51,652 nucleotides of DNA from Nitratireductor sp. Its GTDB lineage: Bacteria; Pseudomonadota; Alphaproteobacteria; Rhizobiales; Rhizobiaceae. The position numbers and the translations under genes are program-made. Positions 1-51,652 of this stretch are shown one piece after another (within the stretch, counting starts at the first letter, position 1; each line of letters opens with the position of its first letter). Under the pieces are notes generated by a model that did no database searches, was not told where the DNA came from, and saw nothing but the letters and a program-made list of their open reading frames with translations. The stretch is from the NCBI GenBank assembly GCA_020441665.1, contig JAGRLT010000050.1:1-51652 (forward strand), in the 5' to 3' direction.

Positions 1-503
1 ACAAGCCGGTGATCTGTGCCGTCAACGGCATCTGCTGCGGCGGCGGGCTCGAAATCGCGCTGTCCTGCGACATCATCCTGGCGGCTGAGCATGCGAGTTT
101 CGCGCTGCCGGAAATCCGTTCCGGCACGGTGGCCGATGCCGCCTCGATCAAGCTGCCGAAGCGCATTCCCTATCACGTGGCGATGGAAATGCTGTTTACC
201 GGCCGCTGGCTCGACGCGGAGGAGGCGCATCGCTGGGGCTTCGTCAACCACATCCACAAGGCGGACGAGCTGATGGACAGGGCGTGGGAAATGGCGCGCC
301 TGCTCGAAAGCGGGCCGCCGCTGGTTTTCGCCGCGATCAAGGAGGTCGTGCGCGAGGCCGAGGATACCAATTTCCAGGACATGATGAACCGGATTACCCG
401 GCGCCAGCTCAAGACGGTCGACACGCTCTATGGATCGGAAGATAATCTCGAAGGCTTCAAGGCCTTTGCCGAGAAGCGCGATCCGGTGTGGAAGGGAAGG
501 TAG
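1..503 (+). CDS. Enoyl-CoA hydratase/isomerase family protein (CaiD-like), 5' end outside window
   Basis: Only the C-terminal ~167 residues are present; the reading frame enters the window at base 3. The crotonase fold is recognisable from the oxyanion-hole segment around GGGLEIALSCDI, the helix LPEIRSG and the segment MLFTGRWLDAEEAHRWGFVN, which is typical of the family. Crotonases act on CoA thioesters in the cytoplasm. The closest feel is the carnitinyl-CoA dehydratase (CaiD) branch, but substrate cannot be read from this fragment. The next gene starts 7 bases after the stop, so the two are probably co-transcribed. Confidence 0.85.
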   Translation, partial: KPVICAVNGICCGGGLEIALSCDIILAAEHASFALPEIRSGTVADAASIKLPKRIPYHVAMEMLFTGRWLDAEEAHRWGFVNHIHKADELMDRAWEMARLLESGPPLVFAAIKEVVREAEDTNFQDMMNRITRRQLKTVDTLYGSEDNLEGFKAFAEKRDPVWKGR

Positions 504-509
504 GCTGGC

Positions 510-1640
510 TTGAACGCGCGCGAGAGACTTGAGCGGATCTGGCGGGCGGGGGTTGAGCGCGTGCGCGGCGATGTGGCGGTGCGCGCAGCGCTTGCCGATG
601 GCAGCGCGACGGATTTCAGCCATGTGCTGGCGGCGGGCAAGGCGGCGACCGCCATGGCGAGGGCGGCGCTCGAAGCCTGCCCGCAGGTTCGCCAGTGCCT
701 GATCGTCACCAAGCACGGTCATGACGAGGCCTGGACGGCGGGCGACAGCCGCGTTCGCGTCATCGAGGCGGGCCATCCGGTGCCGGATGAAAACAGCCTG
801 CGGGCCGGCGAGGCGGCGATCCGCTTCGTCTCCGGCCTGGCTGCGGATGCGAAATTGCTGCTGCTGGTTTCGGGCGGCGCCTCGGCGCTGGTCGAGGATA
901 TGCCGGAGGGCATGACGCTTGCCGATCTCAGGGCGCGGACCGAGGCCATGCTGGCCGAAGGGCTCGATATCCACGCGATCAATGCGCGACGCAAGGAAAT
1001 CTCGGGCGTCAAGGGCGGCAAACTGCTCGCCCGTTTTGCGGGCAGGGAGGCGCTGTCGCTGGTGATCTCCGATGTCGAGGGCGATGCCGTTTCGGTGGTT
1101 GCCTCCGGCCTCGGCATGGTGCCGCAGGCAAGCGGCCACACGGCGATGGCGACGGAAATCATCGCCTCCAATGCGATCGCCCGCCTGGCCTGCGAGGAGG
1201 CCGCCGACGCGCTCGATCTTGAAACCATCGTCAATGACGAGGCGCTTTACGGCGATGTCGCCGCGGTGGCGGCGAAAGTCGCCGACATGGTGCGGCAGGG
1301 CGCTCCGGGCCTTTATGTTTTTGGCGGCGAGCCGACGGTCATCCTGCCGGCAAGCCCCGGCGAGGGCGGGCGCAACCAGGCGCTGGCAGTGCTGATGGCG
1401 CGGGAACTTTCAGGCATGGCCGATGTCGCCGTGCTGGCGGCGGGAACCGATGGCAGTGACGGTCCGACGGCGGCGGCGGGCGGGTTCGTCACCGGCCGGG
1501 ACTGGGCGCGGGTGCCCGGCGGCGCGCAGGCGCTTGCGGCGGCGAACAGCGGTGGCTGGCTGCGCCAGGCCGGCGGCCTGTTCGTCACCGGGCCGACCGG
1601 CACCAATGTGATGGATCTGATGCTGGTGGTGAAGGGATAA
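510..1640 (+). CDS. Glycerate 2-kinase / hydroxypyruvate reductase-like (DUF4147-MOFRL)
   Basis: A 376-residue protein of the GckA/TtuD family, which phosphorylates D-glycerate to 2-phosphoglycerate; older annotations call it hydroxypyruvate reductase. Landmarks are the N-terminal VLAAGKAATAMA, the loop LLVSGGASALVEDMPEGM, the segment INARRKEISGVKGGKLL and the C-terminal MOFRL signature around AAGTDGSDGPTAAAGGFV. It is somewhat shorter than the usual ~420 residues, mostly through a short N-terminus. The start is TTG, preceded by AAGGTAGG. It follows the CaiD-like gene by 7 bases and converges on aroQ with no gap. A role feeding glycerate into lower glycolysis is inferred from the family. Confidence 0.88.
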   Translation: MNARERLERIWRAGVERVRGDVAVRAALADGSATDFSHVLAAGKAATAMARAALEACPQVRQCLIVTKHGHDEAWTAGDSRVRVIEAGHPVPDENSLRAGEAAIRFVSGLAADAKLLLLVSGGASALVEDMPEGMTLADLRARTEAMLAEGLDIHAINARRKEISGVKGGKLLARFAGREALSLVISDVEGDAVSVVASGLGMVPQASGHTAMATEIIASNAIARLACEEAADALDLETIVNDEALYGDVAAVAAKVADMVRQGAPGLYVFGGEPTVILPASPGEGGRNQALAVLMARELSGMADVAVLAAGTDGSDGPTAAAGGFVTGRDWARVPGGAQALAAANSGGWLRQAGGLFVTGPTGTNVMDLMLVVKG

Positions 1641-2087
1641 CTACTTCTTGCCGCCAAGCGCGTCGGTAGCCGCCAGAATGGCCAGCTTGTAGCCGAGAAT
1701 GCCGCAGCCGCAGATCATGCCCCGGGCGATACCGGAAAGGTAGGAGTGGTGGCGGAAGGGCTCGCGGGCGTGGATGTTCGAGACATGGACTTCCCAGAGC
1801 GGGATTTCGATGCTCGAAATCGCATCGCGGATCGCCACGGAAGTGTGGGAATAGCCGCCCATATTGGCGATCAGCGCGTCGTGCGTGCCACGCGCCGCCT
1901 GAATGCGGTCGATGATCTCACCCTCATGGTTGGACTGGAAACAGTCCGCCGAGCCGCCGACGGTCTTGGCCGTGTCGCGGCACAGCCGTTCCACGTCCTC
2001 AAGCGTGTCCGCGCCATAGATTTCCGGCTGGCGGGTGCCCAGCAGGTTGAGGTTCGGTCCGTTGATGACGAGGAATGAGAGCGGCAT
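1641..2087 (-). CDS. aroQ: 3-dehydroquinate dehydratase, type II
   Basis: A 148-residue type II dehydroquinase, third enzyme of the shikimate pathway, converting 3-dehydroquinate to 3-dehydroshikimate; the family forms cytoplasmic dodecamers. The N-terminus has the signature [18 protein letters not shown] with catalytic Arg19 and Tyr24, followed by [11 protein letters not shown] and, near the end, [17 protein letters not shown]. The usual INPGAYTHTS segment reads [10 protein letters not shown] here, a mild deviation. The ATG at 2087 gives the normal family length; a further 34 in-frame upstream codons do not look like family sequence. It is transcribed away from the muramidase gene. Confidence 0.95.
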
Positions 2088-2200
2088 GGCGTTTTTCCGG
2101 TTGCGGGCCAGCCCATAGCAGCGAATGACGGTGCGATAAAGAGGCCGCGCGGCGATGCGCCCTGGCAGGGTAAATAATCCCCCTGGCAATATCCTGGCCT

Positions 2201-2232
2201 AGCATGGGCGCTTTGGACGGAGCGCCCATGCT
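2201..2232. repeat. Perfect 12-bp inverted repeat over the muramidase start codon
   Basis: The left arm AGCATGGGCGCT (2201-2212) is exactly complementary to the right arm AGCGCCCATGCT (2221-2232), with an 8-base spacer (2213-2220). Two in-frame ATGs (2204 and 2228) lie one in each arm, and the GGAG ribosome-binding site (2219-2222) spans loop and stem. A folded mRNA would bury the likely start codon. On DNA it could equally be an operator in the divergent aroQ/muramidase region. Confidence 0.7.
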
Positions 2233-3088
2233 GGATGCCGATGATCGCGCGGAACTTGCAAGCCTTGCCGAGGCGCAGGGCGTCGAACCCGCCGCGCTGA
2301 TGGCGGTGGTGGAAGTGGAAAGCGGCGGGCGGATTTTCGCCGAGGTGCATGGTCGCCGCGAGCCGCTGATCCGGTTCGAGGGCCATTACTTCTACCGGCT
2401 GCTCGGCGCGCGCAAGCGCAATCGGGCGGTGGTCGCGGGGCTTGCCGACCGGGGTGCCGGCAGGGTGCGCAACCCGCGCGGCCAGGCCGGGCGCTGGGAA
2501 CTGCTCAAGCGGGCAAGCGCCATCGACCGGCCCGCCGCGCTGCAATCGACCTCCTGGGGTGTCGGCCAGGTGATGGGCGCCCACTGGCAGTGGCTCGGCT
2601 ATGCCAGCGTCGATGCTCTCGTCGCCCGGGCGCGGGAGGGGCTTTCGGGCCAGGCCGAAATCCTGTTGCGGTTCATCGACAAGGCACAACTTCGCGAAGC
2701 GCTGACGGCGCATGACTGGCGGGCTTTTGCCCGGGGCTACAACGGGCCGGACCATGCCCGCCATGGCTATGACCGCAGGCTGGCGGAAGCCTATGACGCC
2801 TATCTGGCGCTGGCGGGAGATAAGACCAAGGCGGTGAGCGGACGCCACCTTGCCCTGACGCTGAGGCCAGGGGATCATGGCAGGCTGGTGGCCGGTCTTC
2901 AGCGGCGGCTGCGGGCGCATGGCTTTATGCTTGCGGCAGATGGCGATTTCGGGCCCGTTACCCGGGCTGTGCTGATGCGGTTTCAGAGCGGGCAGGGTCT
3001 TGCCGTCGACGGCATTGCCGGACCGGGGACCTTCGTTGCGCTGGAGCGGCCGGTGCCGATTGCACCTCCGGCGAAACCCGTCGGCTGA
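2228..3088 (+). CDS. N-acetylmuramidase-domain protein with C-terminal peptidoglycan-binding domain
   Basis: A 286-residue protein resembling phage-type endolysins. Residues ~10-190 match the N-acetylmuramidase (DUF3380) pattern, with VVEVESGGR holding the probable catalytic Glu, [12 protein letters not shown], the segment [20 protein letters not shown] and FARGYNGP. Residues ~205-280 form a PG_binding_1 domain ([45 protein letters not shown]). It should cleave the glycan strand of peptidoglycan. No signal peptide is visible, so export would need a holin, another route or lysis. No phage genes flank it. Start 2228 is chosen over 2204 because GGAG sits 5 bases upstream of it. Confidence 0.85.
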
Positions 3089-3106
3089 TCGCGCATACCT
3101 TCTGTC

Positions 3107-3134
3107 TTGCATTCGTGCCAATCTGCTGTAGAGA
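3107..3134 (+). promoter_or_regulatory. Candidate sigma-70 promoter of eda
   Basis: A -35-like TTGCAT (3107-3112) is followed after 16 bases by TAGAGA (3129-3134). The match is only moderate. It is supported mainly by position: the LacI-like operator at 3139 would then cover the transcription start. Confidence 0.4.
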
Positions 3135-3138
3135 GGAA

Positions 3139-3150
3139 TTAAAACGATTT
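3139..3150. promoter_or_regulatory. Candidate LacI-family operator upstream of eda
   Basis: TTAAAACGATTT differs at one base from TTAAATCGATTT at 7350-7361, just upstream of the LacI-family gene. The near-palindrome around a central CG is the usual shape of LacI-family operators. It lies 13 bases before the eda start codon. Assignment to the local regulator is an inference. Confidence 0.5.
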
Positions 3151-3162
3151 AGGTTGACGAAA

Positions 3163-3798
3163 ATGAGCAAGATGGAAGCAGTTCTCAAGGTGATGAAGGC
3201 AGCGCCGGTAATTCCGGTCGTGGTGGTCGATGATGTGGGCCTGGCGGTGAAGCTGGCGCGGGCGCTGGTTGCCGGCGGCTTGCCGGCGATCGAGATCACC
3301 CTGCGCACGCCGAATGCGCTTGATTGCATCCGCGCGGTGGCAAGCGAGGTCGAGGGTGCGATTGCCGGCGCCGGCACGGTGCTCGATCGCGGCCAGATCG
3401 CGGCGGTCGAGAAGGCCGGCGCGCAGTTCATGGTGTCGCCGGGCGCGGCGCCGAGACTGCTCGAAGCCGCCGCCGATACGTCCGTGCCGTTGCTGCCGGG
3501 GGCGGCAACCGCATCCGAGATGATGGCGCTGGGGGAGGCCGGCTATACCTGCCTCAAATTCTTCCCGGCGGAGGCGGCGGGCGGCGCCACCTATCTCAAA
3601 TCGATCGCCTCCCCCCTGCCGCAGTTCACGATCTGCCCGACCGGCGGGATCGATCTTGCCAAAGCGCCGACCTATCTCGCGCTCCCCAACGTCGCCTGTG
3701 TCGGCGGGTCGTGGGTGGCGCCCGCCAATCTGATGGAAGCGGGTGACTGGGCGGCGATCGAAACGCTGGCGCGCGAGGCGGCGGGGCTTGCCGCGTGA
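3163..3798 (+). CDS. eda: KDPG aldolase (2-dehydro-3-deoxy-phosphogluconate aldolase)
   Basis: A 211-residue class I aldolase of the KDPG/KHG family, the last step of the Entner-Doudoroff pathway (KDPG to pyruvate plus glyceraldehyde 3-phosphate). Visible active-site residues are Glu44 and Arg48 in EITLRT, the AGAGTVLD phosphate-side loop, and the Schiff-base Lys132 in CLKFFPAE, followed by CPTGGID. Length matches the family when the ATG at 3163 is used. An operator-like site sits directly upstream. The downstream GNAT gene overlaps it by four bases (GTGA), so the two are translationally coupled. Related aldolases act on KDPGal, so strict substrate choice is not proven. Confidence 0.93.
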
Positions 3799-4244
3799 GG
3801 CTGATCGCGGTCGGCGGCGACGATGCAAGGCTGATCGCCTGCCAGCGCGCCTATTTTGCCGAGATCAGCGAGCGCTTCGGCGTCGCCTTCGACCCCAAGG
3901 CGGGCGAGAGCGAAGATATTTCCAATGCACGGCAATGGCATGTGCTGGCCCTGGCGGATGGCGGGGAGCCGATCGGCTGCGGCAGTTTGCGCGATCTGGG
4001 CGACAAGGTCGGCGAGATCAAGCGGGTCTGGGTATCGCGACAGGCGCGCGGCAGGGGCATCGCCGGAAGGCTGATGGACCGGCTTGAAAACGTGGCGAAG
4101 GAAGCCGGCTTTTCGGCCCTGCGGCTCGATACCCATGGCTCGCTGAGCGAAGCCCGGGCGATGTATCTCAAGCGCGGCTATCGCGAGATCGCGCGCTACA
4201 ATGACAATCCCTATGCCCAGCACTGGTTCGAGAAGGCGTTGTGA
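3795..4244 (+). CDS. GNAT family N-acetyltransferase
   Basis: A 149-residue GNAT protein. The acetyl-CoA-binding motif A is clear ([20 protein letters not shown]), preceded by the beta-strand [14 protein letters not shown] and followed by [24 protein letters not shown], the usual motif B with its Tyr-containing helix. The substrate is unknown. The gene starts with GTG inside the eda stop (GTGA overlap), so it is expressed with eda. It converges on the aminotransferase with 3 bases between stops. Confidence 0.85.
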
Positions 4245-4247
4245 AAT

Positions 4248-5432
4248 TCATCCGGCGAGAAAGCCGCCGATCCGCTCGATTGCCCGTTCGATATTTTCCT
4301 CCGAATTGGCGTAGGACAGGCGGATGAAGCCTTCGCCCAATATGCCGAAATCGGGGCCGCCAATGGTTGCGACGCCGGTTTCGTCGAGCAGCGAAGTGGC
4401 GAGCTTCCTGGCCTGCCAGCCGGTCGCACCGATGTTGGGAAAGGCGTAGAAGGCACCCTTGGGCGTCGTGCAGGAGACGCCCTCGATGGCATTCATCCTC
4501 TCGACCACCAGCTTGCGGCGGCGGTCGAAGGCCGCCATCATCCTGTCGACATCGTCCTGAGGCCCGTCGATGGCGGCGATGCCGGCGAATTGCGACGGGG
4601 CGTTGACGCAGGACCAGCAATTGACCGCCAGCTTGCGCACCTTGTCGTAGAGTCCGGCGCCTTTGCCTGAATTCGGCCAGATCGACCAGCCCATCCGCCA
4701 GCCGGTCATCGCCCAGGTCTTCGACCAGCCATTCAAGACGACCAGCCGGTCGCGGATTTCGGGATAGGCGAGCAGCGAGGTGTGGGTTTCGCCGTCATAG
4801 GTCATGGCGTCGTAGATTTCATCCGACAGGATCGCCACATCGGGCCAGGCCTCGAGCCCTTTGACGAGCTTGTCGATCTCGGCTTTCGGCGTGACGCCGC
4901 CGGTGGGATTGGCCGGCGAGTTGATGATCAGGAGACGGGTGTTCTCATTGATCAGCGCGAGCGTTTCCTCGGCCGAGAAGGCAAAGCCGTTTTCCTCGCG
5001 GACCGGCACCGGCACGGGCTTTGCCCCGGTGAACTCGATCATCGAGCGGTAGATCGGAAAGCCCGGATCGGGATAGAGGATTTCGGCGCCCGGCTCGCCG
5101 AACATGACGATCGCGGCATACATGGTGGGCTTGCCGCCCGGCATGATCATGATGGTCTCGGGCGAAACCTCCATGCCGGTCATGGTCAGCGTTCGGCGGG
5201 CGACCGCCTCGCGGCAGGCGATGAGGCCGGTTGCCGGCGTATAGCCGTGATGGCCGTCGCGCAGGGCTTTGATCGCCGCCTCGACGATGTGATCGGGCGT
5301 CCTGAAATCCGGCTGGCCGATGCCGAGATTGATGACGTCCATGCCCCCCGCGGCGAGAGCGGTGGCGCGGGCGAGCACGGCGAAGGCGTTTTCCTCGCCG
5401 ATGCGGTCGAAATGGGGGACGGTCCTGAGCAT
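4248..5432 (-). CDS. PLP-dependent class I/II aminotransferase
   Basis: A 394-residue fold-type I aminotransferase of the aspartate/aromatic aminotransferase family. Seen are NLGIGQPDFRTPDHI near the N-terminus, NSPANPTGGV, the cofactor aspartate segment SDEIYDAMTYDG and the PLP lysine (about residue 238) in LNGWSKTWAMTGWRMGW, and a C-terminal substrate-carboxylate Arg in GFIRLSYANS. It should transfer amino groups between an amino acid and a 2-oxo acid; the donor cannot be assigned. Start 5432 is chosen because AGGAAA precedes it; upstream in-frame codons are not family-like. It is divergent from the second GNAT gene. Confidence 0.9.
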   Translation of the reverse strand: MLRTVPHFDRIGEENAFAVLARATALAAGGMDVINLGIGQPDFRTPDHIVEAAIKALRDGHHGYTPATGLIACREAVARRTLTMTGMEVSPETIMIMPGGKPTMYAAIVMFGEPGAEILYPDPGFPIYRSMIEFTGAKPVPVPVREENGFAFSAEETLALINENTRLLIINSPANPTGGVTPKAEIDKLVKGLEAWPDVAILSDEIYDAMTYDGETHTSLLAYPEIRDRLVVLNGWSKTWAMTGWRMGWSIWPNSGKGAGLYDKVRKLAVNCWSCVNAPSQFAGIAAIDGPQDDVDRMMAAFDRRRKLVVERMNAIEGVSCTTPKGAFYAFPNIGATGWQARKLATSLLDETGVATIGGPDFGILGEGFIRLSYANSEENIERAIERIGGFLAG

Positions 5433-5536
5433 GGGTTTCCTGTTGCTGTCACGGTGGCAATTCGGAATTTGCGCACGGGACGGCTTTGTGGCACCGCAGT
5501 CGAGGATTTTCAATCACGGCGGATGCGAGGCTTGGA

Positions 5537-6214
5537 ATGCGCGATCTTGAACACTGGGCGGGATGCCCCGAGCCTGATGCGGAAGTGCTTGACGGGCGCC
5601 ATGTGCGGCTCGAACGGCTGTCGGCGGACCGGCATGGCGACGGGCTCTATGAAGCGGCGACCATGACCGATTGCGAGGCGCGTTTCCGCTGGCTGCCGGA
5701 GCGGCCGCCGGAAAGCCGGCAGGCGTTTCAGCCCTGGCTCGAAGCGGCCGAAGCGAGCGGCGATCCGCTCTATTATGCGGTGATCGACAAGGCTTCGGGC
5801 AGGATCGCCGGGCGGCAGACGCTGATGCGCATCCAGGCGGCGCAGGGGGTCGTCGAGACCGGGCATATCTTCTGGTCGTCGATCATCGCCCGCAAGCCGG
5901 CCTCGACGGAAGCCTTCTTTCTCTTTGCCCGCTACGTCTTTGAGGACCTCGGCTATCGCCGCTTCGAATGGAAGTGCAATGACCGCAACGCGGCTTCGAA
6001 ACGGGCCGCGCTGCGCTACGGCATGACGGCCGAAGGCGTGCATCGCCAGGTGATGGTCGTCAAGGGAGAGAACCGCGACACGGCCTGGTTTTCCATGCTC
6101 GACCATGAATGGCCGCGCTGCGGCGAAGCGCTGCGGCTGTGGCTCGATCCGGCGAATTTTGACGAGGAAGGCCGGCAGATCCGGCGGCTTGAGGAAATTC
6201 GCGACGGGCTTTGA
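5537..6214 (+). CDS. GNAT family N-acetyltransferase (RimJ/RimL-like)
   Basis: A 225-residue protein of the longer GNAT branch that includes ribosomal-protein and aminoglycoside-type acetyltransferases. The N-terminal VLDGRHVRLERLSADRHGD and the later YYAVIDKASGRIAGRQTLMRI, FLFARYVFEDLGYRRFEWKC and NDRNAASKRAALRYGMTAEG are characteristic of this branch, with the conserved NxxS-x-x-x-x-x-x-x-G pattern. The substrate is unknown. The ATG at 5537 was taken because the homologous part begins just after it. It converges on the LacI-type gene with 6 bases between them. Confidence 0.85.
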   Translation: MRDLEHWAGCPEPDAEVLDGRHVRLERLSADRHGDGLYEAATMTDCEARFRWLPERPPESRQAFQPWLEAAEASGDPLYYAVIDKASGRIAGRQTLMRIQAAQGVVETGHIFWSSIIARKPASTEAFFLFARYVFEDLGYRRFEWKCNDRNAASKRAALRYGMTAEGVHRQVMVVKGENRDTAWFSMLDHEWPRCGEALRLWLDPANFDEEGRQIRRLEEIRDGL

Positions 6215-6220
6215 GGGTTT

Positions 6221-7240
6221 TCAGCCGATCTTGCCGCCGCTCGACTGGCGCGCGCGCAGTTCCGGTTCGATCAGCCGGACCTCGCCGATGTCGCGGTCGC
6301 CGGAAAGGATGCTGACCATGGCGCGGGCGGCAAGCTGGCCGGCGCGCTGCTGGCCGTTCCACACGGAGGTCAGCGTCGGCGCCGAAATCTCCGCTTCGGC
6401 GATGTCGTCATAGCCGGTGACCGCCACATCCCTGCCGGGCTCGAGCCCCAGCGAGCGCAGCCCGCTCATGGCGCCGATCGCCAGAAGGTCGTTGAAGCAG
6501 ACGATCGCCGTGGCGCAATCGGGCTTTTCGCCGAATAGTTTGCGGACGCTTTCATAACCCGCCTTGCGGGTGCGCTCGGTGCCGATCTGGAGCGCCGGAT
6601 CGTATTCGATGCCGGCCTGTTCCAATGCCGCCAGAAAACCCTCGCGCCGATCGTTACCGGTCGAGGTCTCGCGCCGGCCGCCGATAAAGGCGAGCTTCCG
6701 GTGGCCGAGTTCGATCAGGTGGCGGGTCACCATGTAGGCGCCCTTCTTGTCGTCGCCGCGATAGACCGGTGCCCGGCTGCCCTGGACCCAGCGGGCGACC
6801 ATGACCACCGGCAGACCGGTATCCTCGATCGCCTTGATGTCGGCGGCGGTGGTGCCGATGGCCGGCGAAACGATGACGCCGTCGGCGCCGAATTGCAGCA
6901 GGGTTTCGAGGAAATTCTTCTGGACGGAAATGTCGTCGCGATGGTTGCAGAGGAAAAAGGTCTGACGGCTGAGACCCAGCTCCTCCTCGATGCCGAGCAG
7001 GATTTCGGCGAAGAACGGGTTCATGATGTCGGGAACCAGAACGCCGATAATGCCGGAGCGCGAGGTTCGCAGGCTGGCGGCGCGGCGGTTGTAGATATAG
7101 CCCGATCGGGCGGCCGCTTCCTTGATGCGCGCGCGCGTTGCATCGGCGACGAGCGGGCTGTCGCGCAAGGCAAGGGAAACGGTCGCCGTCGACACGCCCA
7201 GGGAATCGGCGATGGTGGACAAGGTAACCTTGTTGCTCAA
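6221..7240 (-). CDS. LacI-family transcriptional regulator
   Basis: A 339-residue repressor of normal LacI length. Residues 5-28 form the helix-turn-helix (VTLSTIADSLGVSTATVSLA) and are followed by a hinge helix. The rest is a periplasmic-binding-protein-like sugar domain (IIGVLVPDIMNPFFAEILLG, GADGVIVSP, HRKLAFIGG, CFNDLLAIGAM, VTGYDDIAEAEISAPTLTSV). The TTG at 7240 is preceded by GGAAGGA at good spacing, giving a canonical N-terminus. The ligand is unknown; the matching operator-like sites before this gene and before eda suggest a sugar or sugar-acid effector. Confidence 0.93.
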   Translation of the reverse strand: MSNKVTLSTIADSLGVSTATVSLALRDSPLVADATRARIKEAAARSGYIYNRRAASLRTSRSGIIGVLVPDIMNPFFAEILLGIEEELGLSRQTFFLCNHRDDISVQKNFLETLLQFGADGVIVSPAIGTTAADIKAIEDTGLPVVMVARWVQGSRAPVYRGDDKKGAYMVTRHLIELGHRKLAFIGGRRETSTGNDRREGFLAALEQAGIEYDPALQIGTERTRKAGYESVRKLFGEKPDCATAIVCFNDLLAIGAMSGLRSLGLEPGRDVAVTGYDDIAEAEISAPTLTSVWNGQQRAGQLAARAMVSILSGDRDIGEVRLIEPELRARQSSGGKIG

Positions 7241-7349
7241 TCGGCAGTCCTTCCCCCCGGGCTGTAAGTCTGATGCGATGCCGGCCGGCGCCGGCCGGTC
7301 CCTGGTGGACGGCATTTTGGCGATCGTGCCGGCAAGCGCAAGGGGAAAT

Positions 7350-7361
7350 TTAAATCGATTT
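7350..7361. promoter_or_regulatory. Candidate LacI-family operator upstream of the LacI-type gene
   Basis: TTAAATCGATTT contains the perfect 10-base palindrome AAATCGATTT with a central CG. It lies about 110 bases upstream of the regulator start and matches 11 of 12 bases of the site before eda. Autoregulation is the simplest reading. Confidence 0.5.
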
Positions 7362-7395
7362 GATTCTTCCGGTAAGGCGGGCAGGCGGCGCGCGA

Positions 7396-7923
7396 CTACT
7401 TGTCGCCCTTCTTGCGATCCTTCTTCGCCGGTTTCCTGTCCTTCTTCTTGCCGGCCTTGCGGGGCTTCTTGCCCACCGTCTCGCCCTGGCCCTCGAGGCG
7501 GTCGAGGATCTTCAGCAGGCGCGCCGCATCCTTGCCCTTCAGGCGCCTTGCCAGCGCCTCGTCGGCGATGAGCCGGGCGGCGGTGATCTCGCCGGCGAGA
7601 AGGGTTCCCGCCTCGGTCAGGTGGGCGTGGTACTGGCGGCTGTCGAGACGGGAATTTTCCCGGACGATCAGGCCCATCGCCTCAAGCCGCGTCGCCACCT
7701 TGGTGGCGGAAGACGGGCTGATGTCGAGCTCGGCGGAAAGGTCGCCCATGGTGATGCCGTCGTTTCGCAGGATCGCCAGCAGGTAATCGTCATGGCCTGC
7801 GGAAAGGCCCTTTTCACTCAGGAAGGCGGAACGCTGACGGGCGATCTCTCTGGCGGAAGCCAGAATCCGGCTGGTGATCGGCGGTGTTTCGGTCCTGGCC
7901 ATGACCACTCCCTCTTCAGGCAT
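7396..7923 (-). CDS. MarR-family regulator with lysine-rich C-terminal tail
   Basis: A 175-residue winged-helix regulator. The core reads GHDDYLLAILRNDGITMGDL, then SAELDISPSSATKVATRLEA as recognition region and a wing containing RENSRLDSRQYHAHLTEAG, all typical MarR features. The last ~25 residues are a basic tail (KKPRKAGKKKDRK onwards), absent from most MarR proteins and resembling histone-H1-like tails. Two starts are possible: ATG 7923, preceded by GGGAGGGA, and ATG 7902, also with a good site. It is divergent from the deaminase/creatininase pair, with a perfect inverted repeat between them, so it probably controls that unit. Purine-related ligands such as urate are known for some MarR proteins; here that is only a guess. 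Confidence 0.88.
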   Translation of the reverse strand: MPEEGVVMARTETPPITSRILASAREIARQRSAFLSEKGLSAGHDDYLLAILRNDGITMGDLSAELDISPSSATKVATRLEAMGLIVRENSRLDSRQYHAHLTEAGTLLAGEITAARLIADEALARRLKGKDAARLLKILDRLEGQGETVGKKPRKAGKKKDRKPAKKDRKKGDK

Positions 7924-8067
7924 TTCACGTCCCTCCCTCAGGGCAGCGTCCGGTTTGTCTCCGGTTTCCGATTTCGCTATGTCCTGAGAGGATGGAGAAC
8001 CACTATAGCGGCAATCGGGGCGGGGAAACCACAGCCGGTGGAAATGATTTCCCTTCGCAATGACCCT

Positions 8068-8098
8068 CTGCAACAAAAGGGTGACAGTTTTGTTGCAG
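8068..8098. promoter_or_regulatory. Perfect 11-bp inverted repeat, candidate MarR operator
   Basis: CTGCAACAAAA (8068-8078) is exactly complementary to TTTTGTTGCAG (8088-8098), with a 9-base spacer. It lies between marR (start 7923) and the deaminase (start 8138), 39 bases before the latter. Dyads of this kind in divergent regions are classic MarR-family operators. It is not followed by a U-run, so a terminator is unlikely. Confidence 0.6.
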
Positions 8099-8137
8099 TT
8101 TCCCCAGCGGCTGCCGGCGGAAAAGGAGAAAGCAGGC

Positions 8138-9484
8138 TTGAAACGGATATGGCTCAAGGAACCGCTGGCGATCCTGGCCGAGGATGCCGCCGGCGGCGTG
8201 GTGGTGGAAAATGGCCGGATCGGCGAGCTGGTCGCCGCCGGGGCGAGGCCTGACGCCATCGACGAGACGGTGGATTGTTCCGAACTGGTCGTCCTGCCCG
8301 GCCTGATCAACACCCATCATCATTTCTACCAGACGCTGACGCGGGCCCATCCCCAGGCGATCAACAAGGAATTGTTCGACTGGCTCAAGGCGCTCTATCC
8401 GGTCTGGGGCAGGGCGCTCAACCGCGAGAGTTTCCGACTTGCGACGCGGCTGGCGCTGACCGAACTGCTGATGTCGGGCTGCACCACCGTTTCCGATCAC
8501 CACTATGTCTTTCCGGCGGGCCTCGACGATGCGATGGATATCCAGGTCGAGGAGGCGCGACGCCTCGGCATGCGCATCACGCTCAATCGCGGCTCGATGG
8601 ATCTGTCGGAGAAGGATGGCGGCCTGCCGCCGGACAGCGTGGTGCAGACGACCGATGAAATCCTGAAGGATTGCGAGCGGGTGATCGGGGCCTGGCACGA
8701 TCCGGCGGAAGGCTCGTTCAACCAGGTGGCGCTGGCGCCCTGTTCGCCGTTTTCGGTGACGACCGAACTGATGCGCGAAACGGCGGCGATGGCGAAATCC
8801 TGCAACTGCCGCCTGCATACCCATCTCGGCGAAACCCATGACGAGGACGCTTATTGCATCGAAAAGTTCGGCTGCCGGCCGGTCGACTATCTGGAGGAAA
8901 CCGGCTGGATGGACGAGCGGGTCTGGCTTGCCCATGGCATCCATTTCAACGATGACGAAGTGCGGCGGCTGGGACAGGCGCGGGTCGGCGTGTGCCACTG
9001 CCCGACGTCGAACATGGTGCTTGCCTCGGGCATCTGCCGCACGAAGGAGCTGGAGCAGGCGGGTGTGCGGCTCGGCCTGGGCGTCGACGGCTCGGCCTCC
9101 AATGACAGTTCCAACCTGATGGAGGGCGTGCGCCATGCGCTGATGGTCGGCCGGCTGCGCTATGGAGCGTCGGCGGTGACCCATCTCGATGCGCTGCGCT
9201 GGGCGACGCAGGGTTCGGCACAGTGCCTCGGCCGCCGGGACATCGGCGGGGTCGCGCCCGGCATGCAGGCCGATCTCGCCTTCTACCGGCTCGACGCATT
9301 GCGGTTCTCGGGCGCCGGTGATGCGCTGGCGGCGCTGGTGCTGTGTGGAGCGCACCGGGCCGACAAGGTGATGATCGGCGGCAAATGGCAGGTGGAAGAG
9401 GGCTTGCCGCTCGGCGTCGATGTCCTAAAACTGCGCGGCGAACACGGGGCGATCGCCCGGCGATTCGCGGATGCGGTGACATGA
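8138..9484 (+). CDS. 8-oxoguanine deaminase-like amidohydrolase (AtzB/TrzA family)
   Basis: A 448-residue metal-dependent deaminase. The metal ligands are visible: HxH at about residues 60-62 (NTHHHFYQTLTRA), a His in LHTHLGETHDE, a His in WLAHGIHFND and the Asp in LGVDGSASNDSSNL. The segments HHHFYQTLTRA and SGCTTVSDHHYVFP are those I associate with the 8-oxoguanine deaminase branch, which hydrolyses 8-oxoguanine to urate and ammonia. The TTG start at 8138 follows AAGGAGAA at good spacing. Its stop overlaps the creatininase-family start (ATGA). Other AtzB-like activities (hydroxyatrazine, guanine) are possible. Confidence 0.8.
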   Translation: MKRIWLKEPLAILAEDAAGGVVVENGRIGELVAAGARPDAIDETVDCSELVVLPGLINTHHHFYQTLTRAHPQAINKELFDWLKALYPVWGRALNRESFRLATRLALTELLMSGCTTVSDHHYVFPAGLDDAMDIQVEEARRLGMRITLNRGSMDLSEKDGGLPPDSVVQTTDEILKDCERVIGAWHDPAEGSFNQVALAPCSPFSVTTELMRETAAMAKSCNCRLHTHLGETHDEDAYCIEKFGCRPVDYLEETGWMDERVWLAHGIHFNDDEVRRLGQARVGVCHCPTSNMVLASGICRTKELEQAGVRLGLGVDGSASNDSSNLMEGVRHALMVGRLRYGASAVTHLDALRWATQGSAQCLGRRDIGGVAPGMQADLAFYRLDALRFSGAGDALAALVLCGAHRADKVMIGGKWQVEEGLPLGVDVLKLRGEHGAIARRFADAVT

Positions 9485-10311
9485 GCGCAAAGCAGGACGG
9501 CCCTGCCTGGCCCAAGCCGGATTTTCCGGCCAACAATCTTGCCGCGCTGGCAGGCTGCGACCTGTCGCGCTGGATCGCCGTGCTGCCGCTGGGCGCCACC
9601 GAGCAGCACGGGCTGCATCTGCCCTTCGAGACCGATACGCTGATTGCGGAGGGGCTCATATCGCGGCTCAAACAGCGGCTTGTTGGTGAGTTGCCGATTA
9701 CCTTTCTCGCCACTGAGCCAGTTGGCTATTCGCCCGAGCATCTCGACTGGCCAGGCACCAAGTCACTTGGCTTCAACGAGGCGGTGGAGCGCTGGATCAG
9801 GATCGGCGGCGATCTCGCGGAGAGCGGCATTCGCAAATTGCTGCTGCTCAATGCCCATGGCGGCAATTCACCGCTGATGACGGTGGTGGCGACCGAACTG
9901 CGCTGCCGCCACGCCATGCTGTGCGTTGCGACGAGCTGGACGCGGTTCGGCTATCCGGCCGATGTCATTTCGCCCGAGGATGCCGCGCTCGACATCCATG
10001 CCGGGCTGATAGAAACGTCGGTCATGCTGGCGCTGCATCCCGACAAGGTGGACATGGCGGAGGCGCGCAATTTTGCCTCCGCGCAGCGGCGCTTTCTCGA
10101 ACGCAATCGCTATCTTGCCGCCTATGGCAAGCATGCCTTCGGCTGGAAGATGCAGGATCTCAATCCCGCCGGCGCGGTGGGCAATGCCGCCGAGGCGTCC
10201 GCCGAAACGGGCGAAAAGCTGCTCGACCATGCGGTTGACGGGCTGGTGGCGCTCATCGGCGAGATGGACCGGTTCGACTTTGGTGACCTGCGGCACATGC
10301 CAGCGCGGTGA
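9481..10311 (+). CDS. Creatininase-family amidohydrolase
   Basis: A 276-residue member of the creatininase/ArfB family of metal-dependent hydrolases. The metal-binding pattern is present: Glu and His in PLGATEQHGLHLP, Asp in FETDT, His in LLNAHGGNSP and Glu in HAGLIETSVML. The family opens cyclic amides (creatinine, formylpyrimidine, riboflavin precursors) or processes peptides. Its overlap with the deaminase gene (ATGA) suggests that the two act on successive N-heterocycle intermediates. No hydantoinase or urate oxidase is nearby, so the pathway end point is unclear. Confidence 0.85.
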   Translation: MSAKQDGPAWPKPDFPANNLAALAGCDLSRWIAVLPLGATEQHGLHLPFETDTLIAEGLISRLKQRLVGELPITFLATEPVGYSPEHLDWPGTKSLGFNEAVERWIRIGGDLAESGIRKLLLLNAHGGNSPLMTVVATELRCRHAMLCVATSWTRFGYPADVISPEDAALDIHAGLIETSVMLALHPDKVDMAEARNFASAQRRFLERNRYLAAYGKHAFGWKMQDLNPAGAVGNAAEASAETGEKLLDHAVDGLVALIGEMDRFDFGDLRHMPAR

Positions 10312-10425
10312 CCGCGCCAATCCCGCATGTCGGGAGTCGCAATTTCACTTTGCCTCCCATATATGATCAACGAAAATCTGGCTTGTCCGGTCGATACTGC
10401 GACAGGCCCCTTGATGGAGCCTTTC

Positions 10426-11535
10426 ATGTCCGAAGCGGCAACCGCCCAACCGACCCCGCAAATCCCCGTTACCGTGCTGACCGGCTATCTCGGCGCCGGC
10501 AAGACGACGCTTCTGAACCGCATTCTGAGCGAGGATCACGGTCGCAAATATGCCGTCATCGTCAACGAATTCGGCGAGATCGGCATCGACAACGATCTCA
10601 TCGTCGAGACCGATGAAGAAATCTACGAGATGAACAATGGCTGCATCTGCTGCACGGTGCGCGGCGACCTGATCCGGGTGGTGCAGAACCTGATGAAACG
10701 ACCGGGCCGGTTCGATGCGGTGATCGTCGAGACCACCGGGCTCGCCGATCCGGCGCCGGTCGCCCAGACCTTCTTCATGGATGACGAGGTGCGGGCCAGG
10801 TCGCGGCTCGATTCGGTGATCGCGTTGGCCGATGCCAAGCATCTGATGATGCGGCTCAAGGACAGCCCGGAGGCCGAGGACCAGATCGCCTTCGCCGATA
10901 TCGTGCTGTTGAACAAGACCGATCTGGTCGATGCGGCTGAGCTGGCGCGGGTCGAAAAGGTGATCCGCCAGATCAATCCGTCGGCGCGCATCTACCGGAC
11001 CAGCCGGGCGGAAGTGGATCTCAAGGAAATCCTCGAACAGGGCCGGTTCGATCTCAAACGGGCGATCGAGAACGACCCGCAATTCCTCGAATTCGACGAT
11101 GCCCATGTCTGCGGGCCGGACTGCGACCATGACCACCACCACGATCATGGGCATGGCCATCATCATGACCACGACCATGAATGCGGTCCCGATTGCGATC
11201 ACGGGCATCCCCGTGCGGGGCTCGATGGCGCGACGCACGACACGACCATCGGCACGGTGTCGCTGTCGGGCGGGGAACTCGATCCCGAGCGCTTTTTCCC
11301 GTGGATCCAGAAAATCACCCAGGCCGACGGACCGGACATTCTGCGGCTCAAGGGAATCGTCGCCTTCAAGGACGATCCCGACCGCTATGTGGTGCAGGGC
11401 ATTCACATGATCGTCGAGGGCGATCACCAGCGCGCCTGGAAAGAGGGCGAGAAGCGCCAGAGCCGGGTGGTGTTCATCGGCCGCAATCTCGACCGGGAAA
11501 AACTCACCCGCACCTTCGCCGCCTGTGCCGCCTGA
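10426..11535 (+). CDS. CobW/COG0523-family GTP-binding metallochaperone with His-rich insert
   Basis: A 369-residue G3E GTPase. Seen are Walker A GYLGAGKTTLLN, the metal-site motif NGCICCTVRGDL, switch region VIVETTGLADPAPV, the base-recognition NKTD, a His/Cys-rich insert of ~35 residues (about 225-262, with two CGPDCDH copies and many His-Asp pairs) and a C-terminal CobW_C domain ending in VFIGRNLDREKL. COG0523 proteins load Zn, Co or Ni onto clients or act in metal stress. The WD40 gene follows 13 bases after the stop. Start 10426 has GGAG upstream. No clear Zur box was found, so zinc control is not supported from sequence. Confidence 0.9.
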   Translation: MSEAATAQPTPQIPVTVLTGYLGAGKTTLLNRILSEDHGRKYAVIVNEFGEIGIDNDLIVETDEEIYEMNNGCICCTVRGDLIRVVQNLMKRPGRFDAVIVETTGLADPAPVAQTFFMDDEVRARSRLDSVIALADAKHLMMRLKDSPEAEDQIAFADIVLLNKTDLVDAAELARVEKVIRQINPSARIYRTSRAEVDLKEILEQGRFDLKRAIENDPQFLEFDDAHVCGPDCDHDHHHDHGHGHHHDHDHECGPDCDHGHPRAGLDGATHDTTIGTVSLSGGELDPERFFPWIQKITQADGPDILRLKGIVAFKDDPDRYVVQGIHMIVEGDHQRAWKEGEKRQSRVVFIGRNLDREKLTRTFAACAA

Positions 11536-11548
11536 GTGCCTCGAACCG

Positions 11549-12544
11549 ATGCCTTCCATTGCCCCGCTTGATGTAGACGCCGAAGAACTCGGCCATGTGG
11601 AATGGGCCGGCTTTGTCGGCCGGACGCCGGCTTTCGCCACGGTCGGCGGCCAGGTGCATCTCCTGGCCGATCGCCATCGTGCCATCGCGGTTCATGACGG
11701 ATTGCTGGCCGCCTGCCTGTCCGGCGATGGCGTGACGCTGCTGACCTGCGGCGAGGACGGGCGGGTCTGCGGGCTTTCGGCCGAGGGCGAAGCAAGCGAG
11801 CTCTATCACGCGCCGGGCAAATGGATCGACCGCATCGCCGCCGGCCCTGATGGGGCGGTGGCGTTTTCCTGGGGCCGCAAGGGCATGGTGATCGCCGGCG
11901 GCGAGGAAAAGCCCTTCGAGTGCGCGCGCACCGTGGAAGGGCTTGCCTTCGCACCGAAGGGGATGCGGTTGGCGATCGCCCGCTATGACGGTGTCGAACT
12001 CAGATGGATCAACACCGCGAACCCGCCGCAATTTCTCGAATGGAAGGGCGCGCATACCGGCGTCACCTTCTCGCCCGACGGCAGATATGTGGTTTCCACC
12101 ATGCAGGAAAACGCCCTGCATGGCTGGCGGCTGGCCGACAACCGGCACATGCGGATGACCGGCTATCCCGCCAAGGTGCAGTCGGTCTCCTGGTCGGTGA
12201 AGGGCAAATGGCTTGCGACCGCCGGCGCGCCGGCCGCGGTTACCTGGCCGTTTTCCGGCAAGGACGGGCCGATGGGCAGGGCGCCGAAGGAACTGGGCGC
12301 GATGGGCATGGTGCTGGTGACGCGGGTTGCCTGCCATCCGGCAGAAGCGGTCGTGGCGATCGGCTATGAGGACGGCATGGTGCTTGCCGTGCGGATCGAG
12401 GACGGCAAGGAGGCCATCCTGCGGCGCGGCGAAGCGCAGGGCCGAGGCGGTGCGATTTCCGCTCTCGGCTGGGATCCGGACGGCAAGCGCCTGGCCTATG
12501 GCACGAGCGGCGGCGAAGCCGGGATTGTTGACCTGACGGGCTGA
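11549..12544 (+). CDS. WD40-repeat beta-propeller protein linked to the CobW-type GTPase
   Basis: A 331-residue protein made of WD40-like blades: repeated GxHxGVTFSPDGRYVVS-style units are visible, for example VTFSPDGRYVVSTMQENALH, WSVKGKWLATAGAPAAVTWP and ALGWDPDGKRLAYGTSGG. No signal peptide or catalytic motif is seen, so a cytoplasmic scaffold is likely. It is placed directly after the COG0523 GTPase, and a partner role in metal delivery is inferred from that. The ATG at 11549 is preferred; a GTG at 11525 would overlap the preceding stop. The LysR gene follows closely. Confidence 0.75.
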   Translation: MPSIAPLDVDAEELGHVEWAGFVGRTPAFATVGGQVHLLADRHRAIAVHDGLLAACLSGDGVTLLTCGEDGRVCGLSAEGEASELYHAPGKWIDRIAAGPDGAVAFSWGRKGMVIAGGEEKPFECARTVEGLAFAPKGMRLAIARYDGVELRWINTANPPQFLEWKGAHTGVTFSPDGRYVVSTMQENALHGWRLADNRHMRMTGYPAKVQSVSWSVKGKWLATAGAPAAVTWPFSGKDGPMGRAPKELGAMGMVLVTRVACHPAEAVVAIGYEDGMVLAVRIEDGKEAILRRGEAQGRGGAISALGWDPDGKRLAYGTSGGEAGIVDLTG

Positions 12545-12603
12545 TGCCAGCCACAATGCCGCCTGGAAGCGAAGTGCAGTTCACCCGAATCAGGAAGGCG
12601 CCT

Positions 12604-13497
12604 TTGGATACGATCACCCGCATGAAGGCCTTTATCGAGGTGGTCGAGCACGAGGGCTATTCGGCTGCCGCGCGCAAGATAGGCCGCTCCAAGGCGCTGC
12701 TGTCGAAATATGTCCGCGAGCTCGAGGATGAACTCGGCGTACTGCTGATCAACCGCACCACGCGACAGTTTTCCCTCACCGAGTCGGGCGAAAAATACTA
12801 CCGGTCCTGCGTCGAGATCCTGCGCCAGATCGAGGAGGCGCGCGAAGCGATCCGCGATTCCGATTCGGAAGTCGACGGCACGTTGCGACTGTCGGCACCA
12901 CGCTCGCTGGGCGTGGTCGAGAAGATGCTGCCGCTGTCGGAATTCAGCAAGGCCTATCCGAAGATCAAGCTGGAAGTGGATCTCGACGACCGGGTGATCG
13001 ATCTGGTCGAGGAGCGCTTCGACGTGGCGATCCGGGTCGGCGTGCTGGCCGATTCCTCGCTGATCGCCAAGAAGCTGCTCGTCAACCGGCTGCTCTATTG
13101 CGCCTCGCCGCGGTTTCTCGCGCAATGGGGCGTGCCCGAGCACCCCTCGCAGATCGCCGACTGGCCGAACATCATCGACACCAACTGGCGCGGCCGCGAC
13201 ACCTGGCCGTTTGTCGGCAGGGACGGCAAGAAGTTCACCCAGACCGTGCGCTCGGTGATGGATGTCAACGATCCCGAGGTCTGCAAGCGGGCGGCGCTTG
13301 CCGGCATCGGCGCTACCATGGTGCCCGAATTCGCGATCCGCGAGGAACTGGCGGCGGGCCGGCTGGTCTCGATCCTCGAAGAATTCGTTCCGGAAGGTTC
13401 GGCCTTTCATGTGGTTTATCCCGACCGGCGCCATATTTCAGCCAAGGTGCGGGCCTTTGTCGACTTCATCGATCAATGGTACCGGAAAGAGTTCTAG
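12604..13497 (+). CDS. LysR-family transcriptional regulator
   Basis: A 297-residue LysR regulator. The N-terminal winged HTH is MKAFIEVVEHEGYSAAARKI followed by GRSKALLSKYVRELEDELGV and LLINRTTRQFSLTESGEKYY, and the rest is the substrate-binding fold with VAIRVGVLADSSLIAKKLL. The TTG at 12604 has AGGAAGG upstream and gives the canonical family N-terminus; the ATG at 12544 overlaps the WD40 stop but adds 20 atypical residues. It reads into the DUF1007/NicO pair, only 10 bases before the GTG start, so it is likely co-transcribed with metal genes, unlike the usual divergent LysR layout. Its ligand is unknown. Confidence 0.9.
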   Translation: MDTITRMKAFIEVVEHEGYSAAARKIGRSKALLSKYVRELEDELGVLLINRTTRQFSLTESGEKYYRSCVEILRQIEEAREAIRDSDSEVDGTLRLSAPRSLGVVEKMLPLSEFSKAYPKIKLEVDLDDRVIDLVEERFDVAIRVGVLADSSLIAKKLLVNRLLYCASPRFLAQWGVPEHPSQIADWPNIIDTNWRGRDTWPFVGRDGKKFTQTVRSVMDVNDPEVCKRAALAGIGATMVPEFAIREELAAGRLVSILEEFVPEGSAFHVVYPDRRHISAKVRAFVDFIDQWYRKEF

Positions 13498-13507
13498 GGG
13501 CTTGGCG

Positions 13508-14182
13508 GTGACGGTGCGAAAACTCGGGCTTGCATGGAGCGGTGCCGTCTTCGCGGCATGCATCCTGCCGCTCGCGCCCCCTGCCGCTTTCGCCCATCCC
13601 CATGTGTGGATCGAGGCCAATCTCGAAATCGTCCGCAACGAGGCCGGCGAGGCGACGCAAATCCGCCATGTCTGGCGGTTCGACGAACTGTTCTCCTCCT
13701 CGCTCATTCTCGATTTCGACGAGAACGGCAATGGCGAACTCGACCGGGCGGAGCTCGACACGATCGGCAAGGAGACGCGCCAGTCGCTCGGCGAGTACAA
13801 TTTCTACACCGAGGTGCGCAATGGCGAGGCCGTCGTCGACTTTTACGAACCCGACCCCTATCTCGTCGACTGGGAGAATGGCCGGCTGATCATGATCATG
13901 GCGCTGGAATTGACGGCGCCGCAAAAGATCGGCCCGCAGGGTTTCAAGGTCGCCGTTTCTGATCCGACCTACTATGTCGCGGTGGAACTGACTTCCGAAG
14001 ACCCGGTCAAGGTCAGCGGCAAGGGCGCGGACTGCACCTATGACATCACCGTTCCCGACTGGGATGCGCTGTATGCCCGCGATGCCCAGAAGCTCGCCGA
14101 CCTGTTTTCCGCCGGTGCCGACGAAAAGGTCGAGGCAAGCGACGACTACCTGACCTGGATCAACTTCAGTTGCCCGTCATGA
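13508..14182 (+). CDS. DUF1007 periplasmic protein
   Basis: A 224-residue exported protein. The first ~30 residues are a signal peptide ending in PPAAFA, and the mature protein starts HPHVWIEANLEI, an N-terminal His-x-His characteristic of DUF1007. An EF-hand-like acidic loop, DFDENGNGELDRAEL, follows at about residue 75. DUF1007 genes commonly neighbour Ni/Co transporters and are presumed periplasmic metal-handling partners, but no biochemical role is established. GTG 13508 is chosen because AGGGG lies 7 bases upstream; TTG 13502 or GTG 13514 are alternatives. The NicO gene overlaps by four bases (ATGA). Confidence 0.82.
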   Translation: MTVRKLGLAWSGAVFAACILPLAPPAAFAHPHVWIEANLEIVRNEAGEATQIRHVWRFDELFSSSLILDFDENGNGELDRAELDTIGKETRQSLGEYNFYTEVRNGEAVVDFYEPDPYLVDWENGRLIMIMALELTAPQKIGPQGFKVAVSDPTYYVAVELTSEDPVKVSGKGADCTYDITVPDWDALYARDAQKLADLFSAGADEKVEASDDYLTWINFSCPS

Positions 14183-15324
14183 GTGTATATTACCCCTCTT
14201 TCAGAAGGATGCGCTGGCTTGCCGTCATGGTGCTGGCGGCAATGGCCCTGCTGCTTCTCGCCCGCCATGGCTTGGCCGAAAACTCGCTGGGTATCGGCCG
14301 GCCGGAAGCGGCGATCCGGCCGGAAGGGCCGTTTGCCGGCGTGCTGTTGTATATCCAGCAGCAGCAGAAGGCGTTCTACAAGGCGATGACCGACGCGCTG
14401 CGGCTGATCCGCTCGGGCAATGGCGGCGCCTGGGTGCTGATCGGGCTGAGCTTTGCCTATGGCATTCTGCATGCGGCGGGGCCCGGCCATGGCAAGGTGG
14501 TGATCTCCTCCTATATGGTGGCCAATGAGGTGCAGCTTCGCCGCGGCATCCTGCTGTCGCTTGCCTCCTCGATGCTGCAGGCGATCACCGCCATCATCGC
14601 CATCGGCCTGCTGATTGTCGTGCTGCACGGTCTCGGCCTGCGGCAATCGACGCTGACCTTCCTGCTGGAAGTGGCCAGCTATGCCGGCGTCACCGCGCTG
14701 GGCCTGTGGCTCGTCTGGCGCAAGCTCAGGCCCGCGCCGAAAGCGGCGGTGCTGCCGGTTTCAGGTCACGGGCATGGTCACGGCCCTTCGCACGAACACC
14801 ATGATCACGCGCATCATCACCGTTCTAACGAGCATGGCCATGACCATCGCCACAGCCATGATCATGGTCACGCACACCATCATCCTCATGACCACCATCA
14901 TGATCACCCCCATGACCACCCGCATGACCACCCGCATGGGCAGGGCGAGGTCTGCGCCGATTGCGGCCACGCGCATCTGCCGGATCCGGCGCTGCTCGGC
15001 GGGCGGATGGGGTTGCGCGAAGCCTGGACGGCCATCGTCGCGGTCGGCCTGCGGCCCTGTTCCGGCGCGCTGATCGTCCTGACCTTCGCGTTTTTGAACG
15101 GTCTCTACTGGGCCGGCATCGCCTCCACCTTCGCCATGGCGCTCGGCACGGCGATCACGGTTTCGGCGATCGCGACGCTCGCCGTCACCGCCAAGAACAC
15201 CGCGCTTCGGCTTGCCGGCAGCGGCGTGGCGGCGGGACGCGTCACCTGGGCGATCGAACTGGCAGGCGCGGTGCTGATCGCGCTGATGGGGGCGACCCTG
15301 CTGGCGGCGGCGCTTGCCGGCTGA
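14179..15324 (+). CDS. Nickel/cobalt transporter (NicO/RcnA type) with long His-rich loop
   Basis: A 381-residue inner-membrane protein with about six to eight hydrophobic segments. The family motif appears in GILHAAGPGHGKVVISSYMV, and the second half has GLRPCSGALIVLTFAFLNG, both typical of NicO/RcnA. Between residues ~195 and 255 lies a loop with about 30 His, mostly as His-Asp and His-Gly pairs, ending in CADCGHAH, a plausible metal-binding cytoplasmic loop. RcnA homologues export Ni and Co; NicO relatives in some bacteria import. With DUF1007 just upstream, direction of transport is not decided. Start at 14179 overlaps the DUF1007 stop. Confidence 0.88.
   Translation: MSVYYPSFRRMRWLAVMVLAAMALLLLARHGLAENSLGIGRPEAAIRPEGPFAGVLLYIQQQQKAFYKAMTDALRLIRSGNGGAWVLIGLSFAYGILHAAGPGHGKVVISSYMVANEVQLRRGILLSLASSMLQAITAIIAIGLLIVVLHGLGLRQSTLTFLLEVASYAGVTALGLWLVWRKLRPAPKAAVLPVSGHGHGHGPSHEHHDHAHHHRSNEHGHDHRHSHDHGHAHHHPHDHHHDHPHDHPHDHPHGQGEVCADCGHAHLPDPALLGGRMGLREAWTAIVAVGLRPCSGALIVLTFAFLNGLYWAGIASTFAMALGTAITVSAIATLAVTAKNTALRLAGSGVAAGRVTWAIELAGAVLIALMGATLLAAALAG
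14899..14934 (+). repeat. 12-bp tandem repeat in the His-rich loop
   Basis: Three near-identical 12-base units, CATGATCACCCC then CATGACCACCCG twice, encode His-Asp-His-Pro repeats. Such repeats can expand or contract by slippage and alter loop length. Confidence 0.75.
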
Positions 15325-15553
15325 GCTGCGGGCGATGCGCCGAATAGTGTGCCGGCCGGTGCCAATACCTGCTTGCGATGACATGCTACTTTGGTTGTAC
15401 ATTGCGGTCTTCCACGGCCGAGCCGCCCTCAAGACCTTGCGCCGGCCGGCAAATTGTATTGTAGTGCCGGCCAGCGAGCGGCCTGGGGAGGACACCTGCG
15501 TGCCGCTTCGTTCAGCCAACTCGATACCTTAACGCATCCAAGGGAGGAAATTC

Positions 15554-16648
15554 ATGGATCGTCGTTCGTTCATCAAAAAGGCAGGCTTTGTCGGTGGCGC
15601 CGCCGCTGCATCGACGCTTGCCGCGCCGGCGGTGGCGCAGGCCAAGAAGGAAATGGTCATCGTTTCCACCTGGCCGCGCGACTTTGCCGGCCTGGGTGTT
15701 TCAGCCCAACGGCTTGCAGCGCGCATCACCGAACTGACCCAGGGCTCGATCACCACCCAGTATTTCGCCGCCGGCGAACGCGTCGGTGCGCTGGACGTGT
15801 TCGACGAGGTCGCCTCGGGCAATTCGCAGGCCTATATCGGCGCCGACTACTACTGGACCGGCAAGCATCCGGCGCTTGCCTATTTCACCGCCGTTCCGTT
15901 CGGCATGACCTACGCGGAGTGGAATGCCTGGGTTCTCTATGGCGGCGGCATGGCGCTGTGGGAGAAGGTTCAGGACCAGTTCGGCCTGCAACCGCTTCCG
16001 GCAGGCAATACCGGCACCCAGGCCGGCGGCTGGTTCAACAAGGAAATCAACTCGCCCGACGATCTGAAGGGCCTGAAAATGCGTATCCCCGGCCTTGGCG
16101 GCCAGGTGATGTCGAAGCTCGGCGCCTCGACCATTTCGGTTCCCGGCGGCCAGATCTACGAAAACCTGGTTTCCGGCACGATCGACGCCACCGAATGGGT
16201 CGGCCCCTACAACGACTATTTCATGAAGTTCTATGAGGCTGCCAAATACTACTATACCGGCGGCATGCACGAGCCGGGCTCGGCGCTCTCGCTGACTTCC
16301 AACAAGTCGTGGTGGGGAACGCTGACCGATTGGGAGAAGGCGGCAATCACGGCTGCCGCGCTTGAGGAGAACAGCAACTCCTACTTCGAAGCCATGGCGC
16401 TCAACGGTGAATATCTCCAGAAACTGGTCGACGAGCAGGGCGTCGAGGTACGCTCGTTCAACGATGATGTCTGGGATGCCTTCGGCGAAGCCTCGGCGGA
16501 AGTGTTTGCCGAAACGCGCGACCACTCGCCGCTGGCGGCCGAGGTCGATGATGCCGTGCAGTCCAAGCTGCGCGAGATCGGTACGGGCATCGCGCTCTTC
16601 GAGGGCCAGTTCGTGAACCAGCGCAACCGCGTTCTCAACCTGGGCTGA
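15554..16648 (+). CDS. dctP: TRAP transporter substrate-binding protein (TakP-like DctP)
   Basis: A 364-residue periplasmic binding protein. The N-terminus MDRRSFIKKAGFVGG with a hydrophobic stretch and AAPAVAQA cleavage site is a twin-arginine (Tat) signal. The segments AGNTGTQAGGWFNKEI, GLKMRIPGLGGQVM and TIDATEWVGPYNDYF match the TakP branch, whose characterised member binds 2-oxo acids such as pyruvate with a cation. GGAGGAAA precedes the ATG. It is first gene of dctPQM, and a stable hairpin after it should raise its expression over the membrane subunits. The 229-base upstream gap holds no gene; GC-rich GGCCGG clusters and TTGTA motifs are seen, but no convincing promoter. Confidence 0.92.
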   Translation: MDRRSFIKKAGFVGGAAAASTLAAPAVAQAKKEMVIVSTWPRDFAGLGVSAQRLAARITELTQGSITTQYFAAGERVGALDVFDEVASGNSQAYIGADYYWTGKHPALAYFTAVPFGMTYAEWNAWVLYGGGMALWEKVQDQFGLQPLPAGNTGTQAGGWFNKEINSPDDLKGLKMRIPGLGGQVMSKLGASTISVPGGQIYENLVSGTIDATEWVGPYNDYFMKFYEAAKYYYTGGMHEPGSALSLTSNKSWWGTLTDWEKAAITAAALEENSNSYFEAMALNGEYLQKLVDEQGVEVRSFNDDVWDAFGEASAEVFAETRDHSPLAAEVDDAVQSKLREIGTGIALFEGQFVNQRNRVLNLG

Positions 16649-16659
16649 TCGCCGGGAAT

Positions 16660-16708
16660 TTACAACAAGACATAAGAGCGGGATTTCGGTTCCGCTCTTT
16701 TGTTGTAA
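16660..16708 (+). terminator. Intercistronic hairpin between dctP and dctQ
   Basis: TTACAACAA (16660-16668) pairs with TTGTTGTAA (16700-16708), and the inner AAGAGCGG (16674-16681) pairs with CCGCTCTT (16692-16699). Such long hairpins behind the binding-protein gene usually act as leaky terminators or RNA stabilisers, giving excess binding protein. Confidence 0.7.
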
Positions 16709-16765
16709 GGTTCTGGTCCTGCGGTCCCGGGAGGAGGGACTGCCGAAAAGTCGGCAGGAGGGTTC

Positions 16766-17758
16766 ATGACGGACAACGACAACGCAATTCCGCGCGAGGG
16801 CGATCCGGCTTTCGCCAGCCGCATGTTCGGCTGGTCGATGCTGGGACTGCTGGCGGCGCTTCTGATCAACAATGTCCTGGATGTGGGTTTTGACTATCCG
16901 GGCGTCTTCGCGATCTTTCACGGCGGCGGCAGCGCGGCCTGGCTGCAGGTGGCGATATGCCTGCTCGGCCTGGCGGCGGCGGCGGCGGTCGTCCTGCGCC
17001 ATCCAAGGCGCTCGCTGCGATACGAGGCGAGCCTTATCCACGGCTTCAACCTCTACCTGGTGCGGGCGCTCTTCTGGGCGGTGCTGTTTTGCGGCGTCGT
17101 CGATGCCGTGTGCTCCTTCATGCGGGTCGAGGACCTGATCGAACCGCTGATGGGCGAGGCCGCGGCACGCAATCTCGGTCGCGCCAACTGGGTCGGGACA
17201 TGGATCCACATGCCGCTGGTGGCGCTCGGTTTCGTCGTGGCCTTGTTTACCCGCACGCTCGGCTTTGTCTGGCTGGCGCTGCTGATCGTCGTCGCCGAAC
17301 TGCTGATCGTCATCTCGCGCTTCATCTTTTCCTACGAACAGGCGCTGATGGGCGATCTGGTACGCTACTGGTATGCGGCGCTTTTCCTGTTCGCCAGCGC
17401 CTATACGCTCTACGATGACGGCCATGTGCGCGTCGACATTCTCTATGCCTCCTTCAGGCGGCGCAGCAAGGGCGTCGTCAACGCGGTCGGCACCGTCCTG
17501 CTCGGCATGGCGACCTGCTGGGTCATCCTGGGCATCGGCTTCAATGGCAAGCAGTCGATCGTCAATGCGCCGGTGGTCAATTTCGAGGTGTCGCAGGCCG
17601 GCCCCTTCGGCATGTTCACCAAATACCAGATGGCGGCCTTCATCGCGCTCTTTGCCATCACCATGCTGATCGAATTCGTCAGCTACTTTTTCGACGCGGT
17701 TGCCGACAAGCGCGGCGAGCCCGGCCATCGCGAGACCGATGCCGCTGCGGCGCACTAG
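16766..17758 (+). CDS. dctQ: TRAP transporter small permease (DctQ), long form
   Basis: A 330-residue membrane protein with about eight hydrophobic segments (MFGWSMLGLLAALLI, WLQVAICLLGLAAAAAVVL, LVRALFWAVLFCGVVDAVC and others). The standard DctQ has four segments in 160-200 residues, recognisable here in the second half: WYAALFLFASAYTLYDDGHV followed by RVDILYASFRRRSKG. The extra N-terminal ~170 residues are also hydrophobic. GGAGGG precedes the ATG. The dctM gene follows 18 bases after the stop. The long form is one I associate with TakP-type systems. Confidence 0.85.
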   Translation: MTDNDNAIPREGDPAFASRMFGWSMLGLLAALLINNVLDVGFDYPGVFAIFHGGGSAAWLQVAICLLGLAAAAAVVLRHPRRSLRYEASLIHGFNLYLVRALFWAVLFCGVVDAVCSFMRVEDLIEPLMGEAAARNLGRANWVGTWIHMPLVALGFVVALFTRTLGFVWLALLIVVAELLIVISRFIFSYEQALMGDLVRYWYAALFLFASAYTLYDDGHVRVDILYASFRRRSKGVVNAVGTVLLGMATCWVILGIGFNGKQSIVNAPVVNFEVSQAGPFGMFTKYQMAAFIALFAITMLIEFVSYFFDAVADKRGEPGHRETDAAAAH

Positions 17759-17776
17759 ATAACGGGACGCGGAGAC

Positions 17777-20431
17777 ATGGAACTTTACTTTCTTGCGTTG
17801 CTGATCCTGACCATGGCCGTAGCACTCGGCTCGGGCTATCCGGTGGCCTTTGCGCTTCCCGGTGCGGCGATCATCACCATCACCATCGCAGCCGTCACCG
17901 GCTGGCTCTTTGCCGGCAACACGGATGCGTTCTTTCACACGGGCGGGCCGCAGCAATGGCTGTCGGCGGGCGTCACCAACCTGCGAGGGGTCTATTGGGA
18001 GGTCGAGCGCGACACGCTGATCGCGATTCCGCTCTTCATCTTCATGGGCATCACGCTGCAGCGCTCGAAGATCGCCGAGGACCTGCTGGTCACCATGGCG
18101 CAGCTTTTCGGCCCCGTGCCGGGCGGGCTCGGCATTTCGGTCGTTTTCGTCGGCGCGCTGCTTGCCGCCACCACCGGCATTGTTGGCGCGACGGTCGTCG
18201 CCATGGGGCTGATCTCGCTGCCGGCCATGCTGCGCAACAAGTATTCGCCGTCGCTTGCCACCGGAACGATCGCCGCCTCCGGCACGCTGGGCCAGATCAT
18301 TCCGCCGTCGATCGTCCTGATCATTCTCGCCGACCAGCTCGCCTCGGCGGTCGACCAGGCCGGAACGGCGCGCAAGGCGCTGTTCCGGGCAACCACCGGC
18401 GAAGCCAACATGCCGTCGGCCTTCGACGTGATATCGACCAGCGCCGGCGAGATGTTTCTCGGAGCGTTCATCCCGGGCCTGGTGCTCGTTGCGCTCTACA
18501 TGATCTACATTCTCATCTATGCGCTGATCAAACCCTCGGTGGCTCCGGCGGTTCACTACGGCGGCAAGTTCGATGTCGCGTTCTGGCGCAAGGTGTTTCT
18601 GACGCTGGTTCCGCCGCTGACCCTGATCTTCCTGGTGCTGGGTTCGATCATTGCCGGTGTCGCCACGGTCAACCAGGCCGGTGCCATCGGGGCGGCCGGC
18701 GCGCTGGTCATGGCCGGCTACAGGCTCAGCGATTTCGGCCGCTGGACCTATGCGCCCGCCATCCTGGCGCTGATCGGGCTCGGCATTCTCGCCGTGGCGA
18801 TCAGCAATTTCGAGATGAACCTGAAATCGATCGACACGACGGCCGACTGGCTGGGCATTCAGCTTGGCATACTCGGTACGATCGTGCTGTCGGCCGCCAT
18901 CATCTGGAGCGGCTGGCGGGCCTGGAAGGTCGATGACACGCTTTCCGGCATCATGCTGGAAACGGCGAAGACGACCGCGCTCGTCTTCATCATCCTGCTG
19001 GGCGCCGCCATGCTGACGGCTGCCTTCCGCGCCTTTGGCGGCGAGGATCTGGTGCGCGATTTCCTCAACTCGATGCCGGGCGGGTTCTGGGCCAAGTTCA
19101 TCATCGTCATGACGGTGATCTTCGTTCTCGGCTTCTTCCTCGATTTCATCGAGATCGCCGTGGTGGTGGTGCCGATCGTTGCCCCCATCCTGCTCGCCGA
19201 CCCGTCGGCCAATGTCACCGCGGTGTGGCTCGGCGTGATGATCGGCCTCAACATCCAGACCTCGTTCCTGACGCCGCCCTTCGGCTTTGCGCTGTTCTAT
19301 CTGCGCGGCGTCGCGCCGGCCACGGTCAAGACGATCCAGATGTACAAGGGCGTCGTCGCCTTCATCGCGCTGCAGCTTCTGGCGCTGGCGATCGTCGGCT
19401 ACTATCCGCCGCTGGTAAACTACCTGCCGACGCGGGTCTCGCTGCTGGCGGAAACCGCTCCGCCGCCGCGCAATCCCAAACTGCAATATTGCGTCGAACA
19501 GTTTGTCGCCGGCGAATTTGCCGAGAACGGCGATGCGATCGAAGCAGCCCACCAGCAGGCGGCGGCGCTCGACCTTTCCGCCCTGCCGAAGGAATTGCAG
19601 GACAAGTTCGCCAAGGGTGTCAAGGCGGCGGCGATGGCCGACGACCTGCTTGGCGAGGCGGCTTCGGCCCGCAAGGCCATCGACGACGCATCACCGGCCT
19701 ATCGCGTGGTGCATGACCGGGTGCGCGACATCGAGCGGGCGATGGGCGACCTCGATGAGGAGATCGCCGCGCTGCGCGTCACCATCAGCAGGTCGCAGGG
19801 CGAGGAAAACGCGGCGAGCCGCGAACGGCTCGGCGAGCGCGTCGCGGCGTTGGAGGCGGAGAAGGAAACGCTGAAGGCGGAAATTCCCGCCGACTGGAAC
19901 GATACCTACAAGGCCTACAAATCGCTGATCCAGGCCGAGGACAAGGCGCTCAACCAGTATCGGCGCAATTCCGATTCGGCTTACGGTGACGTGAGGGACG
20001 TGTTCGCCGCGGTTTCCGGCAGCAGCGCCTATCTCGAACTCGAGGGCGACCTGAAAGCGGCAACGGGCCGCCTCGAAACCGATGCGCCGGCCGATCTGGT
20101 GGCGCAACTCGAGCAGCTCGGCGACAGGTTCGGCGAGATCGATGGCGCCAGCAAGATCCGCTCGGCGATCAGCAAGGCGCGGCGGGAACTCGAAAAGGAC
20201 AATGCCGACAAGGCGAAGGTCGCAACCGCCCTGGCGGAAGCGATGACGCTCTATGACGAGCAGAAGGGCTGGCGCTCCGGTGCCGGCGCGGTTCTGCCGG
20301 CGATCGCGCGCTATGAGGAGACGATCCGCTATCCGATCGGCATCCGCACGCTTGACCGGATGCCGCGCGAGGTGGCGCTCGAGGTTGCCGCCTGCAGCGC
20401 GCATCATCGCGACATTTCGCTCAACTTCTAG
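17777..20431 (+). CDS. dctM: TRAP transporter large permease (DctM) with C-terminal coiled-coil extension
   Basis: An 884-residue protein, about twice the usual ~430. Residues ~1-550 form the multi-spanning permease (GYPVAFALPGAAIITITIA, FIFMGITLQRSKIAEDLLVT, GTLGQIIPPSIVLIILADQL, LNIQTSFLTPPFGFALFYLR). The remaining ~325 residues are hydrophilic and rich in Ala, Glu, Lys and Arg, with heptad-like stretches at ~645-704 and ~753-830 that predict coiled coil. One continuous frame runs through both parts with no start or stop at the junction. The extension may regulate or oligomerise the transporter; its side of the membrane cannot be told by eye. A strong terminator follows. Confidence 0.88.
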   Translation: MELYFLALLILTMAVALGSGYPVAFALPGAAIITITIAAVTGWLFAGNTDAFFHTGGPQQWLSAGVTNLRGVYWEVERDTLIAIPLFIFMGITLQRSKIAEDLLVTMAQLFGPVPGGLGISVVFVGALLAATTGIVGATVVAMGLISLPAMLRNKYSPSLATGTIAASGTLGQIIPPSIVLIILADQLASAVDQAGTARKALFRATTGEANMPSAFDVISTSAGEMFLGAFIPGLVLVALYMIYILIYALIKPSVAPAVHYGGKFDVAFWRKVFLTLVPPLTLIFLVLGSIIAGVATVNQAGAIGAAGALVMAGYRLSDFGRWTYAPAILALIGLGILAVAISNFEMNLKSIDTTADWLGIQLGILGTIVLSAAIIWSGWRAWKVDDTLSGIMLETAKTTALVFIILLGAAMLTAAFRAFGGEDLVRDFLNSMPGGFWAKFIIVMTVIFVLGFFLDFIEIAVVVVPIVAPILLADPSANVTAVWLGVMIGLNIQTSFLTPPFGFALFYLRGVAPATVKTIQMYKGVVAFIALQLLALAIVGYYPPLVNYLPTRVSLLAETAPPPRNPKLQYCVEQFVAGEFAENGDAIEAAHQQAAALDLSALPKELQDKFAKGVKAAAMADDLLGEAASARKAIDDASPAYRVVHDRVRDIERAMGDLDEEIAALRVTISRSQGEENAASRERLGERVAALEAEKETLKAEIPADWNDTYKAYKSLIQAEDKALNQYRRNSDSAYGDVRDVFAAVSGSSAYLELEGDLKAATGRLETDAPADLVAQLEQLGDRFGEIDGASKIRSAISKARRELEKDNADKAKVATALAEAMTLYDEQKGWRSGAGAVLPAIARYEETIRYPIGIRTLDRMPREVALEVAACSAHHRDISLNF

Positions 20432-20452
20432 CGGCGTGATCGGAATCAATCC

Positions 20453-20490
20453 TGGCGGCGGAGAAACATCTCCGCCGCCATTTGATTTTT
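20453..20490 (+). terminator. Rho-independent terminator of the TRAP operon
   Basis: A perfect 11-bp stem (TGGCGGCGGAG at 20453-20463 with its complement at 20470-20480) encloses a 6-base loop and is followed by TTTGATTTTT. It closes dctPQM and separates it from hemH. Confidence 0.88.
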
Positions 20491-20547
20491 CCGGGCAGGC
20501 AGCTATTTCACTGGGCGGTCGCCAATTGCTCAACCACAGGACCTTGC

Positions 20548-21618
20548 ATGAAAAAATCGACAGCAGGAAAGAACGCGACCGGTGCGCCGGCCGGCCAGGG
20601 TCCGCTGCCGGAAGGCCATCCCGCGATCGCCATCGGCAAGGTCGGCGTCCTGCTGGTCAATCTGGGTACGCCGGACGGGCACGACCCCAAGAACATGCGC
20701 AAATATCTGGCCGAATTCCTGTCCGATGCGCGGGTCATCGAATGGCCGAAGCTCCTGTGGTATCCGATCCTCTACGGCATCGTGCTCAATACGCGGCCGA
20801 AGAAATCGGGCGCTGCCTATGCCTCGATCTGGAACCGGGAGCGGGACGAATCGCCGCTGCGCACCATCACCCGCTCGCAGAGCGACATGCTTGCGGCAGC
20901 CCTGTCCGGCCATGACCATGTGATCGTCGACTGGGGCATGCGCTACGGCAATCCGTCGATTGCCTCCCGCATGGCGGCGCTGCGCGAACAGGGCTGCGAG
21001 CGCATTCTCGTCTTCCCGCTCTATCCGCAATATTCGGCAACGACCACGGCGACGGTCAACGACAAGGTGTTCGAATACCTTTCCGCGCTGCGCGCCATGC
21101 CGGCGGTCCGCACCGTGCCGCCCTATCACGACGATCCGGCCTATATCGATGCCCTGGCGCGCTCGATCGAGAAGCATCTCGCCACGCTCGACTTCGCGCC
21201 GGAACGGGTGATCGCCTCCTATCACGGCATCCCGCAAAGCTATTTTCAGAACGGCGATCCCTATCATTGCCATTGCCGGAAGACGTCGCGGCTTATGGAA
21301 GAGCGGCTCGGCTGGGAGAAGGGCCGGCTGATGACGGCGTTCCAGTCGCGCTTCGGGCCGGAGGAATGGCTTCAGCCCTATACCGACAAGACGATCGAGC
21401 AATTGGCGCGGGACGGGGTGAAGAACATCGCCGTGCTCAATCCGGGCTTCGTTGCCGATTGTCTCGAGACGCTGGAGGAGATCGCGGTGGAGGGCGCGGA
21501 AACCTTCCACGCGCATGGCGGCGAGAAGTTCAGCCATATTCCCTGCCTCAACGACAGCGCGGAAGGCATGGCGGTAATCGAAACGATCGTGCGGCGCGAA
21601 CTGGGCGGCTGGCTGTAG
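20548..21618 (+). CDS. hemH: Ferrochelatase
   Basis: A 356-residue ferrochelatase that inserts Fe(II) into protoporphyrin IX, the last step of heme synthesis. Landmarks are VGVLLVNLGTPDGHDPKNMR, VDWGMRYGNPSI, LVFPLYPQYSATTTATVND, and the metal-site His (about residue 226) in IASYHGIPQSYF, then the Cys/His-containing PYHCHCRKTSRLM and CLNDSAEGM. Start 20548 has ACAGG upstream and gives the usual length; the N-terminal ~30 residues are poorly conserved. It stands alone between the TRAP operon and the SPFH/NfeD pair. Confidence 0.95.
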   Translation: MKKSTAGKNATGAPAGQGPLPEGHPAIAIGKVGVLLVNLGTPDGHDPKNMRKYLAEFLSDARVIEWPKLLWYPILYGIVLNTRPKKSGAAYASIWNRERDESPLRTITRSQSDMLAAALSGHDHVIVDWGMRYGNPSIASRMAALREQGCERILVFPLYPQYSATTTATVNDKVFEYLSALRAMPAVRTVPPYHDDPAYIDALARSIEKHLATLDFAPERVIASYHGIPQSYFQNGDPYHCHCRKTSRLMEERLGWEKGRLMTAFQSRFGPEEWLQPYTDKTIEQLARDGVKNIAVLNPGFVADCLETLEEIAVEGAETFHAHGGEKFSHIPCLNDSAEGMAVIETIVRRELGGWL

Positions 21619-21761
21619 TTTTCGTATCTCCCCGTTTTGTTAAGCATGGTTGCGGGCGGCGGCGGTTTTCTTTGTAACGGTGCCGCCAAATTCCTATATC
21701 TATGGCCGTTGAGGGCGCCGCGCGAATCGGTTCGTGCTTGTTTTGAAATGGGAGAACTGCG

Positions 21762-22793
21762 ATGCCGGGACTGATGGGTTTCGACATTTGGGTGATCGCC
21801 GCGGCGATCGTTCTGATTGTAATTCTGATTGCCGGCGTCAAGACGGTGCCGCAGGGATACAACTATACGGTGGAGCGGTTCGGCCGCTATACGGGCACGC
21901 TCAAGCCGGGGCTCAACCTCATCGTTCCGATCGTCGACAAGATCGGCGCCAAGATGAACATGATGGAGCAGGTGCTCGACGTTCCGACCCAGGAAGTCAT
22001 CACCCGCGACAACGCCACGGTCAGCGCCGACGGCGTCGCCTTCTATCAGGTGCTCGATGCGGCGCGCGCGGCCTATGAGGTGCGCGGGCTCGAAAACGCC
22101 ATTCTCAACCTCACCATGACCAATATCCGCTCGGTGATGGGCTCGATGGATCTCGACGAATTGCTGTCGAAGCGCGATGAGATCAACGAGCGCCTGTTGC
22201 GGGTGGTCGATGAGGCGGCCTCGCCCTGGGGCGTCAAGATGACCCGGATCGAGATCAAGGACATCGAGCCGCCGGCCGATCTGGTGGCCGCCATGGGCCG
22301 GCAGATGAAGGCCGAGCGCGACAAGCGCGCCAACATTCTCGAAGCCGAAGGCATGCGCCAGTCGCAGATTCTCAAGGCGGAAGGCGAAAAGCAGTCGCAG
22401 ATTCTCAAGGCCGAGGGCGAGCGCGAAGCCGCCTTCCGGGAGGCAGAGGCCCGCGAGCGCCTGGCCGAGGCCGAAGCCAAGGCGACAGCCATGGTGTCGG
22501 AAGCCATCGCCAAGGGCGATATCCAGGCGATCAACTATTTCATCGCGCAGAAATATGTCGAGGCACTGGGCGATATCGCCTCGGCCGACAATCAGAAGGT
22601 GCTGATGCTGCCGATGGAGGCGACCAGCCTGCTTGGCGCGCTGGGCGGGATCGGCGAGATTTCCAAGGAAGTGTTCGGCCGCGATGGCGGCGGTTCGAAA
22701 TCGCGCACGGTGAGCGCGAACCGCAAGGCCGACACGGTTTCTGCCCGGGCGAAGCCGCCGGTCAATCCGTGGGAGACGGGTGGCGAGGGCTGA
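21762..22793 (+). CDS. SPFH/prohibitin-domain membrane protein (stomatin/QmcA-like)
   Basis: A 343-residue protein with one N-terminal membrane segment ([18 protein letters not shown]) followed by the band-7/SPFH domain ([58 protein letters not shown]). Residues ~185-245 form a coiled coil with Ala/Glu-rich repeats including two copies of SQILKAEGE. Such proteins scaffold membrane microdomains and associate with proteases such as FtsH. The next gene is the NfeD-family partner, the standard SPFH-NfeD arrangement. GGGAGAA lies upstream of the ATG. Confidence 0.92.
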
Positions 22794-22827
22794 CGCTCTC
22801 CCGGCAGCAACGGAAAGGTAGACGGCG

Positions 22828-23298
22828 ATGATCCTGCATATGGTCAATTCCCTGGGCGGCTGGGCATGGTGGGTGCTCGGCGCGCTGCTGATCGGCATCG
22901 AGGTGATGGCGCCGGGATCGTTCTTCATCTGGCTCGGGCTCGCGGCCTTCGTGGTTGGCACGGTCAGCCTTGTCGTCGGGCCGGAAGCCGCCTTCTGGGG
23001 CTGGCAGATACAGGTCTTCGCCTTTGCCGCTTTGTCGCTGCTGATCGCCTTCGGCGGCCGCCGCCTGATGCATCGCCATGGCTGGGACAGGAGCGAGGCG
23101 CCCGATCTCAACGATCGCGGCAAGCAACTGGTCGGCAAGGTGGCGGTGCTGACCCAGCCGATCGCCGGCGGCAATGGGCGGGCGCGCATCGGGGATACGA
23201 CCTGGCGGGTCGCCGGCCCCGATCTGCCGGAAGGGGCGCGGGTCCGGGTGACGGGCGCCAAGGCCGAAACGCTTGAGGTGGAAGCCGCCGACGGCTGA
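22828..23298 (+). CDS. NfeD-family membrane protein
   Basis: A 156-residue protein of the short NfeD type: about three to four N-terminal hydrophobic segments (WWVLGALLIGIEVMAPGSFF, LAAFVVGTVSLVVG, FAALSLLIAFGG) and a C-terminal soluble OB-fold domain (KVAVLTQPIAGGNGRARIGD, TWRVAGPDLPEGARVRVTG). NfeD proteins pair with the SPFH protein encoded 34 bases upstream and are thought to organise it. It ends 23 bases before the convergent galE. Confidence 0.9.
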   Translation: MILHMVNSLGGWAWWVLGALLIGIEVMAPGSFFIWLGLAAFVVGTVSLVVGPEAAFWGWQIQVFAFAALSLLIAFGGRRLMHRHGWDRSEAPDLNDRGKQLVGKVAVLTQPIAGGNGRARIGDTTWRVAGPDLPEGARVRVTGAKAETLEVEAADG

Positions 23299-23321
23299 AC
23301 TGCCGCCTTTTGCCGATCGCC

Positions 23322-24317
23322 TCAGGCCGATTTGCGGCGGTTCTGCAACACCTCTTCCCAGGCCAGCGCATCGGTGATGATCTTGTCGAGGCTGTCATGC
23401 CTGGGCTGCCAGGAAAGGCGCGAGGTCAGCCGGTGGGAATTGGCGGTGAGCGCGGCGATGTCGCCGGGGCGGCGCGGCTCGATCACCACGGGGAAGTCGT
23501 TGCCGCTGATGCGCTTGACCGCCTGGATCACCTCCCTGACCGAATAGCCGCGCGAATAGCCGCAATTGGCGGTGAATTTCAGCCCGCCCTGGCGCAGGAA
23601 TTCGAGCGCCGCATAATGGGCGCCGACCAGGTCGCTGACATGGATGAAATCTCGTACGCACGTGCCGTCGGGCGTGTCGTAATCGTCGCCGAAGATCGCC
23701 ATGGCGGGTCGGCGCCCGAGCGCCGTCTCGCAGGCGAGCTTGATGAGATGGGTCGCGCCCTGGGTCGACTGACCGGTGCGCTGCATCGGGTCGCAGCCCG
23801 CGACGTTGAAGTAGCGCAGCATCACATAGCGCAGATCGGAGGCGAGCGCCGTATCGCGCACCATGATTTCGGTCATCAGCTTGGACGAGCCATAGGGCGA
23901 CATGGGATTGAGCACCGCATCCTCGCGGATCGGGCCGCGGGTCAGCGGTTCGCCATAGACGGCGGCGGTCGAGGAGAAGATGAACTTGTCGACGCCGCAA
24001 TGGACGACCGCTTCGAGCAGGTTGCGCGAGTTCGACGTGTTGTTGTGGTAGTATTTCAGCGGATCGTCGATCGATTCCGGCACCACGACGGAGCCGGCAA
24101 AGTGAATGACCGCGTCGACATCGTGATCGCGGATGATCTTCTCGACCAGCTTGCGGTCGCCGACATTGCCGTTGATGAACGTTGCGCGGTCGGGCACGGC
24201 CCAGTCAAATCCCGTCGACAGATTGTCGATGACGACGACGCTCTCGCCGTGATCGAGCAATTCCCAGACCATGTGACTGCCGATATATCCCGCCCCGCCG
24301 GTGACAAGAACCGTCAT
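23322..24317 (-). CDS. galE: UDP-glucose 4-epimerase
   Basis: A 331-residue extended short-chain dehydrogenase. The N-terminal TVLVTGGAGYIGSHM is the NAD-binding motif, and the catalytic pair is the Tyr and Lys in PYGSSKLM, with Ser in FSSTAAVYGE. It interconverts UDP-glucose and UDP-galactose, supplying galactose for exopolysaccharide and LPS; in rhizobia the equivalent is often called exoB. It is divergent from galU, which makes its substrate, so the two share a regulatory region of about 190 bases. Confidence 0.94.
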   Translation of the reverse strand: MTVLVTGGAGYIGSHMVWELLDHGESVVVIDNLSTGFDWAVPDRATFINGNVGDRKLVEKIIRDHDVDAVIHFAGSVVVPESIDDPLKYYHNNTSNSRNLLEAVVHCGVDKFIFSSTAAVYGEPLTRGPIREDAVLNPMSPYGSSKLMTEIMVRDTALASDLRYVMLRYFNVAGCDPMQRTGQSTQGATHLIKLACETALGRRPAMAIFGDDYDTPDGTCVRDFIHVSDLVGAHYAALEFLRQGGLKFTANCGYSRGYSVREVIQAVKRISGNDFPVVIEPRRPGDIAALTANSHRLTSRLSWQPRHDSLDKIITDALAWEEVLQNRRKSA

Positions 24318-24365
24318 TGTGAAACACCCCGTTGACGATTTGTTTGAGCTTTTGACCGATGGTAG

Positions 24366-24381
24366 CTCTAAAGGATTAGAG
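24366..24381. promoter_or_regulatory. Small inverted repeat between galE and galU
   Basis: CTCTAA (24366-24371) and TTAGAG (24376-24381) form a perfect 6-bp dyad with a 4-base spacer, about 50 bases upstream of galE and 125 upstream of galU. It is operator-like, but no partner protein is indicated. Confidence 0.3.
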
Positions 24382-24506
24382 GTCTCTCAAGGCTGCCGGT
24401 GCAATTTGACGGACCGCGTTCACCAGGCGTTAACCAAGGATTTTCGCGGGCCATGTCCCGGGGTCTGAGGGCGACGGCGCCGGTGGCGCCAACCAGTGGA
24501 AGAAGC

Positions 24507-25409
24507 ATGACCAAAGAACCCCAACCCGTCCGCAAAGCGGTCTTTCCCGTTGCGGGCCTCGGCACGCGCTTCCTGCCGGCGACCAAGGCGGTGCCGAAGG
24601 AGATGCTCACCGTGGTCGACAAGCCGGTGATCCAATATGTCGTCGACGAGGCGCGCGAGGCGGGTATCGAGCATTTCGTCTTCGTCACCGGCCGCAACAA
24701 GGCGGTCATCGAGGATCATTTCGACCAGCAGGTGGAACTCGAACAGACCCTGCGCGAGCGCGGCAAGCAGGAGGCGCTCGACATTCTGGCGGCCGGTCTG
24801 CCGGCGGCGGGACAGACGAGCTTTACCCGCCAGCAGGCGCCGCTCGGGCTTGGCCATGCGGTGTGGTGCGCGCGCGAACTCGTCGGCAACGAGCCCTTCG
24901 CCCTGTTGCTGCCCGACATGGTGATGCAGGACCAGCCGGGCTGCATGAGCCGGATGATGGAAGTCTATCGCGAGACCGGCGGCAACATCATTTCGACCGA
25001 GGCGGTCGATTGGGAAGAGACCCACAAATATGGCATCGTCGAGAAGGGCGCGGCGGCAGCCGGCGGGTTCCGCATCACCGGCATGGTCGAAAAACCCGCG
25101 CCCGGCACGGCGCCGTCCAACCTGTATATCAACGGGCGCTATATCCTGCAGCCGGAAATCTTTTCGATCCTGGAAACCCAGGCCACGGGGGCGGGCGGCG
25201 AAATCCAGTTGACCGATGCGATGCTGAAACTCGCCGAGAAGCAGGATTTCTTCGGCTTCACCTTTACCGGCCGCACCTTCGACTGCGGCTCGAAGGAAGG
25301 CTTCATCAAGGCCAATCTCGCCTATGCCATGTGGAGCCGGAAGATGGCCCGGTCGCTGGGGCCCGAACTGCGCGAACTGCTCGATTCGATCAAGCCGGTG
25401 GATGGCTGA
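24507..25409 (+). CDS. galU: UTP--glucose-1-phosphate uridylyltransferase
   Basis: A 300-residue nucleotidyltransferase making UDP-glucose from UTP and glucose 1-phosphate. The N-terminal [20 protein letters not shown] is the nucleotide-binding signature, with [24 protein letters not shown] and the later [15 protein letters not shown] and [20 protein letters not shown] 24507 is preceded by GGAAGAAG and matches the usual length. It is divergent from galE and converges on the outer-membrane barrel gene with a 15-base gap. Confidence 0.95.
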
Positions 25410-25424
25410 GCGAAACTTTCCTGC

Positions 25425-26996
25425 CTATCGCTGGAATTTCACGCCGGCGCGGATGCTGGCCGCGTCATAGGTCTGCGCCCTGTCGAAGCTCTGCTGGTTT
25501 TCATATTCGGCCGTGCCGGTCAGCGCCATGAAGCGGTTGAGCCAGTAGGTAAAGCCGGTCGAGGCGGTATAGAGCGTCTGGGCGGCATTGCTGCTGGTCG
25601 CCGTGGTGTGGGCTACCGAGCCCCTGGTCGTCAGTGTCAGGCGATCGTTCACCTTGCGCTCGATGCCGGCGCCCGCCGTCATCACCATCGAACCGCTGCT
25701 GCCCGCGGTGGTGGCGCCGGAAAAGTCGGTGGCGGCATTGAGGTTGACCGTGGTGCCGCGCTCGGGCGACCAGTCGAGATTGCCGTCGATCGTCAGGCCG
25801 GCAAGCGTGTCGAGGCCTGGATCGGCAAAATCCTCGACCCGGTAGCCGGCAGCGATCTCGCCGCCGAGCTTCTCGCCGAAATCAAGCTCGACGCCGCCGC
25901 GCGCCGCCAGGATGGCGCTGTCGCGTTGTTCGCCATTGCGGTCGGTCTTCTCGTCGTGAAGCCTGCGGCCGATCTCGCCTTCGACGAAGGGCGTGATCGC
26001 CGGCGAGACCTCGTAGCCGATCCGCGCGGTTGCGGTGTAGAGCGTGTTGTTGCGGTCCGCCTGGCTCGCCGTGCCGCCGCCTTCCAGTTCGATATCGTCG
26101 TACAGCGTGCGCTCGGCGCTGCCGCGCAGGGTGAATTGCAGCCTGCGGTCGGTGCGGGCGAGGCCGGCATTGGCCGAAAAGGTATGGACCCCGGTGCGGC
26201 CCGAAGCCGCGTCGGTGATCGCATTGCTGCTGGCCGATTCGGTGGCATAGCCGTAGCGGGCGCCCAATTGCGCGGCAACGCCGTCGACAAGGTCGAGATT
26301 GAGGTTGCCCTCGACGGAGGCGGTTGGAATGGTCTCCTCGCCGCCGCCGAAATTGCGCTGGAAACTGGCATCGGCACGGATCGCCGCCGAATGGCGCGAC
26401 CCGTCCGAGGTCAGCGAATAGGTCGCGTCGGTGCGCGAAAAAGCGCCTGCCTCGCCCATGGCCGCGCCGTCGATATTGCTCGAAACGCCCACCGTCTGCT
26501 CCAGGGTCGAAACCGCGATCCAGCTACCGACCCTGAGGCCGATGGCGGCGAAGGGGTCTTGCTCCGCCACACGGCTGAAGCCGTCCTGAAGCTTGGGCTC
26601 ACGGGTATTGGAGCGGGTGCTCGGGGTGCCGGTTGCCAGCGGATCGGTGACCTGGGCAGCCGGTTGCTCGCGCTGGGCGCGACCCTGGGTCTGGCGCGAA
26701 AGCGGCACGGGAACCGGCTCGGCATCGGTAAGCTGGGAGAGCGGATCGGCGGTGTCGCGGTCCTGCGATCCCGGCGCGCCGGCGGCAAGGCTTGTCTCCT
26801 GGTCGCCGCTGCCAAGCGTGCCGCGCAGCAAGATGCTGCTGTCGCCGTCTTCCATCGAGGGGGGCGAATCGGTCTCGGTGCCGTCCACCGCCTGCTGGGC
26901 ATGCGCCGGCAGCGCCACCGACAGCAGCAAGGCTGCCAGCGCCAGGCGCAGGGCACATCGTCCTGATCGGGGTCCTGATCGGGGCAGGGATGGCAT
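25425..26996 (-). CDS. Outer-membrane beta-barrel protein
   Basis: A 523-residue exported protein. A signal peptide (LRLALAALLLSVALPAHA, cleavage near residue 33) is followed by ~110 low-complexity residues rich in Gln, Thr, Ser and Pro, then alternating polar/hydrophobic strands with aromatic ends (IAADASF-type repeats, YEVSPAITPFVEGEIGRR, GFTYWLNRFMALTGTAEYEN), ending in KFQR. This is a typical beta-barrel build. No function can be assigned, but its neighbours galU, galE and kpsF suggest a role in export or placement of surface polysaccharide. Confidence 0.72.
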   Translation of the reverse strand: MPSLPRSGPRSGRCALRLALAALLLSVALPAHAQQAVDGTETDSPPSMEDGDSSILLRGTLGSGDQETSLAAGAPGSQDRDTADPLSQLTDAEPVPVPLSRQTQGRAQREQPAAQVTDPLATGTPSTRSNTREPKLQDGFSRVAEQDPFAAIGLRVGSWIAVSTLEQTVGVSSNIDGAAMGEAGAFSRTDATYSLTSDGSRHSAAIRADASFQRNFGGGEETIPTASVEGNLNLDLVDGVAAQLGARYGYATESASSNAITDAASGRTGVHTFSANAGLARTDRRLQFTLRGSAERTLYDDIELEGGGTASQADRNNTLYTATARIGYEVSPAITPFVEGEIGRRLHDEKTDRNGEQRDSAILAARGGVELDFGEKLGGEIAAGYRVEDFADPGLDTLAGLTIDGNLDWSPERGTTVNLNAATDFSGATTAGSSGSMVMTAGAGIERKVNDRLTLTTRGSVAHTTATSSNAAQTLYTASTGFTYWLNRFMALTGTAEYENQQSFDRAQTYDAASIRAGVKFQR

Positions 26997-27186
26997 CAGC
27001 TGTTCCGCGAAAACTACCGGTTAGCGGACCGTAAACCGGTATGGTTAACACATGGTTTCAGCCGATTGCCGGCCGGCCGGCGCACAGGGCCGTCGGCGAT
27101 GGCTTCCATCGCGGCGCGAAACGCTCTATTAGGCGGCACGAAGTGATGCGATGGCCGGCCGCGTGGCCGGCGGAATGCGGACCAGG

Positions 27187-28179
27187 ATGGACCAGAAACC
27201 CGATCATCAGGCCGAACCGGTTGCACTGGGCTCGGCGCTCAGGACGTTCGAAGTGCTGTCGAAGGGGCTTTCGGCCCTTCCCCGGGCGTTCCAGACGGGT
27301 CTTGGCGAACGGTTCGCCGCCGCGGTCGATGCGATCGGCTCCATCAAGGGCCGGGTAATCGTCTCTGGCGTCGGCAAGAGCGGCCATATCGGCACCAAGA
27401 TCGCCTCGACGCTGGCTTCGACCGGCACGCCGGCCTATTTCGTCCATGCAGCGGAAGCCAATCACGGCGATCTCGGCATGATCGGCCGCGACGATGCCAT
27501 TCTGGCGATTTCCTGGTCGGGAGAGACCGAGGAACTCAAGGGGGTGCTCGCCTATGCGAAGCGCTTCTCGATCCCGCTCATCGCGCTCACCTGGAACGAA
27601 CAATCGGCGCTCGGCCGGGTCGCCGATGTCTGCCTGACCCTGCCCAGGGTGGAGGAAGCCTGCCCGCACGGCCTGGCGCCGACCACCTCGTCGCTGATGC
27701 AGCTTGCCATGGGGGACGCGCTGGCGATCGCGCTGCTCGAGGGCAAGGGGTTCTCATCGGAGGATTTCAAGACCTTCCATCCCGGCGGCTCACTGGGCGC
27801 AAGCCTCACCCGGGTGCGCGAGGTCATGCATTCGGGCGACGCGCTGCCGGTCGCTTCGCCCGATACGGGCATGGAAGAGGCGGTGGCGATCATTTCCGCG
27901 AAACGCTTCGGCTGCGTCATCGTCGTCGATGGCAGGGGCGAACTGGCCGGCATCGTCACCGATGGCGATCTGAGGCGCAATCTGACCCGGGCGCTCAACA
28001 CGATGAAGATCAGCGATGTGATGACCGCGGGGCCGGCGGTGATCGGGCCCGATGCGCTCGCCAGCAGCGCCATGGCCGAGCTCAACCGGCGTGCGATCAC
28101 CAGCCTCATCGTCTGCGAGGACAACCGGCCGGTCGGGCTCGTACACATGCATGACCTGCTGAGGATCGGCGTTGCCTGA
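27187..28179 (+). CDS. D-arabinose-5-phosphate isomerase (KpsF/GutQ/KdsD family)
   Basis: A 330-residue sugar isomerase making D-arabinose 5-phosphate for Kdo synthesis. Residues ~40-175 are the SIS domain (VIVSGVGKSGHIGTKIASTL, AEANHGDLGMIGRDD, ISWSGETEELK, HPGGSLGASL), and residues ~205-330 are a pair of CBS domains (FGCVIVVDGRGELAGIVTDG, AITSLIVCEDNRPVGLVHMH). Three in-frame starts (27151, 27175, 27187) are possible; 27187 gives the length of the E. coli homologues. The divergent barrel gene shares the upstream region. Confidence 0.92.
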   Translation: MDQKPDHQAEPVALGSALRTFEVLSKGLSALPRAFQTGLGERFAAAVDAIGSIKGRVIVSGVGKSGHIGTKIASTLASTGTPAYFVHAAEANHGDLGMIGRDDAILAISWSGETEELKGVLAYAKRFSIPLIALTWNEQSALGRVADVCLTLPRVEEACPHGLAPTTSSLMQLAMGDALAIALLEGKGFSSEDFKTFHPGGSLGASLTRVREVMHSGDALPVASPDTGMEEAVAIISAKRFGCVIVVDGRGELAGIVTDGDLRRNLTRALNTMKISDVMTAGPAVIGPDALASSAMAELNRRAITSLIVCEDNRPVGLVHMHDLLRIGVA

Positions 28180-28296
28180 CCGTGCCGCGCGGCGCTGCAA
28201 TACCAGCGCCATATTTTCTCCCTGCTGGATGGTTAACCAAGTCTCAACGGCCTTGAAGTAGATTCGCGTTTTCACCCCGGCACACAGGAGTTACAC

Positions 28297-29526
28297 ATGC
28301 CCCTGGGGAACTGCTTTCGGCACGCAGCCCTTGCCTGCGCGATCTCGACCGCCCTCGTGACCACCGGTTTCGGACCGGCCGCCGCCGATGCGGGTTTCCG
28401 CAAGTGGATCCAGGATTTCTACGGCACGGCGGCGAAGTCGGGCATTACGCGAAAAACCTACAATGCGGTTTTCGACGGGATCACCGACGTCGATCAGCAG
28501 GTCATTGAGAAAGCCAACTACCAGCCCGAATTCAGTTCCGAGATCTGGGATTATCTCGATGCACGGGTGACCAAGTTCACCGTCGCCAAGGGCCAGGAGA
28601 TGCGGCAAAAATACAAGCGCTGGCTCGATGTGATCGAACGGCGCTACGGGGTCGATCGCGACGTCCTGCTGGCGATCTGGTCGATCGAGACGATCTATGG
28701 CGATTATCTGACCCGGCCCGATTCGACCCATCATCTCGGCCAGGCGCTGGCAACGCTCGCCTACAAGGACAAGCGGCGGGCGAAATTTGCCCGTACCCAG
28801 CTGATCGCCGCGCTCAAGATCGTCCAGAACGGCGACATTCCGGCCAGCCAGTTGCGCGGTTCCTGGGCCGGTGCCATGGGCCATACCCAGTTCATCCCGA
28901 CAAGCTATCAGGCCTGGGCGGTCGACATCGACGGCAATGGCAAGCGCGACATCTGGAACTTTCCGCCCGATGCGCTCGCCTCGTCGGCCAATCTCCTGCA
29001 TCGCAACGGCTGGGTCAAAGGCCAGACCTGGGGATACGAAGTCGTTCTGCCGAAGGGTTTCAACGGCAAGCTCGAGGGCAGGGACGGCTACAAGATCCGC
29101 GATTTCGAGAAGCTCGGTGTGCGGCGGCCCAATGGCAAGCCGTTCGGCAACCAATCCGCCAATGCGGTGCTGAGATTTCCGGGCGGCCGCGATGGTCCGG
29201 CCTTCCTGATGATGCGCAATTTCTATGTGCTCAAGCGCTACAACAATGCCGACAAGTATGCGCTTGCCGTCGGCCATCTCGCCGACCGGATCGCCGGTGG
29301 CGGGCCGATCGTCCAGAACTGGCCGCGCGGCTATGTTCCGCTTGACGACGATGGCCGCGTCGAGGTGCAGAAACACCTCAAGCGGCTCGGGCTCTATGAC
29401 GGCAATGTCGACGGCAATATCGGTTCGGGCTCGCGGGCGGCGATCCGCGAGTTCCAGAAGCGCCATGGCATGAAGGCCGACGGCCAGCCGAAGGACGAGG
29501 TGCTGAAGAAGCTGCGGGCAAGCTGA
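28297..29526 (+). CDS. Lytic murein transglycosylase (MltB/SltB type) with peptidoglycan-binding domain
   Basis: A 409-residue exported enzyme that cleaves peptidoglycan to 1,6-anhydromuropeptides. A signal peptide (LACAISTALVTTGFGPAAADA) precedes the MltB catalytic domain, with catalytic Glu at about residue 131 in LLAIWSIETIYGDYLTRP and SWAGAMGHTQFIPTSY. No lipobox Cys is present, so it is a soluble SltB-like form. The C-terminal ~60 residues (VQKHLKRLGLYDGNVDGNIG, AIREFQKRHG) are a PG_binding_1 domain. It stands before the SGNH gene on the same strand, 94 bases apart. Confidence 0.93.
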   Translation: MPLGNCFRHAALACAISTALVTTGFGPAAADAGFRKWIQDFYGTAAKSGITRKTYNAVFDGITDVDQQVIEKANYQPEFSSEIWDYLDARVTKFTVAKGQEMRQKYKRWLDVIERRYGVDRDVLLAIWSIETIYGDYLTRPDSTHHLGQALATLAYKDKRRAKFARTQLIAALKIVQNGDIPASQLRGSWAGAMGHTQFIPTSYQAWAVDIDGNGKRDIWNFPPDALASSANLLHRNGWVKGQTWGYEVVLPKGFNGKLEGRDGYKIRDFEKLGVRRPNGKPFGNQSANAVLRFPGGRDGPAFLMMRNFYVLKRYNNADKYALAVGHLADRIAGGGPIVQNWPRGYVPLDDDGRVEVQKHLKRLGLYDGNVDGNIGSGSRAAIREFQKRHGMKADGQPKDEVLKKLRAS

Positions 29527-29620
29527 CCGGCCCCTCCGGCGGTCATCGCTATGGCCTTCAAATGGCCGCATGATCTGCTAGACTGACCGGCGGTTTCAAC
29601 CCGGTGCCTGATCCGTCCCG

Positions 29621-30967
29621 ATGCGCAGATTTATTGTCATAGTGCTGATGCTTGCCATTGCCGGCCTTGCGGTTCCCGCGATGCCGGTGCTGGGCCCGGT
29701 GCTGGGTCCGGTGCTGGGCATCGGCAGCGCCCAGGCGCAGCAGCAACAGCCGCCGCGGCGCAAGAACCTGCTTGAGCTCATATTCGGCGGCGCGCTTCGA
29801 AAGCAGCGCCAGCCGCAGCCACAATTGCAGGCCCCGGCGAAGCGGGTGGTGGTCGAGCCTTCCGGCGGCGGTGCCCGTACGCGGGCCGCCGAAAGCGCGC
29901 CGGCAAAACCCGAGGTCAAGATTGTCGAGAAGAACGAGGATGCGGCCAAGGTTCTGGTGATCGGTGATTTCATGGCGAGCCAGCTTGCCAAGGGGCTCGA
30001 GGTCATGTTCGCCGAAAATCCCGGCCTGGTGGTGGTCGACAAGTCGGTCGCGCTGTCGGGCATGGTGCGCGATGACGTGATCGACTGGCCGGCCTCGGTT
30101 GCGGCGCTGATCGAGGAGACCCGGCCGATAACCGTCATCGCGCTGGTCGGTATGAACGACCGCCAGCAGATGCGCACCGCGTCGGGCCGGCTGCCGAAAC
30201 TTTCCGCCGAATGGACACAGGCCTATGAAACGCGTGCCGGCAACCTTGCCCAGCGGGTGCGCGAACAGCGCGTTCCGATGATCTGGGTCGGCCTGCCGCC
30301 GGTCTCCAAGGGCAGCATGAATGCCGACTATCTGGTGTTCAATGCGGCCTACCGCAATGCGGTGGAGGCTTTTGGCGGCGGCTTCGTCGATGTCTGGGAC
30401 GGGTTTGCCGATACCGAGGGCCGCTATGTGCGCGCCGGGCCCGATATCAACGGCCAGATCGTGACGCTGCGCCGCGCCGACGGCATCAACATGACGGCGA
30501 GCGGGTATGAGAAGCTCGCCTTCTTTACCGAAAAGGTCCTGAAGCGGATCACCGGTTTCGGCAAGGACGCACTGGTCAGTTCGCTTGCCTCGATCAACCT
30601 GCCGGAGGGTTTCCAGCAGGATCAGTACGATCCGGCGGGCACCGGCAAGACCGTCGTGGTGGCGCTGGGCGGGCCGGCGGCCGATGGCGGCAATGAACTC
30701 GAAGGCGGCGAAGCGGCGGTGACGGTGCGCGAGGCAAGGCGCAGTTCGAGCTTCGACCTGGTGTCGCGCGGGGTGGGCCCGTCGCCGCAGAAGGGCCGCA
30801 TCGATGCGGGTTGGGGAACCGCGTCCTTCTCCCTGCCGCGCGGCGAGACGCCGGAGCCGGTGCTCGCCAATATTCGCGGCATCGATCTGCGCTCGCCGCT
30901 GGACGCGCTGCCCGAGCTTGAGAGCGCGCCGGCGGAAGGGGAAAATACCGGCCAGCCCGCGAATTGA
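29621..30967 (+). CDS. Exported SGNH-fold DUF459 protein with altered catalytic residues
   Basis: A 448-residue protein with an N-terminal signal/anchor (FIVIVLMLAIAGLAVPAMPV) and a Gln/Pro-rich linker, then an SGNH-hydrolase-like fold. Block I, where the catalytic Ser is normally in GDS, reads LVIGDFMASQLA (Phe117); the GxND block is intact (ALVGMNDRQQ, Asn179), but the Asp-x-x-His block reads DGINMTASGYEKL (Asn290 for His). Ser and His are therefore both missing, arguing against ordinary esterase activity. This may be common in the family; I cannot check. The C-terminal ~120 residues are unstructured-looking. A bidirectional terminator follows. Confidence 0.8.
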   Translation: MRRFIVIVLMLAIAGLAVPAMPVLGPVLGPVLGIGSAQAQQQQPPRRKNLLELIFGGALRKQRQPQPQLQAPAKRVVVEPSGGGARTRAAESAPAKPEVKIVEKNEDAAKVLVIGDFMASQLAKGLEVMFAENPGLVVVDKSVALSGMVRDDVIDWPASVAALIEETRPITVIALVGMNDRQQMRTASGRLPKLSAEWTQAYETRAGNLAQRVREQRVPMIWVGLPPVSKGSMNADYLVFNAAYRNAVEAFGGGFVDVWDGFADTEGRYVRAGPDINGQIVTLRRADGINMTASGYEKLAFFTEKVLKRITGFGKDALVSSLASINLPEGFQQDQYDPAGTGKTVVVALGGPAADGGNELEGGEAAVTVREARRSSSFDLVSRGVGPSPQKGRIDAGWGTASFSLPRGETPEPVLANIRGIDLRSPLDALPELESAPAEGENTGQPAN

Positions 30968-30988
30968 GAATCGCAGGCTACGCCCAGC

Positions 30989-31021
30989 AAAAAGCCCGCT
31001 TCGGATGAAGCGGGCTTCGTC
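30989..31021. terminator. Bidirectional rho-independent terminator
   Basis: AAGCCCGCTTC (30992-31002) pairs with GAAGCGGGCTT (31007-31017) around a 4-base loop. Five A's on the left give a U-run for minus-strand transcripts (hsp20), and a GTCGTTTT tail serves the plus-strand SGNH gene. Confidence 0.85.
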
Positions 31022-31044
31022 GTTTTAAGCAAGGATGCGCCGGG

Positions 31045-31533
31045 TCAGGCTTCGATCTGCTTGACCTTCTGGAGCTTGCCGTTCACCTGGCCGCCCACTT
31101 GACCGTTGGCATTGCCGATGGCGATCTTGCGGGCCTTCATGGCTTCGGGAATCTCGCGGACGAGATCGATGTGAAGCAGGCCGTTTTCAAGATTGGCGGC
31201 GCGTACTTCCACATGCTCGGCTAGCTGGAAGCGGCGTTCGAAGGCGCGCGAGGCGATGCCCTGGAACAGGACCTTCGCGCCGTCTTCGTCATTTTTCGCG
31301 GCCTGTTCACCCTTGACGGTGAGCGTGTGTTCCTTGGCCTCGATGGTCAGATCGCCCTCGCCGAAACCGGCAACGGCCATGGTGATGCGGTAGGCGTTCT
31401 CGCCGGTGCGCTCGATGTTGTAGGGCGGATAGCTCTGGGCGCCTTCGGCCGGCGACAGATTGTCCAGCATGGAAAACAGCCGGTCGAAACCGATGGTGGA
31501 GCGGTAGAGGGGAGCGAAATCAATGGTACGCAT
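31045..31533 (-). CDS. Small heat-shock protein, Hsp20/alpha-crystallin (IbpA-like)
   Basis: A 162-residue small heat-shock chaperone that binds unfolding proteins. The N-terminus reads MRTIDFAPLYRSTIGFDRLF, followed by the alpha-crystallin domain (YPPYNIERTGENAYRITMAV, LTIEAKEHTLTVKGEQ, FQGIASRAFERRFQLAEHVE, AANLENGLLHIDLVREIPE). The ATG at 31533 has AAGGAGGA upstream. Its leader looks like a ROSE RNA thermometer, preceded by an RpoH-type promoter, so it should be controlled by heat at two levels. It is transcribed toward the bidirectional terminator. Confidence 0.94.
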   Translation of the reverse strand: MRTIDFAPLYRSTIGFDRLFSMLDNLSPAEGAQSYPPYNIERTGENAYRITMAVAGFGEGDLTIEAKEHTLTVKGEQAAKNDEDGAKVLFQGIASRAFERRFQLAEHVEVRAANLENGLLHIDLVREIPEAMKARKIAIGNANGQVGGQVNGKLQKVKQIEA

Positions 31534-31622
31534 GTGTGTCCTCCTTGAAGCGACGTTTGCGTTGTCTTTTTGGCCTCCGGTGGTGGCAGGCCAGGGTTTG
31601 CCGCCGGCCCGTTGGGCGCCGG
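31534..31622 (-). promoter_or_regulatory. ROSE-like RNA thermometer in the hsp20 leader
   Basis: The ~88-base leader on the minus strand can form three hairpins: GCCGGC/GCCGGC, TGGCCT/AGGCCA and a weak one at 31538-31554. In the last, the motif UCGCU (the conserved U-Y-G-C-U of ROSE elements) sits three bases upstream of the AGGAGG ribosome-binding site and can pair with it through mismatches and a G-G opposition, as in characterised rhizobial ROSE elements. Confidence 0.65.
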
Positions 31623-31630
31623 CAGCTACT

Positions 31631-31659
31631 ATGTGGGAAGTGAATTCCGCCGGTTCAAG
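31631..31659 (-). promoter_or_regulatory. RpoH (sigma-32)-type promoter of hsp20
   Basis: On the minus strand CTTGAA (31654-31659) is followed 16 bases later by CCCACAT (31631-31637), close to the heat-shock consensus CTTGAA / CCCATnT. The predicted start at ~31620 gives a leader of ROSE length. Confidence 0.6.
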
Positions 31660-31770
31660 GGGGCTGCCGAGACGCCCTTGCAAGTCGCCGTGGCAGGGGA
31701 TAAACCCGGAAAATTCCGGTCATGCGGCGCCTGGAGCCAAGTTCGACACCGCAACGATGAGACCCGCCCC

Positions 31771-32775
31771 ATGCTGATCGCCAGTCCCTCCTACAATCCG
31801 GCGCCCGCCCATGCCGCAGACGGCAAGGTGACGACGCCGGACGGGATCGAGCTGCGCTATGCCCGCTGGCGGACGGTGAACGCGCCGTGCAAGGGCACCG
31901 TGCTTCTGTTGCACGGGCGGGCCGAATATATCGAAAAACTCTATGAGACGACGCAAGACCTGCTCGATGCCGGTTTCGACGTGCTCAGCTTCGACTGGCG
32001 CGGGCAGGGCGGCTCGGACCGGCTGCTGGAAGATGTGCGAAAGGGGTTTGTCGAGCATTTCGACCAGTATGTGCAGGACCTCGAAACGGTGCTCGACGCT
32101 GTCGCGCTGCCCGATTGCCGGCCGCCCTATTATCTTCTGGCCCATTCGACCGGGGCGCTTGTGGCGCTGCTGGCGGCACCCCGGCTCGGCAACCGGGTCC
32201 GCCGCATGGTGCTGCTGTCGCCGCTGCTGAAGCTCGGCTCGCTGCCGGTTTCACAGAGCTACGTCAAATGGCTGACCGGCGCGTTGCATGTGATGGGGCT
32301 CGGGCAGCTCTATGTCGGCGGCGGAGCGACGCCCGACCAGAAACGCAAGTTCAGCGGCAATGTGCTGACATCCGATCTTGAGCGGTTTCAGCGCAATGCG
32401 CGCTTTGCGGCGGAATTCACCGACCAGACGATCGGCGGGCCGACGGCCTCCTGGCTGTTTGCCGCCATCCGGGCGATGGATCGGGTCAACCAGCCGGACT
32501 TTCACGGCTCGATCACCATTCCGACGCTGATCCTGTGCGCGGGAAACGACAAGGTCGTTGACAATGAGGCGGCCGAACACCTCGGCCGGCGCCTGCGTTC
32601 GGGCTCCTGTCTCATCATCCCCGGTGCGCGGCACGAGATGCAGCAGGAGCGCGACGTGGTCCGCGAACAGGTGCTGGCGAGCTTCAAGGCCTTCGTGCCG
32701 GGCAGCGGCGAAGAAGAAAGCCTGACGCTGCGCCAGGGCAGAAAGCCCGCAGTCGGATCGAAGCAATCGGCCTGA
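31771..32775 (+). CDS. Alpha/beta hydrolase (lysophospholipase/monoacylglycerol lipase-like)
   Basis: A 334-residue serine hydrolase of the PldB (COG2267) type. Visible are the oxyanion-hole segment TVLLLHGRAEYIEKLYET, SFDWRGQGGSDRL, the nucleophile Ser126 in LLAHSTGALVALLAAP, the acid Asp in LILCAGNDKVVDNEA and the catalytic His in IPGARHEMQQERD. No signal peptide is seen. It probably hydrolyses mono-acyl lipids, but the substrate is not known. The ATG at 31771 lacks a strong ribosome-binding site. It converges on gapR with an 11-base gap. Confidence 0.88.
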   Translation: MLIASPSYNPAPAHAADGKVTTPDGIELRYARWRTVNAPCKGTVLLLHGRAEYIEKLYETTQDLLDAGFDVLSFDWRGQGGSDRLLEDVRKGFVEHFDQYVQDLETVLDAVALPDCRPPYYLLAHSTGALVALLAAPRLGNRVRRMVLLSPLLKLGSLPVSQSYVKWLTGALHVMGLGQLYVGGGATPDQKRKFSGNVLTSDLERFQRNARFAAEFTDQTIGGPTASWLFAAIRAMDRVNQPDFHGSITIPTLILCAGNDKVVDNEAAEHLGRRLRSGSCLIIPGARHEMQQERDVVREQVLASFKAFVPGSGEEESLTLRQGRKPAVGSKQSA

Positions 32776-32786
32776 CGCGAAAGGCG

Positions 32787-33059
32787 CTATGCCGCCGTGT
32801 CTTCCGCCTCGAAATCGGGCAGCATGCCGAGGGCGGAAAGATAGAGGTCGCGGATCGCATCCTGTTCCTGGCGCTCGGTCTGGTCCTTCTTGCGCAGGCC
32901 GATCACCTGGCGCAGCACCTTGGTGTCGAAGCCGTTGCCCTTGGCCTCGGCATAGATATCGCGGATGTCGTCGGCGATCGCCTTCTTCTCTTCCTCAAGA
33001 CGCTCGATGCGCTCGACGATGGAACGCAACTGGTCGCGGGCAACTTGGGTATCAGCCAT
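32787..33059 (-). CDS. gapR: GapR-family DNA-binding protein (DUF2312)
   Basis: A 90-residue alpha-helical protein matching GapR/UPF0335 throughout: [40 protein letters not shown] and [20 protein letters not shown]. In Caulobacter GapR is a nucleoid-associated protein that clamps overtwisted DNA and helps replication and chromosome segregation. ATG 33059 is taken because GGAG precedes it. It belongs to a run of minus-strand genes with DUF1244 and the N-formylglutamate amidohydrolase. Confidence 0.95.
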
Positions 33060-33127
33060 GAAATTCTCCAAATTCTCTCTGGCTCCGCCACGGGCGGGCC
33101 GTGTTTATTCGTGGGTATCGACTTGAA

Positions 33128-33424
33128 TCAGTGACCGGGATGGGTCTCGGCCAAGCGGGCCTTCTGCTCGGCATTCGCCTCGGTCTGGTATTTTTCCCGC
33201 CATGCCTCGTAGGGCATGCCGTAGACGATTTCGCGCGCCTCGTCCTTGGCGATCTCGATGCCTTTTTCAGCCGCCGCTTCCTGATACCAGCGCGACAGGC
33301 AGTTGCGGCAGAAACCGGCAAGGTTCATCAGGTCTATGTTCTGCACATCGGTGCGCTCGCGCAGATGGTCGCGTAGGCGGCGGAAGGCGGCGGCCTCCAG
33401 TTCGAGCTGGGTGTTTTCGTCCAT
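33128..33424 (-). CDS. DUF1244 protein
   Basis: A 98-residue protein matching DUF1244 across its length (AAAFRRLRDHLRERTDVQNI, DLMNLAGFCRNCLSRWYQEA, VYGMPYEAWREKYQ). The CRNC pair could hold a metal or redox function, but none is established. Structures of the family show a small all-helical fold. It sits between gapR and the N-formylglutamate amidohydrolase, a grouping I believe is shared among related alphaproteobacteria. Confidence 0.88.
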   Translation of the reverse strand: MDENTQLELEAAAFRRLRDHLRERTDVQNIDLMNLAGFCRNCLSRWYQEAAAEKGIEIAKDEAREIVYGMPYEAWREKYQTEANAEQKARLAETHPGH

Positions 33425-33439
33425 TGGTCAGTTCCGGGG

Positions 33440-34252
33440 TCAGTTCCGTTTTACCGCCGGGCGTGCCATGCGCGCCGTGCGGCTGTCGTGTTTTTGTATC
33501 ACATGGTTATGGGGGAGGGCATTGACCTTTACAATGACCGGGGCAAGGCGGGTGACCCATTCACCGATCTGATCGTCCTCGCGCACCAGATCCTGGCGGA
33601 CCTCCAGCAGGGCGTGGGAGAGCCCGGCAAGGGTGCAGTGGCGGTAGAGGGTGTCGCCTTCCAGCGCCCCGTCATAGGGTTCGTTCTCGCCGATGGTCAG
33701 GTCGCCGATCGCGCGCAGGCCCTCCATCAGCGGTCCGGCGAAGCGGCGGTCGCTGTCCCACAGGACCGAAAAATGCCACGGCCGCTGCTGGCCGTTCCAA
33801 CGGTCGGTCATGGAATGGATGGCCAGCACGGCGGGAACGACGCCGATCCCGGCAAATTCGCCGAGGCATTCGGCGATCCGGTCGTGATAGGGCCGGTAGA
33901 AACGGTCGCGGCGGCTTGTCCGCTCGGCCGCGCTGAGCGGATAATTGCCCGGAATGATCGTGCCGTCATAGAGTTGGCGGATCAGTGTCGGGTCATCCTC
34001 GCCGCGATTGGGGTCGATCAGCAGGCGCGAATAGGTGGTGAGGATCGCCGGCACGCCAAGGCGCTCCGCCAGGCCGCGGGTAAGGGCTTCCGCGCCGATG
34101 TCATAGCCGATATGGCGCTGCAGCTCGCTTTGCGGCAGGCCGAGGGTGCCATAGCCTGCCGGCAGCGTATTGCGCGCGTGGTCGCAAAGGAGTAACAGCC
34201 CCTTGGACAGGTCGCCGGAAATTTCCTCGATCGGATTGAAATTCTCTAACAT
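33440..34252 (-). CDS. N-formylglutamate amidohydrolase-like protein (paralogue 1)
   Basis: A 270-residue metallohydrolase of the N-formylglutamate amidohydrolase family, which splits N-formyl-L-glutamate to formate and glutamate. Motifs are LLLLCDHARNTLPAGYG, RHIGYDIGAEALTRGL, AILTTYSRLLIDPNRGEDDP, VLAIHSMTDRWNGQQRPW and ALLEVRQDLVREDDQI, which carry the metal-binding His and Glu residues. This branch differs clearly from the second copy at 48.6 kb, so the substrates may differ. No other histidine-degradation (hut) gene is in the window. Confidence 0.88.
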   Translation of the reverse strand: MLENFNPIEEISGDLSKGLLLLCDHARNTLPAGYGTLGLPQSELQRHIGYDIGAEALTRGLAERLGVPAILTTYSRLLIDPNRGEDDPTLIRQLYDGTIIPGNYPLSAAERTSRRDRFYRPYHDRIAECLGEFAGIGVVPAVLAIHSMTDRWNGQQRPWHFSVLWDSDRRFAGPLMEGLRAIGDLTIGENEPYDGALEGDTLYRHCTLAGLSHALLEVRQDLVREDDQIGEWVTRLAPVIVKVNALPHNHVIQKHDSRTARMARPAVKRN

Positions 34253-34374
34253 GGGCAGGCCGGAAGTGAGCCTTGAAGCGGCACGGAGATGTGCTTCAAA
34301 GGCCTGCTTCCATGCCCGATGGCCGGCCTGATTTCAAGCCGCCATCGCAAGGCGCGGACGGGATTCGGTATTAA

Positions 34375-35325
34375 ATGGCGCAATCAACCGGCAGCGGCGG
34401 CGCGGCGAATGAGGGCGACCTTTCCTTCGCGGTGGCGTTTGGCTGCCTCGTCATGGGCGCGGTGGCGATGGGCGTGTCGCCGGTTTTCGTCCGCTTTTCG
34501 GAGGTGGACCCGTTTGCCAGCGCCTTCTGGCGCGTCCTGTTCGGCCTGCCGGTGCTGTTTTTCTGGGCCTTTTATGAAACCCGCCGGGCCGGGCGGGGGA
34601 TCGGCTGGCGCATCGACCGCGCGCTGCTGCTGTCGGGGCTGTTCTTTGCCGGCGATCTTGTCTTCTGGCATCTGGCGATCCACCACACGACCATGGCCAA
34701 TGCGACGCTGATGGCGACGCTGGCGCCGGTCTGGGTAGTGCTGTTTTCAGGCACGTTTATCGGCGAAAAAGTGCAGCGGCAGACCTGGCTTGGCCTGGCG
34801 CTCTGCCTGGCAGGCGCGGTGCTGCTGGTCGGGTCGAGCTATCGGCTGGCGCCGGAGCGCATCGTGGGGGACTTCTACGGCCTCGTCACCTCGTTCTTCT
34901 TCGGGCTCTATTTTCTGGCGGTGCGGGTCGCCCGGCGCAGCCGCAAGGGCGGCGAACTGACGTTTCTGTCGACCATCGTCACCACCGCCGTGCTGTTGGG
35001 CGTGGCGCTCTTTTCCGGCAACAAGATGTTTCCCGACAGCGCACAGGGCTATGCCGCGCTGGTGGCGCTCGGCACGTTCAGCCATGCCGGCGGGCAGGGG
35101 TTGCTGGCGGTGGCGCTGGGCGCGCTGTCGGCCGCCTTTTCCTCGCTTGTCATCTTCGTCGAGGCACTGTCGGCGGCGTTTTTCGGCTGGGCGGTCTTCG
35201 GCGAAACCCTGGGATCGTTGCAGCTTTGCGGCGCGGCGCTGATCCTTGCCGGCATCTGGATCGCCCGGCCGCGCAGCGCGCCGCCGGTGGTGCCGCCCGT
35301 CGCCCGTCCGACGGCGCGGGGATGA
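34375..35325 (+). CDS. DMT-superfamily transporter (EamA domains)
   Basis: A 316-residue inner-membrane protein with about ten hydrophobic segments in two EamA halves. Recognisable parts are LVMGAVAMGVSPVFVRFSEV, DPFASAFWRVLFGLPVLFFW, ANATLMATLAPVWVVLFSGT, GLALCLAGAVLLVG and, in the second half, FSHAGGQGLLAVALGALSAA and FVEALSAAFFGWAVFGETLG. EamA proteins usually export amino acids or metabolites; the substrate is unknown. The DUF1036 gene follows on the same strand 92 bases after the stop. Confidence 0.88.
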   Translation: MAQSTGSGGAANEGDLSFAVAFGCLVMGAVAMGVSPVFVRFSEVDPFASAFWRVLFGLPVLFFWAFYETRRAGRGIGWRIDRALLLSGLFFAGDLVFWHLAIHHTTMANATLMATLAPVWVVLFSGTFIGEKVQRQTWLGLALCLAGAVLLVGSSYRLAPERIVGDFYGLVTSFFFGLYFLAVRVARRSRKGGELTFLSTIVTTAVLLGVALFSGNKMFPDSAQGYAALVALGTFSHAGGQGLLAVALGALSAAFSSLVIFVEALSAAFFGWAVFGETLGSLQLCGAALILAGIWIARPRSAPPVVPPVARPTARG

Positions 35326-35417
35326 AGGGATTGCGCGCCGCCGATGCTGTTGACTTGCTCCGATGGCTCGGCGAAAAGCAGGTGTTTTTCAACACTGCGA
35401 CCGGAAAATCTTCGCGC

Positions 35418-35858
35418 ATGGGTCTGAAGACCGGCCTTTTCCTGTTTGGCGCCGTCCTGTCGGCCATGCTGTTGTCGGCAGCGGAGCCGGCGCGGGCCGA
35501 TTTCCGCATCTGCAACGATACCAAGAGCCTGGTCGGCGTCGCGCTCGGCTATTCCAGTCAGGGCGACTGGACGACGGAAGGCTGGTGGCAGATTCCCGGC
35601 GAGACCTGCGCCTCGCTGCTCGAGGGCGATCTCAACTCGCGCTACTATTACATCTATGCCGAGGATGCCGATCGCGGCGGACAGTGGCGCGGCGACATCT
35701 TCATGTGCACGGCCAACCAGGAATTCCGCATCGAGGGTGCCAATGAATGTTTCGAACGCGGCTATCAGAAGACCGGTTTCTTCGAGATCGATACCGAAAA
35801 CCGCGACAGCTGGATGGTGCGGCTGACCGAGACCGGCCAGAACGGCAAGTTCCAGTAA
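35418..35858 (+). CDS. Exported DUF1036 protein
   Basis: A 146-residue periplasmic protein. The signal peptide is TGLFLFGAVLSAMLLSAAEP with cleavage near ARA, and the mature part begins DFRICNDTKSLVGVALGYSS, then TEGWWQIPGETCASLLEG and YYYIYAEDADRGGQWRGDIF, the usual DUF1036 pattern with paired Cys. Function is unknown. ATG 35418 gives a clean signal peptide; an upstream ATG at 35322 overlapping the transporter stop would add 32 atypical residues. Confidence 0.85.
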   Translation: MGLKTGLFLFGAVLSAMLLSAAEPARADFRICNDTKSLVGVALGYSSQGDWTTEGWWQIPGETCASLLEGDLNSRYYYIYAEDADRGGQWRGDIFMCTANQEFRIEGANECFERGYQKTGFFEIDTENRDSWMVRLTETGQNGKFQ

Positions 35859-35862
35859 TAGC

Positions 35863-36822
35863 CTACGGCCGGATTTCGCCTGCCACCCGTTCGATTTCGG
35901 CGATCACCGCGTCGGGGCGCGTCCAGGCGGGCGCATGGCCGACGCCCTCAAGCCAGACGAGTTTCGACCCCTCGATATCGCGCGCCAGCCCTTCGGAGTG
36001 GATATGGGCGAGCACGACATCGTCGCTGTCGCCGCTGAGGATCGAGGTGGGAACGGCAATCTCCCGATAGCGCTGCGAGAAGGCGCGCACGAAACCGTAC
36101 AGGCTGGTGACATCAGCCGCATTGTTGCGAAAGGTCTGCGGCCGCAATACGAGCTGGGTGGCCGAGATCTCGGCATATCGCGGCGGGGTCTTTTCAGGCG
36201 CGAAGATTTCGCCGACGCCCTTCCTGTAGCGCAGATGGCCGGCGGGAACCGCGATCAGTTCGGAAAAGAGATAACCGATCACCGGCAGCGCGGTGACGTC
36301 GTAATACCAGGTGACGCCGCCACCGGGCCAGGGATGGGTCGCCGGTGCCAGAAAGACGAGGCCGGCCACTTGGCCCGGATGCTCCACGGCGAGGCTTGCG
36401 GCCACCGACGCGCCATAGGAATGGCCGATGACGATCGCCCTGTCGATGCCGAGCTTGCCGAGCAGGCCCGAGAGGATGCGGGCCTGGCCGCTCGGAAGGT
36501 GCATGTCGGCGGCACCGCCCCGCGTCGAATGGCCGTGCCCCGGCCGGTCGACGAAGATCAGCCGGGCGCGGCCGCGCAGTTTGTCGAGCAGGACGCCCTG
36601 CTGCTCGCGCAGATTGCCGCTGGCGCCGTGGATGAAGAGCAGCGGCGGCAGGTCGGCATCCCCTTCCGCCGGGTAGTCCGTATAATGCAGGCGGACATCG
36701 CCGATCTCGGCGAAGTCGCCGACCGGCGGATAGGCCTCGTTGGTCTGGCGGGTGAGATGGAGCGTGCGGCCATAAAGCGCGCCGGCAAGGGCAAAGACGA
36801 ACAGAAGGATCAGCTTGAGCAT
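35863..36822 (-). CDS. Alpha/beta hydrolase with N-terminal membrane anchor
   Basis: A 319-residue serine hydrolase. A hydrophobic N-terminus (LKLILLFVFALAGALYGRTL) likely anchors or exports it. The fold shows LPPLLFIHGASGNLREQQGV, IFVDRPGHGHSTRG, the nucleophile in IVIGHSYGASVAASLAVEHP, the acid in SILSGDSDDVVLAHIHSEG and the His in LEGVGHAPAWTRPDAV. The substrate is unknown. It is transcribed toward the DUF1036 gene and may share a transcript with the TPR gene just upstream, with 27 bases between. Confidence 0.88.
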   Translation of the reverse strand: MLKLILLFVFALAGALYGRTLHLTRQTNEAYPPVGDFAEIGDVRLHYTDYPAEGDADLPPLLFIHGASGNLREQQGVLLDKLRGRARLIFVDRPGHGHSTRGGAADMHLPSGQARILSGLLGKLGIDRAIVIGHSYGASVAASLAVEHPGQVAGLVFLAPATHPWPGGGVTWYYDVTALPVIGYLFSELIAVPAGHLRYRKGVGEIFAPEKTPPRYAEISATQLVLRPQTFRNNAADVTSLYGFVRAFSQRYREIAVPTSILSGDSDDVVLAHIHSEGLARDIEGSKLVWLEGVGHAPAWTRPDAVIAEIERVAGEIRP

Positions 36823-36849
36823 GTTCGGGGAGGCTTTGCTTGGAAGCGG

Positions 36850-37452
36850 TCAGGTCGCGCTGCCGGCGAGCTTTTCTTCCAGGTCGATAACGGCCTTCTG
36901 GGCCTGGGGATTGGCGGGATAGATTTCGAGCAGCCGGTACCAGACGGTCAGCGCCTCGCGGTCGCGGTCGACCGCCTGCAGCATGACGGCGAGGCCCGAC
37001 AGGGCGCCGAAATGGCGCGGCTCGAGCGTGAGCACCTGCTCGACATCGCTGATCGAGCGGCCGAAGCGCTTCATGGTGAAATAGAGCGTGGCGCGGCGGT
37101 TCCAGCCCTCGGCATAATCGGGGGCGAGCGCTATGACTTGATCGAGCAGGTCGAGCGCCACCGCGCTGTCGTCATTGCCCATCGCCTCGGCGGCGCGTTC
37201 CATCAGCAGGTCGATGGTGTCGGAGCCCGAATCGGTCATCCGCATGAAGATCAGCCGGCTGGTGCGCTTGGCGGCCTTGGGACTGGTTTCGCGGCCGAGC
37301 TGGTCGAACAGTTCATCGAGCTTCTGCTGCTGCTCGGCGCTGCGGGTGGTGAGCAGCGCGGTCTGCCCGCCGTCGATCGCCCTTGCCGGCTGGGCCGGTA
37401 GTCCGGCCAGGGCCGACAGCATTGCGAGAAGGATCGGCAGGCGCGCGCTCAT
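36850..37452 (-). CDS. Exported TPR-repeat protein
   Basis: A 200-residue protein with a signal peptide (LPILLAMLSALAGLPAQPAR, cleavage near ARA) and tetratricopeptide-like repeats. Examples are ALDLLDQVIALAPDYAEGWN, ATLYFTMKRFGRSISDVEQV, LTLEPRHFGALSGLAVMLQA and ALTVWYRLLEIYPANPQ. It is probably a periplasmic protein-protein adaptor. No partner is identified. It lies upstream of the membrane hydrolase and downstream of rpmJ on the same strand. Confidence 0.88.
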   Translation of the reverse strand: MSARLPILLAMLSALAGLPAQPARAIDGGQTALLTTRSAEQQQKLDELFDQLGRETSPKAAKRTSRLIFMRMTDSGSDTIDLLMERAAEAMGNDDSAVALDLLDQVIALAPDYAEGWNRRATLYFTMKRFGRSISDVEQVLTLEPRHFGALSGLAVMLQAVDRDREALTVWYRLLEIYPANPQAQKAVIDLEEKLAGSAT

Positions 37453-37537
37453 ACCGCAAGAGTAGCGCAGCGCGCGGGCAGGTCAAATCCAATTGTTCGT
37501 GAAGGCCGACCGTTCGCGAAGACGTATCAACGCGAAA

Positions 37538-37559
37538 GCCCGGCGACGGGGCACCGGGC
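37538..37559 (-). terminator. Possible terminator of rpmJ
   Basis: GCCCGG and CCGGGC arms (37538-37543 and 37554-37559) enclose a 10-base loop, and on the minus strand the stem is followed by only TTT. It is a weak candidate 70 bases after the rpmJ stop. Confidence 0.4.
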
Positions 37560-37630
37560 GGTTGCAGGTCGTTGCGCTTCCGGCGGGTACTACAAGCCGC
37601 AGCGCCCGGCGGTCGGGGCCTCAGCCCACC

Positions 37631-37756
37631 TCAGCCCTGGCGGGCCTTGAAGCGCGGATTCTGCTTGTTGATGATGTAGACGCGACCCTTGCGGCGAACC
37701 AGGCGATTGGCCCGGTGGCGGCTCTTGAGGGCTTTGAGCGAGTTCTTGATCTTCAT
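37631..37756 (-). CDS. rpmJ: 50S ribosomal protein L36 (Cys-less form)
   Basis: A 41-residue ribosomal protein: [20 protein letters not shown], then [20 protein letters not shown] and a final G. The zinc-binding Cys and His of the classic L36 are replaced, so this is the Cys-less form used by most alphaproteobacteria and favourable under zinc limitation. The gene has a long (~115-base) structured leader and a strong promoter. It is easily missed because of its size. Confidence 0.95.
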
Positions 37757-37878
37757 CGGTCCGGTCCGTTTCTGTTGCGCGCAACCGGCGTCCCGGCGGC
37801 GAAAATGCATGTGTCCATGTTCTGCAAAACAAAGCGCGCCGTGACCTGTTGCGGGGAGGCGCGCTGAAGTTGGCGGTG

Positions 37879-37907
37879 TCATAAGGGATAAGGCGGCAAA
37901 ATGTCAA
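37879..37907 (-). promoter_or_regulatory. Sigma-70 promoter of rpmJ
   Basis: On the minus strand TTGACA (37902-37907) and TTATGA (37879-37884) are 17 bases apart, an almost ideal housekeeping promoter. It predicts a ~115-base leader that includes the perfect palindrome GTTGCGCGCAAC (37774-37785). Confidence 0.75.
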
Positions 37908-38016
37908 GCGGCGCCAGGGGGCGAAAAGCGGTCGAAACATGCCGGGACTTGCCTTTATGGCGCGGTTTCCGCCACACTGTAGGTCGGCAGGACAAAGGGA
38001 TCAACGGGAGGTGAGC

Positions 38017-38475
38017 ATGGAAGGCCATTGCAGTTGCAGCCGGGTGCGCTACCGGGTCGGGGCGAAGCCGATCATCACCCATTGCTGCCATTGTTCATGG
38101 TGCCAGCGGGAGACCGGCTCGGCCTTTGCGGTCAATGCGGTGGTGGAGACGAGCGAGATCGATATCGTGTTCGGCGAGCCGGAGACGATCGTGACGCCGT
38201 CGGCGAGCGGCAAGGGCCAGAAAATCGTGCGCTGCGCCCATTGCCGGGTGGCGCTGTGGAGCCACTATGCCGGCGCCGGCGAAGCCCTGAGCTTTCTGCG
38301 CGTCGGCACGCTGGACGATCCCGATCTCTGCCCGCCGGATGTCCACATCTTCACCTCGACCAAGCGCCAATGGGTGCGGCTGCCGGAAGATGCGCGTGTT
38401 TTCGAGGAATTCTACAACCCGGCCGAAGTGTGGAGCGACGAAGCAAGAGCACGCTGGAAGGCCGCCAAGGGATAG
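38017..38475 (+). CDS. GFA/CENP-V-family zinc protein
   Basis: A 152-residue protein of the GFA family, named after glutathione-dependent formaldehyde-activating enzyme. The zinc-binding cysteines are visible in EGHCSCSRVRYRVG, THCCHCSWCQRETGSAFA and KIVRCAHCRVALWSHYAGAG. Many members have unknown activity, and Gfa itself adds formaldehyde to glutathione. A link with sarcosine oxidase, which makes a C1 unit, 860 bases away is possible but unproven. GGGAGGTGA precedes the ATG. Confidence 0.88.
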   Translation: MEGHCSCSRVRYRVGAKPIITHCCHCSWCQRETGSAFAVNAVVETSEIDIVFGEPETIVTPSASGKGQKIVRCAHCRVALWSHYAGAGEALSFLRVGTLDDPDLCPPDVHIFTSTKRQWVRLPEDARVFEEFYNPAEVWSDEARARWKAAKG

Positions 38476-38534
38476 GGCGGCAGTGGACAAGCAATCGGTG
38501 CGCTGATGCCGGGAAACGAGCTTGCTAAACAGCC

Positions 38535-38816
38535 TTAGGAAACTGCTTTGTGCAGAATTGAGGAGATCAGGGTCTGATATGGCATGCCCTCGCGCATCGC
38601 CATGGCCTTGAGGCGCAGAAGATCGTTCTTTTGAATCCGAAGCGAAATCTTCACCCGCTCGGCGTTGATCGTGGCGCGCGCGGCGTCGCGGATCTCCGTT
38701 TTTCGTTCAGGCGTCAGAAAGCTTTCGCCGACTTCATAGCCGCTGCTTTCGATCGCTTCGGCAAGCTCTCTTTCCTCATCGTCGAGGAAACGGGAGATTC
38801 TGGGTTCCTTGCTCAT
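38535..38816 (-). CDS. Type II antitoxin, ribbon-helix-helix (BrnA/CopG-like)
   Basis: A 93-residue protein, the second gene of a two-gene unit. Its C-terminal half has the ribbon-helix-helix pattern: a beta-strand VKISLRIQKNDLLRLKAMAM followed by REGMPYQTLISSILHKAV. The N-terminal half (SRFLDDEERELAEAIESSGY) would wrap the toxin. It starts inside the toxin stop (ATGA overlap). A direct repeat covering the promoter is a good autoregulatory site. No other TA gene is nearby. Confidence 0.82.
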   Translation of the reverse strand: MSKEPRISRFLDDEERELAEAIESSGYEVGESFLTPERKTEIRDAARATINAERVKISLRIQKNDLLRLKAMAMREGMPYQTLISSILHKAVS

Positions 38817-39100
38817 GCTTTCATGTCTCCTGCGGACAGATACAGGGCGGTGTGCTTGCGGCTGGGATAGACCGTCTTCAGGAAGATACCGTTCTCATCC
38901 TCAACAAAGGGCACGACATGGGCATAGCCATTGATTTCAAGCACGAACATGCGCTGATGCGGCCGTGTCGGGTTGCGGAGGATATCGAGTATTCGTCCCT
39001 CTTCGATCGCAATGAGACAATCCTCAAAGCCGATATTGCCCCTTGCGCTGTCGGCGCGCAGGGCCGCCGCCTTTTCCGCATTCCAATGAATTTGCGTCAT
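38813..39100 (-). CDS. Type II toxin, BrnT-like RNase
   Basis: A 95-residue protein upstream of and overlapping the antitoxin gene. The sequence (IHWNAEKAAALRADSARGNI, GFEDCLIAIEEGRILDILRN, HQRMFVLEINGYAHVVPFVE, GIFLKTVYPSRKHTALYLSA) has the compact BrnT/RelE-like beta-sheet pattern, with a C-terminal basic YPSRKH where BrnT carries catalytic Arg and Lys. BrnT cleaves mRNA; that is inferred here. Order toxin-then-antitoxin is as in brnTA. A very short leader precedes the ATG. Confidence 0.75.
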   Translation of the reverse strand: MTQIHWNAEKAAALRADSARGNIGFEDCLIAIEEGRILDILRNPTRPHQRMFVLEINGYAHVVPFVEDENGIFLKTVYPSRKHTALYLSAGDMKA

Positions 39101-39108
39101 ACCGTCAT

Positions 39109-39146
39109 TGTATGGACAATGTATGGCAAAGCAAATGGATTTTCAA
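39109..39146 (-). promoter_or_regulatory. Promoter and operator of the toxin-antitoxin pair
   Basis: On the minus strand TTGAAA (39141-39146) and TACATT (39118-39123) are 17 bases apart. The same stretch holds two adjacent 11-base repeats (TGTATGGACAA at 39109-39119 and TGTATGGCAAA at 39120-39130), and a CATTG/CAATG dyad. They cover the -10 and start, fitting autorepression by the RHH antitoxin. Confidence 0.6.
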
Positions 39147-39179
39147 GATGCGCTTTTTTGCGTTGCCGGTTCCACCCCC

Positions 39180-39279
39180 GTCGCAAACAATATGAATCGC
39201 GTCGCAGAAAGTCGCAACTTTTTGCCGCGAAAAGCGCCTATTGCCGCGCGGTTGGTAGACTGTGGTCCGGTAGACTGTG
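39180..39279 (+). promoter_or_regulatory. Repeat-rich upstream region of soxBDAG
   Basis: GTCGCA occurs at 39180, 39201 and 39211, spaced 21 and 10 bases (two and one helical turns). A second direct repeat, GGTAGACTGTG, occurs at 39254 and 39269, 15 bases apart. The layout suggests a dimeric activator, such as an AraC-type regulator, and a separate promoter-proximal site. The regulator is not in the window. Confidence 0.45.
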
Positions 39280-39334
39280 CTAGGGTGCCGGAGTGCCGAG
39301 AATTTCCCTTTTTTCGACAGGAAGAAGCAGCCCC

Positions 39335-40588
39335 ATGCGCAAGTTTTCAGCCTTTGCCATCGCCCGGGAGGCGCTGCGCCACCACAAGGGGTGGGAGAAG
39401 CAGTGGGTCAGTCCCGAGCCGAAGGCGAGCTATGACGTGATCATTGTCGGCGCCGGCGGCCATGGCCTCGCCACCGCCTATTACCTGGCCAAGGAACACG
39501 GCATCACCAATATCGCCGTGCTCGAAAAGGGCTGGCTCGGCGGCGGCAATACCGGCCGCAATACCACGATCATCCGCTCGAACTATCTCTACGACGAATC
39601 GGCCGGCATCTATAACCACGCGGTGAAACTGTGGGAGGGGCTGTCACAGGACCTCAACTACAACGTCATGTTCTCCCAGCGCGGCGTGATGATGCTGGCG
39701 CACAATGTGCATGACGTGCAGGTCTTCAAGCGGCACATCCATGCCAACCGGCTCAACGGCGTCGACAATGCCTGGCTGACACCGGAAGAGGCGAAGGCGT
39801 TCTGCCCGCCGCTCAACATTTCGCGCACCGCCCGCTATCCCGTCATGGGGGCCGCGCTGCAGCGCAAGGGCGGCACCGCGCGGCACGATGCGGTTGCCTG
39901 GGGCTATGCCCGCAAGGCGCATGCCATGGGCGTTCACATCATCCAGAACTGCGAGGTGATCGGGATTAATCGCGGCGCCGATGGCGCGGTGACCGGCGTC
40001 GAGACGACGCGCGGCACGATCGGCGCCAGGAAGATCGGCGTCGTGGCGGCGGGGCATACCTCGGTGCTGATGCAGATGGCGGGCATCCGCATGCCGCTCG
40101 AAAGCTTCCCGCTGCAGGCGCTCGTTTCCGAGCCGGTCAAGCCGTGCTTTCCCTGTGTCGTCATGTCGAACACGGTGCATGCGTATATCTCGCAGTCCGA
40201 CAAGGGCGAACTGGTCATCGGCGCCGGCACCGACCAATACACCTCCTATTCCCAGACTGGCGGGCTGCACATTCTCAACCACACGCTCGACGCGATCTGC
40301 GAGATGTTCCCGATGTTCACCCGGATGAAGATGCTGCGCTCGTGGGGCGGCATTGTCGACGTGACGCCGGACCGCTCGCCGATCCTCGCCAAGACGCCGG
40401 TCAAGGGGCTCTATGTCAATTGCGGCTGGGGCACGGGCGGCTTCAAGGCGACGCCGGGCTCGGGCCATGTCTTCGCCCACACGATCGCGCACGACGCACC
40501 GCACAAGATCAATGAGGGCTACACGCTGGAGCGCTTCAAGACCGGCCGGCTGATCGACGAGGCGGCTGCCGCCGCCGTGGCGCATTGA
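39335..40588 (+). CDS. soxB: Sarcosine oxidase, beta subunit
   Basis: A 417-residue flavoprotein subunit of heterotetrameric sarcosine oxidase. The N-terminal ADP-binding motif is [20 protein letters not shown], the flavin attachment region contains [17 protein letters not shown], and the C-terminus has [20 protein letters not shown] and [20 protein letters not shown]. It oxidises sarcosine (N-methylglycine) to glycine, passing the methyl group to tetrahydrofolate in the alpha subunit. ATG 39335 is used; an upstream in-frame ATG adds 14 atypical residues. It is first gene of soxBDAG. Confidence 0.95.
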
Positions 40589-40600
40589 GGGGAAACGAAC

Positions 40601-40969
40601 ATGCTGCTGATCCATTGCCCCTATTGCGAAGAGGAGCGCCCGGAGCTTGAATTCCGCGGCGCGGGCGAGGCCCATATCGCGCGGCCGACCAATATGGCCG
40701 AGATCTCGGATGATGATTTTGAGAAGTTCTTCTTCATCCGCGACAACCAGAAGGGCATCGTTTTCGAGCGCTGGCGGCATATCCATGGCTGCGGGCGGTT
40801 CTTCAACGCCGTGCGCCATTCGGTCTCCGACAAGTTTATCGCGACCTACAGAGCGGGCGAGAAGAAGCCGAAAATCACGCAGAAGCAGATCGATGCGGTC
40901 AAGCCGCCGGCCAGGGGCACGCCGGCCAACGAGCCGGTGTGGACCATCGAGAAGGGGGCGGCGAAATGA
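40601..40969 (+). CDS. soxD: Sarcosine oxidase, delta subunit
   Basis: A 122-residue subunit. The zinc site is formed by CPYC in MLLIHCPYCEEERPELEF plus the later His and Cys of RWRHIHGCGRFFNAVRH. It stabilises the enzyme rather than catalysing. It begins 12 bases after soxB, and its stop overlaps the soxA start by four bases (ATGA). Confidence 0.95.
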   Translation: MLLIHCPYCEEERPELEFRGAGEAHIARPTNMAEISDDDFEKFFFIRDNQKGIVFERWRHIHGCGRFFNAVRHSVSDKFIATYRAGEKKPKITQKQIDAVKPPARGTPANEPVWTIEKGAAK

Positions 40970-43959
40970 CCTTCCCAGTCAATACCGGTGCCAACCGCCT
41001 TGCCGGCAGGGGCAGGCTCAGCCCGTCGAAGCCCGTGACCTTCACCCTGGACGGCCGTCGGCTGAACGGGCTTGAAGGCGATACGCTGGCCTCGGCCATG
41101 CTCGCCAACGGCATTCATCTTGCCGGTCGCTCGTTCAAGTATCACCGTCCGCGCGGCATTCTCGGCGCGGGCGCGGAAGAACCCAGCGCGCTGATGGATA
41201 TCGGCCGCGACCATATCCGCCGCCAGCCCAATGTGCGCGCCACCTGCCAGGAGGTCTTCGACGGCATGATCGCGAAGACCCAGAACTATTATCCCTCGCT
41301 GACCTTCGATGTGGGGGCGGTCAACAACTGGATGGCGCCGTTCTTCTCGGCCGGCTTCTACTACAAGACCTTCATGTGGCCGAAGGCGGCCTGGAAGAGC
41401 CTGTATGAACCCTTCATCCGCGAGGCGGCGGGGCTCGGAAAGGCGCCTACCGAGGCCGATCCCGACCGCTATGCCAACCGGTTCGCCCATTGCGACCTGC
41501 TGATCATCGGTGGCGGCGCGGCGGGCCTGATGGCGGCAAAGGTGGCCGCGAAATCGGGCAAGCGCATCATCCTCGCCGATGAAAACGCCCTGATGGGCGG
41601 TTCGCTGCTCGCCGAGAGCGGTGCCACGATCGGCGGCAGGCCGGCGGGCGATTGGGCGGCGGAGACGGTGGCGGAACTTTCAGCCCTCGACAATGTCACC
41701 CTGCTGACCCGTACCACCGCGTTCGGCTATTACGCCCACAACATGGTGGCGCTCGCCGAGCGGGTGACCGACCATGTGGCCAGCCCGCAAGCCGAAGCGC
41801 CGCGCGAGCGGCTGTGGCAGGTGCGGGCAAAGGACGTCATCCTGGCAACCGGGGCGATCGAGCGGCATCTGGTCTTCGCCGACAATGACCGGCCCGGCAT
41901 CATGCTGGCCTCCGCCGCGCGGATGTATCTCAATCATTACGGCGTGGCCGTCGGGCGCAATGTCGGCGTTTATACCGCCTGCGATTCGGCCTGGCATGCC
42001 GCTTTCGACCTGCAGAATGCGGGCGTGAAGATTGCCGCCATTGTCGACATGCGGGCCAATCCCGGTCCCGACCTGCTGGCACAGGCAAAGGATATGGGCA
42101 TTCCCGTGCGCACCGGTTCCGCTGTGACCAGGGTCGGCGGCAAAATGCGCGTCAAGTCGATGGCGGTCGAGCCGGTTTCCGATTCCCTGCGCGAGACCTT
42201 CGAGATCGACTGCCTGCTGGTTTCCGGCGGCTGGACGCCTTCGGTCCATCTGTTCTCGCAATCGCGCGGCAAGCTCAAATTCGTCGAGGAAAAGGGCTGG
42301 TTCGTGCCCGATATCCATGTCGAACAGTCAACCTCCATCGGCATGTGCAACGGCACGACGGACATGGGTGCGGCCCTTGCCGAAGCCGTTGCCGCCGCCA
42401 TCGCCGCGGTGGGCGGGCGCGCCGTCAGGGCGCCGAAGACCGATGGCTTCGCCTCGCTGCAGGGCCATCTGATCGGCACCGCCAAGGGCGCCGGGCCGGA
42501 TACCTCGGTGATGGCCTTCGTCGACTTCCAGAACGATGTCTGCGCCAAGGATGTGCGCCTCGCCGTGCGCGAGGGCATGCACTCGATCGAGCATGTCAAG
42601 CGCTACACCACCACCGGCATGGCGACCGATCAGGGCAAGATGTCGAACATGCACGGGCTGGCAATCGCCGCCGAGGCGCTGGGCAGGGAAATTCCCGCCG
42701 TGGGCCTCACCACCTTCCGCGCGCCCTATACGCCGGTCACCTTCGGCGCGATCGTCAACCACGCCAAGGGCGATCTGTTCGACGTGACCCGCCGGACGCC
42801 GATGCATGGCTGGGCGGAGGAAAAGGGCGCGGTTTTCGAGGATGTCGGCAACTGGAAGCGCGCCTGGTATTTTCCGCGCGCCGGCGAGGACATGCATGCG
42901 GCGGTGGCGCGCGAGTGCAGGATGGTGCGCGAAGTTGGCGGCGTGTTCGACGCCTCGACGCTGGGCAAGATCGAGGTCGTCGGTCCCGATGCCGCCCGGT
43001 TCATGGAACTGATGTATACCAATCCGTGGCAGAAGCTTGCCAGCGGCATGTGCCGTTACGGCATCATGCTGCGCGAGGATGGCTTCATCTATGATGACGG
43101 CGTGGTCGGGCGGCTGGCGGAAGACCGCTTCCACGTGACGACGACGACGGGCGGTGCGCCGCGCGTGCTCAACATGATGGAAGATTACCTACAGACCGAA
43201 TTCCCCGACTGGAAGGTGTCGCTGACCTCGACCTCGGAACAATGGGCGGTGATTGCCGTCCAGGGGCCGAAGGCGCGTCAGGTCATCGAGCCGCTGGTCG
43301 AGGGCATCGACCTGTCGAAGGAGGCGATGCCGCATATGGCGATCCGCGAGGGCAGGATCTGCGGCGTCCCGACACGGCTGATGCGGGTGTCGTTCAGCGG
43401 TGAACTCGGGTTCGAGATCAACGTGCCGGCCGATTACGGCCGCAGCGTCTGGGAGGCGATCTGGCAGCGCGCCGAGCCGCTCGGCATGTGCGCCTATGGC
43501 ACCGAGACCATGCATGTGCTGCGGGCGGAAAAGGGCTTCATCATCGTCGGCCAGGATACCGACGGCACGGTGACGCCGGCCGATGCGGGCGTTGCCTGGG
43601 CGATCGGCCGGAAGAAGACGGATTTCGTCGGTATTCGCGGCCTGATGCGGCCCGATCTGGTCGCGGAAGGCCGCCGCCAGCTGATCGGGCTCAAGACCCG
43701 GGATCCGAAAGTGGTGCTGGAAGAAGGCGCGCAGATCGTCGTCGATCCGAACCAGCCGATCCCGATGAAGATGCTCGGCTTCGTCACCTCGTCCTACTGG
43801 TCGGAGACGCTCGGCCATTCGGTCGCCATGGCGCTGGTCGAGGGCGGGTTCGGGCGGATGGGCGAGACGCTCTACGTGCCGATGGAGAACGAGACCATCG
43901 CGGTCGAGGTCTGTTCGCCGATCTTCTATGACAAGGAAGGAGCGCGGCTCAATGTCTGA
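40966..43959 (+). CDS. soxA: Sarcosine oxidase, alpha subunit
   Basis: A 997-residue subunit. Domains in order: an N-terminal ferredoxin-like domain (~20-100; VTFTLDGRRLNGLEGDTLAS, FKYHRPRGILGAGAEEPSA), a NAD-binding Rossmann domain with LLIIGGGAAGLMAAKVAAKS (~176-195), a middle helical segment and a C-terminal aminomethyltransferase (GcvT-like) domain (~600-997; FNMMEDYLQTEF-type, ETMHVLRAEKGFIIVGQDTD) that transfers the methyl carbon to tetrahydrofolate. The protein is full length with no break. It overlaps soxD by four and soxG by eight bases. Confidence 0.95.
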   Translation: MTFPVNTGANRLAGRGRLSPSKPVTFTLDGRRLNGLEGDTLASAMLANGIHLAGRSFKYHRPRGILGAGAEEPSALMDIGRDHIRRQPNVRATCQEVFDGMIAKTQNYYPSLTFDVGAVNNWMAPFFSAGFYYKTFMWPKAAWKSLYEPFIREAAGLGKAPTEADPDRYANRFAHCDLLIIGGGAAGLMAAKVAAKSGKRIILADENALMGGSLLAESGATIGGRPAGDWAAETVAELSALDNVTLLTRTTAFGYYAHNMVALAERVTDHVASPQAEAPRERLWQVRAKDVILATGAIERHLVFADNDRPGIMLASAARMYLNHYGVAVGRNVGVYTACDSAWHAAFDLQNAGVKIAAIVDMRANPGPDLLAQAKDMGIPVRTGSAVTRVGGKMRVKSMAVEPVSDSLRETFEIDCLLVSGGWTPSVHLFSQSRGKLKFVEEKGWFVPDIHVEQSTSIGMCNGTTDMGAALAEAVAAAIAAVGGRAVRAPKTDGFASLQGHLIGTAKGAGPDTSVMAFVDFQNDVCAKDVRLAVREGMHSIEHVKRYTTTGMATDQGKMSNMHGLAIAAEALGREIPAVGLTTFRAPYTPVTFGAIVNHAKGDLFDVTRRTPMHGWAEEKGAVFEDVGNWKRAWYFPRAGEDMHAAVARECRMVREVGGVFDASTLGKIEVVGPDAARFMELMYTNPWQKLASGMCRYGIMLREDGFIYDDGVVGRLAEDRFHVTTTTGGAPRVLNMMEDYLQTEFPDWKVSLTSTSEQWAVIAVQGPKARQVIEPLVEGIDLSKEAMPHMAIREGRICGVPTRLMRVSFSGELGFEINVPADYGRSVWEAIWQRAEPLGMCAYGTETMHVLRAEKGFIIVGQDTDGTVTPADAGVAWAIGRKKTDFVGIRGLMRPDLVAEGRRQLIGLKTRDPKVVLEEGAQIVVDPNQPIPMKMLGFVTSSYWSETLGHSVAMALVEGGFGRMGETLYVPMENETIAVEVCSPIFYDKEGARLNV

Positions 43960-44503
43960 ACTTGCTGTCGCCCAGCGCATGGGCCCCCTTGATGGCCGCG
44001 CCTTCGCCCGTGACGGCGTGTCGCTGACACCCGCTGCCGCCGCGACCCGCCTTTCCCTGCGGGTGCGTGACGAGGCACAGGCCGAGGCGAAGAAGCTGCT
44101 GGGTTTCGCCCTGCCGCAAAAGCCGAAAAGCTCGGCTGCAAAAGGCGATGTCCATTGTCTGTGGATCGGCCCCGACGAATGGCTGGTGATCGCGGCGGAC
44201 GGTTCGCCGCTCCTCGACAAGTTCGCCAGGGCCGGCAATGCCAAACTGTCGGCGGTCGACGTCTCGCATCGCAACACGGCGATCCTGATCGAGGGCGCGA
44301 AGGCGGTGGACACGCTCAATTCGGGCTGCCCGCAGGACCTTTCGCTTGCCGCCTTCCCGGTTGGCGCCGCTTCGCGCACCCTGCTCGGCAAGTCGGAAAT
44401 CATCCTCTACCGCAGCGGAGAAACCGCCTTCCGGGTGGAATGCTGGCGATCGTTTTCGGACTATGTCTGGACCTATCTGGTGGATGCGGCAAGATCGGCC
44501 TGA
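43952..44503 (+). CDS. soxG: Sarcosine oxidase, gamma subunit
   Basis: A 183-residue subunit, low in conservation as usual for SoxG. The N-terminus reads MSELAVAQRMGPLDGRAFAR, and the conserved core has LWIGPDEWLVIAADGSPLLD, VDVSHRNTAILIEGAKAVDT and LNSGCPQDLSLAAFPVGAAS, followed by FRVECWRSFSDYVWTYL. It completes the soxBDAG operon. No glyA, folD or purU, frequent companions, follow it here. Confidence 0.93.
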   Translation: MSELAVAQRMGPLDGRAFARDGVSLTPAAAATRLSLRVRDEAQAEAKKLLGFALPQKPKSSAAKGDVHCLWIGPDEWLVIAADGSPLLDKFARAGNAKLSAVDVSHRNTAILIEGAKAVDTLNSGCPQDLSLAAFPVGAASRTLLGKSEIILYRSGETAFRVECWRSFSDYVWTYLVDAARSA

Positions 44504-44588
44504 ACGCCGTTCCGTCAACCGGCTTGCGCACCCCATCGCTCCGCCGCTATGGAGGGGGAACGCCCCTGCTTGAGGAACACGCCCGCCC

Positions 44589-45830
44589 ATGGCTTCCGCC
44601 CGAAAAAACCATGCCGGCTCGAACGAGGCCGCGCCTCCGGCTGCGCCCGGCCAGCAGGTGCGGCGGCGGCTGGTGCTCAATTTTCCGGGCTTTGAACCCA
44701 CCGATTCCGTGGCCCAGATCGGCCGGCTGCGCTATTGCGCCGACCATACGGGAAAGATCTGGGGCTTTTCGGTTTCCGGCGAGGCGGGCCACTGGGAGGA
44801 GGGGACGCATCACGCGCTGGCCGAGCTTTCCGCCGATGGCGGCAACTGGCACACGGATATGCGGCTCATCCAGTTCCGCTGGAACGATATCGTCCATGCC
44901 TATGAGCGCGACAGCTTTCCGGGCGGTTTCCTTAAAAACCTGGGGAAGTATTTCGCGTTCTTTTTCGACGGCACCGTGCGGCGCTACCGCAAGGCGAGCT
45001 GGCGCTATTGGGGCTTCACCATCTATCCGCTGCTGCTGGCGCTGATCTTTTTTGCCGTGGTATTCGCCGCGCTCTGGCTTGCGACCGGCAGTATCTGGAT
45101 CAATTTTGCCGTATCGCTCGTTGCCACGCTGCTGGCGTGCAAATGGCCGGGCAACCGGCTCTATGTGCCGACGACCATTGCCGATTGGGGCTTTGCCCGC
45201 GACATGGTCGATCGCAGCAATCCCGAGATCGAGGGGCGGTTCGCCGAGTTCGGCAAGACGATCGTGGAAGAAATCACGGCCTCCGATCATGACGAGATCG
45301 TCATCGTCGGCCATTCTTTCGGCAGCCTGTGGGCGGTGACCGCGCTGGCGCTGGCGCTTGGCGAGAAGCCCGATCTTCTGACCGGCAGGCGCGTCGCCTT
45401 TCTGGCGCTGGGGTCGTCCATGCTGAAGATCGCGCTCGCACCCGGCGCGCGGCACATCCGCGATCACTGGCAGCGGCTCGCTCGGGAAGAGAACCTGTTC
45501 TGGCACGAAATCCAGACCAAGGACGATCTCATCGCCTTCTACAAATGCGATCCCTTCGAGGAAGTTGCGATCGCGCCTCCGGCCCAAAACGAGGCGGGCG
45601 GCGGGTACAAGATCACCCGCATCCGCTTTTCCAAGGGCGTGGCGAAGAAGCGCTATCGCAAGATGCGCAAATCCTTCTACACGACGCACCGCCAATACAT
45701 TCTCTATTACGACAAGCGCGTTTCCTTCGACTACATGCTGCGGCTGTTCGGTCCGTTTTCGGTCCGCAGCCTTGCCGACGGTGGCGATGTCCCCGACTGG
45801 CTCGACAAGGATGGTTCCATAAGGGCGTGA
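44589..45830 (+). CDS. Predicted membrane-anchored alpha/beta hydrolase-like protein
   Basis: A 413-residue protein of unrecognised family. The N-terminal ~30 residues are disordered, then come LVLNFPGFEPTDSVAQIGRL and a basic/acidic soluble part. Two hydrophobic segments (YPLLLALIFFAVVFAALWLA and IWINFAVSLVATLLACKW) lie at about 145-185, followed by a lipase-like nucleophile elbow with Ser243 in VIVGHSFGSLWAVTALALAL. No His or Asp partner can be assigned by eye. It follows soxG but starts ~85 bases later and may be separate. Function unknown. Confidence 0.7.
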   Translation: MASARKNHAGSNEAAPPAAPGQQVRRRLVLNFPGFEPTDSVAQIGRLRYCADHTGKIWGFSVSGEAGHWEEGTHHALAELSADGGNWHTDMRLIQFRWNDIVHAYERDSFPGGFLKNLGKYFAFFFDGTVRRYRKASWRYWGFTIYPLLLALIFFAVVFAALWLATGSIWINFAVSLVATLLACKWPGNRLYVPTTIADWGFARDMVDRSNPEIEGRFAEFGKTIVEEITASDHDEIVIVGHSFGSLWAVTALALALGEKPDLLTGRRVAFLALGSSMLKIALAPGARHIRDHWQRLAREENLFWHEIQTKDDLIAFYKCDPFEEVAIAPPAQNEAGGGYKITRIRFSKGVAKKRYRKMRKSFYTTHRQYILYYDKRVSFDYMLRLFGPFSVRSLADGGDVPDWLDKDGSIRA

Positions 45831-45870
45831 AAGGCTCTAAGGGACGGGCGAAGATCAACGACAGGCAGAC

Positions 45871-45945
45871 GGGGACAGTTTACTTATTTCGCGCCGGTGC
45901 CGGGCTGCCAGTTCGCGGATGAAGCGAAACAAGTAAACTGTCCCC
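45871..45945. repeat. Inverted-repeat element with GGGGACAGTTTACTT termini
   Basis: The left arm (45871-45892) and the complement of the right arm (45924-45945) match at 21 of 22 bases, with a 31-base interior. The arm sequence is one I associate with proteobacterial repeat elements linked to REP-type Y1 transposases. No transposase or other copy is in the window, so it is a solitary, non-coding element (MITE/REP-like) between two genes. Confidence 0.6.
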
Positions 45946-45973
45946 TTCCGGAAATGGCAGAACGAGCATTATC

Positions 45974-46561
45974 ATGGACTGGGAACTGACCGGCAAGATC
46001 ATCTGGGGGTTGTGCGTGATCGCCTGGGGCATCATCCGCTTCAGGCCCAACATCAAGTCGCGCAAGACCAAGATCACCATCACCAAACGCCCGCCCATCG
46101 AGCGGTTTTCCATGTTCGCCTCGCAACTGGGCCTTGGCGTCATCCCCGCCATCTGGGTCTTTTCGGGCTTTCCGGCGGCCCTCGATCATCCGATCGGGCC
46201 GCTGAGCATCGCCATCGGCGCGGCGCTTTTCCTCTGGTCGCTCTATCTCTTCCGCAAGACCCACAAGGCGCTGGGCAAGATGTGGTCGCATTCGCTCGAC
46301 CTGCGCGAGGACCACAGGCTGGTGACCAAGGGCATCTACCGGACGGTCCGCCATCCGATGTACTCGGCCTTCTGGCTGTGGGCGGTGGCGCCGCCCTTTC
46401 TGCTCGCCAACTGGGCGGCGGGCCTTGCCGGCATTGCCGGTTTCGGCACGCTCTATTTCCTGCGCGTCGGCCGCGAGGAAGCGATGATGGAAGAGCAGTT
46501 CGGCGAGGAATACCGCCAATACAAGGCGCGGACGCACCGCATCATTCCCGGCGTCTATTGA
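45974..46561 (+). CDS. Isoprenylcysteine carboxyl methyltransferase-like membrane protein
   Basis: A 195-residue protein with about four or five hydrophobic segments. The C-terminal part has the ICMT/PEMT pattern: HSLDLREDHRLVTKGIYRTV, the RHPMYSAFWLW segment and REEAMMEEQFGEEYRQYKAR. Bacterial members are mostly uncharacterised SAM-dependent methyltransferases of lipids or small molecules. It starts 28 bases after the inverted repeat and stands alone. Confidence 0.8.
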   Translation: MDWELTGKIIWGLCVIAWGIIRFRPNIKSRKTKITITKRPPIERFSMFASQLGLGVIPAIWVFSGFPAALDHPIGPLSIAIGAALFLWSLYLFRKTHKALGKMWSHSLDLREDHRLVTKGIYRTVRHPMYSAFWLWAVAPPFLLANWAAGLAGIAGFGTLYFLRVGREEAMMEEQFGEEYRQYKARTHRIIPGVY

Positions 46562-46765
46562 TTGGCGCGATTGCGGGTGCAAGCCGCCGGCCGCTCGGCT
46601 GTGGCGGTCACGCCGGGCAGTGCAATTTTGCAACACCGCTGCCACAAAGTGCCGGCAGCGGCGGTAAAACCGGTGCCGGAACCCGCTGTTTCCATTGCGC
46701 GTTTACCGTTCATTCACCATAACCGGTCGATGTAGACGGAAGGTTTTCCTGTTCCGAGGCATCAG

Positions 46766-47515
46766 ATGAATTTCAACGCTCTCCTTCGGCATGCCGGTGC
46801 GGCATGCATCGTCGCAACGCTTGTTCTGACCGGCTGTTCGTCGACCGGCACGTCGTCGTCCAATCCGCCGACCGAAGAGGTGGTGGCGGAGCAGCCGAAA
46901 AAGGTTGAAAAAGTCGAGCGCCAGGCGGTGTTGCGCTATGGCCGGTCGATCGAGAACGTGCAGCGGACCGGCGAGGTCTATCTGATGCGCGGCCTGCTCA
47001 ACATCTTCTCGCGCGGCATGGATACGCTGGCCGGCCGGATGCGCGGGCGCGGCTTCGATGCGATCTCCTTCAACCATGCCGACTGGAAGCCCTATGCCGA
47101 TGACATCATCGCCCGGGCGAAGCGCAAGCAGGTTTCCTACCCGATCATCATCATGGGCCATTCGCTCGGCGGCAATGAAGCGCCGAAGATGGCGAACTAT
47201 CTCGCCGCGCGCGGCATCAAGACCTCGCTGATCGTCGCCTTCGATCCGACCGAGCCGCAGGTCGTCGGTCCCAATATCGGCGATGTGGTCAACTACTATC
47301 TGCCCAATGGCCGCAACACGTTTTCGAGCGCGGCCGGTTTCGACGGCAAGCTGCAGAACATCACGGTCAGCCACATTCCCGGCATCAAGCATGTCAATGT
47401 GGAGAAGAACAACAAGCTGCAGAACCAGTCGATCGAACACGCCATGCGACTCACCCGGCCGCTGAAAAAGGCCGAGATCGCCGCCAACCGCAAGGGTCTG
47501 CCGGTTTCGGGGTGA
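46766..47515 (+). CDS. Lipoprotein with alpha/beta-hydrolase-like nucleophile motif
   Basis: A 249-residue protein. The lipobox LVLTGC places the acylated Cys at residue 24, so it is a lipoprotein. The core contains SYPIIIMGHSLGGNEAPKMA with Ser133 in GHSLGG, resembling a thioesterase-type fold, and SHIPGIKHVNVEK, which could carry the His. The start of the fold is shorter than in typical esterases, and the substrate is unknown. No operon partner is seen. Confidence 0.75.
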   Translation: MNFNALLRHAGAACIVATLVLTGCSSTGTSSSNPPTEEVVAEQPKKVEKVERQAVLRYGRSIENVQRTGEVYLMRGLLNIFSRGMDTLAGRMRGRGFDAISFNHADWKPYADDIIARAKRKQVSYPIIIMGHSLGGNEAPKMANYLAARGIKTSLIVAFDPTEPQVVGPNIGDVVNYYLPNGRNTFSSAAGFDGKLQNITVSHIPGIKHVNVEKNNKLQNQSIEHAMRLTRPLKKAEIAANRKGLPVSG

Positions 47516-47801
47516 CTTGGCACGGGGTGATTTGGCGGCGATAGGCGGGAAGCTGGCGCTGTCGGCCGAGAGGCTGAGGCGGTGTCGTCATGTTGCTCCC
47601 AGGATCGCGGATCGAATCACGTCTGCCCTGGCGCGTAAAGTTCTCTTATTCCCATATTAATGCTGCGCGGGTGGATCCACGCCGTCAGCGCGATCGCGAT
47701 ATTGCCTTGTCGGGACAGGTTTTCCGGCACCCGTTTTCGCCAATCAAAGGACAGACAGACGCGCGCGGAAGTCGCATCGGGATCGCGGATTGGTGAGAAG
47801 A

Positions 47802-47876
47802 TGGTGGGCGATACTGGGATTGAACCAGTGACCCCTACAATGTCAATGTAGTGCTCTCCCGCTGAGCTAATCGCCC
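47802..47876 (-). tRNA. tRNA-Val(GAC)
   Basis: The minus strand folds into a full cloverleaf: 7-bp acceptor GGGCGAT/ATCGCCC, D-arm GCTC/GAGC, anticodon stem CTACA/TGTAG with loop TTGACAT (anticodon GAC) and T-arm ACTGG/CCAGT. The CCA end is encoded (47802-47804). It is a single tRNA with no adjacent integrase. Confidence 0.95.
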
Positions 47877-47936
47877 ATCCTGGTCCGGGTCGCCCCGGCA
47901 ATGGCGCCGCGGAACGGGTCTGCCGCGGACAGGCCG

Positions 47937-47965
47937 CATACACCATGAAAGGCGGATGGCGTCAA
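47937..47965 (-). promoter_or_regulatory. Candidate promoter of tRNA-Val
   Basis: On the minus strand TTGACG (47960-47965) is followed after 17 bases by TGTATG (47937-47942). The -10 is imperfect, but spacing and position (about 55 bases before the tRNA) fit a stable-RNA promoter. Confidence 0.45.
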
Positions 47966-48012
47966 GCATCAAGTGGCGATTGTGGAGCGCTTGCGGGCCG
48001 CCCGGCCATGAC

Positions 48013-48372
48013 CTAGGCGGCGAGCATTTTCTCGACCTCGTTGACGAGGTCGCGCAGGTGGAAGGGCTTCGACAGAACCTTGGCATCCTTCGGCGCGTTG
48101 GAGTCCGGATTGAGCGCCACGGCGGCAAAGCCGGTGATGAACATGACCTTGAGATCGGGATCGATCTGGGTCGCCCGGCGGGCGAGTTCGATACCGTCCA
48201 TTTCCGGCATGACGATATCGGTCAGCAGCAGGTTGAACGGTTCCTCGCGCAGCCGGTCATAGGCACTGGCGCCATTGTCATAGGCAATGACCTGGTAGCC
48301 GGCATTGTCGAGCGCTTTCTCTAGAAAGCGGCGCATGTCATGGTCGTCTTCGGCAAGCAGGATCTTGTTCAT
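48013..48372 (-). CDS. cpdR: Receiver-domain response regulator CpdR
   Basis: A 119-residue single-domain receiver with no output domain. Acidic residues are Glu8, Asp9 and Asp10 (LLAEDDHDM), the phosphoacceptor is Asp52 in LLLTDIVMPEMDG, with Thr80 (FITGFA) and Lys102 (LSKPFH). The sequence matches CpdR, which in unphosphorylated form delivers ClpXP to its substrates and controls cell-cycle proteolysis. It is phosphorylated through the CckA-ChpT relay, not present here. It is divergent from the second N-formylglutamate amidohydrolase. Confidence 0.93.
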   Translation of the reverse strand: MNKILLAEDDHDMRRFLEKALDNAGYQVIAYDNGASAYDRLREEPFNLLLTDIVMPEMDGIELARRATQIDPDLKVMFITGFAAVALNPDSNAPKDAKVLSKPFHLRDLVNEVEKMLAA

Positions 48373-48606
48373 ATGCGGGTTCCAACAGCGTTTTGACCCA
48401 AACGCTTCAGCGGTGGTTCCTATCGGTTCGACTCATTGCCCACCATTAGACAATACTATGGTAAACGAGCGGTGAAAATGGACCGGATCGCGATTTGATT
48501 CAGCTCCCATCCGCGGCATTGCGCCTGCCGGAAGCCCTTGATTTTCAACAGGCTGAGGGCGCTGCTTGCGATTGAAACGGGCAGGAAAGCCGGGTAGCTT
48601 TCACCG

Positions 48607-49521
48607 ATGAACAGCGCCGACTTCTTCACCATCGCCCGGCCGCAACGGCTTGCCGTTCCCGTGGTGTTCAATTCGCCCCATTCCGGGCGGCACTATCCTG
48701 CCGATTTCCTCAAGGCCTCCGGTCTCGATGGCCATGCCTTGCGCCGGTCGGAGGATTTTGTCGTCGATCAGCTGTTCTCCGGCGCGATGCGCCATGGCGC
48801 GCCGCTGTTGAGCGCGCGCTTTCCCCGCGCCTGGCTCGACGTCAACCGCGAACCCTTCGAGCTCGATCCGCAGATGTTTTCGGGCGCGTTGCCGGCCCAT
48901 GCCAATACCCAGTCGGCGCGGGTGCAGAGCGGGCTCGGCACGATCGCGCGCATCGTCGCCGAAAACGAGGAAATCTATCGCGCCCGCCTGCCGGTCGAAG
49001 AGGCGCTCGCCCGCATCGAACAGGTCTACAAGCCCTATCACGCCGCCCTGCGCGGGCTGCTCGCCGAGGCGATGGCCGGTTTCGGCCATGCGATCCTGAT
49101 CGACTGCCATTCCATGCCGTCGACCCAGACAGTTCAGCGCAGTTCTCCCTTCGGCAGCCGCCGGCAGGAATTGCTGCGTTCCGACTTCGTGCTCGGCGAC
49201 CGCTACGGCACGGCCTGCGCGCCGTTTCTCGTTCATGGCGCCGCGGCTATCCTGCGCGAACAGGGATACCGGGTGGCGATCAACAAGCCTTATGCCGGCG
49301 GCTTCATCACGGAGCATTACGGACGGCCCGAAAAGGGCCTGCACGCGCTGCAGATCGAGGTCAACCGGGCGCTCTACATGAACGAGCCGCGGATCGAGAA
49401 GACCGCCGGCTTCGATGTGCTGGCGGGCGATCTCGACCGTTTCATAGAGCGGCTGATGGCGTTGGTGCTGCACGAAGCCGACGACGCCTTTGCCGCCACC
49501 ATTCCCCTTGCCGCCGAATAA
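48607..49521 (+). CDS. N-formylglutamate amidohydrolase (paralogue 2)
   Basis: A 304-residue metallohydrolase of the same family as the gene at 33.4 kb. Seen are VVFNSPHSGRHYPADFLKAS, LDVNREPFELDPQMF, AILIDCHSMPSTQTVQR and VAINKPYAGGFITEHYGRPE with the expected His/Glu ligands. This is the branch usually named HutG, though without other hut genes here. Start is ATG at 48607. Histidinol phosphatase follows 24 bases after the stop, so the two are probably co-transcribed. Confidence 0.92.
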   Translation: MNSADFFTIARPQRLAVPVVFNSPHSGRHYPADFLKASGLDGHALRRSEDFVVDQLFSGAMRHGAPLLSARFPRAWLDVNREPFELDPQMFSGALPAHANTQSARVQSGLGTIARIVAENEEIYRARLPVEEALARIEQVYKPYHAALRGLLAEAMAGFGHAILIDCHSMPSTQTVQRSSPFGSRRQELLRSDFVLGDRYGTACAPFLVHGAAAILREQGYRVAINKPYAGGFITEHYGRPEKGLHALQIEVNRALYMNEPRIEKTAGFDVLAGDLDRFIERLMALVLHEADDAFAATIPLAAE

Positions 49522-49545
49522 CGGACCATTTTCACAGGAGCTGCC

Positions 49546-50349
49546 ATGGCCTTGCCCGTTTCGCCCGATGCGATGGAATCGTTTCTGCTGGCGGCTGCCG
49601 AGGCCGGCGGCACGGTGGCGCTGGCGCATTTCCGCCGCCGGCCGGATGTCGCCAACAAGGAGGCCGACAAGGGCGCCGGGCGGTTCGATCCGGTTACGGA
49701 GGGCGATCGCGGGGCGGAGGCCGCGATCCGCGCGCTGATCTCGGAACGCTTTCCCGATCACGGCATTCTGGGCGAGGAATACGGTTCGGAGCGCGCCGAT
49801 GCCCGCTATTGCTGGGTGATCGATCCGATCGACGGAACCCGCGCCTTCATTTCCGGCCTGCCGAGCTGGGGCTGTCTGATCGGGCTGATGGAAGACGGGA
49901 TGCCGATCGCCGGCATCATGCATCAGCCGTTCACCGGCGAGAATTATCTCGCCTGCGGCGAGGGCGGCTTTCTCCTGCACCGGGGCAATCGCGAGCGGCT
50001 TGCCGCCAGCGGCTGTGAAAGGCTTGCCGATGCGACGCTGATGACCACCTCCCGGGAAGCCTTTGGCGAAGGCAAGTTCGAGCGCTTCGAAAAGGTCAGC
50101 GAACGGGTCCGGCTCACCCGTTTCGGGTTCGACTGCTATGCCTATGCCATGGTGGCCGCCGGCCATATCGACCTCGTCATCGAATCGGGACTGCATGTCT
50201 ACGACATCGCCGCGCTCATTCCGCTGATCGAGCAGGCGGGCGGCATCGTCACCGGATGGGACGGCAAGGCGGCGCCGCGGGGCGGCGACATCATCGCGGC
50301 CGCCAGCAAGGCGCTGCATGCCGAGGCGCTTGCCGTGCTCAATGGCTGA
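49546..50349 (+). CDS. hisN: Inositol-monophosphatase-family phosphatase, histidinol-phosphatase-like
   Basis: A 267-residue metal-dependent phosphatase. Metal ligands are Glu77 in LGEEYGSE, and Asp93 and Asp96 in WVIDPIDGTRAFISGLPSW; later FGFDCYAYAMVAAGHIDLVI and LHVYDIAALIPLIEQAGG fit the family. The RAFISGLPSW segment, the FGFDCYAYAMVA run and the neighbouring amidohydrolase favour the HisN (histidinol-phosphatase) branch over inositol monophosphatase. GGAG lies upstream of the ATG. Confidence 0.85.
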   Translation: MALPVSPDAMESFLLAAAEAGGTVALAHFRRRPDVANKEADKGAGRFDPVTEGDRGAEAAIRALISERFPDHGILGEEYGSERADARYCWVIDPIDGTRAFISGLPSWGCLIGLMEDGMPIAGIMHQPFTGENYLACGEGGFLLHRGNRERLAASGCERLADATLMTTSREAFGEGKFERFEKVSERVRLTRFGFDCYAYAMVAAGHIDLVIESGLHVYDIAALIPLIEQAGGIVTGWDGKAAPRGGDIIAAASKALHAEALAVLNG

Positions 50350-50491
50350 GGCATGGACGGCTTGGTGATCGGGCGGTCACAAAAACTGACGGATTGTTGA
50401 TTTCCGGTTGAGCGGCATCCTCGTGCAGTCTGCCTTTGCCGGCTGCGGGACGGGATCGTCCGGCCGGAGGAAAACGAACAAGGAGAACCGC

Positions 50492-50800
50492 ATGTCCAGG
50501 AAGACCGTCGCTTCTGCTGCCGCCGTCGCGGGAGCCATCACCACCGCCCTTTCCCTGGGGGTTGCCGTCGAACCGGCGCATGCCGCCAAGATCAAATGCT
50601 TCGGCGTATCGCTGGCCGGCCAGAACGATTGCGCCGCGGGTCCCGGCACGACCTGTGCCGGCACGTCGAAGGTCGATTATCAGGGCAATGCCTGGAAATA
50701 TGTCGAGGCTGATTCGTGTCAGGCAATCGTCATCAAGGTCGACGGTCAGGAGGACCGCATGGGTTCGGACATGGCGCTTGAGCGCGATCTGCCGAGCTGA
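50492..50800 (+). CDS. Bufferin-type precursor peptide (DUF2282)
   Basis: A 102-residue exported small protein. A signal peptide runs through ~residue 31 ([20 protein letters not shown]), and the mature part holds four Cys (36, 47, 55, 76) in [35 protein letters not shown] and [11 protein letters not shown]. This is the DUF2282 pattern seen in bufferins, RiPPs whose Cys are modified by an MNIO enzyme and which bind copper. AAGGAGAA precedes the ATG. The MNIO gene follows after 40 bases. The substrate-binding role is known from the family, not shown here. Confidence 0.88.
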
Positions 50801-50840
50801 TCGGGCGCGAAGATCGACCACAACAACCCGGGAGGCAGGC

Positions 50841-51652
50841 ATGACCGCGACCCTTCTGTCCGCCAATCTGCCTCCCTCGGCCTTTGAGGTGGCTCCGCTG
50901 CCGGCCCGTGCCGGCGCCGGCCTCAAGGCGGCCCATGTGGACACCATCCTCGCCGCCGATGCGGGCAGGGGTGCCGATATCGGCTTTTTCGAGATTCACG
51001 CGGAAAACTATATGGGCGCCGGCGGACTTCCCCATGCTCAGTTGCGCGCCATTCGCGAGCGCTATCCGATCAGCCTGCACGGGGTCGGCATGTCGATCGG
51101 CGGCATCGGGGCGATCGATGCGGATCATCTCGCCCGCTTCAAGAGGCTCAACGAAATCTATCGGCCGGGCCTGGTGTCCGAGCATCTCGCCTGGTCGACC
51201 CATGACGATATCTTCCACAACGATCTGCTGCCCGTTCCCTATACGGGTGCGGTGCTGCGGCGGGTGGTCGAGCATGTGGACCAGGTCCAGACGGCGCTTG
51301 GCCGCACGCTTCTGATCGAAAACCCGTCTACCTATGTGACCTTTGGAGAATCGACCTGGAGCGAATTCGACTTCATGGCCGAGATTGCCCGGCGGTCGGG
51401 CTGCGGCCTGTTGTTCGACGTCAACAATGTCTTTGTCTCGGCCACCAATCACGGCTTCCAGCCGGAAGCCTATATCGATGCCTATCCGCTCGAAAAAGTC
51501 GCGGAAATCCATCTGGCCGGCCATGCGGACGATACGGATGATGACGGCAACCGGCTGCTGATCGACGCTCATGACCGGGCCGTCTCGGCCGATGTCTGGA
51601 CGCTCTACCGGCGCGTCGTCGAGCGCACCGGGCCGCTGCCGAGCCTGATCGA
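50841..51652 (+). CDS. DUF692 / MNIO-family RiPP-modifying enzyme, 3' end outside window
   Basis: The first 270 residues of a DUF692 protein, the multinuclear non-heme iron-dependent oxidative enzyme family (relatives: MbnB, TglH, ChrH). Seen are RAGAGLKAAHVDTIL, FFEIHAENYMGAGGLPHAQL with Glu51, His53 and Glu55, SLHGVGMSIGGIGAID with His80, VSEHLAW, IENPSTYVTFGEST, LLFDVNNVFVSATNHGFQPE and EIHLAGHA. These supply the His, Glu and Asp that bind iron. GGGAGG is 7 bases upstream of the ATG. It should oxidatively modify Cys of the preceding precursor. Confidence 0.92.
   Translation, partial: MTATLLSANLPPSAFEVAPLPARAGAGLKAAHVDTILAADAGRGADIGFFEIHAENYMGAGGLPHAQLRAIRERYPISLHGVGMSIGGIGAIDADHLARFKRLNEIYRPGLVSEHLAWSTHDDIFHNDLLPVPYTGAVLRRVVEHVDQVQTALGRTLLIENPSTYVTFGESTWSEFDFMAEIARRSGCGLLFDVNNVFVSATNHGFQPEAYIDAYPLEKVAEIHLAGHADDTDDDGNRLLIDAHDRAVSADVWTLYRRVVERTGPLPSLI

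Follow-up and report, generated by a model that had tools for sequence, protein, structure and literature searches.

Buf1 bufferins are derived from DUF2282 precursors which have four conserved cysteines; the central ones are modified and the outer two are linked by a disulfide. The genes follow a strict bufABC order, DoxX is found among the core genes, and copper chelation has been demonstrated for the member from Caulobacter vibrioides (PMC12452194; this and the other papers cited by PMC number are represented here by excerpts of their text). DUF2282 products are grouped with the thiooxazole metallophores (PMC13097082). The captophorins (fontiphorin and oxazolin) resemble Buf1 in having an MNIO enzyme with a DUF2063 partner, and thiooxazole chemistry, but their precursor consists of EGKCG repeats instead of a four-cysteine DUF2282 domain (PMC13097082).

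In the Caulobacter operons CC3254–CC3257 and CC2907–CC2905, the genes for DUF2282, DUF692 and DUF2063 proteins are arranged as in the locus described here, with DoxX in CC3257 (PMC3511200). The RpoE7-controlled operon SMb20530–SMb20527 of Sinorhizobium meliloti also includes DUF692 and DUF2063 genes (PMC6180224), and its precursor is 59.7% identical to the present one over residues 31–102. The gold-induced (GIG) operon of Legionella pneumophila has DUF2282, DUF692, DUF2063 and DoxX-type genes, as here; induction by gold and copper and an influence of RpoS have been reported (PMC5413113).

The window, that is, the whole stretch of DNA that was analysed (51,652 bases), is an entire contig (C6) of its genome. 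Since the end of the window is also the end of the contig, the downstream partner genes were sought on another contig, and they were found on C123. The features of the locus are as follows.

50387–50411, forward strand: conserved upstream element TGACGGATTGTTGATTTCCGGTTGA, a candidate operator, conserved 5' of bufA in other genera
50480–50485, forward strand: probable ribosome-binding site AAGGAG for bufA, read from the sequence
50492–50800, forward strand: bufA, Buf1-type (DUF2282) bufferin precursor, 102 aa (PF10048 match, alignments)
50492–50584, forward strand: probable Sec signal peptide of BufA (MSRK...EPAHA), assigned by eye, as is the cleavage after AHA
50841–51652, forward strand: bufB, MNIO (former DUF692) bufferin maturase, first 270 codons, cut at the contig end (PF05114, NCBIfam MNIO_BufB)
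C123 (L040), reverse strand, 117 bases from the contig end: bufC, DUF2063 (PME-type 1) partner, 264 aa (85.1 bits, cut-off 27.2)
C123 (L040), reverse strand, after bufC: bufD, DoxX-like, 198 aa (weak DoxX match)

The bufA gene starts with an ATG, which six bases separate from AAGGAG. Its product matches Pfam DUF2282 (PF10048) with 73.2 bits, for a cut-off of 22.4, and contains exactly four cysteines (positions 36, 47, 55 and 76). The initial annotation described a secreted four-cysteine precursor with no other recognisable fold: the cysteines and the signal-peptide-like start are there, but the second part is wrong, the protein being a member of the DUF2282 family. BufA scores 21.8 bits on the BufA2 model, the sole NCBIfam bufferin-precursor model to appear, below its cut-off of 60, and so has no equivalog-level name. 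The precursor had no relatives in a PDB sequence search at E values up to 1, and its structure model (mean pLDDT 55.2) is too poor for use. A precursor match is present in 61 of 101 genomes (the genome itself and 100 relatives), and the NDC.AG.GT.CAGT core and the four cysteines are invariant across 30 aligned precursors, the window's own included.

The bufB gene starts with an ATG at 50841, 40 bases past the bufA stop, and its frame is open through the last base of the window. Despite the truncated C-terminus, BufB scores 306.2 bits against PF05114 (cut-off 25) and 338.4 bits against NCBIfam MNIO_BufB (cut-off 310). These scores confirm the earlier assignment of a DUF692/MNIO enzyme closely following the precursor; the bufferin type proposed for the pair also holds, with a precursor of the DUF2282 family and an enzyme above the bufferin-maturase cut-off. 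Taken together, the scores of the two proteins, the presence of the precursor in 61 genomes and its invariant cysteine core indicate that the pair is not there by chance.

The initial annotation expected DUF2063 and DoxX-like genes to come next, and regarded the absence of partner genes as grounds for refutation. Both are present directly after the enzyme, at the start of the reverse strand of C123, although the DoxX likeness is weak: BufD reaches 31.0 bits over 39 profile positions of Pfam DoxX in a six-frame search and 19.6 bits as a whole protein, for a cut-off of 23.6. BufC and BufD are far under the HvfC and HvfX equivalog cut-offs. Ten loci with wide flanks (L041–L048, L050 and L051) share all four genes and their order; an eleventh, L049, which is a more distant second copy in genome G058, has bufABC and no DoxX match.

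The gene content, the order, the family membership and the conservation of the Buf1 operon are thus established. Taken whole, the locus is best explained as a Buf1-type bufferin operon, bufABCD, and this can be held with high confidence. It adds a member to a family that has been described, rather than representing a new system. The initial view of the locus as a little-described system has to be given up, since the large family of Buf1 (DUF2282) bufferins is already in print (PMC12452194).

Examined by eye, the genes flanking the operon include no copper gene and no gene for another metal. Upstream of bufA (48013–50349), the window encodes a receiver-like protein, an N-formylglutamate amidohydrolase and a member of the inositol-phosphatase family. 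The amidohydrolase and inositol-phosphatase-family genes are also directly 5' of bufA in L041, L043, L045, L046 and L051, which indicates that the chromosomal location of the operon is fixed within the genus. The window also contains a tRNA-Val gene (anticodon gac, 47802–47876, reverse strand); the open frame which overlaps it (47617–47946) is probably an artefact.

The same genome has a Buf2 (six-cysteine) bufferin locus on contig C1 (L001, 649–2691), where MNIO and DUF2063 genes follow the precursor, as in the window operon. The BufA2 precursor scores 98.2 bits (cut-off 60), the maturase 382.9 bits (310) and the DUF2063 partner 58.5 bits (27.2), and there is no DoxX match on C1. The genome therefore has both bufferin types. 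The tail of BufB reads E-W-D-N, compared to E-R-D-D in the Buf2 enzyme, and 20 Buf1-type loci, which were retrieved using the tail of the window operon's own enzyme as query, have E-W-D followed by N, S or T. Cys-Lys (Buf2-type) enzymes have an aspartate at a site which is variable among DUF2282 enzymes (PMC13097082, excerpts), and the position that distinguishes the two tails is, judging from the sequences, probably that site. Relatives of the operon also occur on plasmids: 240 plasmid records, 60 of them from Escherichia, match the window precursor, and on two conjugative enterobacterial plasmids (L217, 3902–6406; L218, 4902–7389) there is an operon of four genes, whose annotations are DUF2282, DUF692, DNA-binding and DoxX.

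The Caulobacter operons are under the control of sigma-F, with GTAACC-N16-CGAA promoters (PMC3511200), whereas the genome of the window has no NrsF match and the window bufA no upstream sigma-F site with fewer than two mismatches. The best sigma-F site upstream of the window bufA has three mismatches to GTAACC-N16-CGAA and two to a looser pattern. No gene for an NrsF-type anti-sigma factor was matched in the genome itself or in the single-contig relative G004; the genome is 93.65% complete, so its own lack of NrsF is no proof when taken alone, but G004 is without NrsF too. Sigma-F control of the window bufA was rejected because neither an NrsF match nor a good promoter site was found. The locus also differs from that of S. 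meliloti, which has adjacent sigma and anti-sigma frames and an exact GTAAC-N17-CGAA site upstream. The influence of RpoS in Legionella implies, as far as the excerpts of that work go, that there is precedent for control of such operons by something other than sigma-F. Sigma factors and NrsF are mentioned in the landscape paper on bufferins (PMC12452194), whose main text is without the words "regulator" and "promoter".

The upstream element was first noticed when eight upstream regions were aligned (the window, six loci of the same genus and one of the same family). It has the pattern TNAC-N6-TTGATTTCC-N3-TGA, with half-sites phased at 10–11 bases, and its end is 80 bases from the bufA start codon in the window. 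The core TTGATTTCC-N3-TGA, with at most one mismatch and within 250 bases 5' of bufA, is present in 32 of 109 loci; this number includes the eight discovery loci and 79 named loci, some of which are perhaps conspecific with the others, which means that the sets are not independent of each other (out of 80 named loci, one was dropped because its upstream sequence was too short). The same core occurs once in 545 shuffled sequences, the shuffling preserving base composition only. Hoeflea, Nitratireductor, Martelella, Oricola and a Mesorhizobium are among the named carriers. In a 7.2-kb stretch of S. meliloti pSymB, where the record is unannotated, the bufA strand contains no TTGATTTCC.

A logo of 36 sites with up to two mismatches shows TGA-like half-sites at −20, −10 (TNAC), +1 and +12, the first T being 0; the half-site at −20 is weak, and reads TCA in the window. 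Outside the half-sites, A is conserved at +29 in 32 of the 36 sites and at −29 in 27, T at +23 in 26 and G at +26 in 25. The length between the element and the start codon varies among loci, and the positions of the element end and the bufA match start differ by 69–125 in 23 genomes. The possibility that TTG ATT TCC NNN TGA forms a short reading frame upstream was considered and discarded, since several relatives do not keep its stop.

The longer pattern TNAC-N6-TTGATTTCCA-N2-TGA has nine exact sites in the 101 genomes, and all nine are 5' of bufA. With one mismatch, 12 of 18 sites are 5' of bufA, including that of the window, and with two mismatches, 2 of the 23 tallied sites. As the pattern was derived from some of the same sequences, finding it 5' of bufA is partly circular; this does not apply to its rarity elsewhere. 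A wider regulon was sought among the six one-mismatch sites that lie away from bufA and was not retained: the five viewed by eye (all except that of G016) have no gene type in common.

Eight stretches with short-pattern sites elsewhere were also viewed. One such site, with two mismatches to the long pattern, is 5' of a DUF2062-like gene in genomes G004 and G005, where TTGATTTCCATTTGA is found (L084, 2186–2200, and L085, 3033–3047); an rsh-like gene precedes it in G004 and the contig ends just upstream in G005 (both genes named by eye). On C1, a relative of the element with two mismatches (L202, 2157–2181; C1 83156–83180) is about 175 bases 5' of a small frame encoding a secreted-looking protein with repeated YVDAKDGG. 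Relatives of this type are present in three other genomes of the genus, twice in two of them. The Buf2 locus on C1 has no match to the element nearby at up to two mismatches. Literature searches by topic turned up no paper that deals with the element in its title or in the opening of its abstract.

The element and sigma-F control are distributed differently. An exact sigma-F-type site is 5' of bufA in 12 of the 109 loci, none of which is among the 32 element loci, although two of the latter (L006 and L121) are also one mismatch off the looser sigma-F pattern. Frames related to the sigma and anti-sigma frames of S. meliloti were found nearby in 9 of the 12 sigma-site loci, in 2 of the 65 others and in none of the 32 with the element; 14 of the element loci were shorter than 7 kb as examined, so that more distant sigma genes could escape. 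In the 61 genomes which have bufA, the element is present in 23, none of which has NrsF, compared to 17 of the 38 without the element, and 21 genomes have neither (Fisher p = 7e-5 at the genome level, uncorrected for relatedness). From these sequence patterns, we infer that the element marks a regulator other than sigma-F.

It can tentatively be proposed that, in many Rhizobiaceae-related bacteria, the bufferin operon lies outside the sigma-F regulon and is under a dedicated activator, perhaps a response regulator of the OmpR/PhoB type, which would act via an operator of TGA-like half-sites phased at 10–11 bases and nearly exclusive to bufA. OmpR/PhoB-type response regulators typically use phased direct half-sites. 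It is doubtful, but not far-fetched, that the element is instead the promoter itself, read by an unrecognised sigma factor, or a transcribed leader. Its position relative to bufA suits a promoter, no regulator gene is seen linked to it, and positions are also conserved beyond the half-sites, the strongest being the A at +29, so that the element could belong to the promoter. However, 50300–50900 contains nothing that matches an E. coli-type sigma-70 promoter, phased half-sites are uncommon in promoters, and the stretch between the element and the start codon is of variable length. A known structured RNA upstream of bufA was also rejected, as no Rfam family comes near its gathering score in 50250–51652.

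As for the dedicated activator, no candidate gene was recognised by eye beside the element loci, whose recurrent neighbours are mostly housekeeping genes, some of the frames being spurious antisense ones (also by eye). The element may resemble a Pseudomonas copper box. A CopR-like regulator was considered and rejected: the best of 27 TIGR01387 matches in the genome scores 242.7 bits, for a cut-off of 279.2.

The thiooxazole chemistry, the choice of the modified cysteines, the export and the copper binding may be proposed by analogy with the described systems. In the cytoplasm, BufC would hand the precursor BufA to BufB, an iron enzyme, which would oxidise the central cysteines 47 and 55 to 5-thiooxazoles, while a disulfide would join cysteines 36 and 76. 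The modified product would be exported by Sec and bind excess copper in the periplasm, which it would thereby protect. The DoxX-like BufD would be an accessory membrane protein, and transcription would be driven by a regulator other than sigma-F via the phased element. The same machinery could have a main ligand or stress other than copper (gold, mercury, another soft metal, thiol or oxidative stress), which seems rather unlikely. Gold-induced operons and MerC fusions are mentioned in PMC12452194, the sigma-F operons of C. crescentus respond to chromium (PMC3511200), and the element is unlike a sigma-F promoter; on the other hand, the sole Buf1 product with described chemistry in these excerpts, that of C. 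vibrioides, binds copper, and the flanks of the operon show no gene for another metal.

The break of the operon at the end of the window is very probably an assembly break. The reverse strand of C123 opens with CTGATCGA, which is identical to the last 8 bases of the window (an 8-base overlap), and continues BufB in frame (LIEWDNDVPEW...) to the stop, providing its last 37 residues. Of the two DUF2063 matches in the genome, one follows the enzyme on C123 and the other is in the Buf2 locus on C1. Downstream of bufABCD are convergent gltD–gltB genes (named by eye), as in G004, a single-contig genome of the same genus where bufABCD and gltD–gltB follow each other unbroken. It is highly improbable that C6 and C123 lie apart in the genome, the window pair being a remnant without bufCD: the junction is supported by eight shared bases only, but the enzyme continues in frame across it, the only other DUF2063 match belongs to Buf2, and the doxX–gltD–gltB order is that of the single-contig genome.

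The locus is thus settled as a Buf1 bufferin operon that is complete and conserved. What deserves to be followed up is the element upstream of it. This element is a concrete and testable handle on the control of bufferins where sigma-F is absent. If a dedicated activator does act through it, these bacteria would have a separately wired switch for bufferin synthesis, possibly triggered by a periplasmic metal or an envelope signal.
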